Shown here: positions 1 through 64,000 of the stretch, piece by piece
Numbering within the stretch: position 1 is the stretch's first letter
Layout: the number at the start of each line of letters is the position of its first letter
Assembly (NCBI GenBank): GCA_025738555.1
Contig: JAOVFP010000010.1
Coordinates: 4,041,501 to 4,105,500, forward strand
Length of the DNA stretch: 64,000 nt
Reading direction: 5' to 3'
Origin: Cyathus striatus
Lineage: Eukaryota; Basidiomycota; Agaricomycetes; Agaricales; Nidulariaceae
The notes under the pieces: generated by a model
What the model was told of the DNA's origin: nothing
Database searches by the model: none
What the model saw: only the letters and a program-made list of their open reading frames with translations
Program-made: the position numbers and the translations under genes

Positions 1-771
1 ATCCTGCAGAAACCATGCATATTGATTCATGTATAAAAGCCTCCCAGACTTGTCTTTGGCTTATTTTCTTTCCATTTCCAAAACTGTTGTTCCAATATTC
101 CATATATGCTGCAGCAGATGCATGAAAGCTATATATACCATTCAGAACACCTTGAGAAAATGCCCTATCTACCCATAGTTTTTTTCCTACTTTCAGATAT
201 TTAGCAGAGTTTAAATGAACCATATAATATCCCTGTTTTTCATCATAGGCTTGTTCATGTTCTGCAGAATATAATGTTTTACATTTTTCACAAACACCTG
301 ATACTACATAAGCATGTTCAAATATTTTTGAGCCTTTAATTAATGTTGCTTTAGGTACACCTCTAACTTTAGTATGCACATGTAGTGCCCATCCTTTACA
401 GCTCTGTGTCTCACACTCTGCAGCTATAGGACATATTATATGAACAGGATCAATACTAGCATGAGATACAGGTTTCAATTGATCTTCAAAAACTTTCTCT
501 CCTGATTGAAAGGATACAACTTCAGAAGTCTTGCCATTTCATTTAATTTAGTGCCTAACAAAATAGATCTGCCTGTTCAAGTTGTGTGTTCATTAATTTC
601 ATAATCTCTAGCCAGTAATCTAATCCATGCAGTTGCATCAATATTTTTTTCACCTGTTAACTTTGCATTCTGCTGTCTTGCATGAAGACTCAACAAATCA
701 ACATTATCAATCATAGAGAACAATATAACCAATGTGGCAGAGAGTATGATGTTGGAGGTTACCATCCAACT
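1..771 (-). pseudogene. KDZ transposase, N-terminal part (outer element), truncated by window edge
   Basis: Reading leftward, this matches the first half of the 6613-8937 transposase. It starts with a stretch ending LSLHARQQ, continues to a CxC5-type zinc cluster (CPIAAEC, then SC, then GVCEKCKTLYSAEH) and then to the conserved segment KLWVDRAFSQG followed by GIYSFHASAAAYMEYW. About 50 residues present in the other copies are missing at its start. The frame changes near 500-560, so it is not intact. The catalytic domain would lie beyond base 1. In this family CxC5 is a predicted zinc-chelating module of Kyakuja-Dileera-Zisupton transposases. Its own N-terminal extension lies at 793-1558 and 9407-11004, interrupted by element A. 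I am sure of the family and treat the gene as dead. Confidence 0.8.
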
Positions 772-786
772 GAAAAATTATATTGT

Positions 787-1558
787 AAACTATTACAATT
801 TGAGTTCAATATACTTACTTGTGCTCTTTGAACTTGATTTCTCTTTATCCTCATAAGCCTTCTCATTCTTACCTCTCTTCTCCTCCTTGCTCTTTCCCTT
901 TCCCTTTCCCTTCCTTTTCTTCTTCTTCTCCTTAAGCCATCTTTTCAAATCCAAAAATGTATAGTAATCTCTTTCAAAGCCCCAAAAGTCTAGATCAGTA
1001 GGACTATCCTCATCTTCAGCCAACCAAGACTGCATTGCTGGAAAATCTGCAATCTTATCAAAGTTTGAATAATTCTCATACCAGGCTGAAGATAAGACAA
1101 AGACTGTGACAATTTCTTTCTTTGTGGCCTTGGCAACTAGCCAAGTCCTGTTCTTGTCCATAATGTTGTGGTCAGAAACTGCCTTTATACAGGCAAGATA
1201 CCTCTGGTATGTGACTTGAAGTCCAGGTGCAGTGCTCTCAAGAATGTCCCTAGGAATCTTTAGAACATCAATAAGTTCCTCAGTACATTGCTCTGAGATT
1301 CCACCTCTTTGAACAGGAGAAGGGGTGTAAGAGCAAGAAACAGCACGAGAGCTAGCTGCAGAGCTTCCAGCTGACTTAGACTGAATGGAATATGTCTCAA
1401 TATTGAGGGAGAGTGGTGCATTTGGCTGAAATCCAGACTATAAAGCAACACAATATAAGTAAATAGTACAAGAATAAAAGAATAAAATATATAGCTACAC
1501 TCAGAATTGGCAAGATAAATTCACCATCTATCTTTAGGAGCTCTTTACACTTAGCCAG
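787..1558 (-). pseudogene. KDZ element N-terminal region, C-terminal end (outer element)
   Basis: These are minus-strand exons that precede the transposase of the outer KDZ element. The piece around 1400-1556 reads CKELLKIDGEFILPIL. A probable intron ending TTTATAG follows, then a Ser-rich stretch containing YSIQSKSAGSS, then VTYQRYLACIKAVSDHN, and then a conserved block with SWLAEDE and DFWGFERDYYTFLDLKRWLKE. The tail is Lys/Glu/Ser-rich. Homologous blocks occur in copy A (6072-6553) and copy C (20280-20504). A GTAAGT donor near 833 and a TTTTTCAG acceptor near 783 define a roughly 50-nt intron leading to the transposase exon, but here the join runs into a stop. The biochemical role of this region is unknown. 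The basic tail suggests nucleic-acid or nuclear interaction, which is inference. Confidence 0.65.
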
Positions 1559-1800
1559 ATGTTCTGTATGGATCTGTGCGGAATCCATACAGATCCATGC
1601 GGATTATGCAGAATCCGTACTTTCTAGAAATAGCTGGGCTATCACTATAATGAATGTGACATTCCATATGGATTCCTTATGGATTCTGCGCATATCTGTA
1701 CAGAATTTAAAATTCCATACGGAATACGCAGAATTCCATAATGAAGACTTCATTGGAATCCACACAGATCTTTACAGAACTTATTTTATTAATTATATAC
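1559..1800. repeat. Left subterminal repeat array of KDZ copy A
   Basis: Dense, imperfect, partly palindromic repeats of the type CTGTATGGATCTGTGCGGAA and its complement. The same motif family occurs in opposite orientation at 9200-9390. Such subterminal arrays are typical transposase-binding regions of DNA transposons; binding here is inference. Confidence 0.6.
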
Positions 1801-1979
1801 ATGAAAATAAAATGTGCCATGCATGGTTTGAACCCTTACCATGCTCAATGATTTGTAATCAAACATATCACGTGCTAAACCATCTGAGCCAGTATGTTTT
1901 TCTTATCATTGCATAACCGCTCATGATATGATGCTTATCCAGCTATTGTTAGCTGACACATATCTGGGTGATGTGTCAC

Positions 1980-2170
1980 TAGCGCTCACTGCTCAGCGCT
2001 GTCAGCACCTGGTCAGCACCCTCTCATCTCACTCCCACCACCTTTGCTCTCACCATCACCTTCACTCCCACCACCATCTTCACTTCCACCACCTTCGCTC
2101 CCACTGCCGCCTTCGCTCCCACTGCCGCCTTCGCTCCCACCCCCTCATTCTTCTTCCCTCCTTCGATGCC
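1980..2170. repeat. Pyrimidine-rich tandem repeats (CTTCGCTCCCACTGCCGC type)
   Basis: Tandem 12-18-bp units such as CTTCGCTCCCACTGCC and CACCACCTTCACTCC give His/Leu/Ser-rich translations in one frame and Val/Gly-rich ones in the other. Both are repeat translations rather than genes. Confidence 0.6.
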
Positions 2171-2389
2171 CCCTGACCGCTCTCCTCCATGCGTGAAGAA
2201 GGCAATGATGCCATGCAAACCAGCCCCCTTCCTTCACCCGGCCCCTCCCCTCTGCGTTGTGAAAACGACTATGATACAACACCGTCACATCAACTGTCAA
2301 CTCCCCATGCCTCCATCACTCCCCCTCCTCCCCTGCCACGTCATCCAAGGAAGAACACACCGTTGCTGCCCTCCCTTCAAGAGCTCCCA

Positions 2390-3100
2390 CACCTCATCCC
2401 GCAAATGACGAGCGTGCTGTTCCCCCCCCTCTGGTCTCATCTGGAAAACAACAAGGAGGAACCACTGCACCTCATCTCACAAGCAACAAGCATGCACTTC
2501 TCCTCCCCTCTATGCACCTCGTCTCGCAAGTGACGAGTATGTGTTCCTTCTCCCCTCTATACACCTCGTCTCGCAAACAACAAGTGTGCCGGTTCCTCCC
2601 CTCTATACACCTCGTCTCTCAAACGACAAGCATGCTGTTCTCCTCCCCCTGCCCTGTCCTCGTCTCTCAAATGACAAGTTTCCTCCCTCCTCCCCTATCC
2701 TCGTCTCTCAAACAACGAGTTTCCACCCTCCTCCCCTATTCTTGTCTTGCAAACAATGAGGATCGATACTACCCTCCCCTGTCCTTGTCTTGCAAACGAC
2801 AAGCGCACTGTTCTCCCCCTCCTCCCCTATTCTTGTCTCACAAATGATGAGGATAGACACCACCCTCCCCTGTCCTTGTCTTGCAAATGACGAGTGCACT
2901 GTTCTCCCCCCCTCCCCCTATCCCCATCTTGGAAATGACAAGGATTAACACCAGCACCTCATCCCTCAAATGACGAGCATGCTGTTTCCACCCCCCTCCC
3001 TGTCCTCATCTCGCAAACGACAAATGTGCTTGCCCCCTCCTCCTCTGCCGCACCTCATCTCACAAGCGACAAGGATGAGGGTGCTGTTCCTCCCCCCTCT
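2390..3100. repeat. Minisatellite, about 45-60-bp units containing CTCGTCTCGCAAACGACAAG
   Basis: At least a dozen degenerate copies of a unit with the core CTCGTCTC(G/T)CAAACGACAAG are separated by C-rich spacers such as TTCTCCTCCCCCT. The reverse-complement family occurs at 11380-12240 in the outer KDZ element, so the array belongs to this KDZ subfamily's 5' region. The open frames across it are repeat translations. Confidence 0.75.
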
Positions 3101-3510
3101 CCCCTGCTTCCCGAGGAGAGGGAAGAGTGAGGGAAGGGGAGGGGTAGCGGGGAAGGGCATAGCAGGGGAAGAGGAGGGGTAGCGGGGAAGGGGAGGGGGA
3201 GAGCAGGGAAGGGGGGGATAGCAGAGGACGAGGAGGGACGGTGAGGGAAGTGGAGAGCAAGGGGAAGGAAGGGGGAGGGGATAGCGAGGGAGCGGAAGGG
3301 AGAATGATGGAAGGGGAGGGGAGAGCGATAAAAAGGGAGGGGAGAGCAGGGAAGGGGGGGGATAGCAGAGGACGAGGAGGGATGGCGAGGGAAGTGGAGA
3401 GCGAGGGGAGGGAAGGAGGGGATAGCGAGGGAGTGGAAGAGAGAATGACAGAAGGGGAGGGGAGAGCGATGGAAGGGAAGAGGAGGACAGCAAGGAGAGG
3501 GGATGGTGAA
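3100..3510. repeat. G/A-rich minisatellite (GGGAAGGGGAG units)
   Basis: Strongly strand-asymmetric GA-rich tandem units; a block of roughly 120 bp containing AGCAGAGGACGAGGAGGGA occurs twice (about 3210 and 3363). It gives long Ser/Pro/Leu-rich open frames on the minus strand, which I reject as genes. The remaining bases up to 4094 show no other feature apart from AT-rich DNA upstream of the ATG at 4095. Confidence 0.65.
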
Positions 3511-4094
3511 GGACCCCATCGTCACCCTCCTTTGACATCCTCCCCCTTGATATGTGCTAACACCTGCACATGCATGCCGTTGCACCCCATCAGTGCCCCC
3601 TACCCATTGTTCCCCATTGTTCAGTATATAGTAGACTAGCTTACAGTAGTCTTGTACTGTGTAGATATAAAAACTAATACATAAATTTATGATATTCATT
3701 TGGGTGTGCTACAGTGAGTTGACAATGAGAGTGACTTGCATTCTATAAATGCATTACTGCAATAAAGTGATCCCATGTTCAACCTCGTAATTGCTTACAC
3801 TCTCAAGTATCAATAGATTGCCATAGCTAGGTGATCTCATGTTCAATTATATTTTGAGCTCAACAATGTTGTGATTGCACACAGCAAACTTGTGATCATT
3901 CACACTACTATTATTAAATAAGCTGTAAAATCACAGACCGAGTTAAAAATAAATGGTGTGAACAATGTGGGCATTTAGGTCTCAGCATGCTTCATGCCCT
4001 TTTCTCCTCTGAACCACTATCATCATTGCACATTGCTACACATCACAACTCATCCACACACATCAGTGCTTACTAATACATTCTACTACACACT

Positions 4095-6383
4095 ATGCCA
4101 CCTTGCAGATCTGCTTGCAACAAATCCACCAGTGACAATGCCAAACCAGCTTTACCAAAGTCTCGCAAGCACACTATCTCATCAACTGATTCTACTATGC
4201 AACCTGCTACAAAGAAGGGTAAAAAGGTGGATGAAGGACTTGGAGAGACTGATACCAGGAAGAATAAGAGGAAAAAGGGAAAAGGATGGTGTGTAATAAC
4301 TCACTTATAAATAAATTTTTGAACTCATTTTTTTTGTTACTTAGTAAATCAGCAATGCAGTGTATTGCAGAAGACTTGAAGGCTACTCCACCAGTGACAC
4401 TAACCCCTGCTGAACAGAACATTATTGATGACGGCACTTCTGTTGCACCCCACAAGTGCATTCGTGATGCTGTTATAAGTCTAGTTCCAGCTGCTAAGTC
4501 TTCAGGTGCTACAAGTGGTTGTATCCAGCACTCTGAGCCACAGTACACTGAGAGTACTGATGATGAGGATGGCAACAGTGATTCTAAGAAAGAAGATACT
4601 GATGAAAGTGATCCTGGTGAAAGTGAAACTGGTGAAATTGATCCTAGTGAAAGTGATCCTGGTGAAATTAATCCTGGTGAAAGTGATCCTGGTGAAATTG
4701 ATTCTGATGAAAGTGATCCTGGTGAAATTAATCCTGGTGAAAGTGATCCTGGTGAAAGTGGTCCTGGTGAAAGTGAAAGTGGTGAAATTGATCCTGATGA
4801 AAGTAATCCTGGTGGAAGTAATATTAAACAAAGTGAACAGGAAACTAGCAATGAACATAGTAATGAAAATCAAAGTGGAAAGCATACCCTTGACAAGAAT
4901 AGTGGGAGTACTACCAGCCAGGGCACTGAGAATATTTCCAAAGAAAGTGGAGATACTGCTCATGTACAGATTAGTAGGAACACTCAGGACCAGAGCAGAT
5001 ACAATGATCTTAATCAGAGGGGAAAGAACTTTCATTCTGAAGTGGATCAAATTTCTACTGAGAGTACAGTCTCACACAATAATATTATAGATGTTCATAT
5101 GACATCCCCACCAAGGAAAGGGGTTACCCACAATAAGAGCACTGAGATTCAGCAGAGCAAAGGTGATCATAGAGGTAATATCCATATGGTATCACCACCA
5201 AGAAATGAGGTGTATAATTTACAGGGATCTTCTCATGTTACTGGTAAGTTTTTTTTCTGTTATATGGAAAATAATAAAATTTAACATGATACTAAGGTGG
5301 ATTTATGCATCATCATGCTCAAGGAAACATATATAATAATGCTGACTTTGAGAATATTGAGAAGCAGTCAACCTATCTAGAATATATAAAAGGGACTGTA
5401 TATCTTTATATTTCAAATGCTGATCCAACAAATCTCCAAGTAGCAAACATGAACTCAATGGCATTTATCAAGGTTCCTGTGTCAGTAAATTCTATGCAGC
5501 CTGTTCTGAAAGGGCTGGCCAAGAAATATAGTCCTATTGCTGAGCCTGAACAGTGGTTCTTTATTGTCAATAATGATAGTCCAAGTTGGCGCCTTTTAGG
5601 TAGCTATGAATGTGCCATTGAGGACAATGAAGATTTTACATGGATTCAGAAAGAACAATATATTTTGCATATTTTATGTGTAAGTGTATTTTATCTGCAT
5701 TTATACAATCTTGAACTCATAAATATAATTAGTCTTCATTTCATGTTTCAGCTAGGCATGACTCAATGTCAGCTACAGCTCCATCTTGATCTGTATCACT
5801 TTCAATCCAAAGCAAATCTGTGTCTATGATGCCATTTATTGTAACAGAAGCAAATGTAGAGTCTCAGACAATTACTGCCAGACTTGACATTCATTCTGAT
5901 AGTCTTAATTGCACTTTTGAGGATGGAGTAAGAGGTCAATACCAAAAGTACATAGTTACTCTTAAGTATTTGGATAAATATAACACAATGATAAAGAACA
6001 ATGAATGAGAAGGAAAACACCTTAAAAAAAAAGATATTATAGATATTTTTCTTTCCTATTTATATTTTCAGTCCAATCATAACAAGCTTTTCACTAAGCT
6101 CTCTAATTATCCTCTTTTATTGGAATGAATGAAAGGAGAGAGTGATGCCCTATCAGACTTGAAGGCATGAGGATATGAAAAAACACAAAGATATACATTT
6201 GAGGATCTTAAAACATTTTATGAGAATGGAGGGACACTTGATCCAGATAAAGCAGTAAGAAAGAATGCTAAGACAAAGGGAAAATATAAAATGGAGAAAA
6301 GAGAGAAGTATAATAAAGATGAGAAGAATGAGGATGAGGAGGATTGTGTGGATGATGAGGATGATGAGGATAATGAGAATGAT

Positions 6384-6414
<31 letters not shown>

Positions 6415-6553
6415 GAACAGTGAAGAGAAAGAAGAAGAATGATAAAATAAAGGGGGGGGGGAAAGGAAAACAGAGTGAGAAAGAGAAGGAAAAGAGTAAA
6501 GGTAAAGAAAAAACTTTAGAAGTTAAGAAGACAACTAAGAAGAAAGCTAAAGA
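4095..6553 (+). pseudogene. KDZ element N-terminal coding region, copy A (disrupted)
   Basis: Exons fit 4095-4288, 4345-5243, 5297-5677, then pieces near 5752-6005 and 6072-6553, with 50-75-nt GT-AG introns that keep frame through the first joins. The product begins MPPCRSACNKS and is basic. It then has an acidic Ser/Asp/Pro/Gly/Glu repeat region, then a conserved block GTVYLYISNADP...WRLLGSYECAIEDNED that also occurs in the outer copy and, weakly, in copy C, and finally a Lys/Glu-rich tail. In-frame TGAs lie at 5787, 6126 and 6168. The last two replace conserved Trp codons (compare SWL and DFWGFE in the outer copy). The final exon ends GA|GTAAGT and joins in frame to the transposase exon at 6613. 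No named domain is recognised. The host element is KDZ. Confidence 0.65.
4600..4815 (+). repeat. In-frame 30-bp coding repeats (SDPGEINPGE)
   Basis: Tandem 15- and 30-bp units (AGTGATCCTGGTGAAATTAA type) encode alternating SDPGE and INPGE/IDPGE blocks. Copy C has a different repeat, with a (S/T)SEI(T/A)G core, at the corresponding place, so the region is low-complexity and fast-changing. The open frames on the other strand and in the second plus frame are shadows of the repeat. Confidence 0.8.
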
Positions 6554-6612
6554 GTAAGTTGATTTAGTTTTGAATGTCTGTTTGGTATACATTTCCAATC
6601 TTATCAATGTAG

Positions 6613-8937
6613 TATAAAATTTGAAATCTCTGTATTATATTTGATATGTCAAATCTTTATGCATTTCCTCCTTCACAAGCAAAGTGTCCTGTATGGTTTT
6701 CTAAGTCTAAGTTCCATGCTAATGGAATTTATTCTCATGTTCACCATAATATTGACACTTAATAATTGGATACAATGTGGAAATAAAACTACAAATTTAC
6801 ACATTTGGATTATTTTAATAATGTTGCCAGGAGTTTCAGCAAACATGCAACCCTTCCCTGATATTCCATTTAAAACCTTCAGCAAATTTATTAGTAGCAA
6901 TTATAGTTCTGAAATTTCCCTGTCAACAGCTTTGGCAATACTATTTACAGTCACACATAATTGTGACCTATTAAGTCTTCATGCAAGGCAATTCAATCCT
7001 AGATATCCAGAGGAAAACAATGTACAAATGACTGCTTGGATGCTCACTTTATCTAGAGCACTGCAAGTTTATCTTGGAGAGAGATGTAACAAATTATTTA
7101 AAGAGGAGCCTAATGATGAAAGGGATACAATTTTGGCATTCAGCTTAGATAACTTGATGAAGACTCTAAAGCTTAATCTGATTGGATCATCTGGGAGATT
7201 TAAAGGAAATTTAAAAGTAGTATCTCATAAAGAGATTTCACCAGCATTTGTTATTTGCCCTGTAACTGCTGTATGTATAACAAATACATGCCCTTTATTA
7301 GCATTGCACTTATCAACAATTGCAAGGGATATACCTTCTGTTACATTAATTCAGGGTACTGAAACTGTAAAAAATGTTCAAGTACTTACAGGAATATGCA
7401 ACAGATGCAAAACACAATACTCTGCTGACAGAGAGAAAGTTTCAATTCCAAATCAAAAAAATACCAGAGTGTACCTTAATTCTGCAAAGTATGTGAAAGT
7501 AGGACACTCACTGTGGGTGGACAGAACATTTTCAAATGCAGCTGTAAATGCAATTTATAGTTTTCATGCATCAGCTGCTGCTTATATAGAATTTTGGAAC
7601 AATAGCTTTTCTGATGAACACAGTATCACCCGCAGACAGATCTGGCAAGCATTTATCCAAGAAACTGTGGCCTCTTCAAGAGACATAAATTTGGAAGTAG
7701 AAGATGGTCTCTCAATTGATAATCTTACACGTGAGGCATTTTCATTACTTGGTGATAATGGAATTATTCGATCTGCAGATAAGCACACATGTTCTGAGTG
7801 CACACATGCTTATAGAAGCAGGTCCAATGCAATATCAGATGCTGACCCTGCTGGTGTGGTAGGAGTTGATGAAAACAGAGTAGTTCCTGATCTTGTACAA
7901 TCTGAAAGTACACAGGAGGATATGAACTCTGTAAACATACAAAGAGCAGTAGTAGATATGGAAAATAATAATACAGCAACAAATGAGAATGAATATGCTC
8001 CTGTTAAAATGGTTGTATTGGATGGTATTATGATGGGTCCCACACATTGTGCATTTGAAGAATGTACAAGTGAGTTACATAATGCACATGGGGGGGTTTT
8101 CTGTGAAGTACATGAAGCCTTTTATGGTGCATGTTGTCGTGTTCAAGGGTGCAATAATATGAAAAAACAAGGTACTCAAGCTTGTAATAATCACCAAGAG
8201 GAGTGGAAAAGGTTTCAATCAACATGTAACACTTCCCATCATGCTGGTGTAAGAAGAATGCTTCAGCATCCAGGAGAACAGCTCCCATGGAATACAGTTA
8301 GACCAAGAAATGTTCAGCCACATGATGAACAACAACAGTTGAATTACTTTACTCCAGGTAAATTCTACTGTGTGGAAACAATATGTGCACCTTGTGGTGT
8401 TGTTATTGCCTGGACAAAATTTGAGGGAGCAGAATCACCATTCAATATTATGAAATTCTTGGAGGAAGTATTCCCTATTGAAGAGTCCAGGTCAGATTAT
8501 GTATGCATTGACAAGGCATGTTTGGTACTAAGATATATTCTTAATGATGCAAGAAGAGAGCAATGGGAAACCTGGAAAAAAACTACAAGATTTAGTGTAG
8601 ATAGCTATCATTATACAAATCACAGAGTTAAAGACTTCCTCTGCAGAATATTTTGCAATCCTGCCCCACTAGATGGATCTGCTCCAAATCTGGTTGTAAC
8701 TGATTTTGACAATAATGGAAATCCATATTTAAAAAGAGCTTTTAATACACAGGTAAGATACATATTATAATTATTTCAAAATATTTTTAAAACTACTACT
8801 TGTCATAGGCATGTGAACAGCTTAATGCTTGGCTTGGTGGCTTTGAGTCTATTTTAAAAAAGATGACTCCAAGCAATTTTAATTGGTTTTTACATACCAT
8901 GTTGTTTTATCACAGTAAGCATGTTATAGATAGGTAA
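6613..8937 (+). CDS. KDZ transposase with CxC5 and CxC6 zinc clusters, copy A
   Basis: A 2.1-kb open frame plus a last exon after a 56-nt intron (8753-8808). In order: an N-terminal helical region ending LSLHARQF; CxC5 cluster (CPVTAVC, CNRCKTQYSADRE); a conserved LWVDRTFS...IYSFHASAAAY block; the first probable catalytic Asp in VVLDGIMMGP; CxC6 cluster (CAFEEC, FCEVH, CRVQGC, ACNNH); the second Asp in VCIDKACLV; a conserved VDSYHYTNH block; and the Glu in ACEQLNAWL. This is the D-D-E layout of KDZ transposases with a zinc insert. No initiator ATG is conserved: codons upstream align between copies, and the exon joins in frame to 4095-6553 through the 59-nt intron 6554-6612. A TAA at 8935 trims about 20 residues found in copies C and D. 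This half is open, but upstream stops make the gene non-functional as it stands. Confidence 0.85.
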
Positions 8938-9199
8938 GCAAGAAGAAGAAGACAGGAAGCTAATGGAATGGAAGTGGAAGAAGATGTAGCAGAGAATGAT
9001 GACTTTCCAGCTGAAGATATTGTTCTTTAAATAACTAAACTGATTTATTTGTAATCACATCTAGTAATACATACAGTACAATTATGCTTCAGCTAATATT
9101 GTTTGGTTTGTTTGGAAAAAGGTTTGAGGTGTAGCAAAATAAATTGACATTTGAAGCTGATAAAGTTTTATAAATGAAGAATTCTTCACAAAATCTGTA

Positions 9200-9396
9200 A
9201 GGAATCTCTATGGAATTTATAAAGATATTGTCACTATTTAAAAATACTTAAATTCTACATAAATCTGTGCAGAATCTGCAAGGATCTGTACAGAATCTGT
9301 GCAAAATCCATACAGAATTTTTACATTTGTACAGACCAGTACAGATTTTGCACAGATTCTGTACAGATCTGCACAGACTCCTTGGGGGAGTGTAAA
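9200..9396. repeat. Right subterminal repeat array and terminus of KDZ copy A
   Basis: Repeats of the type CTGTACAGATC, CTGTGCAGAATCTG and CAGAATTT end in GGGGGAGTGTAAA at 9384-9396. The G-run plus GTGTAAA signature recurs at 22600-22613 (inverted at 21176) and as GTGCAAAG at 25145-25152, which supports a shared KDZ terminus. Confidence 0.65.
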
Positions 9397-9406
9397 TTAC
9401 TAATTT

Positions 9407-11004
9407 TTAGCCAGTTAACTTCCTCATTGTTCTTGACAGCAGATTCAAAGTTTCCAAGAATGTTCCAGGCTTTACTTTCATAAACATACAAACAGTGATC
9501 AGCAGCTAAAATGATATTAGTATATGAATAAAATATGAAAGAAAACATACTAAAGAAATGTTCAGCTCTGTCTTTGAGTTTCTTCAAGACAGGCTCAATG
9601 GTTGCCATAAGATTATGCTTCAATGTAAATGAAGCGACTCCAGGTACCATAACAGTACTTGGATCTGCATTAGACATATACAGCCATACTTGCCCCTTAA
9701 CTGAACCAACAGTAGTGCTTTCAGCAGCACTGTGAAAGTCGGCAGCATTTGGGTGATTTCCAAGTGCATTTCCTCTGAGAATGCCACCTACTTAGAGTTA
9801 GTACATATATATTTATACAAATTATAGGTTTACCTTCACTCCTTGAAGAACCTTTGGGACTAATATTAGTAATATCCACAGTGTCGACTGTACCTGGCTT
9901 ACTGGTGGTACGAGGTGGACTAACCAGTGGACTATTCATGATAATATCTAGCTCTGCAAACATTGAGTCAGTATAAATACAAATATTACTGAAAATCCAT
10001 ACCTTTATCTTTACTAGTCCTGTCTTCTGTATGATTGCTGTTGGACTTGGAAGATACAATGCTGATATTACTCCCTTTCAAGATCTTAAATACAGTAATA
10101 CAGTTATAACATTACTGAATTTTTCTTACTTTTATTCTTACTGGTGTGATCTTCTGTATACTTTTTGTCAGACTTGAAAGATGGATGCTAATATCACCTA
10201 CCATCACTGTGTTCTGATTCATTTCCATGACCTGCATTTGATCCATCAGTTGAACCTTCAGTATTTTCTGAAATATAACTTGTGTTAGTAAATATATGTG
10301 TAAGTCATCAATTCAAACCTTTATTTTTGCTTTCATTATTGGTATCATATCCATCTGATTCATGTTCTTCTTCAACTGTAGAAGATATAAATGAATATTT
10401 CTTTACCTTTTTTCATGTCTGAATGGTGCTTACGAGTAACAGTGAAAACTGGAGCTGCTGGTTGAGGTACATCAGAAGATGGACCCTGCTTTGGAGGGGC
10501 AACAGGAAGGCTGCTTTCCTCCAGCACCCTTTTAGCACTAAGTATTATTAGTACATAAATATTGTATAAATATATGTAATATGTATGCAGTAAGGTCAGG
10601 TACACCTTCTTCATCTGCAGCAGCATCCTCAGCTCTTTTCTGTTCCGAAGTTTTTCTAAAAAAATATTAGCAAGGCAGTGAAAGAAAGTTATGAAACCAT
10701 ACCAAGTTTTTTTGGCTTTCTTGGCTTTTACAACTTTTTTACTCTGTTTTCCCTGCACATCTTCACTTTCCTCATTATCTGTAATAGGTTTGTTGGTTGT
10801 AGCCTGCTTCTTTGTTGGTGGTTGGGCTGTAAAATCGGCAGCAGAAGTACCACGCTTGCAAGACTCGCTACAAGTTTCATGTGTAGCAACTGACAGAGAA
10901 GCAGACTCAGTAGGAGTAATACTAGAAGCCTGAGTTGTAGCAGAGTGAGTGGAACAATGAGGAGCCAGTGTGTGTAGAAGTGTTAAAATGCTTTGAGATA
11001 GCAA
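9407..11004 (-). pseudogene. KDZ element N-terminal region, 5' exons (outer element)
   Basis: Minus-strand exons separated by short introns give a basic N-terminus with ESCKRGTSAADF...QPPTKKQ (parallel to PATKKGKK of copy A and LATKKPAIT of copy C). Acidic and Ser-rich segments follow. Then comes GGILRGNALGNHPNAADF, parallel to the GGFMHHHAQGN segment of copy A, and VWLYMSNADPSTV...WNILGNFESAVKNNEEVNW, the same conserved block as in copy A. The frame is cut at 9414 by element A and resumes at 1558 with the rest of the gene. ORF boundaries near 10400-10650 suggest two introns. No domain name can be given. Confidence 0.65.
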
Positions 11005-11229
11005 GATAGTGGTGGTGGTTGAGGGTTGAGAAGGAGGGGGGGGTCAATGCAAACTAAAATCTTAGAAGTCTGATGATGCACAGCAATTTCTCATGATCAA
11101 AAAATTAAAAATATACAGCCTTTTATAGGCTACATTGAACATAACTAAATATATATTACATGTTATTGGCTATACAACATTACTATCTAACTATTTTAAG
11201 GAGACACAGCCTTCTATCTACTTTGGCCT

Positions 11230-12270
11230 GTTGACAGCATGCATGAAGACAAAAAGAGAGAAGGGAGGGGAGGGACAGCATGATAGGGGGAAAGGGGACA
11301 ACAGAGATGACAGAATCAAGGAGGGGGAGGAGGCAGGGGGAAAGGACAGTGGGACCACACTCATCATCTGCTAGATGAGGAGACAGCAGAGGAGGGGGAA
11401 CAGCACACTCATCCTCATCACTTCTGAGACGAGGCATGGGAGGAGGGGGGGGGACCAGCACTTGTCAGTTGCGAGACAAGGAGGGGAAGGAGGGGGGGGA
11501 CTCATCCATACCACTTGCGAGACAAGGAGGGGAAGGAGTGGTGAAGAGGAGGGGGACACACGTACAAGGTAGAGGTGGAGGGGTGGAGGGGAGGGGAATG
11601 AACACTTGTCCTTGTCACTTGCGAGACAAGGAGGAAGAGGAAGAGGGGGGGATGAGGAGGGGAGGGGACAAGAAGGAGGGGGGACAAGCACTCATCCACA
11701 TCACTTGCAAGATGAGAATGAGGAGGGGGGACAAGCGCTCATCCATGTCACTTGTGAGACAAGGAGGCAGCAGAGTAGGGGAGGATGGCAAGCTCATCAT
11801 TTGCAAGATGAGAGCCAGGTGAAGAGGGGGGATGGCCGCTCTGACATGTGCGGGGATGCACACACACTTGTCACTTGCCAGACAAGGTGGGAGACAGGAT
11901 GACAGGGGGATGGAGGATGTGGGAGGAGGGGAAGAGGAAGAGGACATGTGGGGAGAGGACGACAGAAGGACAGAGGACGTATGAGGTGAAGAGGAGAGGG
12001 ACATGCATAGGGATGCACACACACTCATCACTAGCCAGACGAGGTGGGGGAGAATGATGGGGGGACAGAGGACACTTAGGGTGAAGAGGAGGGGGACATG
12101 CACATGGATGCATGCATATTCGTCACTTGCCAGACGAGGTGGGGAAGGGAAGAACGGGGGACGAACACTTATCACTTGCCAGATGAGGTGGCAGTGGAAG
12201 TGCAAAGAGTGCTCATCCTCATCACTTGCGAGATGAGGACGAGGAGGGGAGGGGGACGATGAGAGGCACA
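11230..12270. repeat. Minisatellite of the outer KDZ element (CACTTGCGAGACAAGGAGG units)
   Basis: Degenerate units with the core CACTTGCGAGACAAGGAGG and GA-rich spacers are the reverse complement of the 2390-3100 family. From 11840 to 12200 the units shift to longer blocks containing GATGCACACACA and CACTTGCCAGACGAGGTGG. The many overlapping open frames on both strands are repeat translations. Confidence 0.75.
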
Positions 12271-12429
12271 CCTATAAACAGTGCCCATTGTCATGTAGTG
12301 AGAAGAGAAGAGGGAGAAAGGAGGGGAAAATACATACCTGTAGTTTTGTATGCACTCACCCATGTGCAACTGTTCACACCACAGCACCTATATTCTATGT
12401 TATTGATCTTGCCGTGCTATTGATCTTGC

Positions 12430-12640
12430 ACTTGAGTCGATTTGGGTGACGACATGGGAGGTGGGTATGGGGTGACAATGTGGAAAGGGGTCCTAAGGTG
12501 ATGACATGTGAAGGAGTCTTGAGGCACCAATGTGTGAAGGGGGCTTGGGGCAACAATGTAGGAGAGAGCATGAGGCGATGATGTGAGAAGGTGACAATGT
12601 GGGAAGGAGGTTTGAGGCGGCAACGTGAGCTTGACATGTT
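12430..12640. repeat. Short minisatellite, about 35-40-bp units
   Basis: Five or six imperfect units of the type TGACAATGTGGGAAGGGGTC / TTGAGGCAACAATGT. They lie just outside the 11230-12270 array and probably belong to the outer KDZ element's flank. Bases 12840-13080 hold nothing I can identify. Confidence 0.5.
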
Positions 12641-12750
12641 GACATGGGAGAGAAAGAAAAAATAAGGTGGGAAAAATGACATACTGTTTTAGGAAAGTGA
12701 AATATATGGTGATTATCTAGCATATTGTCTCTATGAAATATATGACCCTT

Positions 12751-12835
12751 TGGTGTATCGGTATCACATACATTTGTGTTTGTCCATATGACTTGTCTGT
12801 TCGATCTGGGTTCGATTCCTGCTCATTGCATATTT
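12751..12835 (+). other. tRNA-like / SINE-like RNA polymerase III unit (degenerate)
   Basis: TGGTGTATCGG at 12751-12761 resembles an internal A box. GGTTCGATTCC at 12809-12819 is a perfect B-box sequence, about 58 nt further on. A T-run (TTTTT) follows at 12833. The acceptor arms do not pair and the T-stem pairs poorly, so a functional tRNA is unlikely. A tRNA-derived SINE head or decayed tRNA is more plausible. Confidence 0.35.
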
Positions 12836-13309
12836 TTACTATAAATTAATGAAAGGTAGCTAATACTAGTAAAAGGTAGTTCACATAATGTATTATAATA
12901 CTTTAATTATTGTAAATACACTCATTTTAATCTATGTAGTCTATTTTGTACGAGGAGAATGGGACAGTGTACATCTTGAAAAGATGTGCAGAAGTGCTCT
13001 GGCCAAGCTCCAGCTGCTGTCATAGTGATTTTCCCATAGTCACAGTTTTGTCACATCACCTGATATTGGATGGCTATGAACTATGTCTACCTTACTAATG
13101 AATGTATAAGTGATCATAGGTGATCATTAAGCATTTCAAGGGTATATTGGCTTATTATTAATAATAATGAATGTATAGGTGATTATAGGTGATCATTAAG
13201 CATTTCGGGGTATATTGGCTTATTATTACTACTAATAAATGTATAGGTGATCATAGGTGATCATGCAATATTTTCAAGCATGTACTAGCATAATATTGGT
13301 ACTAATGAA

Positions 13310-13910
13310 TGTATCTCTTCCAGCATATCACATCTATCACACATACATGCATCACAATTGTCACACATATTCGCATGTGTCACATCTGTCACATATATTC
13401 GCATGTGTCACATTTATCACATACATTCACACATGTCATGTTTGTCACACATATTTCCACACTTCACAATTGTCACCTAAATTCACACATCACATTTGTC
13501 ACATATATTTGCATGTGCTATATCTGTCACACATATTTCCACATGTCACATTTGTCACATATATTCACATGCATCATAGTCATTGCACATATTTCCATGT
13601 TACATTTGTCACAACATCACACATGTCACAGTCATCACATATATCATACATATTCCTATGCTTCATCAATATCCTGCACATTATATTTGTCATGCTTTTC
13701 ATGTATATATGTCACTTCACACAAATTCCTATGCATCACTTTCATAATCCCATGCATAACATATGTCACACATTTTACACATATTGTATTTATTACATAT
13801 ATTCACATGTGTGACTTCTGTTATGCTTTTCATGCATGTAACATTTGTTACATGTTGTACTCATGTCACTTTTTACATATGTCATGTGCAACATGTATTC
13901 ACTTGTTATA
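13310..13910 (+). repeat. CACATTTGTCACATATATTC array, left arm
   Basis: About 25 imperfect units of 22-26 bp (CACATCTGTCACATATATTC with TCGCATGTG or TTCCACA spacers). The reverse-complement array is at 14870-15310, giving potential for a very long hairpin. Confidence 0.75.
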
Positions 13911-14869
13911 ACATGTAGAAAATAACTTAAGTCCAAAGTATTCAAAAGTGCACAATAAATTATTAAAACAAAAGAAATATATATGCTCTTGTAGAATTGA
14001 AAGTCATAACTTGTGATATGATAATTAGAAAATTATGGAATTGTATGAGTAACAAGAAGCTAGAATGAAAAATATAGAGTGTATGTAGATTCATAGGTTT
14101 ATTGACAATGTATGATAAATTTGGAATGAAATGATATAATATGTTTTACAATTGAAATTAGAGATGTGATATGATGGTATTGAATATTTTGGTATAGAAA
14201 AGGACAGTGATAGAACCACTCATGAATAAAAATGTGAAAGAATAGTGAAATATGTGATTCCACATCACATCAAATTATACATCTCATTGATTATCATGGT
14301 TCTTGCATCAACTACTGGTTATACTGATGTCTTCAACAACACAAATTATTGAGTCACATAGTTGCTTACTCTATATCACATCACTACAAAGCAGTTTTTT
14401 TGTTTTATTGATACAAGAATTAATAAACACTATCTCCACTCTTAGTGATATTGTGTCACATTTAGTTCTACCATTTTAATGCTATATGTTATATAGTTCT
14501 TTTAGTATTTTTATCTATTCCTAAGTATGAAAATGCCTCCTGTACTCCTGTGCTCTTTCTTGCCCAGTAACCATTACTTTTCACTTTTCTAGGATCAGAC
14601 ACCATCTAGAATTAGCAATTAATGGATATTTTGGAATCCTCCCATCCAATTTAACAAGACAGTATCAGGAAGTGGTTCATGCACCTGTTATTGCTAGGTT
14701 TCCTGCTCTTTACATAATTTTCAAAATTTAATAAACTATTAATGACAAAGGTCAAATTTAATTACCACACAATGGAGCAATAGTTCATTGTAGTGTTACA
14801 GAGTGCTCTGATTTCTTAGCTATAAAATGTAAAGAAACAATTGACAAATATGACATACATAAAATATGT

Positions 14870-15310
14870 AACATATCTGAGAATATATGTGAAATGTGTG
14901 ACAAGTGTGAAATGTGGGAATATATGTGACAAATATAACATGTGTAAAATGTGTGATATGTGTTATGCATGAGATTATAAATGTGATGCATGAGAATTTG
15001 TGTGATGTGATGTACATGGAAAGCATGACAAATGTAATGTGCAGGATATTGATGAAACATGGGAATATGGATGATATGTGTGATGACTGTGACACATGTG
15101 AATATATGTGACAACTGTGATGCATGTGAATTTGGGTGACAATCATGAAGCATGTGAATATGTGTGACAAATGTGATGCATGTGAATATATGTGACAGAT
15201 GTGATGTGTGCAAATATATGTGACAAATGTGACTGGTGCGAGTTCAGGTGACAAATGTAATGTGCAGGGATATGTGTGACAAACATGATGTGTGTGAATA
15301 TGTGGGAAGA
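14870..15310 (-). repeat. GTGACAAATGTGATG array, right arm
   Basis: The inverted counterpart of 13310-13910, with units such as GAATATATGTGACAAATGTG. Bases 13920-14860 between the arms contain no feature I can support. Confidence 0.75.
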
Positions 15311-15645
15311 GATACATTCATTAGCACCAATATTATGCTAGTATATGCTTGAAAATATTGCATGATCACCCATACATTCACTAGTACTAATAATAAGCCA
15401 ATATACCCTTGAAATGCTTAATGATCACCTATGATCACTTATACATTCACTAGTAGGAATAATAGACCAATATACCCTTGAAATACTTAATGATTACCTA
15501 TGATCATCTATACATTCATTAGTATCAATAATATACTAATACTCTTCAAACACTATATAATCACCTATGATCACCTATAATCACATATACATCCACTAGT
15601 ACCTCATAGATTCATTAGTAAATATATAATAGTAGGTGATCAAAA

Positions 15646-15687
15646 AAAGCCCTGGCATTTATAATCACCATGATGCCAGGGCTTTTC
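15646..15687. other. Terminal hairpin of the palindromic element
   Basis: AAAGCCCTGGCAT and ATGCCAGGGCTTT form a 12-13-bp perfect stem around a 16-nt loop. It sits about 30 bp inside the TTGGCTGACA terminus. The second copy (29222-29260) has a decayed version (GCCCAGG...CCTGGAC). Confidence 0.6.
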
Positions 15688-15759
15688 ATGATCAAATTGG
15701 CTGACACCCCTCAATGTTGATATTAGGGTCAGAGAATGGTTGTTGTTGTGACCATTCTC

Positions 15760-16600
15760 CTTCCTTGATTTGTCCTTGTGGTATCACTTGTCTAGTGTGA
15801 CCTGAGACATTGGCATCATTGCTCTGGAGGCCCTCTGGTTGGCTTTTGCTGAATACTATAATTGTATGAGATTGGTGAGGTAGGCCATTACAGCCTCAAT
15901 GTACCTGTCTTCATTTTTGTCTACAATTCTGGTGGCCATTTTGTCCACCTTTCTCTGGGCTTTTTGTAGTAGCTCTTCAATTCTTTTTTCAGATATCTTG
16001 TTGGCATGCAGTAGTCAAAGGGACTGTATTCATTGCTCAAGGGTCATTTCCTTCTCATTGATGATGACAGATTCATTATCATCATTATCTTGCCTTCCCT
16101 TCTGTTCTGGATTGATTAATCCAAATGTGTTGGCAGCCTGTTGCATCTGTGGTGCAGGTTGTTGTACTGGTTTTTGAACTGGCCATGTTTGTTCCAGGTC
16201 ACTTATGTGCAAGAGGCCATTGTCCCCTTGCTGGTACTCACTCACTGCTACTGTTGTGGTGGTTTAGTTGCCTGGTTGATTGACCATGTGAGGTGCCAGT
16301 TCTTCTGCCAGCAATTTTCTTCCTTCAAGTGTGAATGGAGCATTATAGTATATTTGTTGCTCCTCTTGCCCTGAGGAGTATTCAATTGGGTCCCTCTCAT
16401 CATGGGGCACATGTCAGGAGGAAGAGGGTGGAGTGGGCATTCTTATTATAACTTGTTGACAATACTTTGTGACCATTTAGAAAGGCTGGTGGGGATAGAA
16501 GGGTTTTCCAATGTCTCAGAATGTTTGATTCTGATGATGATGTGGGGCTTTCATTCCACACTGTCACTATAGCCATGTGGCTGTTCTGCATAGTGTACTC
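15760..16600 (-). pseudogene. Unidentified coding remnant
   Basis: Minus-strand codons run with at least one frameshift and several stops. The pieces include an N-terminal stretch with NILRHWKTLLSPPAFLNGHK, then EEQQIYYNAPFTLEGRKLLAEELAPH, then a Gln/Pro-rich part (PVQKPVQQPAPQMQQ), and then a basic helical part with RIEELLQKAQRKVDKMATRI. It could be part of a retroelement gag or an accessory protein, since gypsy pol debris lies just upstream on the same strand. I do not recognise the family. Confidence 0.35.
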
Positions 16601-16814
16601 TCATAGTCATCAAATTAAACTGGAAGGTTTAAAAAAGTGTAAAGGTGGAATCTTTTACTGATTTTCTTATGCTTGCACAACATAAATTAGACCATGTTAA
16701 TTGGTAGTCTATAATGAGTACAAGGTAAGAAAAGTGTCTGTCTATATTGCATAAGCATATGTAAATAAAGGTCAATGGCATAAGGCCATTGACAAATACA
16801 ACTAAATAGTATCG

Positions 16815-17763
16815 AAACCTCGTTATGTAAGCTGCCGCTTACATATCACCTGGTTAATACCTCCTTCTAGATAAACCATCTGGTCCAAATGTTTTCCCTG
16901 CCTTATGTCTTAAAGTAAAGAAATAATTAGTCCTAATATAGTCTATCTATCAATTTACAGTTGCATTTGGCATTTCTCCAGGATTATTTAACATCCCAAA
17001 ATAAATATTTTGCATCTGTTTCAATCACTAGATTTCAGCATTCCCATAGTAAATATTTTTCTTCTTCTAGAACCATGCACAAACCACATAGTTCTCTCTT
17101 TGGTTGGGAATATCTTTGTTGTCTTGGATCTAGTTGAATAGATCCAAACTTAACATAGTGTACTTTCTTTGGATCATTCTCATCTCTTTGATAGATGTAA
17201 TACCCTGCTGCTCTTCAAGATGTATCTACTGCAAGAACTACTGGTTCCTTACTTGAATAGTCAGGATTCTTAGTGGGGAAGCAATGGTGTACTGCTTCTT
17301 TAATTGCATTTTGAAATGCTTGTTCTTTTTCACCCTACTCAAATATTGCATCCTTCTTGAGAAAATCATAGAGTGGTCCTGCCATTAGTGAGAAGTTAGG
17401 AATGTAATTTCTACAATGAACTATAGTTCCCATAAATGCTCTAACATCACTAACATCCTTCAAAGGTCTCCAGTTGAGGATTACATCAATTGTCTTTTGA
17501 ATTGGCATTTTCTCTTTATAACTGCAATCATATTCAACTACAGTAATTGTCTCAGCACAGATCACTGCTTTAGAACCTGAGCAAGTACCATTTACATATT
17601 TTATTCTCTGTAAAACCCTGTTAACATTGTTCATATGCTCCCAGACAAATTGTCTGATTCCAGGATTTTCAGGTATCATTTCATATGAGCCATCTTCCTT
17701 TTCATATCTTGTTGCTGGGCCTCTTACAGGTGCATCATCCACATATGGTTGTGTATATTCCAA
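16815..17763 (-). pseudogene. Ty3/gypsy pol remnant: end of reverse transcriptase plus RNase H
   Basis: Reading leftward: PYVDDAPVRGPATRYE, then IPENPGIRQFVWEHMNNVNR and VLQRIKYVNGTCSG (end of the RT domain). The connection segment follows with ILNWRPLKDVSDVRAFMGT and NYIPNFSLMAGPLYDFLKK. Then an RNase H core has VVLAVDTSxRAAGYYIYQ, VKFGSIQLDPRQQRYSQPKREL and NLVIETDAKYL, and the end is near GPDGLSRRRY. Several stops interrupt it (17335, 17210, 17050). This layout is the common basidiomycete gypsy type with an RT-RNase H-GPDGLSRR order. Most of RT and all integrase are absent. Confidence 0.75.
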
Positions 17764-17767
17764 TTTT

Positions 17768-17989
17768 TCACTCTAATGAGCCAACATAAGCAATTGCCCA
17801 CTGAATTTTTTCTTTGTCACCAGGAACTTCAGAAATCTCAAACATTTGTTCAAGTAAGCCTAAGAAATCTTTCAGTTCATCCATCTTGAACACATCCCAT
17901 CTTGATGCATTATTAGAAAGTGCTCTTGGCATATGTGGTTTCATCATTTTTGCTCTAAGTGGTGAAACAGAAGGTCCTAGGAGCCCCAA
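17768..17989 (-). pseudogene. Ty3/gypsy gag remnant
   Basis: A short open frame with SRWDVFKMDELKDFLGLLEQ and EISEVPGDKEKIQWAIAYVG. It resembles the N-terminal capsid-like segment of gypsy gag, where a helical FxGKxxELxxFLxQxE block precedes KxxWAxxYL. It abuts the pol remnant, so everything between gag and the end of RT has been deleted. Confidence 0.5.
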
Positions 17990-18089
17990 GAATGCTCAGG
18001 TGCATGCATAGGGCACTTGCAGAGGCTCAAGGACACTCAGGTGCATGTATATGTGGTAGGGGGGGACTCAAGGACACTTAGGTGCACAT

Positions 18090-18245
18090 GTGATGCTGTT
18101 GAGTACAGAGAAGATTGTGTACATTGTAGCTAAGTTTAGTGTAGATATTACTAGTCTACCAATAGAATTGGTTTTCACAGAGAAGATTGTGCATGTTGTA
18201 GTTAAGGTTAGTGTAGATAATATTAGTCCACCAATAGGATTATAC
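18090..18245. repeat. Two-copy tandem duplication of about 75 bp
   Basis: The block containing GAGAAGATTGTGTACATTG and GTCTACCAATAGAATT occurs twice in tandem (about 18106 and 18179), upstream of KDZ copy C. Before it (18000-18080) are GGACACTCAGGTGCATGTAT repeats. These probably belong to the 5' region of copy C. Confidence 0.6.
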
Positions 18246-18426
18246 CACATGTTAAGATAATTTTAGACAAGGTTAAGAAGCATGTCATGTGTGTGTACAC
18301 ATGGGACACAGGCCATGGGACACAAGCTGTTGAGTTCATTGTGTCCCCCCCACTTAACTCTCAACCACTCAATCACCATCTCTTACTTCAACTTTGTTAA
18401 ACTCTTACTCTGTATTTTCAACAAAT

Positions 18427-20504
18427 ATGCCATCTCAAAACAGCAAAAAAAGCAACAATACCTCAGTCTCACCACCAACTTCTCATAGTGGTTTGACTCG
18501 CACTGAGCCACCTGCTTCTAAAAGCTGCAAACATGCACAATCAGGTGTAGATACCACAGTTGAGCTGGCTACCAAGAAGCCTGCCATTACAGCTGATGAA
18601 GAAACAGTGGATAACAGTGAAAAGCAGGGAAAGAAAAGAGGTGAGAGGAGAAGAAGTGGGAAACTGAGGTGGGCAGTATGTATCAGCTATTGTAGTTAAT
18701 TTTCAAAGTTCAATATCTGACTTAAATTTTAAGTAAAACTATCAGTGATAAGAATAAGGAAGATGAAGCTGCAAGCAATGCAGCCAACAAAGAGAAATCC
18801 AAGGCATAAGTATATATTTTGTTGCACTAGATTTTTTTAATGCAATAATTTTAGTGCTATAAAGAAACTTCAAGAAATGTCAATTTCTATTGCACCACCT
18901 ATGCACCCCAAGACTGCTGGTGCCTCTGAGATTTCTAGGACTTCTGAGATTACTAGCACTTCTGAGATTGCTGGCACTTCTGAGATTACTGGTGCTTCTG
19001 AAGTCTTGGCTACAACCCCAAGTCAATCAAGTGATTCTGGAGACAATAACTCTGAAGTTGAACATGCCAGTGAGACTGAAGGCATAACTCAGAATAATAA
19101 TAAGGAAAATGAAAATAATACAGAAGATAAAGATGGTAATAGCAATTATAATGACTATAATGGTGATGATGATATAGAAGAAAGAGAAGATATAGCTTTA
19201 GATGAGAACAACAGCAGCTTGGCTCAGATTGAGGAGGAAGATGTAGGCACAATAGATATTGATATGTGCTATATTTTTATTTGTACTTTTTCTAAAATGT
19301 TTTTAGACTCCACATTAGCATCTGATACTGTACCTACAAAGGAAGATCTAAAGGGTGCATTCAGAACTACTGGTATTTCTTATTATTTTTTTCTTGGTAA
19401 TAGAAGTTCTGAAATAAATTTGTAGGAGGCATATTCCAGGACAGAGCTCAGGGAAATAACTTTCGGTTTGCTGATAATATAAATGAAAGTTCATCTATGG
19501 TTGTAGACCCTCAGGAGTTGTCTACATCACAATCTCTGATGATTTTTCTAAGTTTAACCCAACCTTATTGAATACTGAAGCACCTTCTCAAGCTGTGCCA
19601 GCTACAGTAAACTCTTGCCTTAAATCTGTACTGGACTCTGTTGCAAAAAGAATGCCCATCATTAAATGTAAGATTAACTTTGACTTAATGTTATTACTTG
19701 ACTAACATTAAATAGTTCAAAATAAGCTTATTATGAACTTTGACACTGAACACGATACTTGGATTATATTTGGATGTTTCAATGATATTGAAAGCACTGA
19801 TACTATTTAGTGGACTTCTCAAATGAATAATCTGGTGTTATATATTGCTGCTGTAATATCATTTTCACTTACATTCATATTTAATTTCTCATGATTTCTT
19901 AGATTTCTGTGAAAGAAACTGCAAACTTTCACTTAGCAAAAAGTGTGGGCAGTTCCTTTGGATCATCAACAACTACTAAGAGCAGTGAGGGTGCCTCTGC
20001 TTCTGGTGTTACTGATGAGAATCTTAATATTCCTGATGGACTCACTAAGAAGCAAGAACTTATTATATCCATTTATAAGGTGGATAAGTCTCTTCTTGGA
20101 CATAAGAACTGGTCTATTCAGATGGCATAGAAAATCTACCAAGAGGTTCAACAAGTTAAGCAGTTGGTGGAATCAAACCCTCAAATATGATCTTCTGATA
20201 TGTGATATGGATAAGCCACTTATGAAAGATTTACAGTGTTTGGAGCTGCTAGAACTGCTTGGCATCATTGAGACAAAGTTCTTAAGTTTATATCTAACTA
20301 TTCTGACATGGAGAAGTGATTGAATAGTGCAACTCCACCTGATAATAAGGCAACTCATGAGTTATGGGGACTGGAAAAGACAGCAGGATTCACTAGGGCA
20401 GACTTGGAAAACTGGATTAAAAAAAAGAAAGGTATTAGTGCTGGAAAGGGAAAGCAGAAAGCAGAGGAGGAAAAGAATAAGAAGAAATCTGGTATAAAGA
20501 ATAA
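18427..20504 (+). pseudogene. KDZ element N-terminal coding region, copy C (disrupted)
   Basis: Starts MPSQNSKKSNN and has the basic LATKKPAIT segment. Introns follow near 18669-18743 and 18808-18850. A repeat region then alternates SEITS, SEIAG and SEITG blocks before an acidic Asn/Glu/Asp stretch, and a short AFRTTG|GG join follows. The later parts carry in-frame stops, for example around 19810. The C-terminal block contains HELWGLEKTAGFTRADLENWIKKKK, parallel to the WGFE...FLDLKRWLKE block of the outer copy. A TGA at 20317 sits at the same conserved Trp position as the TGA at 6126 of copy A. The last exon ends AA|GTAAGT and joins in frame to 20565. Function unknown. Confidence 0.6.
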
Positions 20505-21174
20505 GTAAGTAAAGTTGTGAAAGATAGCAATTTGCTTTTAAATTTGTATCCAATGTACTTTTAGTTTTCTGTGTACTTGTATATGGCTACTTCAAATCTA
20601 TTATGCAATAGTGATGCAATATTACTGGTTAATTGCATTTGCATATTTACCTATGGCTTATGATATTGGACCTGAACAAGAATTTCCTATGCTGAAGTTT
20701 GCAAAATTTAGTTCACTCATTCAAGAAACATTTAGTTCAAAAATAAGTCTATCAACTGTTTTATTTCTGCTATTTATATTAACAAAAAATGTTGAATTGC
20801 TAAATCTGCATGCAAGGCAGCAGCATCATGAAGGAAATAACTAAAGAAGAATTCAAATCTTAAGTTGAATGAATGTTTTAGCTATTACTGTTCAAACTGC
20901 TTTTGGTGATAAAAAAAAAAGTACCATGGTTAATGATGATGAAATAATTTCTGAAATTGCAATTAAGCTAGATAAATTTGCAAAAATTTTAAAGCTGCAT
21001 CCTAACTTGGACCTATTTCTGAAAAAAAAATTCCCCTGTATCTCTTATATGCCCAACATTTATGTGATATGTTACAGTATCTTGTAAAGGTCATTCATTA
21101 AGACAAAATTCAAAATATTCTGATGTTCCTAAAGTTACTTTAATTGAAGGAACAAAATTGTACTACAACACATA

Positions 21175-22613
21175 CAATACTTTACACTCCCCCCCCTTTT
21201 CACCATGAATTCACATGAAATTCACATGAAATTATGTGAACTTCATGTGATTTTAAATATTTTCCAAAAAGCATAGGTTCATGAACTTTCATGTATTTTA
21301 GGTGAAATTTAGGTGAAAATATAGTGAAATTCACATGAAAAATTGGAGGTCATTACTGTTATGATAAAGTTCTGGTTGGGACGTTTATTGTACAAGTCTG
21401 ATAGTCATGTGATTTTACGAGTTCAAGGAACAAGTAAATCAGTTTATCAAGTTCGAGTCTCTATTCACAAGCTCTTAAGTTGGTTAGACTTAAGTATGAG
21501 TAAAGTGAATGAATCAAAGTAAAGCTAGTTCGATTTAAGCTGAAGCTTGAGCTCTACAGCCCAAGTTACTACCATTTAAATACAAATAAGTCTAGACTAA
21601 TAATAAGTAGAAATGTAACCGAATAAGTCAAGATGCTGTGCATCAACTGCACATTACTGCAGTGCAGTAGGAAGAAAGAATGATAGACTAAGTAAAGTAA
21701 TATAACTCAGAATGAGTCAGAAAGAAATAACAATTGTGTAAGTAAAGAAGTCATGTGTTTGGTATCAAAGGTGATACCAAATAAGTCAATGAAAAGAAAA
21801 GAAATCATACGTAAATAGAAAAAGTAAAGAAAATCGTAACAATTACACTGCTGAGTGTGATGCTGGGGTGTGACAATGTTTATCAAATGATGAGTATGAC
21901 ACTGTATGCAGAGTGTCTAAGCTGTACCTAGACTCTATTGTCACAGTTGTAACATGTTTCCTACAGTCATCAAACTTGTCACACATGTGTGAAAGTGTGA
22001 CATATTGGAAAATGTTGGAAAAAGCGTGACATGTGTGACAAGCGTGAGGAAAATGTGACATGTGCGACAAGCGTGGGAAAATGTGACATGCCGGAAAAAG
22101 TGTGGCAAATGTGATGATTATAGTATGTGACACCTTTTCAACATGTCACATTTTCCCACGCTTTTTTCCTCAACATTTTCCAACATGTCACATTTTTTCC
22201 CACGCATGTCACACATGTCACGCTTTTTCCAACATTTTCCAATATGTCACACTTTCACACATGTGTGACAAGTTTGATGACTGTAGGAAACATGTTACAA
22301 CTGTGACAATAGAGTCTAGGTACAGCTTAGACACTCTGCATATAGTGTCATACTCATCATTTGATAAACATTGTCACACCCCAGCATCACACTCAGCAAA
22401 TGGTGTTACACTCAGCACACAGTATTACACTCTACTCTTGTATAAGCTTCACATGAGTATCACATGAATATCAGGTGAAAAATTCATGTGAATTTTTATG
22501 TCATCTTCACATGAAATTATTAGCAGTGTTCTCACTGAAATTCAGCAAAAATAATGCAAAAAGTTCACATGAAATTCATGTGAAATTCACGTGAAAGGGG
22601 GGGGGGGGTGTAA
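21175..22613. mobile_element. Non-autonomous KDZ-type element with TTTACAC-C-run termini
   Basis: Begins CTTTACACTCCCCCCC (21176) and ends in the inverted form, a G-run plus GTGTAAAG (ending about 22613). Each end has arrays of TTCACATGAAATTCATGTGAA-type palindromic repeats (21195-21350 and 22440-22595). CAACACATA flanks both sides and is the probable target duplication, and the host transposase frame resumes across it. It has no gene of its own. The same ends and subterminal motif flank copies C and D (24990-25610), so their transposase is the likely mobiliser (inference). Confidence 0.7.
21844..22405. repeat. Foldback (near-perfect inverted repeat), arms about 270 bp
   Basis: The arm starting TGAGTGTGATGCTGGGGTGT (about 21850) is repeated inverted, ending ACACCCCAGCATCACACTCA (about 22398). 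The arms meet near 22110-22125, where the array GTGACATGTGTGACAAGCGT lies. The two mirrored open frames (CHTCHAFSNIFQYVTLSHMC) translate the two arms and are not genes. It sits inside the 21175-22613 element. Confidence 0.75.
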
Positions 22614-23233
22614 AGAGCTCAACACATATATATTAACTGATTATTGTTCAAATTGTAATACAATTTACTATGCAGATCATAAGCATATTAATATTATTGG
22701 TCAAGAGCCCCAGACAGAATATTTGAATAATGCATGATATGTTAAAATTGAGACACATTTATGGGTAGATTGTGTATTCTCAAAAGCAGTTATGAATGCC
22801 ACATATAGTTTTCATGCATTTACTGCAGCTTATGCAGAATTCTGGACAAATAGCTATAGTGATAATAATGAATTAAATCACCAACAAGTTTGGGATGTAT
22901 TTATGGAAAAATCAATTCGCAATGTGAGCACAGCATCCAATAAACAAGTTGTGGTTCATAATGGTCTATCCACTAAAGATGTTACTATATAAGCATATAA
23001 ATATCTTGGAGAGAGTGGAAGAATAAATCTGGCTTCAAACCACAGCTGTGCAGAGTGTACTCAATCACATAAATCAACTGCAAATACTATGAATAATATA
23101 AACAATAATGCAGCATCTGAAATGGCTTCTCTAATAAAAATGGTTGTTATTGATGGTGTTGTAATAGGACCAGTTTGCTGTGCAATGGAAGGCTGTTCTG
23201 CTAATGTGACCAATCACTGTGGTAGTGTATTCT

Positions 23234-23886
23234 TGTTGTGTACCATACCACTCGGAGGGATAATAGGGAGGCACTGGGTTTAGCATGGAGGGAGCTACTC
23301 ATAGTATTATGTAAGCTCGAGGTCGGAAGTGGAGAACTCAAAAAGTGCGGAAGGGAACCTTGGTTTCAGCTTATGTGCTGCGCCCCTTGTGATTCTCAGT
23401 GGTTTGTATTTCAAAGTCAAGGTAGGAACAAGCTTGAGGTAGGAGCAAGGTCAAGTGCGAAATGTGGAAAGGTTGGAATAGAGATCAGAACTAAGGACAA
23501 AACCTTAGAGACAAGAAGACAGAGTATAGTGGTATATTCATAATTGTAGTCGATATGAAAACTAAAGTTACTGTGCAAAAACTAAATCTTAAATACTAAG
23601 TAAAGTATGGAGTAGTTTACTTTGAGTGAAGTATAAAGGTATAACTAGGGATAGGTAAATATGGAGTCAGCCACCATAGAGGAGTAGTGGCTGAAGAATG
23701 GAAGTAATGGCTGTATGTGATATAGTGAAATGGATAGGAGTAGTAATCAAGGAGTAATATGAAATAGTGACATAGTGGATGAGCACGAGTAAGTAAGTGA
23801 TAAATTATGATGACATTTCCGATGATTGATCAGAAATGCGGCCAACACAGAAGTGCGGAATAGTGGATTCTGGACATGGATGTAAA
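23234..23886. repeat. Solo LTR of a gypsy-type element in KDZ copy C
   Basis: About 650 bp interrupt the CxC6 coding sequence between GTATTC and ...AATTC (short ATTC duplication). The internal segment containing TTTCAGCTTATGTGCTGCGC matches the LTRs at 27877 and 29657 (TTCAGCTTATGTGCTGCACC), and overall layout and length are similar (about 650-675 bp). No internal coding region remains, as expected of LTR-LTR recombination. Confidence 0.65.
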
Positions 23887-24989
23887 AATTCTGTGGATAT
23901 CATAATATTCAACATGGAGTAAAGTGTCATGTGAAAGGTTGTACCAGACAGAAGGTTCATGGTACTGAAGCATGTGAAACTCATCAAGAAATATGGAATA
24001 AACACTATTCAAATTACAGCTCAGCAAGTCTTTCTGGACTAAGATGAGCATTACAACATTACAATGAGAATTTGTCTTGGCTACCTAGAATAAATTGTAT
24101 CAATCAACCACATAATGAAGAACAGAATAATAATGATTTTAATACTCATAAAACATACTTTTCTCCAAACTGTTATTACTGTGTAGAGACAATTTGTGCT
24201 CTATGTGATGTTGTAATTGCATGGACAAAATTTGTCAAGTCTGAATCCTCAAGACAGATTTTGGAATTTTTGAATATGGTTTTTCCTGGTCCTGAATTAC
24301 AACCAGCATATATATGCATTGATAAAGCATGTCTTGTTCTTTATTTTGTTGTAAACAATGCCATTCATCATATTTGGCTTGATACAAGTCAATTTGTTGT
24401 TGACAGTTATCACTATACAAACCATAAAGCAGATGATAATCTTTGCTGCACATACTGCAATTCTGCACCTAATGATGGTTCTGCTCCTAATCTTGTAGTA
24501 ATTGATCATAATTGTAATGGAAATCCATATTTCAAAAGAGCTTTTAATACACAGGTGAGCTTAAGTACTTTAAGTTGTATTCAATATTAAAGGCTTGTGA
24601 ACAACTTAATGCTTGGCTTGGTGGATTTGAATCAATACTGAAAAGAATGACTGTATCAAACTTTAACTAGTTTTTGCATGCTATGTTGTTTTATTACACG
24701 CGGCATGTATTGAACAAGCAGCAAAAAAGAATGGTAAGGTTGAGTAGGGATTTATTTGAAAATGAGAAGGAAGAGTATATGTAGGTTGTAAATTGTAAAT
24801 TGTAGACTATTTTGTGTAGAGCATCAAATGATTAGTTTGGTTTCACTATAATTTATCACATTTTAAGTAAACTTTATTTTATTCTAAGTATCATAAGGTA
24901 AACTTCTATAATACAAATGTACTCATGTAAAACTATATGTTAATTGTACTTATCTTTATCAGTACTAAATAGCCTATAATTCATTTAAT

Positions 24990-25610
24990 ATTCACATGAA
25001 ATTCATGTGAAATTCATGTGAGTTTCACCTAATTTTCACTTAAATTTGATGGTTTTGGAATATTGTATGTGAAGGCAAAATTCATGTGAATTTCATGAGA
25101 AATATACCCTAAATTGGTGAAATTTATGGTGAAGGAAGGGGGGGAGTGCAAAGTACTGCAGCTTAGCTACAGGTAAATTGCAGTACTTATTCCTCCTCCA
25201 CTCTTTTACCTAAACTTTATGTGAAGGGGTGAAATTCACATTGAAGTAACATTTTCACATGAAATTCATGTGAAAACATGTGAGGTCCACATGAATTTCA
25301 CCTTCATCTAGGATGTTCCAAAATCACAAAAATTTGGTGAAATTCAAGTGAAGTTTAGGTGAAAACTAGGTGAAATTTATGTATGAAATTCATATGCATG
25401 TACAGTGTAATAGTTACATGAAATACAAGTCAAATTCATATGCATGTACAGTGCAATAGTTACATGAAATTCATGTGAATTTCATATGAAATACAAGTCA
25501 AATTCATATGCATGTACAGTGCAATGGTTACATGATATTCATGTGAAATTCATGTGAAATCCATGTGAAATATACATGAAATATACATGAAATATATATT
25601 ATTTCCTACA
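24990..25610. repeat. Subterminal repeat arrays at the abutting ends of KDZ copies C and D
   Basis: Many copies of TTCACATGAAATTCATGTGAA and shorter forms. One terminus is clear, GGGGGGGAGTGCAAAG at 25137-25152. A short spacer, AGTACTGCAGC...GCAGTACT, follows, and the second array starts near 25220 for the minus-strand copy. A 70-bp unit with AATTCATATGCATGTACAG is present three times at 25385-25530. Confidence 0.65.
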
Positions 25611-25682
25611 AAAAAAATGTATTTTAAAAATTTAGAACTTAGAATTACATATGAAAGTTAAAGAATATTGTAAATTTATCTA

Positions 25683-27876
25683 TTATATGTCCACATCCAT
25701 ATCCTCAGGTAGATCATCACTGAGCCTTATCTTTATTGCTCTTTGCTGTTGTCTATCCAAAACATGTTGTGTGTAATAAACCAACATTGCATGTAGAAAT
25801 CAATTAAAGTTTGATACTGTCATTTATTTGAGAATAGACTCAAACCCACTCAGCCAAGAATTGAGTTGCTCACATGCCTGATAATAAATTAATAGTTATT
25901 AAGATTTTAATACTTATATCTTACCTGTGTATTAAAAGCTCTCTTGTAATATGGTTGACCATTCCAATCATGTTCAACTATTACAAGATTAGGAGCAGAA
26001 CCATTACTTGGTGCAGAATTGCAAAATGTACAACAAAGGTCATCATCTGCATTATGATTTGTATAGTGATATCCATCAACAACAAATTGACTATTCAGTA
26101 GCCAAGGGCAATAAAGAATATTTTTCAGAACTGAATGTAGAACCAGACAGGCTTTGTCAATACATATATATGCTGGATGTGAGCCAGATATTGTGTAAAT
26201 CATATTTAATAACTCCATAATATTAGCTGTTGACTCAGATTTTACAAACTTTTCAAAGCAATAACAACTCCACATGGAGCACACATAGTTTCAACACAAT
26301 AATAGTGATTTGGGGAAAAATAAGACTTGCAGGTATCAGAATTATCATCATTCTGTTCTTCATCATATGGCTGCTGTGGTTGATTAACATTAGGTAGCCA
26401 TGCCAGGTTTTTATTTCTGTGTTGCAGTGCTCTTTTTAGTTCAGAAAGACTTGCTAAACTGTAATTTGACTTATGCTTATTCCACATTTCTTTATGAGTC
26501 TCACATGCTTCTGTACTTGCAACTTTTTGTGCATCACAACTCTTAACATGGCATTTGGGTCCATATTGTATGTTATGATGTCTGCAGAATACACCACCAT
26601 GATAATTGTTAACTTCAGCATGACAACCCTCCATTGCACAGTGCTAAATCATTAAGTCTAAGTTTATAATAAATAAATACACATACAGTTGGGCCCATTA
26701 CAACACCATCTACTACAACCATCTTTACAGGAGCAATATCTTCTGTTGTAATATTACTTCTGTAGTTAGTCATGTTATCAGCTGTAGACTTGTACTTTTG
26801 AGTACATTCTAAGCAGCTGTGCTCTGATGGAGGTTTAACAATTCCATTTGCCCCAAGATGCTCAAATGCATAATGTGTAATTTTATTGATTGGTAGATGA
26901 TCATTAATAGTAAGTTGTCTACCAGTAATTAAGTTTACAGTCTGAATAGACTCATCTATAAAGGCATGCCAAATTTGCTTGTGACTAATTTCAATGTTAT
27001 TTTCAAAGCTATTACTCCAATATTCAGCATATGCTGCAGCTGATGCATGAAAACTGTATATACCATGCACTATTGCTTTAGAGAATACTCAATCCACCCA
27101 AAGATGAGTATCTATTTTAAAATAATGTGCTTTATTTAAATATTCTTTTTGTGGTCTCTGATCAGTAACAGATATACATTTATGATCAGCATAGTATATT
27201 GATTTACACTTAGAGCAAGATCCTGTTAGTATATATGATTCATGATACATTTTTGTACCCTCAATTAATGTAAATTTTGGTATATCTCAATATTTTGAAT
27301 TTTGTGTTAATACAGATCCATCACATGATGCACCATTGCAATGCATAAATGATGGATATATCATTTGTACTGGAGTTAATTTAGTTTCCAAAACAGGTCC
27401 TAGCTCTCCAATATAGTGCCCTGTCTCATTATATGGATGCAATTTAAGAAATTTGGAAAATGCATCCAGTTTTGCAGAAATATTATAGTTAATGTCATCA
27501 TCATTATCATAGTGATCTGGAATTATATTTTCTTGAAATAAATATTTTGTTTTATTACCAAGAGAAGATGTGGCAGCCATTGACAGTGCATTAATCCAAG
27601 CAGTTAGTATTGTTGTTCTTCTGTCATTTCCTTCACAATACTGTTGTCTTGCATATAAATTTAACAGCTCAACACTACTTGTTAGAGAAAACAGCAAAAA
27701 TATAACTGTTGATAGGCTAATCTTTGATTCAAAGTTTGCTTCAATAAACTGACTAAATTAGCTAAAATTTAATATAGGAAACTCTTGTTCAGTTTCTATA
27801 GCATAGGCCATTAGTAAGTAATACAATGCAACTAAATATGAGTGCCTGAGCAATAGAGAAATGCATATTTGAAGTA
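25683..27876 (-). pseudogene. KDZ transposase, copy D
   Basis: Reading leftward: LLMAYAIETEQEFP, LLNLYARQQYCEGN, AKLDAFSKFLKLHPYNET, the CxC5 region (27360-27190), IYSFHASAAAYAEYW, VVVDGVVMGPT (first Asp), CxC6 (CAMEGC, CRHHN, CHVKSC, ACETH), CVETMCAPCGVV, YICIDKACLV (second Asp), VDGYHYTNH, an intron near 25924-25877 and ACEQLNSWL (Glu). It has several stops and a frameshift near 26245. It uniquely carries a 43-nt intron (26644-26686) inside the CxC6 region, absent from copies A and C. Its N-terminal extension is missing beyond 27876, where a gypsy LTR begins. Confidence 0.8.
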
Positions 27877-28551
27877 TGTTATGACTGTGCCCCTAGCCTG
27901 ACTTGGCAGTGGAGAACAAAGGGGTGACTGCAGAGTAATGAAGGGTGAGTATGAGATGAAGATGGAGAACAATAACTCAGGAGGTAGGACTTTGGCTTCA
28001 GCTTATGTGCTGCACCCCTGGGATTACCAGTCCTGGATTTCAGAATAAGAGCAAGCTCTTTGGAGAAGATGAGAGATGAGAGAAGACAAAAGACAAGAGG
28101 CATAACTCAAGTCAGACAAGAGGGTGAGGACATAGTTCAATATGAAAACTGGGGACTAAGTACAAATTGAGTGCTACTTAAATACTAGAGACTCAGAGTA
28201 AATAAAGGGTGCTGGCCTTGGCCAGTGGAGAAATATGGCCAGGTACCAGTCCCTAAGAATGTAGACTAATACTAATTAAATATAATAAAATGCATTGGAG
28301 AAGTGAGTGCATATGGTGGTGTAATGTGAAACTGATAGTGGCACACTTAAGAATGATAAGTGACTCACTATGAGTATATACTACAATTACTGAGGGGATA
28401 ACTCAGTAGAATGGAAAAAAAGGAAATGTGAGTAAACTATATACAGTAATCAATATGTAATATTAAGAGTGTAATCAAAGTGTGAAGTAAACAGATGGAA
28501 AGGTGGAGTAAGGGACTAGGAGTCTGGAGGTAGGTAATATGGGATATGATA
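27877..28551 (-). repeat. LTR of a truncated gypsy element (copy 2)
   Basis: Runs TGTTATGACTGTGCCCC ... TATGATA, about 675 bp, and is colinear with the 29657 LTR (similar by eye, mostly transitions). On the minus strand it is preceded by a purine tract (AAGGGAGGAATAC, 28552-28564), the position of a polypurine tract, so it is the 3' LTR of a leftward element. The rest of that element is cut at 29204 by the palindromic element. Confidence 0.75.
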
Positions 28552-28757
28552 GTATTCCTCCCTTAAGGCCTGAGCATGTGATCAAGACAATAGGCTTTTG
28601 AAAATTTGATTGGTGTTTTGATATCAGGTCTGGATATATATAGGTCAGCTGTGGAGGAAAAAATCAAATCTGTATTTACCTTACTACACCACCTTGATAT
28701 CACATGACTGCTTAAACAATATCTTCTAACTCTCAATCAAAGCCCAAGGCCATTGAC

Positions 28758-29204
28758 ATGGAGAAACTCAAGAGGCTTGAGGAGTTGAAGGCACAGATGA
28801 AGGCTTATAAGGTGGAGTTAGGCATTGGGGTAGTGGCAGAGTCAACTGAGATTGAGATGGCAAGGGAGACTGAGCAGGTGGGGGTGGAGAAGGAGGATGC
28901 AATGGAGGTGGACAAAGGAGGAAGATTGGAAGCAATAAGGGCAAGGTCATGTGAAAAAGATGCAGCTAAGGCTAAGGTGGCACAGGCAATGGCAAGGTTA
29001 ACTGGTCGTCCCATGGAGGAAATGACTGAAAGGAAGTTTGGTCCAGCCTCACATGTGGAGTACAAGGCAACAATGGCAAGGTTGGGAATCTTGTCATTTA
29101 GTCCAGAGTCAGTGCAAGAGTCCTTACATTACCACAGGGAGGCCAACAGCTTGGTGATAATAGTGGACAAGTCAATCCCAGTGAAGAAGGTGGTGGAGCA
29201 CTAG
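28758..29204 (+). pseudogene. Truncated antisense gene of gypsy copy 2
   Basis: A 148-codon frame starting MEKLKRLEELKAQMKAYKVE. It parallels the N-terminal half of the 30498 gene: both have ETEQVG/EAEQVG, DAMEVDKGG/DTMEVDKGG, VAQAMARLTG/VAQTMARLTG, the SPE...SLHYHREA block and PVKKVVE/PVKEVVK. It lies at the same place relative to its LTR, about 200 bp inside, and ends where the palindromic element begins. It shows that the antisense gene is a stable part of this gypsy family. Confidence 0.7.
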
Positions 29205-29656
29205 TGTCAGCCAATTGTGATCACAGAATGCCCAGGATTTTTGATTACCATGATCAAATAACCTGGACAAATATTTTGATCACATACTACTATATGTTTA
29301 CTAATGAATCTCTGAGGTACTAGTGGATGTATATGTGATCTTAAGTGATCATATAGTGTTTCAAGAGTGTATTAGCATATTATTGGTACTAATGAATGTA
29401 AAGGTGATCATAAGTGATCATTAAGCATTTCAAGGGCATATGAGCTTATTATTAGTACTAGTGAATGTGTAGGTGATCATAGGTGACCATTAGGGATTTC
29501 AAGAGCATATTAGCTTATTATTAGTACTAGTGAATGTATAGGTGATTATAAGTGATCATTGGGGATTTCAAGGGTATATTAGCTTATTATTAGTACTAAG
29601 GAATGTATAGGTGATCATGAGTGATCATTAAGCATTTCAAGGGCATATTAGCTTAC
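29205..29656. mobile_element. Palindromic element, copy 2 (left part)
   Basis: Starts GTGTCAGCCAATTGTGATCA, the inverse of the 15700 end of copy 1. A decayed hairpin follows, then four or five of the 75-bp units (ACTAATGAATGTA...GGTGATCAT). It is interrupted at 29657 by the LTR, so it is older than that gypsy insertion and younger than gypsy copy 2. Confidence 0.65.
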
Positions 29657-30317
29657 TGTCACGACCATGCCCCTGGCCTGACTTGGTGGCAGAGTATGAG
29701 AGGGTGACTGCAGAGAAGCAAAGGGTGAGTATAGTATGAAAGTGGAGAACGAGAACTCAGGGGGTAGGACTTTGGCTTCAGCTTATGTGCTGCACCCTTG
29801 GGATTCCTGGTCCTAGATTTTGGAGTAAGGGAAAGCCCTTCAGAGAATACAAGAGACAGAAGATAAGAGATGTAACTCAAGTCAGACAAGGGGGTGAGGA
29901 TGTAGTTCAATATGAAACTAAAGTCTAAGTACAAATCAAGTACTACTTAAATACTGGAGACTCAGAGTAAGTAAAGGCTGCTGGCCAAGGCCAGCAGAGA
30001 AGTACAGTCAGGGTAGGTGCATGTAGAATGAAGACTAAAACTAATTAAACATAATAAAACACATCAGAGAAGTGAGCGCATATGGTGGTGTAAAGTAAAA
30101 CAGATAGTGATGCACTTATGAATAATAAGTGACTCACTATGAGATGTATACTACAATACTGAGGGGATAACTCAGTAGAATGGAAGAAAGGAAACAAGAG
30201 TAATCTATGTACAGTAATCAATAAGTAATATTAAGGGCGTAAGCAAGGTCCAGAGTAACAGAGGAAAAGGTGGAGTAAGGCATAGGAGTCCAGAGGTAGG
30301 TGATACAGGATATGACA
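29657..30317 (-). repeat. 3' LTR of the ambisense gypsy element
   Basis: 661 bp bounded by the 5-bp inverted ends TGTCA...TGACA. On the minus strand the adjacent 30318-30330 is a polypurine tract (AAGGGGGGAATAT), as expected immediately upstream of a 3' LTR. Confidence 0.8.
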
Positions 30318-30410
30318 ATATTCCCCCCTTAAGGCTGAGCCTCAAAGCCTGAGTACATGATCAAACAATAGGCTTTTGAAATTGATCAGTGATTTGACAT
30401 CAGGTCCAGA

Positions 30411-30420
30411 TATATAAAAG
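30411..30420 (+). promoter_or_regulatory. TATA-like element of the antisense gene
   Basis: TATATAAAAG lies 78 bp upstream of the ATG at 30498 and outside the LTR. Gypsy copy 2 keeps a similar GATATATATAGG before its 28758 frame. It suggests the antisense gene has its own promoter. Confidence 0.45.
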
Positions 30421-30497
30421 GTTAGCTGTGGAGGAGAGAATCAAACCCATTCTTTACCCCGTTACAACAACTCCTTAACATGTGACCACTTTAAACA

Positions 30498-32481
30498 ATG
30501 TCTTCCACTTTGCAATCAAATGAAGACCCTACTCGTGAGGAGAAACTTAGGTTAATGCTTCACAAACAAGCAGAGCTGGAAGCTCTTGAGAAGGAGTTGA
30601 GGGGTGTCGAGAGGGAAAAAATGGAGAGTGAGGCAGTGAAGGAGGCTGAGCAAGTTGGAACAGAGAAGGACACAATGGAGGTGGACAAGGGAGGAGAGTT
30701 AGGGGCAATAAAGGCAAAGACATGTGAGCAGGCTGCAGTCAAGGCTAGGGTTGCACAGACCATGGCAAGGCTAACCGGTCACCCAGTGGAGGAAATGACA
30801 GAGGGGGAGGTTAGACTGGCCCTGCATACAGAGTATGAAACAATGGTAGCAAGGTTGAGCATAATGTTGTTTAGTCCAGAGTGGGTGGAAAGGTCCTTAC
30901 ATTACCACAGGGAGGCTGACAGCTTGGTGATGATAGTAGATGACTCAACTCCAGTGAAAGAAGTGGTGAAGCAAGCAGTAGCTGAGGTAGGGCCAACAAG
31001 GGTAGGGGCTCCAACTCCTGTAGTGGAACTAGAGGTAATCACTACTTCACAGGTGGGTACCTACATGAGTGCAGAGCAACTTGCTGATTGTGATCGCACT
31101 GTTCAGCAATTGGAGGCTGAGGGCCACACCATGACTCTGGAGGAAGAGGTGGAGAAAAACGTTCAGTGAGCGGAGAACAAGGGTGGCTCCAAGAGGAAAT
31201 GCACCAACATGAATCTGGAGAACATGACAGAGATGACACCAAAACCGCCCAGGAAGAAGACTACAACCCAGGCTTCCCAGCACAAGGGAGCGAAGAGTAA
31301 GGCTCTTATTGATGATGAGGCGATAGAAGACAACACTAGCAGCATGGCTAGCCAGTCTGGAAGCAAGAGTTGTACTGGAACAAAGAGCCAGACTGGGGAC
31401 AAGTCTAACATTGAGGTGGAGGAAGCAAGAGCATCAGTGGAGAAGAAGGGTAAGGGGGTGGAGAAGACCAAGACAGCTGTGGAGAAGAAGAAAAAGGTGT
31501 CAGAAGTAACAAAGAATAAAGAGGAGTGAGTGAGAGAATAGGGTGAGATAATGGAGCAAAGAGAGGGTGGTAAAGGTGCAAGAACTCAGACACAAACACT
31601 GACACAGACACAAGATGGGGAGGAAACTTGTTAACAACTACCAAGTTACAGAGTGTTTATATACTGAGTAAGTCTACCAAAGTCCTAACCAAAGTCCTGT
31701 AACTAAGGTAACTGACAGCTGTCAATCTGTCAATCACAAATCCATCAATCAAGTATCTGTCAATCAAGTATCTGTCAATCACAGATCTGTCAAGTATGAC
31801 AGGTGACAAGTGACAGCTGTCAAGGAAGCTGTGCAACCCAGAATATCTAACAAAAGGAGGCCTACATGTTACCCAAGGTCCCCTGCAATGTATGCAATAA
31901 GTTTGGCAGGGAGTGCTTGTTGGATCTTGAGTAAGTTGTCCATTTTCTTATTGAAGTTGTCCTGACTTGCTCCTAGGGGAAAGAAAATGAACCACAAGGC
32001 ATGTGACGCATGTCGGACAAAGAAGGGAAGATGCAACAACAAAGGGATAATGTGGAGAACTGTAGTTCCGAGGAATGCAGAGGAGCAGAGAAAAGGTCTG
32101 GAGAAGATGAAGACTGGTAGTGTGGGCTAGGAGAAACTGGTGGAGGAGTTGCAGATGCAACTGGCAGTGGTGAAGTTGGAGTTAGAGATCATGGAGAAAC
32201 AAGCGAATAAAAGGTGGACCAAGCTCAAGATGTTTGATGCCGAGGTCAAGATTCTGAGGGACCAGTTGTTTCTAGTGGAGAATGAGTGCAACAAGTTGGC
32301 AATGCAGCTCAACTCTGGGAGCCCCTTATCAGACATGCTGATGGAGGCCTTGGGGAGGAATGTCAGCATGCACACAGAGTTAATGGGCATATTGAACAGA
32401 TTGATGACAACCACACAGGTGGCAGAGGAGGGTACTCCAGCAGAGACTAATGAATTTGGGAGTAACAAGGAGGAGGAATAA
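30498..32481 (+). pseudogene. Antisense gene of the gypsy element: zinc-cluster/coiled-coil protein (interrupted)
   Basis: The plus-strand frame opens MSSTLQSNEDPTREEK and is charged and helical (EALEKELRGVEREKME, VAQTMARLTG, a SLHYHREA block). After a TGA at 31167 the same frame continues through a Lys-rich segment to 31529. Further on, coding resumes with VPCNVCNKFGRECLL. A probable intron (GTAAGTTG...CTCCTAG, about 31931-31977) follows, then KACDACRTKKGRC, giving two adjacent C-x2-C-x6-C motifs reminiscent of fungal DNA-binding Cys clusters. The C-terminus (32140-32481) is a heptad-like coiled coil (EELQMQLAVVKLELEIM). Stops at 31167 and 32128 break the frame. Plus-strand splice sites, a TATA-like box and the paralogue at 28758 argue that it is a real gene. 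A regulatory or DNA-binding role is inference. Confidence 0.6.
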
Positions 32482-32839
32482 GACAAAGACAAAGATGAAG
32501 TGTAATGTACAGTAGGCGGAAAAATTGTAAATACTTATTTTGTGGACTTTAATGATTTTTTGATGCAAGGAGAATGAACAGTAAGAGTAAATGATAAAAT
32601 GGAGTAGGGAGAAACACCTTAGGAGAAAACCAATACAACTCTGTACTTCCACTCTCAGCCCACCTTGTTAAGTATGCAAAGTGATGAATCAGCTATGCTT
32701 ATTAAACGTAGTGGTCATCATGCAAGCAGTGTCTGGAGAAGCATCAATCTTCAACCTTTGGTCAAGAAGATGAATATGGATATACAATAAACTATAATGG
32801 AGAAACAGAGATGTAAGCAGAGAAAGTCTATGTAACAGG

Positions 32840-33148
32840 AGTAGAAGGATTGGGCTTATCAGAATAATGAGCATGAAATTCCTCTATGAGTTCTGTAGCA
32901 TGTTCTACTTCAGTGGCAGCCAACTAAGTGAGTTCTTCATCAGTTCCTTCATAACCAGTCCATCAGACTAAGTAACAAAGAGGACATTTCTTGAACTGGC
33001 AATCTAGCTTGGAGTTGCAGATCTCACTGATCTCAAACTCAATATCTCCATCAATTTCCACAGGGGGAGGCAGAGGTATTTCTCGACCAGGGATGGTGTT
33101 TTCAACTGTGGGCTCAAGCATAGAAACATGGAATACAGGGTGTACAGC
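32840..33148 (-). pseudogene. Chromodomain, C-terminal end of gypsy integrase
   Basis: Reading leftward from the integrase: PVFHVSMLEPTVENTIPG, then EFEISEICNSKLDCQFKKCPLCYLV, a stop, WTGYEGTDEE, and EVEHATELIEEFHAHY. This is the usual chromovirus tail: an F-E-I-x-x-I-L-D-S-K start, a Y-L-V-x-W-x-G-Y strand and a C-terminal helix. The Arg-rich strand is changed (DCQFKKCP). Chromodomains guide such integrases to histone marks. The region between here and 32482 is non-coding and separates the convergent antisense gene. Confidence 0.7.
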
Positions 33149-33990
33149 TCAGAAATTGGAAGGGAGTCTAAGGGTGTGGGAGTGGGTACCAGTTTCGGCA
33201 ATGATCTTGAAAGGACCATAATACTTTTCAGCCAATTTCTTGGAAGAGCGAGTGGTGTTAAAGAACTTAGCACGAATGAAGACTTTAGTTCCAACTTTGA
33301 ACTTCAGGGCAGGCAAGCAACAGTTGTCTGCTCCAACCTGATAGTACTTCTGAGCAAGTGCTATTTCAGCCTTGAGGTTTTCATGAAGTTCCTGAAGATC
33401 CATGGCATAGTCCCTAGCATGAACAGAAGTAACATCATGTTTGGGATAAACTGTAATCTGTGGATGATACCTCTTATTGGCAAAGAATGGAGTAGTATTA
33501 GTGGTTGAGCTTGGTGTGTTGTTATACATGAACTCAGCAATGGGAAGGAGATCAGCCCAGTTGTCCTGCTGGTAATTGCGGTAAATGTGGAGGTACTGCT
33601 CTAAGACTTGGTTAATGCATTCAGTTTGTCTGTCACCTTCTGGGTGATATCTGGAGGTAAAGTGCAGGTTGATGTTGAGAACCTTATCAAGAGACTGGAA
33701 GAAGTGGGAGACAAACTCCGAACCACAATTGGAGGTAATGTGGCTGGGAACACCATGCTTAGAGAATATGTGCATGACAAAGAGCTTAGCAAGTTGGGCA
33801 GAGGTGATGGTGTTATGACAAGGGATGAAGATAGCTTGCTTGCTAAGGCGGTCAACAATAACTAGGATTGACATGGAGAACAGGATGAAGGAGTGTGGTG
33901 GCACAGATAGAGGTGATGAGCTGTTCTTGGGTAAAAACAGGATGAAAATTGTGTGGATTAACTTTGGTATAGTCGTTATTCCCCCCTTTA
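33149..33990 (-). pseudogene. Gypsy integrase with internal deletion and catalytic substitution
   Basis: Contains ILVIVDRLSKQAIFIP, then VMHIFSKHGVPSHITSNCGSEF, then FTSRYHPEGDRQTECINQ (catalytic Glu), and NYQQDNWADLLPIAEFMYNN. The C-terminal KVFIRAKFFNTTRSSKKLAEKY block follows. The second catalytic Asp (normally TSDxGSEF) is Asn. The HHCC zinc region and the first Asp, normally between DALTR and ILVIVDR, are deleted around 33870-33960, and a TGA lies within ALTR*WD at 34002-34004, just outside the right edge of this entry. It is inactive. Confidence 0.8.
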
Positions 33991-34004
33991 GAGTAGATGT
34001 CCCA

Positions 34005-35300
34005 TCATCTAGTTAAAGCATCAGATTTCACACCAAGTTTCCCTGGGCAGAAATGAATAACCAAATTGAACTGAGACAGGTACTCTGACCAACAAGCCTG
34101 GCGGCAAGTAAGGATCTTGGTGGTGGAGAAATACTCTAAGTTTTTATGGTCAGTGACCACATCAATCAGAGTACCAGAACCCTCCAAGTAGTGTCACCAG
34201 ACATGAAAGCTTCAAAAATAGCCAGGAGTTCCTTGTTGTGAGTGTCATAGTTCAGTTCGGGAGAGGTAAATGTATGGGAATTGAATGCAATGGGGTGGAT
34301 ATCACCATCGTCAGCAACAATTGAGAGGATTGCTCTGAGAGTGTAGTCAGAGGTGTCAGTTTCTATGATGATCTGGGCATCAGGAACCCAATGAGTGAGT
34401 ACAGGAGCTGTGGTGAAGGTGTCCTTCAGTTTCTCAAATGCCAAATGGCAAGCCGGAGAAAAGTCCCACTTCAAGCCCTTGCAGGTAAGATGAGTGAGAG
34501 GCACTACTATATCAGAGTAGTGCTGGATAAAGCGCCTATAGAAGTTAGTGAACCCAAGGAAAGACTGAACATCTTTAACCTTCTTAGGCTCAGGCCAATC
34601 CCTAATGGTTTGGACTTTATCCTGGGACATAGTGAGGCCACTTGGAGAAAGGACATAACCTAAATACTCAACAGATTCAGAGTGGAATTCACACTTGTCC
34701 ACCCAGGCATAGAGCCCATGTTGGCATAAATGCTTAAGAACTTCTCTAACATGCCATTTGTGCTCCTCAAGACTATCAGAGTAGATTAGTATATTATCAA
34801 GGTAGACTGTAATGCACACATTGAGCATGTCCTTGAAGATGTCATTCATGAAATGTTGGAAAGCTGCAGGTGCATTGGTGAGTCCAAATAGCATAACTAG
34901 CCATTCAAACAAGCCATAGTGAGTGCAAAAAGCAGTCTTCCACTCATCTCCATCAGCAATATGGACTAAGTGATAAGCATGGTGGAGATCAATCTTGGTG
35001 TAGATTCTAGCCTTGCAAGGAGAGTCAAGGAGGTCAGAAATAAGAGGAAGGGGATATCAATCCTTTTTGGAGATTGCATTAAGCCCATGGAAATTGACAC
35101 AAAGTTGAAGAGATCCATCCTTCTTCTGGACAAAGAGCACTGGTGCTCCATGTTGAGAATGAGAAGGATGAACAAAACCAATCCTGAGATGTTTGTCAAT
35201 GAACTCTTGTAGAGAGGCCAACTCAGACTGTGAGAGTAAATACATAGTACCAACTGGAGGAGATGTACCTTCCTTCAAGTTGATCCAGAGATTGTAAGGG
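34005..35300 (-). pseudogene. Gypsy reverse transcriptase and RNase H
   Basis: RT runs from FVHPSHSQHGAPVLFVQKKD through CVNFHGLNAISKKD, RIYTKIDLHHAYHLV, FGLTNAPAAFQHFMNDIF and the active site VYLDNILIYSDS. YLDD is changed to YLDN, removing a metal-binding Asp. The connection has FLGFTNFYRRFIQHYSD. RNase H has IIIETDTSDYTLRAILS, then FNSHTFTSPELNYDTHNKELLAI, and after a frameshift near 34180 [15 protein letters not shown], ending KSDALTR. The order and spacing are the standard Ty3/gypsy arrangement. Broken by a stop near 35055 and the frameshift. Confidence 0.85.
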
Positions 35301-35473
35301 CAATGTGGAGCAAGAGTGTCTGCTCATGTTTTGCTGAAGACACCAGTAAACTCATGATATTCCTTCAGAATATTGGAAAGGTCCATAGCTTCTGCAGCCA
35401 TGGCAGTGGCAGAAGCTGAAACTATGGCACTAACTTATATTCTAAACATCTGCAAGCTAGCAAGCTTACTAGC

Positions 35474-36090
35474 TCAGAGAAAAGCTGCAGCATTAATGAG
35501 TAAGATAATAGGAGGTGGACTATTGTCCAACAGAGGAACAGAAGATGAAGCTGGTAATGGAAGGGTTTGCAAAGAGGCTGATGCCTTCAATGCAGGTGTT
35601 GACAAAGATGGAGAAAATTCTCCTGGGACTGGGGTTTGGAAGCCAAGTATACATCTCTCAGTCCAGTCAATCAATGGATTGTGTTGGGAAAGCCAGTTAA
35701 ATCCTAATACCATGGAGCAGGAGGAATTGAGCAGAGTTACATAGAAGTTAATATCCATGCATTCACTAGTAGGAAATGTTACAGATAGTAAAGTACTCTC
35801 TGTAAGTATAGAGTTAGAGGTACTGTCAAATAGTTTCAGTGCAATGGGAGGGACCAGAGTTGTGGGGAGGTTGTGCTCCCTCACAAATGACAAGTCAGCA
35901 AAACAATGAGTTGAACCAGAATCAATAAGAGAGAGTAAAGATAGGGGCATATCTGGCACAGCTGGAGAAAATAAAGTCAAAGGAATATGTATAGCTTGGA
36001 GATCATAAAGAGCAGATGTGTTTAGTCTTATCTCCTTAGGTGCACAGGAGAGATTAACATGGTCCTCAGCCTGTGCAGAGTCACTGGAGC
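35474..36090 (-). pseudogene. Gypsy retropepsin (aspartic protease) region
   Basis: Contains SLIDSGSTHCFADLSFV, the D-S-G active site of a retropepsin, followed by VTLLNSSCSMVLGFNWLSQHNP, the conserved I/V-L-G-x-x-W-L strand. Upstream (36000-36090) is linker. The 35300-35470 stretch between protease and RT is decayed. It would cleave the gag-pol polyprotein. Confidence 0.75.
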
Positions 36091-36096
36091 TGCTCT

Positions 36097-37906
36097 CTAT
36101 TTTTTCGAACTCTCAGCTGAGTTTGCTGAGGGAGAAGCCTCAGTAGAGGTGGCAGTGGCCACATGGGCTTTGGCAGCAGAGGCTGCCTTGTGACAGTCCT
36201 TGGCCTGATAGCCAGCATTGCCACAGAATAGGCAAAGCTTCTGGTCTAGGTGATGTTTACATTCTGCCAGGGTAAGCTTCCCATCAGAACCAAGCTTCCT
36301 AGTCAAGTCTTGCACCTTGGACTGGTTCTGCTTTTGCTTGTTCTTGGGTTTCCCTGAAGATGAAGTGGAGTTGGAAAAGGCAGAGGAGGAGGACAAGGAT
36401 GATTGAGTCTTGGAGGAGGAGGAAGAATTTGAAGTTGACTTTGAATTCTGATTGCCCTTGGGCTTCTCTGAAGACTTGGCAGCAGACTTGCTGTGTTTCT
36501 CCTCAATGTTGCACTCAGTATTGTGCTCCCAATCCCTCTAGTCATAGCCCTGGGCTTCCTTCTTAGTCCCAGCAAGAGTCATAGGCTTGCCTTGCTCTCA
36601 ATGAGAGAGAGTGTCCTTCAAACGAGAACAAAGGCTACAATAGTATGCTGAGTTGAGGGCAGCATCATCCCAAGGCATGAGTGTTGCATACTCATTAAAC
36701 TTGATCTCATACATAGTGAGACATTGGTTATCCTCCATGTGGAGGGAGAAGGTGCAAATTTCAGCCTCACCAATAGGGTTGGTATGGCTGAAATTGGTGT
36801 GGAGGAGCTGGACAAAATGGCCCCATGAATCCATCCATGGCTCATAGGCACCATCATCAAGATAGGTGGCAAACAGATTGCTTTCCGAGCCACAGAGGAA
36901 AGTCAATGTGTAGTTGACTTTAGATGCATCGTTCAGGTACAACTGAGGGTCATTCCAGAACTCCAAGCAGACTTGCATAATGAAAGGCTCTAGTTTAAGC
37001 ATGTTGGAACCATTGAAGTTATCTGGCTGGTTAACCTTCTTCCAAATGGGAGAAGGAGGTAGTGGAGGTAGTGGTGGCAGGGCAAAGTAACCCACCACAG
37101 AGGCCACCATTTCCAGGATTTCATCCCTGGTGAAATTGTAGTGGCATCTTGGGCAATGAGGGTCACATTAGTCACCCCTTGAGGGCCTAGAAGAGGAATT
37201 AGAGGGAGGACCTCTGGGGCAATTTGGTCTGCCAGGACCATCACCACTGGCACCTGCCTGCTCATTATCATCCCCTGCATTATTGCCATCATCTCTGGAT
37301 CCAACCATCATTGTCTCCATCTCCGGGTTGATCACCATCATTTCCATTATCATCTGGAGGGTCATTGTTCCCAACTCCAGCAGAATTACCACCAGACAGA
37401 GGTGGAGGTGGAGGTGGTTCTTCACTGCCTGAAGCTACAGGCTGCTGAGTGGTTGGCAAAGTGACTGTGGGTGCTTGCTGCTGGTGAGTGGCTATACCAT
37501 CTGAAGAAAGTTGAGTATCCACTGGTTCTATGGATGCGGTGAGGACAAGGGTGGGGTCAAAAGAAATGCTTAGTGGGATTGGGCATGGTGTGTGCAATTG
37601 ATTGCTGTGAACTGGCTGAAGTTCATGAGCTGCATGATGAGTGGAGGTAATTCTTTCAGAAACAAGAGCACTGGCTGAAGGTGGGGCATTCTGCTGGGAG
37701 AGAGTTGGAGCAGAGTCAACATGATGGGGTGTGCTGGCATTGTTATGTTCACGAGTTTGCTGAGCAGCTAGACAATCACTACAATGCACATTGTTTTGCT
37801 GCTGTTCATGGCTCCTGGCATGTGCAGTCTGAGTCTGCATACAGGTGGCCATGAGGGAAAGAAAAGTGTTATGAGAAGAGGAATCCAAGGTAGTAGTTCT
37901 ATATAC
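36097..37906 (-). pseudogene. Gypsy gag with altered zinc knuckle
   Basis: The N-terminal half (37289-37900) is Gln/His/Ser/Pro-rich, then Gly/Asp/Asn-rich and low-complexity. Then comes a capsid-like helical block (WKKVNQPDNFNGSNMLKLEP, LTFLCGSESNLFATYLDD, MYEIKFNEYATLMPWDDAAL, YYCSLCSRLKDTL). After a break near 36600 there is a Ser/Lys-rich part and a nucleocapsid motif, CLFCGNAGYQAKDC. This is CCHC with His replaced by Tyr, so zinc binding is probably lost. Frames differ between the pieces, so it is dead. The first Met of the original protein may be MATCMQTQ near 37850. Confidence 0.7.
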
Positions 37907-38026
37907 TGTCACAACTGTGCCCCTGGCCTGACTTGGCAGCAGAGTACAAGGGGGTGACTGCAGAGAAACAAAGTGTGAGCAAGAGACAAAAGTGGAGAAT
38001 GATAACTCAGGGGGTAGGACTTTGGC
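37907..38026 (-). repeat. 5' LTR fragment of the ambisense gypsy element
   Basis: TGTCACAACTGTGCCCC and the next 105 bp match the start of the 29657 LTR with roughly 85-90% identity by eye, mostly transitions. The match stops abruptly after GGACTTTGGC, so about 540 bp of the LTR are missing. Confidence 0.75.
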
Positions 38027-38319
38027 TATATAACATAGTCAGAAGTTCCTTTATTCTGTTACAAAAAAATTCTGCATTTGGTTAATACATAAGCTTCTTG
38101 CTCCCTCACTTTTTGATTTATAACTGATGAAAACACAAATCCAACACAAATCTTCATCTTTTCTTGTCTTTCTTTCATCTTTAAACTTTTACATTGTTTA
38201 GTACTGTCTATAGATTTCTTGTTTGAGTGGTGTCATAGTTCTCATTCTGGTTGCAAGTGCCTTCCCACTACTGCTTCTGCTTATTTTTGTGATATGAGCT
38301 TGAGTGATTGGAATGGTAA

Positions 38320-38400
38320 TGAGTCCCCTGTTACAATCAACCATACCAAATTGAGTTCTAGCACAAGATTTTGACACATCACATGATTGGTTCACAAGCC
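38320..38400 (-). repeat. Inverted coding-like remnant, left copy
   Basis: The minus strand encodes SCDVSKSCARTQFGMVDCNRG. The plus strand at 39880-39955 encodes ADVSKSCAST-FGIVSCNRG. At the DNA level about 60 bp are nearly 90% identical in opposite orientation. Protein family not recognised. Confidence 0.6.
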
Positions 38401-39874
38401 AGCTTGAATGGTGCTGTGATGCTTGGAAGGCACTTATATGGCAATCCTTCATGTGATGTTTTCTGTGCTTGCATTTTTGTATGCAACTCCCTAGATACAA
38501 TAGATACATCACTACAGTAGATAATAAGTCTACTATACTTGCCTGTATTTGATATTTTATTGTAGGTAGACATTAAACAGGTGCTTATAAACTGTAGGTA
38601 ACCACATGTCTGCATTTAGTAACAGTAATCTACTAAGAAAATATATATATTCACTGTAGTGTCTAGAAATGACTTTAATTTAATATTTGATTTCAGTAAC
38701 TACTTACTGTATGGCAGTAGCACACTTATCAACATTCATAATAATGCTGTATAAGTATTATAGTTATTGAAATAAAGTTATTGATTTTGTAAATATTTAT
38801 AACTCTTGAGCCTCTTGTGCCATTCACAGAAATTGTTAGCATGTACAGGTAATAGAGTAAAGTAAGAACACTATAGCAGGTAATATGAATAAGTAAATGA
38901 ATAGCTAAATATAGTGTGCTCTGTTCACCTCAGTTCTCATAATGAAGAGAGACAACTGAGGTGGGCAGTAACATCATAATCTACTTTTATACCAGGAAAA
39001 GAATGAAAATTCATAATACAAGATCAAGTCAAGTTAGTAAGGAAAATGGCAGTGCTCTGCCAGCTGAAGTGCTGACATGGCACATCAATTGCATGAGGAT
39101 AGGATGATAAATCTGTGTTCTATAACAGGAATGAGATGAGAGTATAAACCACACACATAGATACTAAATTACTTTTGAGGAAAGTATATGTAGGTACAAC
39201 ATAAATATATTATGTATTTAAACACAGTCTACCTACTGCATACATTAAAAAACATGGTTATAACATTCTGCAAAGTTGTACATTTTAAACACTACATAGA
39301 TATGCATATCTATGCACCTTACAACATGACATCACATGAAATTAATTCATTGGCCAGCAGTAATCCAACATCCAACATGGGTACATATCTATTAACTTAA
39401 GTATAACTACCAGTTTATCAGATAAAATGATTGTTGAAAAGATGGGGAAGAAGAAAGGATCAAGTTCATACCACATGGTGTTGTATTGTATTATCCCACA
39501 AACATAATTTTTGTTTATATAAAAATGTTACTTATGTACATACCGATTTGTAACTTCAATATTGATAAACTATTTCTTAGCTTGACATTCTGGTTGGTGG
39601 ATATTTTTTGGCACAGTTGTAGCTCCCCAGCAGTAATTGTTCATATACTTATCTTAAACACACATACTTTTAACAATGTTACATTACAATCTGTTTCATG
39701 CATTTTATAGCATTGGAAATAAGAATGAGTTCCTCCAATAGAGAAGAAAGAAAATAAATCTGCATTTCATTCCATACTGTACTGCACATTCCCTCTTATC
39801 TCCTTGCACAACTAGCACACAAGGACATTAAGTCAACAGAAGAGGTTTGCTTACATAAAGGCTGCCATCCAAGC

Positions 39875-39955
39875 CAAATCCAAGCTGATGTGTCGAAATC
39901 TTGTGCTAGTACCTAATTTGGTATAGTCAGTTGTAACAGGGGACTATGAACAAGA
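39875..39955 (+). repeat. Inverted coding-like remnant, right copy
   Basis: Counterpart of 38320-38400, with one in-frame stop (codon after AST). The two copies are 1.5 kb apart and inverted. Confidence 0.6.
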
Positions 39956-41552
39956 GGTGTCAGATCTTTTGATCCAGGACATGTATTAGGTAAGGGGGTA
40001 GGTGGGGGGTACCCCTACCAATATGGTTTAGACTTGTAGCATGGCAATATGGCACTGAGACCATGAGATGGCTGGTGTCAACAGCTTGTCGACAACCCTC
40101 CACCAAAGTTAAAGAAATCCTTGAACACGAATAACAACAGGTGGATCAATGAGCCTTTCTTGAATGTGTATGAGAATTGAATTTCTTGACTTCTCACTTT
40201 CAGATAGACACAGTCTTATTTCATTGAATTTGAGTCTGTTGGCTCAACCAATCTTCTAGTCTTGCACTACATATTCAGAAATGCAAAGAATCAGCATTGG
40301 ACTATTGAGAAATTAAATGTGAATGTAAGTTTCACTTTCATGCAAAAAATACAGCGAGCCCGAATATAATATTGCTGATATGGTTTACAAATTGGGCAGT
40401 AATGCAGTGCCCTATGCACCTCAAAGCTTACCCTTTGTGTTTCCTTTGCCCACCACAGTTCTTGACAGATGCCAGGAGTTACAACTTCATGCCTCTTGTG
40501 GAAAGTAGACAACAACAGATTTTTTGTGAATATCAAGGGCTTGTTATTCCTTGAATATTCCTGAAAGCAATGTAGGTCAGAGACTTTGTGGACATTAGTA
40601 TCAATGCCTCAATGCACATCAGATGCAGTGTCTGCCTGTTACTATTCATTCATGATAATTATGGCAATGCACTTTATCAATATATTTCAATACAACCACA
40701 TTCTGCCAGTGCACATGTAAGTACTCTTATTCCACTTGGGCTTCAGTACCCTATCAACCTGCTTGTGGTCACAGAAAAGTAAAATATCAGAATGAACTTA
40801 TGAAAGAGCTGTGTATACTTTCTCTGGGAAGCATGGGCAAACTGGGCTAATAGCACTAACAGATAGCAGGAGTAACAATTACAGTTCAGTAGGGTACTGC
40901 ACAGGTAGAGCAAACCCACATGGGTCACAGGTATGGGTGTCTGCAGGTACAAGTGTGGGTCAGCTTTGCAGTACCCATGACCCGTGGAAACCTGTTGGCA
41001 GCATATGCATTCAAAAACTACATTACTAGCTTGCATTCAATTAGTTATGAAAGTAGAACCAGATTTTCATACAGCATATGTTGACTAATAAGTAAACAAT
41101 ATATTACAATGCTCTGTTTATGCTATACTGCTGTTCTACCTTTTATGCATTTTGTTCAGTCTGCAGGGTTGGATAATATGATCAGAATAACATGTCAGAA
41201 AGTAGACATTCGTAAAATCGCTGTTTCTCCATCAACTTGAGCCCGATTCTTTTTATATTTAGGGTGGTAAGTGTCCTTCTCAGTACGTTTAAAACGCGTC
41301 CAAGACCGGCTCACGCAGTGTCCTGTATCCGTCACAATATATTTTTCCCTTCCTCTCTTCTCCTACTTGTATATTTCAACTTCTCTGCTGTTTATCTTTC
41401 ATTTTATGTTGATTCCTTTCGCAACTTGGCCGTTAGTTAGTGGTAGATTTTATGGTAATAATGCACAGTTAATTATTTCATGTGTTAATCTCGTTACATT
41501 ACTATACAGTTTGCTCTCTTAGCCATCTCTTGTTCACAGATAGCATCGTATT

Positions 41553-41872
41553 CACTCTAAATTTTACCTTTATCCGTTGTCTTTCAGTGTGTCATTATCC
41601 CTAATGTTTATGTATAAAATGTGCTATTAAATATTACACACAGACTTCTGGTTAATGATCTAAAAATTGTACTGTCTTATCTTCCTGCTTATTTGATATT
41701 TATGCAGTGACACACTCTGAATTTTGCTTTTATTCCTTGAAATTCAGTGTGTATTTAGCCCTCACTGTCATATATAAAACAAGTTATTAAATGTTACAAA
41801 TGGAGATCTGGTTAATGTTCTACAAATTGGTTTGTCTCATCTTCCTCATTCAATATTTTCTCAATGACACTG
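41553..41872. repeat. Two-copy tandem duplication, period 160 bp
   Basis: The block starting CACTCTAAATTTTACCTTTA is repeated from 41713 (CACTCTGAATTTTGCTTTTA), including TTCAGTGTGT and TCTGGTTAATG. Diverged, probably old. Confidence 0.6.
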
Positions 41873-42266
41873 TAATTACTCAAGTGATTAGTCTGTCTGT
41901 ACTCATTGTGTTTTATAGATTATAATTAGGTCATACTGGTATATAGGTCAGTACAATTTACAATGAACTACAGCTCTTTTTTTTTGCTTTTACTTATACA
42001 CATATAAATTAGAAGCCAATAAGTAATTGAAACCCACAGGTTACCTACAACCCTTAGGCCCTTTTTGGGTGCATGGGGAAGGGGAGGGGAAGGATCTTGG
42101 GGAGGTGATCCAATGCTATGGCTAGGGGAAGAGCTATTCTCATGGGTTAAGAATTGAGATGTCACAAATGTCACAATGACCCACATGTGCACATGACCAT
42201 TGTAGATCATAGTGTGTTGTTATCATATCGCTATCTTCTATCTATTCTATCAATCTATACCTACTC

Positions 42267-43572
42267 ATGTCTTCCCATACTCTGGATAAAACAAAGAAGA
42301 AGGCTGTTATTGCTGCTGCTACTGCTGCTGCAGTGGCAGTTTTGGAGTATTACAATCAAATTCCAACTCCAATTCCCATACATACTTCAATTCTCACTGG
42401 GCAATGCTGGCTTGATGAGCTTCTCACCAGTGAACATTCTGATCGTATTTTTCACCAACTAGGCCTTTCTCAGGAAGCATTTTCTAGGCTTTCTGCTGAG
42501 CTACAGCTTTACCATGGCTTACAGAGTAGCAAACATGTCTCAGCAGATGAGCAAATTGCCATATTCCTTCATTTTGCACATACTGGTGCAAGCTCTTGGT
42601 CACTTCAAGAGCGATTTCAGCGAAGTGGAGACACCATAAGCAAGTAATACATATTTTATAAACTTTATGAATGATTTTTCTAAGTATTTTAAATACAGAT
42701 ACATCCACAAGATAACAAATATACTTGTTGGATCATTTTATACAATATACATGAAGGCTATGCCTGAAGATGATGTGCCAAAGCAGCTTCAAAATCCGAA
42801 ATTCTCACCTCACTTCAACAATTGTCATGGTGCTATTGATGGAAGTCATGTTCCAGCCTGGGTTGAAGAGGGATCCAGTATTCCCTATCATAACAGAAAA
42901 GGATTTATCTCACAGAATGTTCTTGCAGCTTCTGATTTTGGTGGTAAGTTTATATATATTCTCAGTGGATGGGAAGGAAGTGCTGCAGATTCTCACATTT
43001 TTGACTATGCTCGCAACCATGACTTGAAACTTTCTCCAAACTTGTATTATTTGGCAGATGCTGGCTTTCCATTATGTGATATGCTTCTGACACCATATCA
43101 GGGAAAGTGCTACCATCTGAAAGAGTGGGGTCGTGCTAGTCAAAGGTATATATTATTAATTTGTATCACTGCTCACTAGTACTCAACATATTTTAGACTA
43201 AAAGACTATCAAGAATTATTTAATTTGAGGCATGCTCAAGCATGTAATACAGTGGAACAGATTTTTGGTGTCTACAAGTGCTGTTTTCAAATATTGAAGC
43301 TACCTGTAGAGTATCCACTTGAAATGCAGGCAAAGTTTGTAGCAGCTCTTGGTGCACTTCACAACTTTATGGAAGACTGTGAACCAACAGAAGAAACAGA
43401 TGATGAAAGTGAGAATGAAGAAGACTCAAATATACAAAATAACAATCATCCACCTGAAGTCACTGGAATTTCAGATACAGAACGTAATTGTGCTTCACAA
43501 TGGAGAGATGAAATGGCTCAAAAAATGTGGGATGATTATCAAGCAGAGCTAGAGCAAAGGGAGAATATGTAA
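42267..43572 (+). CDS. PIF/Harbinger transposase (DDE nuclease)
   Basis: Three exons, 42267-42643, 42699-43145 and 43197-43572, with 55- and 51-nt introns, give an open protein of 399 codons. The N-terminus has a helical region (LTGQCWLDELLTSEHSDRIF) and a helix-turn-helix-like stretch (ISADEQ-type SADEQIAIFLHFAHTGASSW...RFQRSGDTISK). The catalytic triad is GAIDGSHVP (Asp), YLADAGFPL (Asp) and ACNTVEQIFGVYK (Glu), which is the DDE_Tnp_4 arrangement. The C-terminus is acidic. Length matches the family. It cleaves and joins transposon ends together with the Myb-like partner encoded at 43723-44812. No stop or frameshift seen; this is the most intact transposase in the window. Confidence 0.9.
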
Positions 43573-43722
43573 TTTCGATTTAAATACAAATAAGTGGCAG
43601 TAGTTGGAATAATGAATGAATATAGTTAGTATTGGCAGATAAAAAATGAGTAACAGTAGTTGGAATAAGGAGTGACAATAGTTAGGATATGAAAGCATAG
43701 AACAGGATACAAAAAAAGACAC

Positions 43723-44812
43723 CTAGAGAGAATTTTCAATCATAGAGTGAAGGTAGGATGTACAAAGTGACTCTCCAGAAATAGAAGTATAAGTATCAAC
43801 TACCTTTATATCAGCAGTAAACAGTCGAAGAGCACAAATTTGCTCCTTCTCAGTGAGACCTACATCATTCTCCACCATCCGAGTAGCCTTTTTATGATGT
43901 TCTGGTGTGCTGAGAACACTTGAATGCATTGAATCTCCAATGTACTGAAGGGCATCAGCAATGCCACTCATTGCCTCTGCTGCATGCTTTGGAGTACTGT
44001 CATTACTCTTCTGATGCTTGAGCTGCTTATATTGCAGCTTTGGAGCAGTATCAGAGTCTGCACACAAATGCTTATGAGAATTTGGAGCAGGAGTTTCCAG
44101 TAAAATAACCTAGAATTGAATTAATAAAATAGAATGTGACAAAGATAAAAAAATATTCACATCATCTGATTCTGTATTATTTTCAGGACTCACAACTTCT
44201 GGTTTCACAATAACACCAGTATGAAAAGCTCCAGCACCAGTTGCTACAGTCTTGCCCACAAGAAACCCAACATCATTGAAGAGGGGAAAGGTTTTCTTGC
44301 ACCATACTGAATATTTCGGATTTTTCTAGCAATAAATCAGCAAGAATAATCCAGTACAAAATCAGTCACATACCTCGAGAAATGCATCCCAAACTTCATC
44401 ACTAGCTGTTACATGCTTTGCAGTATCATCCCACCCAAAATCCGAAAGCCCTTGAAGATATTTGAGCTCATTATACCAGTCTTTCAGCTAAAAGGGGCAG
44501 TGAGAACATAAAATATAATGAAATAGGTGAATAACATACATTACCAAAATGATCCTCACATTTAACAGCAGTCTTCTCTGCACCCTTCTGAGACCCTTTA
44601 TCTGCTAAAGCTGCCTCTACTTTCTTCCAGATTGTGCCCTTCCACCCATTCTCAGCTTGTCAAGAAACCTTCAGATCCTTCATAGTGCTAATGAGGATGG
44701 CATCATCTTCATCAGTCCAAATGCATTGCTTCAGAGGCTTCTTATCTCCTTTTTCAGAAGCCTTCTTCTTAGGTGCAGGAGATGGAGCAGGGTTGGTATT
44801 GACAGATGACAT
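43723..44812 (-). pseudogene. Myb/SANT-like DNA-binding protein of Harbinger element 1
   Basis: Starts MSSVNTNPAPSPAPKKK and has a SANT-type helix set (CIWTDEDDAILISTMKDLK, a stop, then NGWKGTIWKKVEAALADKG). After an intron it continues NELKYLQGLSDFGWDDTAKHVTASDEVWDAFLE, then NPKYSVWCKKTFPLFNDVG, and ends with an Asp/Ser-rich linker and a C-terminal helical region (AMSGIADALQYIGDSMHSS). In PIF/Harbinger elements the Myb-like protein binds the termini and brings the nuclease to the nucleus. One in-frame TGA lies at 44660-44662, so this copy may be dead while the transposase is open. Introns are near 44551, 44376 and 44111. Confidence 0.75.
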
Positions 44813-45198
44813 GAGAAGTGGGTTGAGTATATAAAAATAGAGTCAAATTATGTAGAATTAATGTGGAATAGTGCTGGAATAGTGGGGGAGACAGAGGCTG
44901 CTATGGAATAAGGAAAGGGTGGGAAAACATGGACTGTCATGTCCATCCCCTCCCCAGAATGTATCCGAATGCTGATTTTAGACTGGGCAAGGGCTTAACG
45001 TCAAGAGTTAGGTACCGGTGAAGGATCTGGTTTTGATTTCATCAAATTTGGCGGGTTAACCAGATCCTTCCCCTCCCCTTCCCCATGCACCCAAAAAGGG
45101 CCTTTTAATACCCATGCTAAAAATACCTGTGGGTTCATGGGTAAGGGTTTTGATGGGTATGGGTGTGGGTCAGCCTCAAACTACCCACAGGTTACCCA

Positions 45199-48100
45199 TA
45201 GTGTTGCTGCATGGACTGAGCTGAAGTGATCTGAGTTTGGTCCAGTCCATTTTTGCTTCAGATCGTTTTGAGTCCGCTGTAACGAGCTAGGAGTGAACTG
45301 AGATCGTGGACTCCAGACGGACTCAGCAGAATTTGTTGATATTATGTCATAATAACATGTGATGCACTGATGTAACGTGTTTTTGCAACATGTTCGCCAA
45401 CAGCAACTCACTGCTTGCCTTCTGCTACTCAATCTCAATAGATTACTCCTCTTTGCTTGCTCTCTTTCGTCTTGTGTTCTCTCAAATTACACAATAATGT
45501 GTCATAAATACCCCAAAAATTAACTGTCTGCTCCAGTGGAGTGTTGGAATTCAGGTATTGTATTGAGTTAAATTTCTGAAACAGAAACTACCGAGTGCTA
45601 GCCAAGTATTAGCTCTTCGGATGTCAGGGGAAGTTAGGTATAAAACAGCACACATGAAAGTGGATTGAATTTGAATTTCTCAGGTTTTTTCACTCCATTC
45701 CATCTGACAATGAGTAGTACTCAGCCTGCTCATGTCCAGCCCAGATCAGGCAGTCAGTGTTATATTCCTATTATCAATGCGTCACCTGCTCCTTCATCTC
45801 ACATTAGCTGGGAAGATTACTCAACAATACCTATTTCTTCTCTGGGGTATGCTGGCCCATCTACTGGATTAACTATGCTGCTGCTTCCATCCCACTGGTC
45901 ATCTAATCTGAATCAACAGACTCAGAACTCCGCTTTTTTTGTTCAGAACCCACACTATGCAGGCCTTCCCATCCCACTTAGCCATTTAATCTTGCATATG
46001 GGTTTCAACACTCCGAATTCTACTCCATTAACAGACTCATGCTCTACTCTTCTTAATGCTGCTTCACAAGGTGGACTACAGCAGACTACTCAGTCTTCTT
46101 GAGGTGTAAAAAGAAAAAGAGGATTCCAGCATACCCATAGAACCAAACATGCTCAAGCAGCACCCATTGTTTCAACTCCTTCACATTCCTGCAGGATCGC
46201 CGATTGGCCCCCCAAAAACACCCACGAACATTGCCATGCTGTCCAGGCTATCTGGGCTTTCATCAACAGTGCAGCAACATGCTTGAACTCTAGTCCCAAC
46301 AATGGTTTCTAGGACCTCCCCATTGATCAAGATGCCATCATGCGAGTCTGCTGCAAAGGCAGCCCCAGCTGTTTCACCTCCAACAACTCGTAATGCGGAT
46401 AAGTCCAGTGCAACAGATGTATGGTACTTCCTGCAGCCACTCGATACCAACAAAAAACTGGCTGTGCTTCCAGATGCTGAATCTGAACCATGACTATGGA
46501 GTAAACCGACAAGTGCATTTGTAGGCTGTAAGCTATGCAAGTACCAATTACCATTATTTACGAGTTGCTGAATTACTAATTGCTTTTATAGAGAAAGTTG
46601 GAAAACCTTTAGGTTGGCAGACAGCATGACAAGTTGCATTCAACATCACTTGAAGACTGTTCATGATGTCACTTGGGAGAATGCCATAGCAGAGTTAAGG
46701 TTAAAGGGGGTGAAGGAGAAAGGGAAGGGGAAAGAAATAGTGTCAGGCCGAGTGGGTGGTGTGTTTTTGTATGAGCATTTTTATCATTTGCTCATGCAGT
46801 GGATTGTAGTTGACAATCAGGTACAATACACATCTCAACTACAGCTGATTATTTCCTGATTTGATTGTCATAGTCTATGAATATTCTTGATTGTCAAGAA
46901 TTCTGTGACTTGATTATTTATCTTGCCAGGGATGATATTACTGATGAGCAGTTGCCTCATTGCACAAAATTGACCCAAGATATCCTTCTTGAGCACAAGA
47001 AGATGTTCATGAAGCTTCAAAACAACATGAAGGTGAGTATATTCAACGTTAATAATCGCATAAATATCCTTAGTTTATTTACAGGATGCCCTCGGGTGCA
47101 TATCATTCACCACTAACTTATGGAGTGATCCCATCCTTCACTCTTTTATGGCTATCACAACACATTTTCTCCTTCACAACACAGATGGGAAGCTTGAGTA
47201 TCACAGTGCACTTATTGCATTTACCCATGTGGAAGAGGCTCACACTGGAACAAATCTCAGTAACATTTTCTACAATACATTACAGAAGTACGAAATTATT
47301 TACAAGGTATGTATATTTTATATTATTGCATAGTACTTGAGCTGAGACTTAAACAAGATTGGGATGATTACCATGGACAATGCGTCAAACAACAATACAT
47401 TTATGATACAGGTTGAACAGAAACTCTTAGAGAAAGGTATCACGTTCAACAAGGATGGCAATCATATTTGGTTAGTATTTAAGCAGCTTATCTTTGAGAA
47501 TTGAGAATACTTACTTGTTTTTAATAGATGTTTCCTGCATATCATCAATCTTGCTTGCCAGGCTTTCATAGATGAACTTAAATGCAGTCCGAACACTGTA
47601 TTAAACTATACACCACCATTGCAGTCTGTGAATAATTCCAACAATGATGAGCCACCATTTGTCCCTCCAACTCAGCTTCAGCTTTTTGAGTATTCAACAA
47701 GCTTACGCAAGGACTTAATTGGAAAGTGCCAAAATCTTGTGACTGTATGCCGTGCATCTGGAAAGCACCACAAAGAGCTTCAGGATATTATTATTGAGGG
47801 TAATGAGAAGGGCTATTGGGCAAATAAACTTCCAGTATTGCAGCTACTATGTGACTGTGAAACACACTGGTCTTCAACATACCTCATGATTGACCGTGTT
47901 ATTCACCTCTACCCAGTAAGTATATGTATAACTGCTTTACTTTATCTATGCTGAAATATTTAACAAGGCTATCCGAGTATTTCTCCATAGGAGCAATGGC
48001 GATTTAGCTTGCCATCTATTTACTGATAATGATCTTAGTGTGCTATGTGACATTCGACAAGTTCTGGAGGTGCCACATTTAGTGCAGGAACTCCTATCTG

Positions 48101-49604
48101 GGGAGTGCACACCAACACTGTCACTTTCCTTACCAGCACATGAGACATTGCTCGACAACCAGTGTGTCTACCAAACAAGGACCCTTCCAGAGCTGAGCCA
48201 TTACATCAGTATGGGAATGGCTAAAATAGAAGAATATGTTTCATTAGCTCAAAGCACCCAGATGTATGCACATGCAATGGGTGTGTTATATCTTGTATTT
48301 TAAACTCATACTACATTGATCTCATTGTGCTTCTAGTGTTAAATCCTACCATGAAATTTACTTGGATAAAAAAAAACTGGCCCTCAGAGCACATTCAGGA
48401 TGCACACAACTGGATTCTTGAATCAGTAAGTCTTTCAAATAACTTTTATGTGTTTCATGCTCACTGTATTCTTTTGATGATACTTCAAAGATGACATCCT
48501 ATCAAACAAAGCTTCATGAAGAACATGAGAAGCATTCTGTAATGCAACTCAGTGTTATCAGCAGCAGGAACCCTGGAACATGGCATTTGGTAGCACATCA
48601 GATTGAACCTGTATCAACCATGGAAAAAGTGTTGCAAGCACAAGCGCATGCTTACAGTCACTTCTGTAGTCTCAATGTATTTCAACGACATTCTTCCATG
48701 TCAAAAACCCCTGCAGCAAACAATCCCCCAATGACATCTGCCAATATATCAACATTATCACACACACCATCAGCCCAAGAAATTGAAGACAAGAAGAATC
48801 GAAAACTTGCAGAAGACAGACAGGCAGCAGAATGGGAACTCGATGCATATGAAGCAGCTGGTGTCTTTTGTCTTCAAGAATCGACTGACAATCTTGTAAA
48901 TTTCTGGGAAGTAAGTAACATAACTACTTCATTCCTTATAGTTTGGCATGTTAACTCTTATCTAGCTCAATTCTTCGACATTCCCTCTGCTATTTCATGT
49001 AACGATGGATGTTTTACCTGTGCAAGCCTCGGCTGTGTCATGTGAGCACGCATTCTCTTCAAGTAAAGAAACAGCAACTCTTCGATGCAGCAGAATATCG
49101 CCAGTAATCTTTGAAGCACTGCAGATACTGAAATATTCATACAGGCAAGACTGTTTAGTATTTACTGGGGATATTCAGCTTGCAAAAGTGGAAGATTATA
49201 GTATTTCTGGGCCTGTTACGCTGTATGCAGCAACAGAATTGCAAGAGCAACAATGGTTTGAGGAACTTGAAGAGCTTATTAGTAATGCCGAGGCAGAAGG
49301 GTATCCATCCCCAATACTAGAGGAAGATAAATTGTAACTGTGATAATATATAGAATTACTTTTATTTATCCTCTTCCTGCCATCGCTAATTGGTTGCTAA
49401 GCCCTTGTTCAAGATCTCAGCTTCTCATTGGCTACAGCTACATATCACTGTTAAGGCCGACATCAATGCAGTCTGCTCATGTCCAGTCCGCACTCATGAT
49501 CTTAACCGGACTTATTCCCACATTTGAGTTCGTCCAGTCCGCTCCAACAAACTCAACATAATAATGTAGTTTGGTCCAGTCCAGCTCAGTCCACGGCAAC
49601 ACTA
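45199..49604 (+). mobile_element. hAT DNA transposon
   Basis: Left end TAGTGTTGC at 45199-45207 and right end GCAACACTA at 49596-49604 are perfect 9-bp inverted repeats of the hAT type, followed inward by GGACTGAGCTG. GGTCCAGTCCA-type subterminal repeats lie at 45238-45260 and 49570-49590, and again near 49490. No clean 8-bp target duplication is visible (GTTACCCA against CAGTTCCC). The interior is a single multi-exon hAT transposase gene. Confidence 0.8.
45710..49337 (+). pseudogene. hAT transposase with BED zinc finger
   Basis: About ten exons with short introns. The N-terminal region is Ser/Pro/Gln-rich. A BED-type finger (VGCKLC ... SCIQHHLKTVH) spans an intron near 46544-46590. Then come the RNase H-fold blocks FTTNLWSDPILHSFMAITTHF, ITMDNASNNNTFM, CFLHIINLACQAF and LLCDCETHWSSTYLMIDR. 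The C-terminal hAT dimerisation block is ASAVSCEHAFSSSKETATLRCSRISP. TGA codons in the N-terminal part (46100 and 46490) and a frame change near 46190 interrupt it. Catalytic Asp candidates in LWSDP and TMDNAS and the C-terminal Glu in SCEHAFS are present. Single gene in the element; largely intact downstream of the finger. Confidence 0.8.
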
Positions 49605-50078
49605 CAGTTCCCTACCTGAGTTCAGTGAAGAGAACTTTGTTTAATGGAAACCAAACTGTGCTAAAGACTACTTATGTCAGTTTCAATAGTCATTTTTTAA
49701 AAACACCTTGTTCCTGTAATCTGTATATAGAACACTACACATATTAGGGGGTCACGGTAGGCTGGTTCTGGTTTTGGTTCGGACTTTGGTTCTGAACACC
49801 AAAACCGTGGGAGAACCAAAAAAAACCGTGAACCAGAATCCACCTGTGGACCAGCTTTTTAGTTGGTCCGCAGGCAGTTCTGGTTCTGGTTCTGGTGCCC
49901 TTTGCTTGTATTTAGTTAACTTTTGTAATTATTATATTTTATGTTTAAATTATAAATACTTATGATTTAGTAAGTGTATTACCTAAGGAAAAATTGAGCC
50001 CCATGCAACAAAAATTTCTACCTGCTTCCTTGAACCTCCTCCTTCCTCGTAATCCTACTGGGCTTTATTATTATTACT

Positions 50079-51683
50079 ATGGCCAGAAAGAAGCCGTCTA
50101 CTAATAAAGCTGCATCTAACTCCGAAGCATCCACTCCGAAACCACGAGGGCAAAAGGCAAAGAAGGATCCTGACTCAGAGACTGATGATGTCGCTAAGGA
50201 TGATAAAATCGAGTATGTTATCTAAATCAGTTCACAGTGTCATGATTATGCTAACCTGTTATATCCCCAGTTGGAATGCCAATGACTACCATGAGACATG
50301 GCTCCTTATCTCCAAAATGACAACCAATATGAAGATCAAGAACGGTCTCTTCCCACCTCCTGGAGGGCATCTGTCAATGACCAAAGGTGGTGGCAAAAAG
50401 AAGACCGATTGGCACTGGAAGCTAGCTATTGCTATGTTTGAGAAGCATGATGTTTTTGGCGAAAGCTTTCAGCTTGTCCTTGATGCGCAACAGCAAGAGA
50501 GGATTATGGCTAAGGGTGGAATACCAGCAGCTAGTAAGGCTCGCAAGCCATGGGTGGATAAAATCAAAAATCGCCTTCGAGTGTAAGTGCTTCATCTAAT
50601 ATATACATTCTAATACTAATTCATGTATGTTGATCACTTAGTATGCGCAGCATTACGGCCAAACACATTGCAGACATGGGCCAGACTGGTGCAGGCCTAA
50701 CTTCTGCAGATGAAATTGCAGAAGGAACTCCATTGCATACGAAGTGGGGTAAGCTTTACAATTTTGATGTTTTTTCATATTCTGGAACCGACATATTTGT
50801 ATTATCAGATCAAATTAAGCAGATGACACCCTGGTTCTATGAGATGAAAAACTTGATATCAGAGCATCCGAACTGTACACCGATTGGTCTCGGTCACAGT
50901 GGTACTCAGCTTGACTTGAGCCTTCTAGCTGAAGGTGCTAGTAGCGAGGCTGAGGGTGTTGATGGGTGGCAGAATTCAGACATCGATCACGATGAGGAGC
51001 CAGCTACTGTACCTACTCCCAGCTCTGAATTTGGTACAGGTATGTCTGACTCCAAAGAAGACCTACCAGTGGAGCTCTTTGCCGAAGTTGACAGAGAGGA
51101 TTCATACCCAGCAAAACGAAAGCTTGAACTTGACAGCAAGGAAGATCTATCCAGCCCACTTCCTCGGCCAAGAACAACTGCTCGTCCCAATTCTTCCAAG
51201 CCTGCTGCAGCTACACCAGCGAGAAATACCAAGAGATCCAAGATTGGAGGTGACATCTTTGCAGTTGCTGAGCTCAAGGTGTCCACTCATGAAAAGGAAT
51301 TGACTACGAAGTTAGAGTTGGAGAAGGCGAGGATAGTGGCTGAGGCGAGGGAAAGAGTTGAGCTGGCAAAGGTGAATCAGGAGGTTGTCCTTGAGCGGGA
51401 GAAGAGGAAGACTGAGAGGAACCGCCAATGCCATGAATGGTTCATGATGAAGTTTCAGAGTCGAGCTAACCCTTCCAGTCCTACTCATGCAGCTCCTGCC
51501 TCAAGTGCTACATATACTGCTGCAGTTCCTTGCACGTCAGCACAATCTTCAAGTGTTTTTGGGGGCTTTGGTGACTCTCACTCCGTGTTTGGTGGTTCAT
51601 GTGATATACCACAGGATACTCAGTACGAAGCACAGCATTTTCTCCCTCCAGTTTCCTTTGAAGACACCATTGCCAATAACTAA
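50079..51683 (+). CDS. Myb/SANT-like protein of Harbinger element 2
   Basis: Exons 50079-50212, 50271-50582 (approximate), about 50641-50744 and 50811-51683 give MARKKPSTNKAA, then WNANDYHETWLLISKMTTNM, KKKTDWHWKLAIAMFEKHDVF, WVDKIKNRLRVMRSITAKHI and TKWDQIKQMTPWFYEMKNLI. An acidic Ser/Pro region follows, then a Glu/Lys/Arg-rich predicted coiled coil (ELTTKLELEKARIVAEARER), and a Ser/Gly/Phe-rich tail. The N-terminal part is the SANT-type fold of Harbinger accessory proteins. The tail with repeated VFGG(F/S) is unusual. No stop codon is seen once the introns are removed. Probably binds the element ends. Confidence 0.75.
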
Positions 51684-52019
51684 TGTCAAAAGTACTATAT
51701 GTTTTATGTAGTACTTGTGCCAATTCATTCTGTGTTATCGACGACGCATGGGACACACAGACCCGCTATTTGTAAGCTATGCATGGACCTCTCTTCTCGT
51801 TCTGACATCGGACTTGTGTGTGTCCATTCCCTGTTCTCACCCTTCACCCTCAATAGTATAGTGCTACTAGGTAGCGCCATCTTCCCCTCTATCCCCTCGC
51901 GATAGCACCATAACACCTCCCTTGGATGGCAACATTGAGTTCCAGCAGCAAAAGTCGTTTGTCGTGTCATATACCCTCGGTGAGCACATTCTCCTTCTTC
52001 ACCCTCCCCACACCGCGTT

Positions 52020-52725
52020 ACCAAACAAAGCTTCCATGTGGAAATCAAAGAGTCCCTCGAACGACAGCGCACGGATTTAATAGAGATAATGCAGGATCCA
52101 CTGCCATCATTCAGTGTATGAGTAGTACACTTGCGGAACTGAGGAGGTCGAATACTAAAGTACGTTTCCTTCATTCCTTCCCCTTATACTCCTTACCTTT
52201 CTACAGCTCGACCTGGACGACATATCCCTCCAAAACACATACTTCCACTCCTTCGACATGGTCGTGTGGAGGCAGCTAGATCCAATCTGGCACAAAGTGG
52301 GCCCTAAAACGAAACAGCTTGTTTCAGATCTTGGTGTTCTACAAAGACTCCTAGGTACCTTCTCCTCTCTCTCACCTCCCCCTCCTCAAACTGGCTAACA
52401 TCAATCTACAGATACCTACTATCCTATGACACACTCCTTCCACGCATACCTTGTAACCCAGGGTACCTTCTCTCTCACCTCCCCCTCCTCAAACTGGCTA
52501 ACATCAATTTACAGATACCTACTATCCTACGATGCACTCTCCTTCCACACATACCTCGAAACCCTCATCGCAGCCAACTCCACTTCCACCACAGGAGGAC
52601 CAAAAGTGAATCAATCCCCATGGCTACTCACTGACTCAGCAAACATCATATTCAGCATTGCGAAGCGGATGTGTTATCTCACCACCACACCAAATGGCAC
52701 GAATTTTACAGTTCAATGACTTTTA
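52020..52725 (+). pseudogene. Captured fragment of XPF/RAD1 DNA-repair endonuclease
   Basis: Consecutive pieces match the N-terminal helicase-like part of fungal XPF (RAD1): SFHVEIKESLERQRTDLIEI, AIIQCMSSTLAELRRSNTK, then LDLDDISLQNTYFHSFDMVV, RQLDPIWHKVGPKTKQLVSD, LGVLQRLL, and YLLSYDALSFHTYLETLIAA ending PWLLTDSANIIFSIAKR. Two host introns are kept (about 52159-52206 and 52355-52411), so the capture was from DNA. The reading frame changes near 52095. A 108-bp tandem duplication includes the second intron. XPF cuts DNA at repair junctions with ERCC1/RAD10. This fragment lacks the nuclease domain and sits inside a transposon, so it cannot replace the gene. Confidence 0.8.
52355..52560. repeat. 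108-bp tandem duplication in the XPF fragment
   Basis: Two copies starting GTACCTTCTC (52355) and GTACCTTCTC (52463) cover the whole intron and the next exon's beginning (YLLSYD). They duplicate donor, branch region and acceptor. The first exon copy has drifted (SYDTLLPRIP against SYDALSFHTY). Confidence 0.8.
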
Positions 52726-52819
52726 TACCACCACTCACTGCTCTCCATCCCACCTTGTCCTCCAACGAGACTCCATCCACAACCCAGCTGGGCTCGAACA
52801 GCCCCTTCCGTACCGGCTC

Positions 52820-53510
52820 TTCTACCATGTCAAGCTCAGTCCCTCGTGAAGATACATCCATCGTCGATGGCACTGAGGAGTGCCATGAAGTGACAACGCC
52901 AGGCCTTTCTATCCCTGGCTCGTACCCTGGGACTCATGTTCCCCTGCTGGCATTGTAGCTGCCAATTTGGAGAAGGTCAAGGAGAGTGCGCACAGGGCTT
53001 TTGGCTAGTGCTGGGGAGACTGTGAAGTCATATTTGCCTGAGAGTGTTCAGAGCTATTTGCGTGAGTGTTTTCTCTCTCTTTTCGTGTTCGTTTTCTCTT
53101 CATTTCCCCCCTTCTTCCTTTGTTCATGCCTCATCTTTCCCATTCCCTTTCTTCTTTGTTGTACCTTCTGATGTCCTGATCCCTCCATTGAATTATATAC
53201 TGACGTTCTTCCTTCTCAGCTGGCTCACCAACAACATCCACCACCCTCTCCACAACCAAACACACCAACCCCAGCACACACACTGCCACTGGCCCTCTTC
53301 CCAATGAAAAACTCCAGTCTTCCCTAGGTTGGCAGCTGCCACTGCTGGATCTACTGTTGCAGGTGCTCCGTACCCTGCAAAGACTACTGGACCTTCAGGT
53401 GTAACGACTGCTTCTCGTGGACCTTGTGGTGGTGCAGGTGCAGGTGGAGTTCGATGTGCAGGTGTGGGGGGAACAGGAATGAGGGGACAAGTGTACGAAA
53501 CTCATAGCTC
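52820..53510 (+). pseudogene. Second captured host-like fragment (unidentified)
   Basis: GC-rich coding-like pieces follow the XPF fragment: a Ser/Thr/Pro-rich stretch (REDTSIVDGTEECHE), then NLEKVKESAHRAFG with ETVKSYLPESVQSYL in the adjacent frame. An intron-like interval ends near 53218, followed by a Thr/Pro-rich segment and an Ala/Gly-rich one (AAATAGSTVAGAPYPAKT). Codon use and GC content are host-like, unlike the surrounding transposon. I do not recognise the protein. Confidence 0.4.
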
Positions 53511-53578
53511 ATGTACTTCCTCATCTATTAGTTGTTATGTCTATTGCTATGTTCTGTAGACACCATCATGTATTATAT

Positions 53579-55430
53579 CTACTCACTATCCATCTCATCA
53601 CTGTCACTTTGATATTCCATAAGTTCATTTAAAGCTTCAAACAATGATTTTTTTAAGTTCTCCCTTCTTTCCCTTGCTGCTGCGAGTGCTCTAGCTCGAT
53701 TGCCATACCTTGGAGCTTGCTCATCCACATGTTCCAAGTGTTCTTGTCCATTATTGAATGGCTCTGGTGACCTGCCATCCTGAATGAATGGTTCTTCTTC
53801 AGACTCCATGCTTGAGTGCCCTCGCTCCTCAGCTTCAACCTCTAAAGCAAAGTTATGGACTACAACACAGGCTACTAGCCAGAAAGTTGCTATTGCATGG
53901 GTTTTCCCATCATGTATGACAACTCTAAGATCTTTGAGACATTGGAATCGACCTTTCAGAAACCCAATGGCATGCTCAGATCTAATCCGAATTTGAGACA
54001 ACTTCTCATTGAACCTCCGGTTATCTGACAGATCAGCCTCGGGCTTTTTGTAAGGGGCCGTTAGCCATACCTCAATCTATGAATGAATGAATTAAACAAG
54101 CACTTCTACATGTGTGTCAGTATGAAAAACATGTACTGGGTAAGCAGAATCAGCCCATATGAATTCATCCTCTTCCAGATACAAGTCACGCTCATTGTAT
54201 ATTCGAGTTTTCTGCCATGCGCTGGCATCATGAGTGCTTCCAGTGTAGCCAAATCCAATATCGACAATGCGTAGATTGGGAGTTGATACTACCTGTGTTG
54301 ATATTCATCAGTGAGATATAAGTTAGACAGTGCAACATTCAACATACTTGAAGATTTAATGAGTAGTTACACTTCCTATCAAAATAATCTTCTCCATACA
54401 AGTATGGGCGATGAAAAAGTGGAATCAGTGTGCCATCCACCATGCACCACCCATCTCTCCATGCAGGGCATGAGTGTTCCTCAACCCATTTCTTGGCTTG
54501 ATGCTTTTCCTCAGCAGTGGGGGGGCGTAAATGCTGGTCACGAAAAGAAGGGCATAGTAAAGCGGTCATAACACGCCGGGTGATTTTTACAATGGTTCCT
54601 TTCGCATACCCAGCCCACTTTGCAATCTTGTCTAGTCCTGCTGCATTGCCATAATGCCCAAACCGGTAAAGGGTGATCGCAACTTGATCTTCTACAGGGA
54701 CTTGAGCAATATTTGAAGAACTGCAGAAGACTGGATCATCAACAATAGATTGAACAAGACAGTCAAATGTAAATGGCGATATACGTAGTTCCTGACGAAA
54801 ATGATCAGGTCTCTCGTGCTTGAGAATGTGGAGAAGATGAGGAAGTGCAGGTGGACCTCGCAGAAAGGGATTACGTGGTGCAAGATATCAATGAGCATAG
54901 AGCTGCTCTAATTCTTTGCAGACATGTCGAAGGTAAGGCCATGTCTTCAGGAATGCTGGTAAAGATAACTCATCACCACTATCAGAGTCATAATTTCTCT
55001 GGTGTTGCTTCTGCCTAGTAGGCTGTTCATCGATGTCCATCTCATCATCAGTCTCATTCCCTGAATCTCCCCCACTACTATCCATCTCGAAGTTTGAGCC
55101 TGGGCTTTCAGTGGAAGTAACCGTGTCTGTGGAACATAGCTCTGAGTCTGTTGAGTCCACCTCAGATACGTCAGATTCCGAATTTGTTCCAGACAAATTA
55201 CTTGTAGTAGATGTTGATGTTGATGATGTCGAGGAAGATGATGAGTATGCTCTGACAGGTTCCATGGCTGCTGAATTTGCTGGAAGTGCCAGAGTGCACT
55301 GTGGCTTAGGTACTTTCAGCCTCATTAAACGACGTTGAGCTTGATTCTTCTTCAGCTGTGCTTTGTAGAGTTGAACATAAGAGTAGCTGAGCTCTCTTGC
55401 TTGCTGTTGACGGAGTGTGGAACGTGGCAT
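53579..55430 (-). pseudogene. PIF/Harbinger transposase of element 2 (one nonsense codon)
   Basis: The N-terminus MPRSTLRQQQARELSYSYVQ is followed by a Ser/Asp-rich acidic region and TWPYLRHVCKELEQLYAH. A TGA at 54886 replaces one codon, then the frame continues YLAPRNPFLRGPPALPHLLH and VEDQVAITLYRFGHYGNAAG. Catalytic residues are WCMVDGTLIPL (Asp), then after an intron FIWADSAYP (Asp), and after a second intron RSEHAIGFLKGRF (Glu). The C-terminus is acidic. This is the DDE_Tnp_4 layout, diverged from element 1. The single TGA could be a recent CGA-to-TGA change; otherwise the gene is open. Confidence 0.8.
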
Positions 55431-55751
55431 AACATGGAATAGAAATAAAGTGTATGTTGTGTATTCAAGTGGGACTTGGGACCCAATTGAAATGTCAATT
55501 TTATTATTATGTCATGCGGATAAAAACACATTAAATATTCGATTATGTAAGCTACCAACATATAGTGAGATGTTCAGACCGAGGTATGAACCCAGGTGGG
55601 AACCAAGTGTGAACCAGAAACTTAAATGGGGGGGTCACGATCAAACTTGGTTCTGGGCTGGTTCTGGGACTTTTTATATCCCAGAACCAAAGTCAAAACC
55701 AAGGTCAGAACCAGCTGAAAACCAGGTGAACCAAGCTACCATGACCCCCCC

Positions 55752-56655
55752 TATTATAAAATACTTGCAAGTTGCTGCTTTCTTTAACAGATACTTCAGT
55801 ATATACCACTACATCTACCTGTCTAAACATCTACTTCCCAGCATGCGTGCCGCCAAATATCAAAAATTGATCTAGCCATTGACTGCCGAAGGACTGCCAT
55901 GGTCCTGAGAAACGTCTCGCATGGCATGACAGCTAAAGCAGATTGGTGGATCTGACACCCCTTGACTACGGACTCTGATTGGAATCAGAACATGCAACAG
56001 TTGGATAAAAATGTTACCCTGAGCTTATTTGCACAAAACTTTGTTGACACTGTACTTGACTGTACCATTTCAAACAAAAAACAGGGCTGTTGTACTTATA
56101 TTTGATGATATCTATGGGAGCTCATGTACATGATGCGCTCTTTTGACAATGAGCAGGCAGGGTCATCTTGTAGTTTGTAAGCAACAAGGGGTGCTCTGCG
56201 CGGCGGCGCCGGACTACTCAACTGTACGCGGACAGTGAATGGTACCTCCTTCTGAGTGCCATAATGCCATTCCATACGTGGATTTTCCACCCTACCTATT
56301 GGCCGAAAATCGATCAAATATACGCGGACTGTTCTCCGACATAGGTCCAAAAGTCCCAAAATTTAAGTGGATAGGTATCATACCTCTATGGGCGCTTTCG
56401 GGGGTCCTACTGGGTGCTATCTGTACTCCGGTGGGGAACAGTTGCCAGAATGGGTAAATCTATACATTTCCACTTGTCCTACTAAACACATTATTTACAT
56501 ATTGCCATTTGCAATCCTCCATCTCGCCCTTAGTGGCGTTATCATCATGTATTGCATACCCGCATGGGGTACTTAATCTCGCTCCTCGAGACATGAACGT
56601 AAGGAGGACAGAGGATTAAGTCAGAGCTGTCAAATCATCAGTGTCGGTATAACCA
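55752..56655. other. Interval between transposon block and host genes
   Basis: No gene or repeat recognised. GC content rises from about 56150. Short open frames (87, 72 and 69 codons) have no recognisable motif. The 3' flank of the ETF-QO gene lies here. Confidence 0.4.
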
Positions 56656-59085
56656 TTAGAAGAAAGCATGGTACGCACTGTACTTCGGTCCTCCACCACC
56701 CTCCGGGACAGTCCAGGTAACATCTTGCGAAGGAACTTTGACGTCGCATAGTTTACAGCGGATGTAGTTCTATTCAGTTCGTCAGCCTTTCCTTCTCTTT
56801 CTCTCTCAAAATAAAAAGTGAAAAACGAACCTGGGAGTTAATGACCAACTTCTTTCTTCCCCACCCCTCTTTCTTGCCTTCACCATCCCGAGCCTCAACG
56901 TATTCATACACACCCGCAGGACACGCATGACCCAGCAAGCCAGCATAATCTTCCACATTACGCTTAACATGCTCCCGTCCGCACTTGAGTTCGTCTTTCT
57001 CGAAAGAGGCGGGTTGAGCAGCGAAGCCTGCGCCTACAACCACATTGCCCTCCTTACCAGCTTCCATAGCGTCCAGCTGATCCATAAACTTCCTAGCCTT
57101 GACAACGCGTAAATGAACAGGCTGGTCTTCGGCGTGGTTTGTCCCTGTTAAAGCGACGCTTGTCATGAGGTCTGTTGAGAGTGGTGGTTCAAATGCAGGG
57201 TATTCTATTGGTTTGTGTTGTCTTGAGGAGTCTGTGTAGGATGAGTCGTAAGAGTTGAGGGTGTCCTGCATGGGGGGTGTTAGTGGTTGAATCGACGAAG
57301 AGAGGATATGTAATAGAAATCGAAGAATTAAGAAAGTGAGGCGAAGGCTACACGAGCCGGAGGGCAGAAATAAGATGTAAGGGTAGTAAGAGCCTGCATG
57401 AAGCACAGGCAATAGCTAGAACGAAACGTTGACTGACCTCACCCTCCACAGAATGCTTAAACGTCCACGGTATCCTCCCCTTGAAAAACAACGTATCCAC
57501 ACCTAAGTACGCTACACCTCCCCATATACCAAAGGCAGTATCAAACGAAGGCCGCAAGTTGCGAACTTCATCCCAAATCCATGATTTACGCAGGTTGGTA
57601 TTGTATGATTTCATGTCGACTGCTCTTCTTTCTGTAGCTTGGGCCTCGGAAGCAGGAGCAGATTCTACACACAGCAAAGCATTAGCAGCGAACTTGAGAA
57701 GCAGAAGCAGAACTCGTACCTTCACTCACCTCAACATCAGTACGCCCAACAACCGCCTCAAAAGCAGCCTCTGCCGCAAGCATCCCGCTCTTCATCGCAT
57801 TGTGGGTCCCCTTGATCTTGGCTATATTCACGAAACCGACTGAACATCCAATAAGCGCTCCACTGGGGAAATGCAGCTTGGGGATGGCTTGGAGGCCGCC
57901 TTCGTTGAGGACGCGGGCGGCATAGGAGAGGCGGGCGGAGGACCCGCTTAGGAGTGTGCGGAAGTAGGGATGGTGTTTCATGCTCTGCGAGAAAGGGGGA
58001 TAAGGAGAGGAAAGAAGAGGGAATTTAAGAGAGACATACCTGGAATTCGCGGTATGGGCTTAAGTATGGGTTTTTATAGTCCAAACTCAATGACAAGACC
58101 TAGGGAAAAAGGCCATCGCCCATATGATATACCCACCCACCGCCATACGTCTGCCAATCCAACGGCTTGCCCATCGTATGCACCACCTCTCCGGGACGAT
58201 ACTGCTCCGGATCCACCCTCCACACCTCTTTCAATCCTATCCCATAAGTCTGAGGCTACGCCTCCTTGCGCAATTTATATCGGTTGATGGCTTGTTTCGA
58301 TAGCGATCCATGCGCACCTTCTGCCAGGAGCGTCACCTTAGAGCGGAATGCCATCCCAGGTTCGAAAAAGGCTTTCTCGTGGAACGTCCGTGTCAGTCCG
58401 ACTTCAAGCTTCATGTCACCATGCCCTGTACACTATGCGTAGGTATCCCCCACGGATCTACCGAGTCTTCTTCCTTGCTATAAAGAAGCTGGGTTCCAGC
58501 GAAACCGGGGTACATCTCCACGCCGTACTCTTCCTCCGCTATCCCTGCCAACCAGCGTGTGAATTGCGAGAGGGAGACGATGTAGTTCCCTGTGTTGTCC
58601 ATTTATGGGGGGTGCGGCATGGGTATGGAGAGCGACTTTGTGAGGTAGAGCATTTTGCTGTGCGTCGCGGGTTGGGTGAGTGGGTAGTTTAGGTGTGCTG
58701 CTCGCCAGGATGGCAAGAGCCTGTCTAGGGCGTGCGGCTCGATTACTGCACCTGAGACGATGTGTGCACCTGGTAGGGTGGTTAGTTACGATGCTTATGC
58801 GTATCGTTTGAAAAAACGCACCGACTTTGGATCCCTTCTCGAGAACCACGACTCGTATTTCATTCGCCTTCTCCCTCTCCAACTGCTTCAGCCATATAGC
58901 GGCACTGAGCCCCGCAGGCCCAGCACCGACGATACATACGTCCGCCTCGTACTCCGCGCGTTCGATTTCGCAGGGTTGAAATAGTCAGATTCTTCTTGGA
59001 GTAGGTGGGAGACGTGTAGTCTTCGAGGTATCGGCGTTCTGAGAGTTCGCGGGCGGAGGATGCGTCTGCGGGTGCACCGTAACAT
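56656..59085 (-). pseudogene. Electron transfer flavoprotein-ubiquinone oxidoreductase (ETF-QO), decayed
   Basis: ETF-QO passes electrons from ETF to ubiquinone at the mitochondrial inner membrane. Colinear pieces: an Arg-rich mitochondrial-type N-terminus (MLRCTRRRILRPRTLR), the FAD motif [151 protein letters not shown] and LLGHACPAGVYEY. Introns of about 50 nt remain. Damage: a 1-nt frameshift near 59000, stops near 58600 (HPP*MD), 58250 (KEA*PQ) and 58095 (LFP*VL), and the first Cys of the terminal [4Fe-4S] motif is Tyr (NYIRCKLCD at about 56750). A functional copy presumably exists elsewhere. Confidence 0.85.
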
Positions 59086-59442
59086 GATGATGGTAGAGGT
59101 GGAAGATAGGAGAAAGGATGGAGAGGCTGGGAGGGAGGAGGAGAGAAGTGTAGAACTTCAACCCAGACGGGACTCGGATGCGGGGAGGATTGAAAATTAG
59201 CGCCTTCCCAAAATAACACCGCAACGCTCAAGCTACACATACTGAGGAATAACAAAAACATGTACGTTCACTTTCATTCTCTTCTTCGTGTTCGCAGTTT
59301 TGTGTTTGTTCTTTGAGTTTGGAGGAGAAAATCAGAGAGAACTGTTAAACATGTGCATGAACATTGGCATTTTTACTCTCTGTTACATTGTTCTGTCCTC
59401 TCAAAGATAAGATTACATAAACTATTGCTTCCGTCAACCACC
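59086..59442. promoter_or_regulatory. Intergenic region between divergent ETF-QO and met2 genes
   Basis: 357 bp separate the two divergent start codons and presumably hold both promoters. No clear TATA box or conserved operator seen; there is a CT-rich stretch before the met2 ATG (TCATTCTCTTCTTCGTG). Confidence 0.4.
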
Positions 59443-60766
59443 ATGTCCCCATTCTCATCTCTCCTCGACCAGAGCACATTCACCGTTCCCTCCTTCGCCC
59501 TCGAATGCGGCGCAGAACTAGTCCAAGTCCCAGTGGCATACAAAACATGGGGAAAGCTCAACGCAACCAGGGACAACGTCATGATCATCTGCCATGCCTT
59601 TACGGGTAGCGCAGACGTGCAAGACTGGTGGGGCCCCCTAATGGGCAAAAACAAAGCCTTCGATCCAACCCGCTACTTCATATTCTGCGCAAACGTCCTA
59701 GGCTCCCCATACGGCTCTGCCTCACCCGTCACCCCCAATCCAGCTAACAATACCCCCCTACGGCCCCGAATTCCCCCCCACAACAATCCGCGACGACGTG
59801 CGCCTGCACAAACTCGTCCTCGACTACCTCCAAGTCTCCTCCGTGGCTGTAGCAATTGGCGGCTCAATGGGTGGAATGGCAGTCCTTGAATGGCCCCTCT
59901 GCACACCACAAAACTACATACGGCATATCATCCCCATCGCCACCTCTGCTCGCCACTCCGCCTGGTGCATCTCCTGGGGCGAAGCACAGCGCCAGAGCAT
60001 CTACTCCGATCCGGGATACCTCGATGGCTTCTACGATGCCCAGCCGGCAAGTGGTCTTGCTGCCGCACGCATGGCCGCCCTCTTGACCTATCGCAGCAGA
60101 GATAGCTTCGAGAGCAAATTTGGAAGAAAGCCGCAAGTCGTTAGTGCGCAGACGGGAGTCGGCGCAATTACACCCCCTGATTCTCCAAAGTCACAGGGAA
60201 GATCAATCGAGGCCCTCGCAGCGCATAATGACGGGCATAGGAATACGAAATTGGGTGCGCCCTCTGAGCCAGCGGAGATGTCCCCATCCCCAAAGCCTCC
60301 CATATTCAGCGCCCAATCCTACCTCCGCTACCAAGGGGACAAATTCACAGCCCGCTTCGATGCAAATTGTTACATTCACATTACAAGAAAGCTCGATACC
60401 CACGATATTGCTCGTGGCCGATGTCCCTCCTCCCTCGACAACGACGCGGACCTGTTCCAAGTCCTCGCACAACTCCCTCCACGCGCGCTAGTAATAAGCA
60501 TAGCGACTGATGGGCTATTTACCCCCCAAGAGCAGCGCGAGATCGCAGCTCACACTCCTGACGCCGAGCTCGTTACCATTCCTTCTCCCGATGGACATGA
60601 TGGCTTCCTGCTTGAGTTTGAGGCGATCAACAGGCATATTTTAGGCTTTTTGAAGAGAGAGTTCCCGGAGTTGTATCTTAACGAGGATGGAGAAGAGGTG
60701 GAAAGCTTTGAGATTACAAAAACAAGCGTGTTTGGAGAAGCTGAGGTTGATGTTGTCAGGTGGTAG
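59443..60766 (+). pseudogene. met2: Homoserine O-acetyltransferase, with one frameshift
   Basis: Transfers acetyl from acetyl-CoA to homoserine in methionine synthesis. The ATG at 59443 has a good context (CAACCACCATGTC). Alpha/beta-hydrolase blocks in order: LECGAELVQVPVAYKTWGKL, IICHAFTGSADVQDWWGPLM, FCANVLGSPYGSASPVT, then after a frame change VRLHKLVLDYLQVSSVAVAI, the nucleophile elbow GGSMGGMAVLEWP, ATSARHSAWCISWGEAQRQS, YLRYQGDKFTARFDANCY, the catalytic Asp region SIATDGLFTPQEQ and the catalytic His in PDGHDGFLLEF. The two halves are out of frame by one base at a C-run near 59751-59757 (ATACCCCCCTACGG). That is either a true single-base insertion or a homopolymer sequencing error. Otherwise the full length is present, so it could be functional. 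Confidence 0.85.
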
Positions 60767-61934
60767 GTGCGGTGGTGAGTATCCTTACAATATACGGACT
60801 GCAGCAGTTCAAGGAATAAATTTCATAAACAGTTCGTTGAAATGCCTATGAAACACTACATCAAATGATATGCTTGGGCAGCCTTCTTCCCAAGTACACC
60901 CTGCTTCGCACTTTTACCCCTTGGACTTGACAGTATTTTCTTCTTTTTCTCTCTCTAGTGACAGCAATGCACGTTTGTTGGAACTCGACCTTCGAAACCG
61001 AAACGGTCTTAACAGCTGGCATCGCCTTTGCACCAACCTCTTCGTTGTTCACTTCACCAGCAACAGCGGTAAGCACATACCACCGCCCTTCGTCCGAATC
61101 GTCCAAGGTGCAATTCCACAGCGGCAAGCTGACGCTAGTGCTAGTTTTGAGTTGGAAGCTCTGGACATTTTCCAGCTGCCTTTGATGTTCTTTACGATAT
61201 AGGGTATGGCAGACTTGATGTTATCGAGTATCTGTGCGGGTGTATGCCCAGCCTGGTGACCTTGACAACGCTGGAAGAACGTTAGTTGGTTAAAAATGCA
61301 TGTATAAGTTGCATGCGTACATGCAAGTGCCCTGATCTTAGTTCATGTACGTCGAAGAAACAGCGCGTTCAAGCTCGCTTTTGATACCCTTTCATGTTAG
61401 ACACGCGAGTATAAGCTGCCTATAAAAGATAAGCTCGAGCTCTTTTCCGCGAAGAACAAACGCACTTTTTAGCAGCAAAGAATTAAACCGTATTCCTTCA
61501 ACAGCACCCTGCGTGCCTCGTAAGCCTTGAATTTGCCCTTCGGCTTGTCCACTCTGACGACTCGTGAGATGAACTTGACACCATTCGCTTCGAGGAGGTC
61601 TTTGTATTATCGCTTCGTGATCAAGTGTCAGGTGATGTACGAGGATCGACTAACGGGTGAACTACAGGTCTGCAGCAAAGATTAGAAATATAAGAGGGGA
61701 ATAAAGAAGTAAACTCACATTCTACATGGTTTAAATTTTTGTGTCGGCGAAACGGACTTGACGGCGATATTTAGCCAGATGTATGGCCCCTTTCTGTTAA
61801 AACTCTGTCTCCTTCAGTTTCCTGGTGCATTGATTCATGAGCATGAAGGACATCGAGTGCGCGCTTGCACTGTGTCAGAGATGCATGAATGATGAGAGTC
61901 GATGAGTTGGTTTTTTGACATGTCGGCAGCGATG
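60767..61934. other. Intergenic region with faint coding remnants
   Basis: No gene supported. On the minus strand at about 61485-61620 a coding-like stretch reads NGVKFISRVVRVDKPKGKFK then AYEARRVLLKEYG and a stop. I could not assign it. It may be part of the same decayed locus as the CPSase remnants just to the right. Confidence 0.35.
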
Positions 61935-62365
61935 AATGAATCATCAATAGCTCGAGTCGCCTTCTGAATAGTCTCGTCAAAGGTACGACCAATACTCATA
62001 ACCTTCATGCTACTGGGGTGCCCAACCTACAGCGGCATCTACGGTTTGCTCGTGATCGATAGAATAAGGGAGAAGATGGAAGCGAGAGATTGAAACGTGA
62101 AAGCGGGCTCAGGATATGGATTTTGTGGGAGTAAGTTGCGAGATTTATGAGCGAATGAGATATATTCAGCGGTCGCCCTAGCTCTCTCGCGCGGACAGCT
62201 CTGTGCTCAGGCCTGTCCTCGGTGTTTTCTGGTGCCACCAGGTCCATTGGGGAAGAAAAGACCGTCATATGGTTCTTACTCGGTGAGGAAATCGTTTGGT
62301 GAAGCGGCAGATCTGGTTGTACTTTGTCCCAACATCGACGAAGAGCTTGTATGAGGAGACCCGAG
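61935..62365 (-). pseudogene. Remnants of a carbamoyl-phosphate synthase gene (GATase and CPSase pieces)
   Basis: Minus-strand fragments in different frames: YKLFVDVGTKYNQICRFTKR (about 62290-62350) and YDGLFFPNGPGG (about 62235-62270) match the glutamine-amidotransferase part of the fused pyrimidine CPSase (URA2 type; there xVDVGxKYNQIRxxxxR and YDGLFxxNGPGD). Next, MKVMSIGRTFDETIQKATRAIDDSF (as two joined pieces, 61935-62013) matches the end of the large-subunit ATP-grasp half. In a real gene these are many hundreds of residues apart; here they are under 250 bp apart, so large deletions have occurred. The catalytic Cys and His regions are absent. Confidence 0.6.
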
Positions 62366-63842
62366 GGATGTATTTTGATAGAGATGGCGGTGACGTTGGT
62401 TAAGGTCAGAGATAGGAATGTCGGTGACAAGGTTATGTAATAGTCGATGCATCAGGCGTGGATAATGGCATATCGCTGTCTTCATGTCCACCAAAGACTC
62501 AACTATACATGAACGAAATGCATAGACATATTAATGAAGATGCGCGAAGGTGATGTTCTAGTGGCCAGATAAGCACACTTACCGTCCTCTTGTCGTCCTT
62601 CTCTCCTTGCTCTCTCCAGGCCCTGCAGACATCCATACGAGTCGTATTGCTTCCTACGGGCATTCGTCGGCGAATCTTGTTCACGCGTATGACAATATAC
62701 TTACTAGGCAAATATGCTGAGTTCGACGTCGCGTATGGCTCGCGTTCAGCTTCGAGTCTTCGACGTCCACTCGTTAAAAACAACCGTTTAACCCTTCCAA
62801 TCGCGTACCCTCCCCAAGCCAACGCGAGGCATAAATGCCACTGTTGGAATAGTAAAAGACTCTGGATGTGAGCTCTGGAATGTGAGCCATCGAACTTGAT
62901 CCTTTTCGAGGCCAAATCACGATTCACGAAAGTTATTTTTCTTCTGCGATATATCACAAAAGAGTTTCCCCCGTGGTGCAGAACACAACTCATAGCGACG
63001 GTTGCAAGGCAACAAATGGGCCTTTTTTTTCGTGATTTATGCATATGCCTCATCACCCTTGGCGTGATCAGCGCAAGATCAGCGTCATTGTTTTTCATGG
63101 ATAACAAGCTATAACAAGTGCTTCTCTCTGAGAACCCTACGAGTCGCCGATGCAACCAGTACAACGTACCAGCGGAACAGTTTTGTTCGCAAGTACGGTA
63201 TCTGAGGCCTAATAATAATGGGTTAATATTCTCAGGAACCCTGCCACTGGCATTCCGCTCCGTTTTCATTTTGTATCCATCCTTTTGCGTTCAATGCAAT
63301 TTCAGTCTTGACGCCTTAATTTTGTGCTTATTCATCAAGTAGCTCTCATTCCCTCCAAGTCGCGTCTGCACGCGTCCCGTAGAAATCTACCAACGCTCGG
63401 AATCAATCCCCGATAGGATCATGGTAAACTTGAGAGAGTTACGCGTCCTATCGTACCTAGTCTGGGCATTCATCTGCATCGACATTTTGCTTGTTTTTCG
63501 GTGCGCAGAGCGATTGCCATTTCACCAGATTGCTTCTTGCGATTACCCCGTCAGGCACAATATCACTTTGCCGTGCCACGCCTATTCCATGAGCTGCGTA
63601 ATTGTACCCAACACCCGATCACTGTCCGGGGGGACGCATGGGAGCTCCTGTATAAAAGGACGATACCTCTTGTGCTTTCTATTCTCACACATTTACAGCC
63701 TGGTTGCTACTGTTATTACGGGTGCTTGAAGAAACCCAACTTTTCTTATTTCATCTTTACAGTCTCACAGCCCGGTTGCTAAATCCCCTCCCACTTCACC
63801 CCTCAACTTTCAACTAAACCCTCACATTCTTTGTCAACGACG
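62366..63842. other. Intergenic region upstream of the AA9 gene
   Basis: A 256-codon minus-strand open frame (62499-63269) is present, but it has no recognisable motif, an Arg/Leu/Ser-rich composition and no splice or homologue evidence. I treat it as chance. From 63640 on the sequence is promoter and 5' leader of the AA9 gene. Confidence 0.4.
63651..63659 (+). promoter_or_regulatory. TATA box of the AA9 gene
   Basis: TATAAAAGG lies 192 bp upstream of the ATG at 63843. A pyrimidine-rich leader (CCCCTCCCACTTCACCCCTC) and two similar short segments (ACAGCCTGGTTGCT, ACAGCCCGGTTGCT) lie between. Confidence 0.5.
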
Positions 63843-64000
63843 ATGCTTCAGCTTATTCCCTTTGTTCTTGCGTTTGCTGCTCAGCGCACTGCCGCCCATG
63901 GTGGCGTTATTGGTTTCGGTAATGGTGGTACTTACTATCCCGGATGGCATGCATACAACACGGAAGTCGGTCAGGTTACTATTGCTAGGCAATATGCTAC
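63843..64000 (+). CDS. AA9 lytic polysaccharide monooxygenase, 5' part (runs off window)
   Basis: Copper-dependent oxidative cleavage of cellulose, secreted. A signal peptide MLQLIPFVLAFAAQRTAA is followed directly by HGGVIGFGNGGTYYPGWHAY. The N-terminal His after cleavage is the copper-binding His1 of AA9, and the T-x-Y-P-G-W segment is typical of the family. The frame is open to the window end (52 codons). Start context ACGATGC. This gene looks intact as far as visible, unlike the broken genes to its left, and indicates a plant-biomass-attacking fungus. The second copper His and Tyr are beyond the window. Confidence 0.85.
   Translation, partial: MLQLIPFVLAFAAQRTAAHGGVIGFGNGGTYYPGWHAYNTEVGQVTIARQYA

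Follow-up and report, generated by a model that had tools for sequence, protein, structure and literature searches.

The window, a stretch of 64,000 nt from Cyathus striatus, contains an LTR retrotransposon whose gag-pol is read leftward, and between pol and the 3' LTR it holds a two-exon gene (30498-32481) that runs rightward, opposite to gag-pol. The 3' LTR (29657-30317, minus strand, 661 nt, TGTCAC...ATGACA when read on the plus strand) is matched by sister loci at 77-99% identity. It is directly adjoined by the polypurine tract AAGGGGGGAATAT on the minus strand (30318-30330), which fixes the leftward polarity of gag-pol; a pyrimidine run is found at -166 to -180 from the start codon of the antisense gene in 14 of 16 copies. 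A gag capsid region (36598-37167, Retrotrans_gag E 3.1e-5), an aspartic protease (PR) region (35474-36112, RVP_2 E 1.2e-6) and reverse transcriptase (RT) with RNase H (34166-35056, RVT_1 E 2e-28, RT_RNaseH_2 E 1.2e-23) are all on the minus strand and all above the Pfam cut-offs. The integrase (33149-34012, minus strand), represented by part of its core and the SH3-like C-terminal part (SH3_Tf2-1), is partly missing relative to sister copies, and in this deleted copy the core match (rve E 5.9e-7) lies slightly under the Pfam cut-off. To its left is a chromodomain (about 32850-33000, minus strand), for which the Chromo profile exceeds its cut-off of 25.1 bits in two sister loci (29.8 bits in L017, 33.5 bits in L015). 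The leftward orientation of pol, as the sequence-only reading had it, is therefore borne out by both the strand of the Pfam domains and the position of the purine tract. The order gag, PR, RT-RNase H, integrase is that of Ty3/gypsy chromodomain elements and, by domain content, the features of a chromovirus are present: TG...CA LTR ends, a target-site duplication (TSD), gag-pol order and a C-terminal integrase chromodomain. What is left of the 5' LTR (37907-38027, minus strand, 121 nt) has 84% identity to the left LTR over 120 nt.

The antisense gene is preceded by a TATA-like box, TATATAAA (30411-30418, plus strand), located just outside the 3' LTR on its element-internal side, 87 nt upstream of the ATG in the window copy and between -78 and -87 relative to the start codon in 16 of 16 copies examined. 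Exon 1 (30498-31930, plus strand, ATG at 30498) and exon 2 (31977-32481, plus strand) are separated by a 46-nt intron (31931-31976, plus strand, GTAAGT...CTAG), whose GTAAGT...AG is kept in all 14 copies compared, and in L017 and L015 the gene and pol lie tail to tail, with about 325-330 nt from the gene's end to the stop of pol. Both the gene's own TATA-like box and its plus-strand intron, first proposed from this copy, thus recur across the family, and for the intron the constrained frame also switches across the junction. The window copy itself is dead. Its exon 1 is interrupted by a TGA (31167-31169) and includes a 355-nt solo-LTR-like insertion (31498-31852, TGTCAG...TAACA, with AAAGG direct repeats on both sides), and its exon 2 is broken by a TAG (32128-32130). 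The insertion is missing from most of the sister copies listed, in which query position 993 is joined straight to 1357; related pieces were seen in L010 and L012. A second, truncated element, noticed earlier, is also real: it retains an LTR (27888-28549, with a start at 27877 or 27888, minus strand, 81% identity) and the 5' part of the antisense gene as an open reading frame (28716-29204, plus strand), a 75% direct repeat of 30664-30963.

Searching the genome gave at least 82 matches to the gene, merged into 40 places (40 of 755 candidates scored). Twenty sister loci were fetched because they contain the antisense gene, and both exons are uninterrupted in two of them, encoding proteins of 522 and 536 aa. 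LTR sequence lies left of the gene in 19 of the 20 and a chromodomain part right of it in 18, with a 19th (L012) having an integrase piece. RT was found in 17 and was on the opposite strand every time, so that the opposite polarity noted in the window holds throughout. In a sample anchored on RT instead, the gene, whole or partial, occupies the expected slot in 30 of 40 copies, a count that takes in the window copy, its segmental duplicate and partial genes. The gene is absent from the slot in the other ten, whose slots read as repeats or other ORFs; when three of these gene-less copies were followed, two lost homology within integrase and one did not. The segmental duplicate, on contig C3, is 99% identical to the window copy and is no independent insertion, because the identity spans all 10 kb compared, flank included; selection, divergence and LTRs were tested with this copy (L009) left aside. 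Outside the LTRs, a perfect 5-bp TSD was found in seven of 11 LTR pairs and four of 5 bp in one more, while three were unreadable. The antisense gene, lying inside LTRs and TSDs, belongs to the mobile unit, and its presence in most RT copies examined makes it a family trait, as the truncated second copy had suggested. Gene and RT distances are correlated (Mantel r 0.45 for exon 1 and 0.68 for exon 2, with none of 999 permutations reaching such values), and LTR pairs of gene-bearing copies differ by K2P 0.015-0.13. We therefore conclude that this is a real accessory gene, moving with the element.

The frame of the gene is under codon constraint. In the gene frame, omega is 0.56 for exon 1 (35 copies) and 0.55 for exon 2 (36 copies), compared with 0.46-0.64 for gag, PR and RT and 0.93-1.17 for the LTR, and the frame under selection switches at the splice junction. 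Copies with fewer than about 350 aligned nt were dropped from this test (L037 from exon 2, L046 from exon 1), and L051 was retained despite a local frameshift. Selection on the antisense protein is thus about as strong as on gag and pol. Neither of two refuters named by the sequence-only reading, absence of the gene from other copies and lack of codon constraint, held. Exon 1 is stop-free in 22 of 35 copies (14 of 15 half-length slot pieces, eight of 20 longer ones) and exon 2 in 32 of 36. Omega is also lowered in the minus frame that shares third positions with the gene, to 0.67 in exon 1 and 0.61 in exon 2. Stops in exon 1 are about ten-fold more frequent in that minus frame than in the gene frame (1.65 versus 0.16 per 100 codons); in exon 2 it is fairly open, with 0.59 stops per 100 codons and 14 of 36 copies stop-free. 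The raw divergence of exon 1 (p 0.178, versus 0.094 for the LTR and 0.116 for the intron) exceeds that of RT, PR and gag. Diversifying selection in exon 1 was looked into because of this higher divergence and was not found: a scan in windows of 22-30 codons, run on the more complete copies (18 of exon 1 and 35 of exon 2), put omega under 1 in each of the 17 windows from the two exons, with a maximum of 0.97.

The protein carries two C-x2-C-x6-C motifs that flank the intron, one per side: CNVCNKFGREC (31884-31916, plus strand), like the second half of Zn_clus, and CDACRTKKGRC (32002-32034, plus strand), like the first half. The cysteines of the first are kept in 32 of 33, 33 of 33 and 30 of 30 copies and those of the second in 35 of 35 at each position, so that 200 of 201 cysteine cells overall are kept. 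Gal4-type regulators have two such trios, basic residues in one of them and a coiled coil downstream, all traits that the antisense protein shares. In those regulators the basic CxxCRxxKxxC trio comes first and the loop between the trios usually has 5-12 residues, whereas in the antisense protein the basic trio comes second, apparently in swapped order, and the loop has 13 residues. Basic stretches precede the C6 motif. Profile searches agreed with the zinc-cluster reading in part. The second motif matched Zn_clus (PF00172) positions 1-15 (E 0.0015 in L017, under the cut-off) and the first matched positions 16-31 (E 1.2), which fits half-clusters with zinc-cluster-like cysteines; however, the cut-off of 21 bits was never reached, the best of nine pieces scoring 19.1 bits and the spliced protein 9.8 bits. 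The profile was matched at all by one of the nine pieces and by two of the 12 members of the exon-2 set (E 0.12 at best). At the level of sequence, then, the C6 motif resembles a Gal4-type zinc cluster whose two halves are swapped. The expected coiled coil is supported with moderate confidence by AlphaFold2, which predicts a helix at residues 48-111 of exon 2 with a pLDDT of about 75-90 along most of its length; carried over from the model of L018, this places the predicted helix at approximately 32119-32310 on the plus strand. For exon 1 the model is of poor quality, with a mean pLDDT of 45.5. We rejected matches to DUF6594, TBCA, tropomyosin and liprin, which were weak or short of the cut-offs and seem to reflect coiled-coil composition.

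When 5.8 billion proteins were searched with the full-length spliced protein of L018, none of the 7994 candidates scored reached E <= 1e-3; a search with 12 aligned exon-2 proteins likewise had no match at E <= 1 in 1596 candidates. As a control, the homoserine O-acetyltransferase in the window (59702-60763) matched 4451 proteins; the top one, from Cyathus striatus, has 88% identity, and of the 120 listed those that bear a name come from mushrooms and their relatives, so the database does contain agaric proteomes. Annotated proteomes often omit transposon genes, and the missing homologue is therefore weak evidence. Viral contigs gave no relative of the RT, and the 25 matches in a Zn_clus search of the fungus's own genome included none at known gene places (40 of 755 gene candidates scored).

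We consider it probable that this accessory gene of an agaric chromodomain Ty3/gypsy family, with a product of about 520-540 aa, acts as a regulator of element transcription. The gene would be transcribed and spliced, and its protein would enter the nucleus, dimerise through the coiled coil and, with the C6 motif serving as a zinc cluster, bind DNA of the element or of a host chromosome; this binding would control how strongly the element is transcribed, in a manner similar to that of HBZ on the HTLV-1 provirus. The intron would be retained since the element's genomic RNA has the opposite direction, so that splicing never removes it before reverse transcription. Regulation of the element or host by the antisense protein is what we infer. 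We put forward more tentatively, as a possibility somewhat short of likely, that the element encodes its own Gal4-like transcription factor with a swapped-half zinc cluster, antisense, spliced and driven by its own TATA promoter, forming with gag-pol a two-promoter circuit comparable to Tax/HBZ of HTLV-1 and independently evolved. The LTR sequences gave DNA binding no direct support. CGG triplets are only mildly in excess in four LTRs, which are mutually related. A 20-bp LTR palindrome with CCG...CGG ends was considered as a target site and set aside: its conservation is not above the LTR average (0.925 versus 0.933 elsewhere in the LTR, 403rd among 642 windows), and it is perfect in only 12 of 30 LTRs and partly lost in nine. 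The idea of an LTR target site is kept as a lead only.

The protein might be an accessory factor of the replication cycle and no transcription regulator, assisting nuclear entry, RNP assembly or integration-site choice, with the coiled coil used for self-assembly and the C6 motif for contacts with nucleic acid or protein. This we judge unlikely, although selection about equal to that on gag-pol, the basic stretches ahead of the C6 motif and the predicted coiled coil would suit it. No sequence feature singles out such a role, and a C6 motif followed by a coiled coil is the order typical of Gal4-type regulators. A partial parallel for a replication factor is the nuclear protein of maize Grande, whose role is given as not known in the relevant passages of PMC7264820.

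A role in countering host silencing of the element, for example by methylation or RNAi, appears improbable. In eight LTR pairs, 100 of 129 C-to-T type differences fall at CG, while CG makes up 297 of 2233 unchanged C, a signature of CpG decay from which the host appears to methylate the copies. The rapid change of an arms race is not seen, however, as omega stays below 1 in every window of the scan, and no homologue of any kind was found.

It is very improbable that the gene does nothing for the element and is either a recent capture from the host or a separate mobile unit nested there: no homologue was found among retroelement proteins, as capture would predict, but neither was one found in a database that contains agaric proteomes, and the gene's distances track those of RT in copies whose LTR pairs span the range of divergence given above. 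It is hardly credible that the plus-strand unit works solely as an antisense RNA with an incidental frame, even if the sense/antisense overlap would be about 2 kb and such RNAs are discussed in parts of PMC7264820, since codon constraint with a context-matched control, the frame switch at the intron and the kept cysteines disfavour RNA as the sole explanation.

Antisense accessory genes of LTR retrotransposons have long been known and their function is open, according to passages of PMC7264820. This family is an unusually clear case: its copies are many and two of the 20 fetched are open in both exons, the intron reveals the direction, selection can be measured, and the motif is recognisable and testable. 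Whether a retrotransposon encodes its own transcriptional regulator thereby becomes a question that can be tested directly in a fungus. If the regulator reading is true, a genomic parasite may bring its own control gene.

Antisense ORFs of maize Grande (gene23), rice RIRE2, Silene Retand (TRP28) and bean PvRetro13 have, in the descriptions consulted in part, the same position and direction; they too are conserved in most copies, Grande has its own promoter, and a DNA-binding role was proposed for that of Retand. These are plant elements, however, Retand belonging to a non-chromovirus lineage, and the TRP28 family (PF04195) is not among the Pfam families listed for the window element or antisense protein. 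Of the features of the aORF-3R class, position, direction, presence in most copies and conservation similar to that of the element proteins are found in our family, and the TATA-like box marks a putative promoter of the gene's own. The sequence-only reading knew of no fungal description with a zinc-cluster product, and the doubt whether such genes had been described in fungi at all is not supported: Boty of Botrytis cinerea and Sclerotinia sclerotiorum carries an ORF that runs antisense between pol and the 3' LTR (PMC7264820, which in the passage concerned cites Zhao et al. 2011 for the gene, brtn; also covered in part of PMC8365987). Boty is likewise a fungal Ty3/gypsy element with a CHROMO domain (relevant passage of PMC4227169). 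It differs in its ascomycete host, and the descriptions, in the passages concerned, name no zinc cluster or intron; BRTN is compared here by description only. For the Tcn1-like elements, fungal Gypsy elements with a chromodomain, a legend marks an additional ORF with no function assigned, and the main text names neither an antisense direction nor a zinc motif (PMC2864245). MchSLE-1 of Mytilus chilensis is an LTR retrotransposon transcribed from both strands with an antisense ORF, but that ORF has 67 aa and the element is from an animal (passages of PMC10974842). HBZ of HTLV-1, a nuclear regulator of sense transcription, is likewise antisense, spliced, near the 3' LTR and equipped with a zipper-type domain (PMC10186651, in the part concerned), but it belongs to a retrovirus, has a TATA-less promoter inside the 3' LTR and carries a bZIP and not a zinc cluster, so that the likeness is one of analogy only. 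Among the literature matches listed (open-licence PMC), there is no zinc-cluster antisense gene in a fungal retrotransposon and no antisense gene of this placement in a basidiomycete. As antisense genes at this position are known from plants and Botrytis, the Cyathus striatus gene extends a known kind, and what is apparently new in it, relative to those matches, is the zinc-cluster-like product and the basidiomycete host.

The antisense gene of the chromodomain-bearing Ty3/gypsy element at 29657-38027 has its own promoter and splice motifs, is under selection as a protein-coding sequence and moves with the element. The left LTR of the window copy is complete in sequence (29657-30317), and the purine tract adjoining it confirms it as the 3' LTR; sequence and LTR comparison reduce the right LTR to a 121-nt remnant (37907-38027). 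Pfam places gag, protease, RT/RNaseH and integrase on the minus strand of this copy, with the integrase core of the deleted element scoring just under the cut-off, and the chromodomain exceeds its cut-off in two sister copies. On the plus strand, a TATATAAA box rightward of the 3' LTR precedes the start codon at 30498, exon 1 (30498-31930), an intron (31931-31976) and exon 2 (31977-32481). The gene is interrupted here by TGA (31167-31169), TAG (32128-32130) and a solo-LTR-like 355-nt TG...CA insertion in exon 1 (31498-31852; TGTCAG...TAACA, AAAGG repeats), which most copies listed in the genome search lack. In sister copy L010 the gene has a related insert ~45 nt farther along, and a related piece occurs in L012 (8384-8709). 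Between a truncated copy and the element, a 69-nt unit forms a tandem array (29317-29661; units 83-86% alike). Further left, two ORFs (6563-8770, plus; 25907-27757, minus) are alike by eye and may resemble the cysteine-rich proteins associated with KDZ transposases in Agaricomycetes. Among the matches listed for a homoserine O-acetyltransferase gene of the window, Cyathus striatus reaches 88% identity and the other proteins at most 74%, so the host probably belongs near the bird's-nest fungi (Nidulariaceae, Agaricales).

A search of the genome (107.45 Mb, 24 contigs) with the gene gave at least 82 matches at no fewer than 40 places, a lower bound since the best 40 of 755 candidates were scored. 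Beyond the window lie 39 of these places, 20 of which were taken as 10-kb loci. LTR sequence lies left of the gene in 19 of these 20 (not L026), the chromodomain portion is at the expected position in 18 (not L024, nor L012, which retains an integrase piece), and RT is present in 17, always on the coding strand opposite to the gene. Eleven LTR pairs differ by K2P distances of 0.015-0.13; seven have perfect 5-bp target-site duplications, one matches at 4 of 5 positions and three are unreadable. One of the 20 loci, L009 (contig C3, 6143366-6153364), is a segmental duplicate of 28998-39012, with 99.0% identity over 10 kb that includes sequence outside the element. So that copies were not chosen by the gene, we also searched with RT, scoring the best 40 of 302 candidates. 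Thirteen matches adjoin gene places already known, including the window and its duplicate, and 17 of the remaining 27 hold the gene, whole or partial, in a slot of 1.2 kb set at the expected distance; of these, L037 keeps just a piece of exon 2, and L044 and L046 have gaps. Thus, 30 of 40 RT-anchored copies carry the gene or part of it, and both the opposite polarity and the family trait proposed in the sequence-only reading hold beyond the window. In the ten other copies, the slot is read as tandem repeats or as ORFs resembling those of other elements; of three traced, two lose homology within the integrase and the third retains integrase and the chromodomain start. No clear gene-less subfamily was seen among the 40 RT matches.

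The signals of the gene are preserved. All 16 copies that include the start of the gene have TATATAAA, the TATA-like box recognised earlier, at -78 to -87 from the start codon, and 15 of them keep the ATG itself. The intron, also predicted from the window, keeps its GTAAGT...AG ends in 14/14 copies examined, and these are consistent in a further alignment of 30 rows if offsets of 2 nt (eight rows) and 1 nt (L048) are allowed. An intron would survive in a retroelement only where the copied RNA never loses it; the genomic RNA of this element runs in the opposite direction, which would agree with the antisense reading. Gene and pol are tail to tail in L017 and L015, ending ~325-330 nt apart. Both exons are open in two of the 20 loci (L014 and L018; 536 and 522 residues), while L015 has an open exon 1 and a frame shift late in exon 2.

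Selection was measured by comparing, pair by pair, the observed nonsynonymous and synonymous differences with the expectation were these changes to fall on sites with matching trinucleotide context. The ratio in the predicted frame is 0.56 for exon 1 (35 copies, 595 pairs) and 0.55 for exon 2 (36 copies, 630 pairs), counts that are not independent as the copies are related; disjoint closest pairs, a partial remedy, give 0.66 (16/17 below 1) and 0.57 (18/18). The dN/dS comparison proposed with the sequence-only reading therefore comes out purifying on the plus strand. The remaining plus frames lie at 1.34-1.43, so the favoured frame switches across the intron, which is what the predicted splicing demands. 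The same method gives 0.61 for RT (16 rows), 0.64 for protease (15), 0.46 for gag (14) and 0.93-1.17 over six frames of the LTR (18 rows). On the minus strand, the frame sharing third positions reaches 0.67 (exon 1) and 0.61 (exon 2), against 1.25-1.60 in the other minus frames; in exon 2 it is also rather open, with 0.59 stops per 100 codons and none in 14/36 copies. The strand argument therefore rests on the lower ratio of the gene's frame and on exon 1, where that frame has 0.16 stops per 100 codons versus 1.65-6.31 in the other five. With stops counted in register across indels, exon 1 is stop-free in 22/35 copies (8/20 longer and 14/15 half-length pieces) and exon 2 in 32/36. Taken separately, all 17 codon windows of the two exons are purifying (0.34-0.97), with the strongest constraint on the second cysteine trio. 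Despite purifying selection, exon 1 divergence (0.178) is about twice that of the LTR (0.094) and RT (0.081) in the same 15 copies (among L010-L028), perhaps through exchange between old subfamilies.

In the protein, two C-x2-C-x6-C trios with 13 residues between them are followed by a linker, which leads to a predicted coiled coil. These six cysteines are retained in 200/201 alignment cells, while three further cysteines vary. The cysteine clusters noted earlier stand, and so does the coiled coil as a prediction. The profile search stays below the Pfam Zn_clus cut-off: the second trio is similar to the profile's first half (1-15; E 0.0015, 19.1 bits in L017; cut-off 21), and the first trio is similar to the latter half (16-31, E 1.2). 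The order of the halves may be read as swapped. Assignment to Zn_clus was rejected on this best score and the few matches of any kind (1/9 pieces, 2/12 exon-2 proteins). Basic stretches preceding the cysteines (KRRR, PPKKK) resemble nuclear localisation signals. The exon 2 model (mean pLDDT 64.9) includes a long helix of moderate confidence, and exon 1 is modelled mostly with low confidence (45.5). Protein database searches found no homologue.

Most likely, the element encodes a regulator that is nuclear, dimeric and DNA-binding and that tunes the element's own transcription. The antisense gene would be transcribed and spliced, and its protein would enter the nucleus, bind zinc and DNA, and regulate the element. 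A candidate LTR target, the 20-bp palindrome CCGCTGGCC-NN-GGCCAGCGG, is weak, with conservation not above the LTR mean: it is perfect in 8/30 LTRs (12/30 including a CTG...CAG form) and partly lost in nine. The palindrome lies at 29978-29997 in the window; its central dinucleotide is mostly AA, with TT in some copies and a difference even within the LTR pair of one copy, as though the centre flipped. Four LTRs show a mild excess of CGG (fractions of shuffles reaching the observed count, 0.007-0.09). Paired LTRs of eight copies (L011, L014-L018, L020, L025) differ almost exclusively by transitions, and 100 of 129 C-to-T type changes are at CG. Classic RIP acts at CpA; these changes appear to carry the mark of CpG methylation decay instead. 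This mark makes host silencing of the element likely, and in that setting both roles, regulation and counter-silencing, would make sense for the protein.

The class of antisense ORFs located between pol and the 3' LTR is already established, and the plant precedent of the sequence-only reading is borne out by Grande, RIRE2, Retand and PvRetro13 (PMC7264820, PMC11963269). Its doubt about fungi gives way to the precedent of Boty in Botrytis and Sclerotinia (PMC7264820); brtn, the antisense gene of Boty, is covered in PMC8365987, PMC4227169 and PMC5987419. Various third ORFs occur in bdelloid rotifer elements (PMC5408684). As far as the open PMC literature was searched, the new features are the host, a basidiomycete; the structure, two exons on which selection has been measured; and the product, with its similarity to a zinc cluster. 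The best functional analogy is HBZ of HTLV-1 (PMC10186651).
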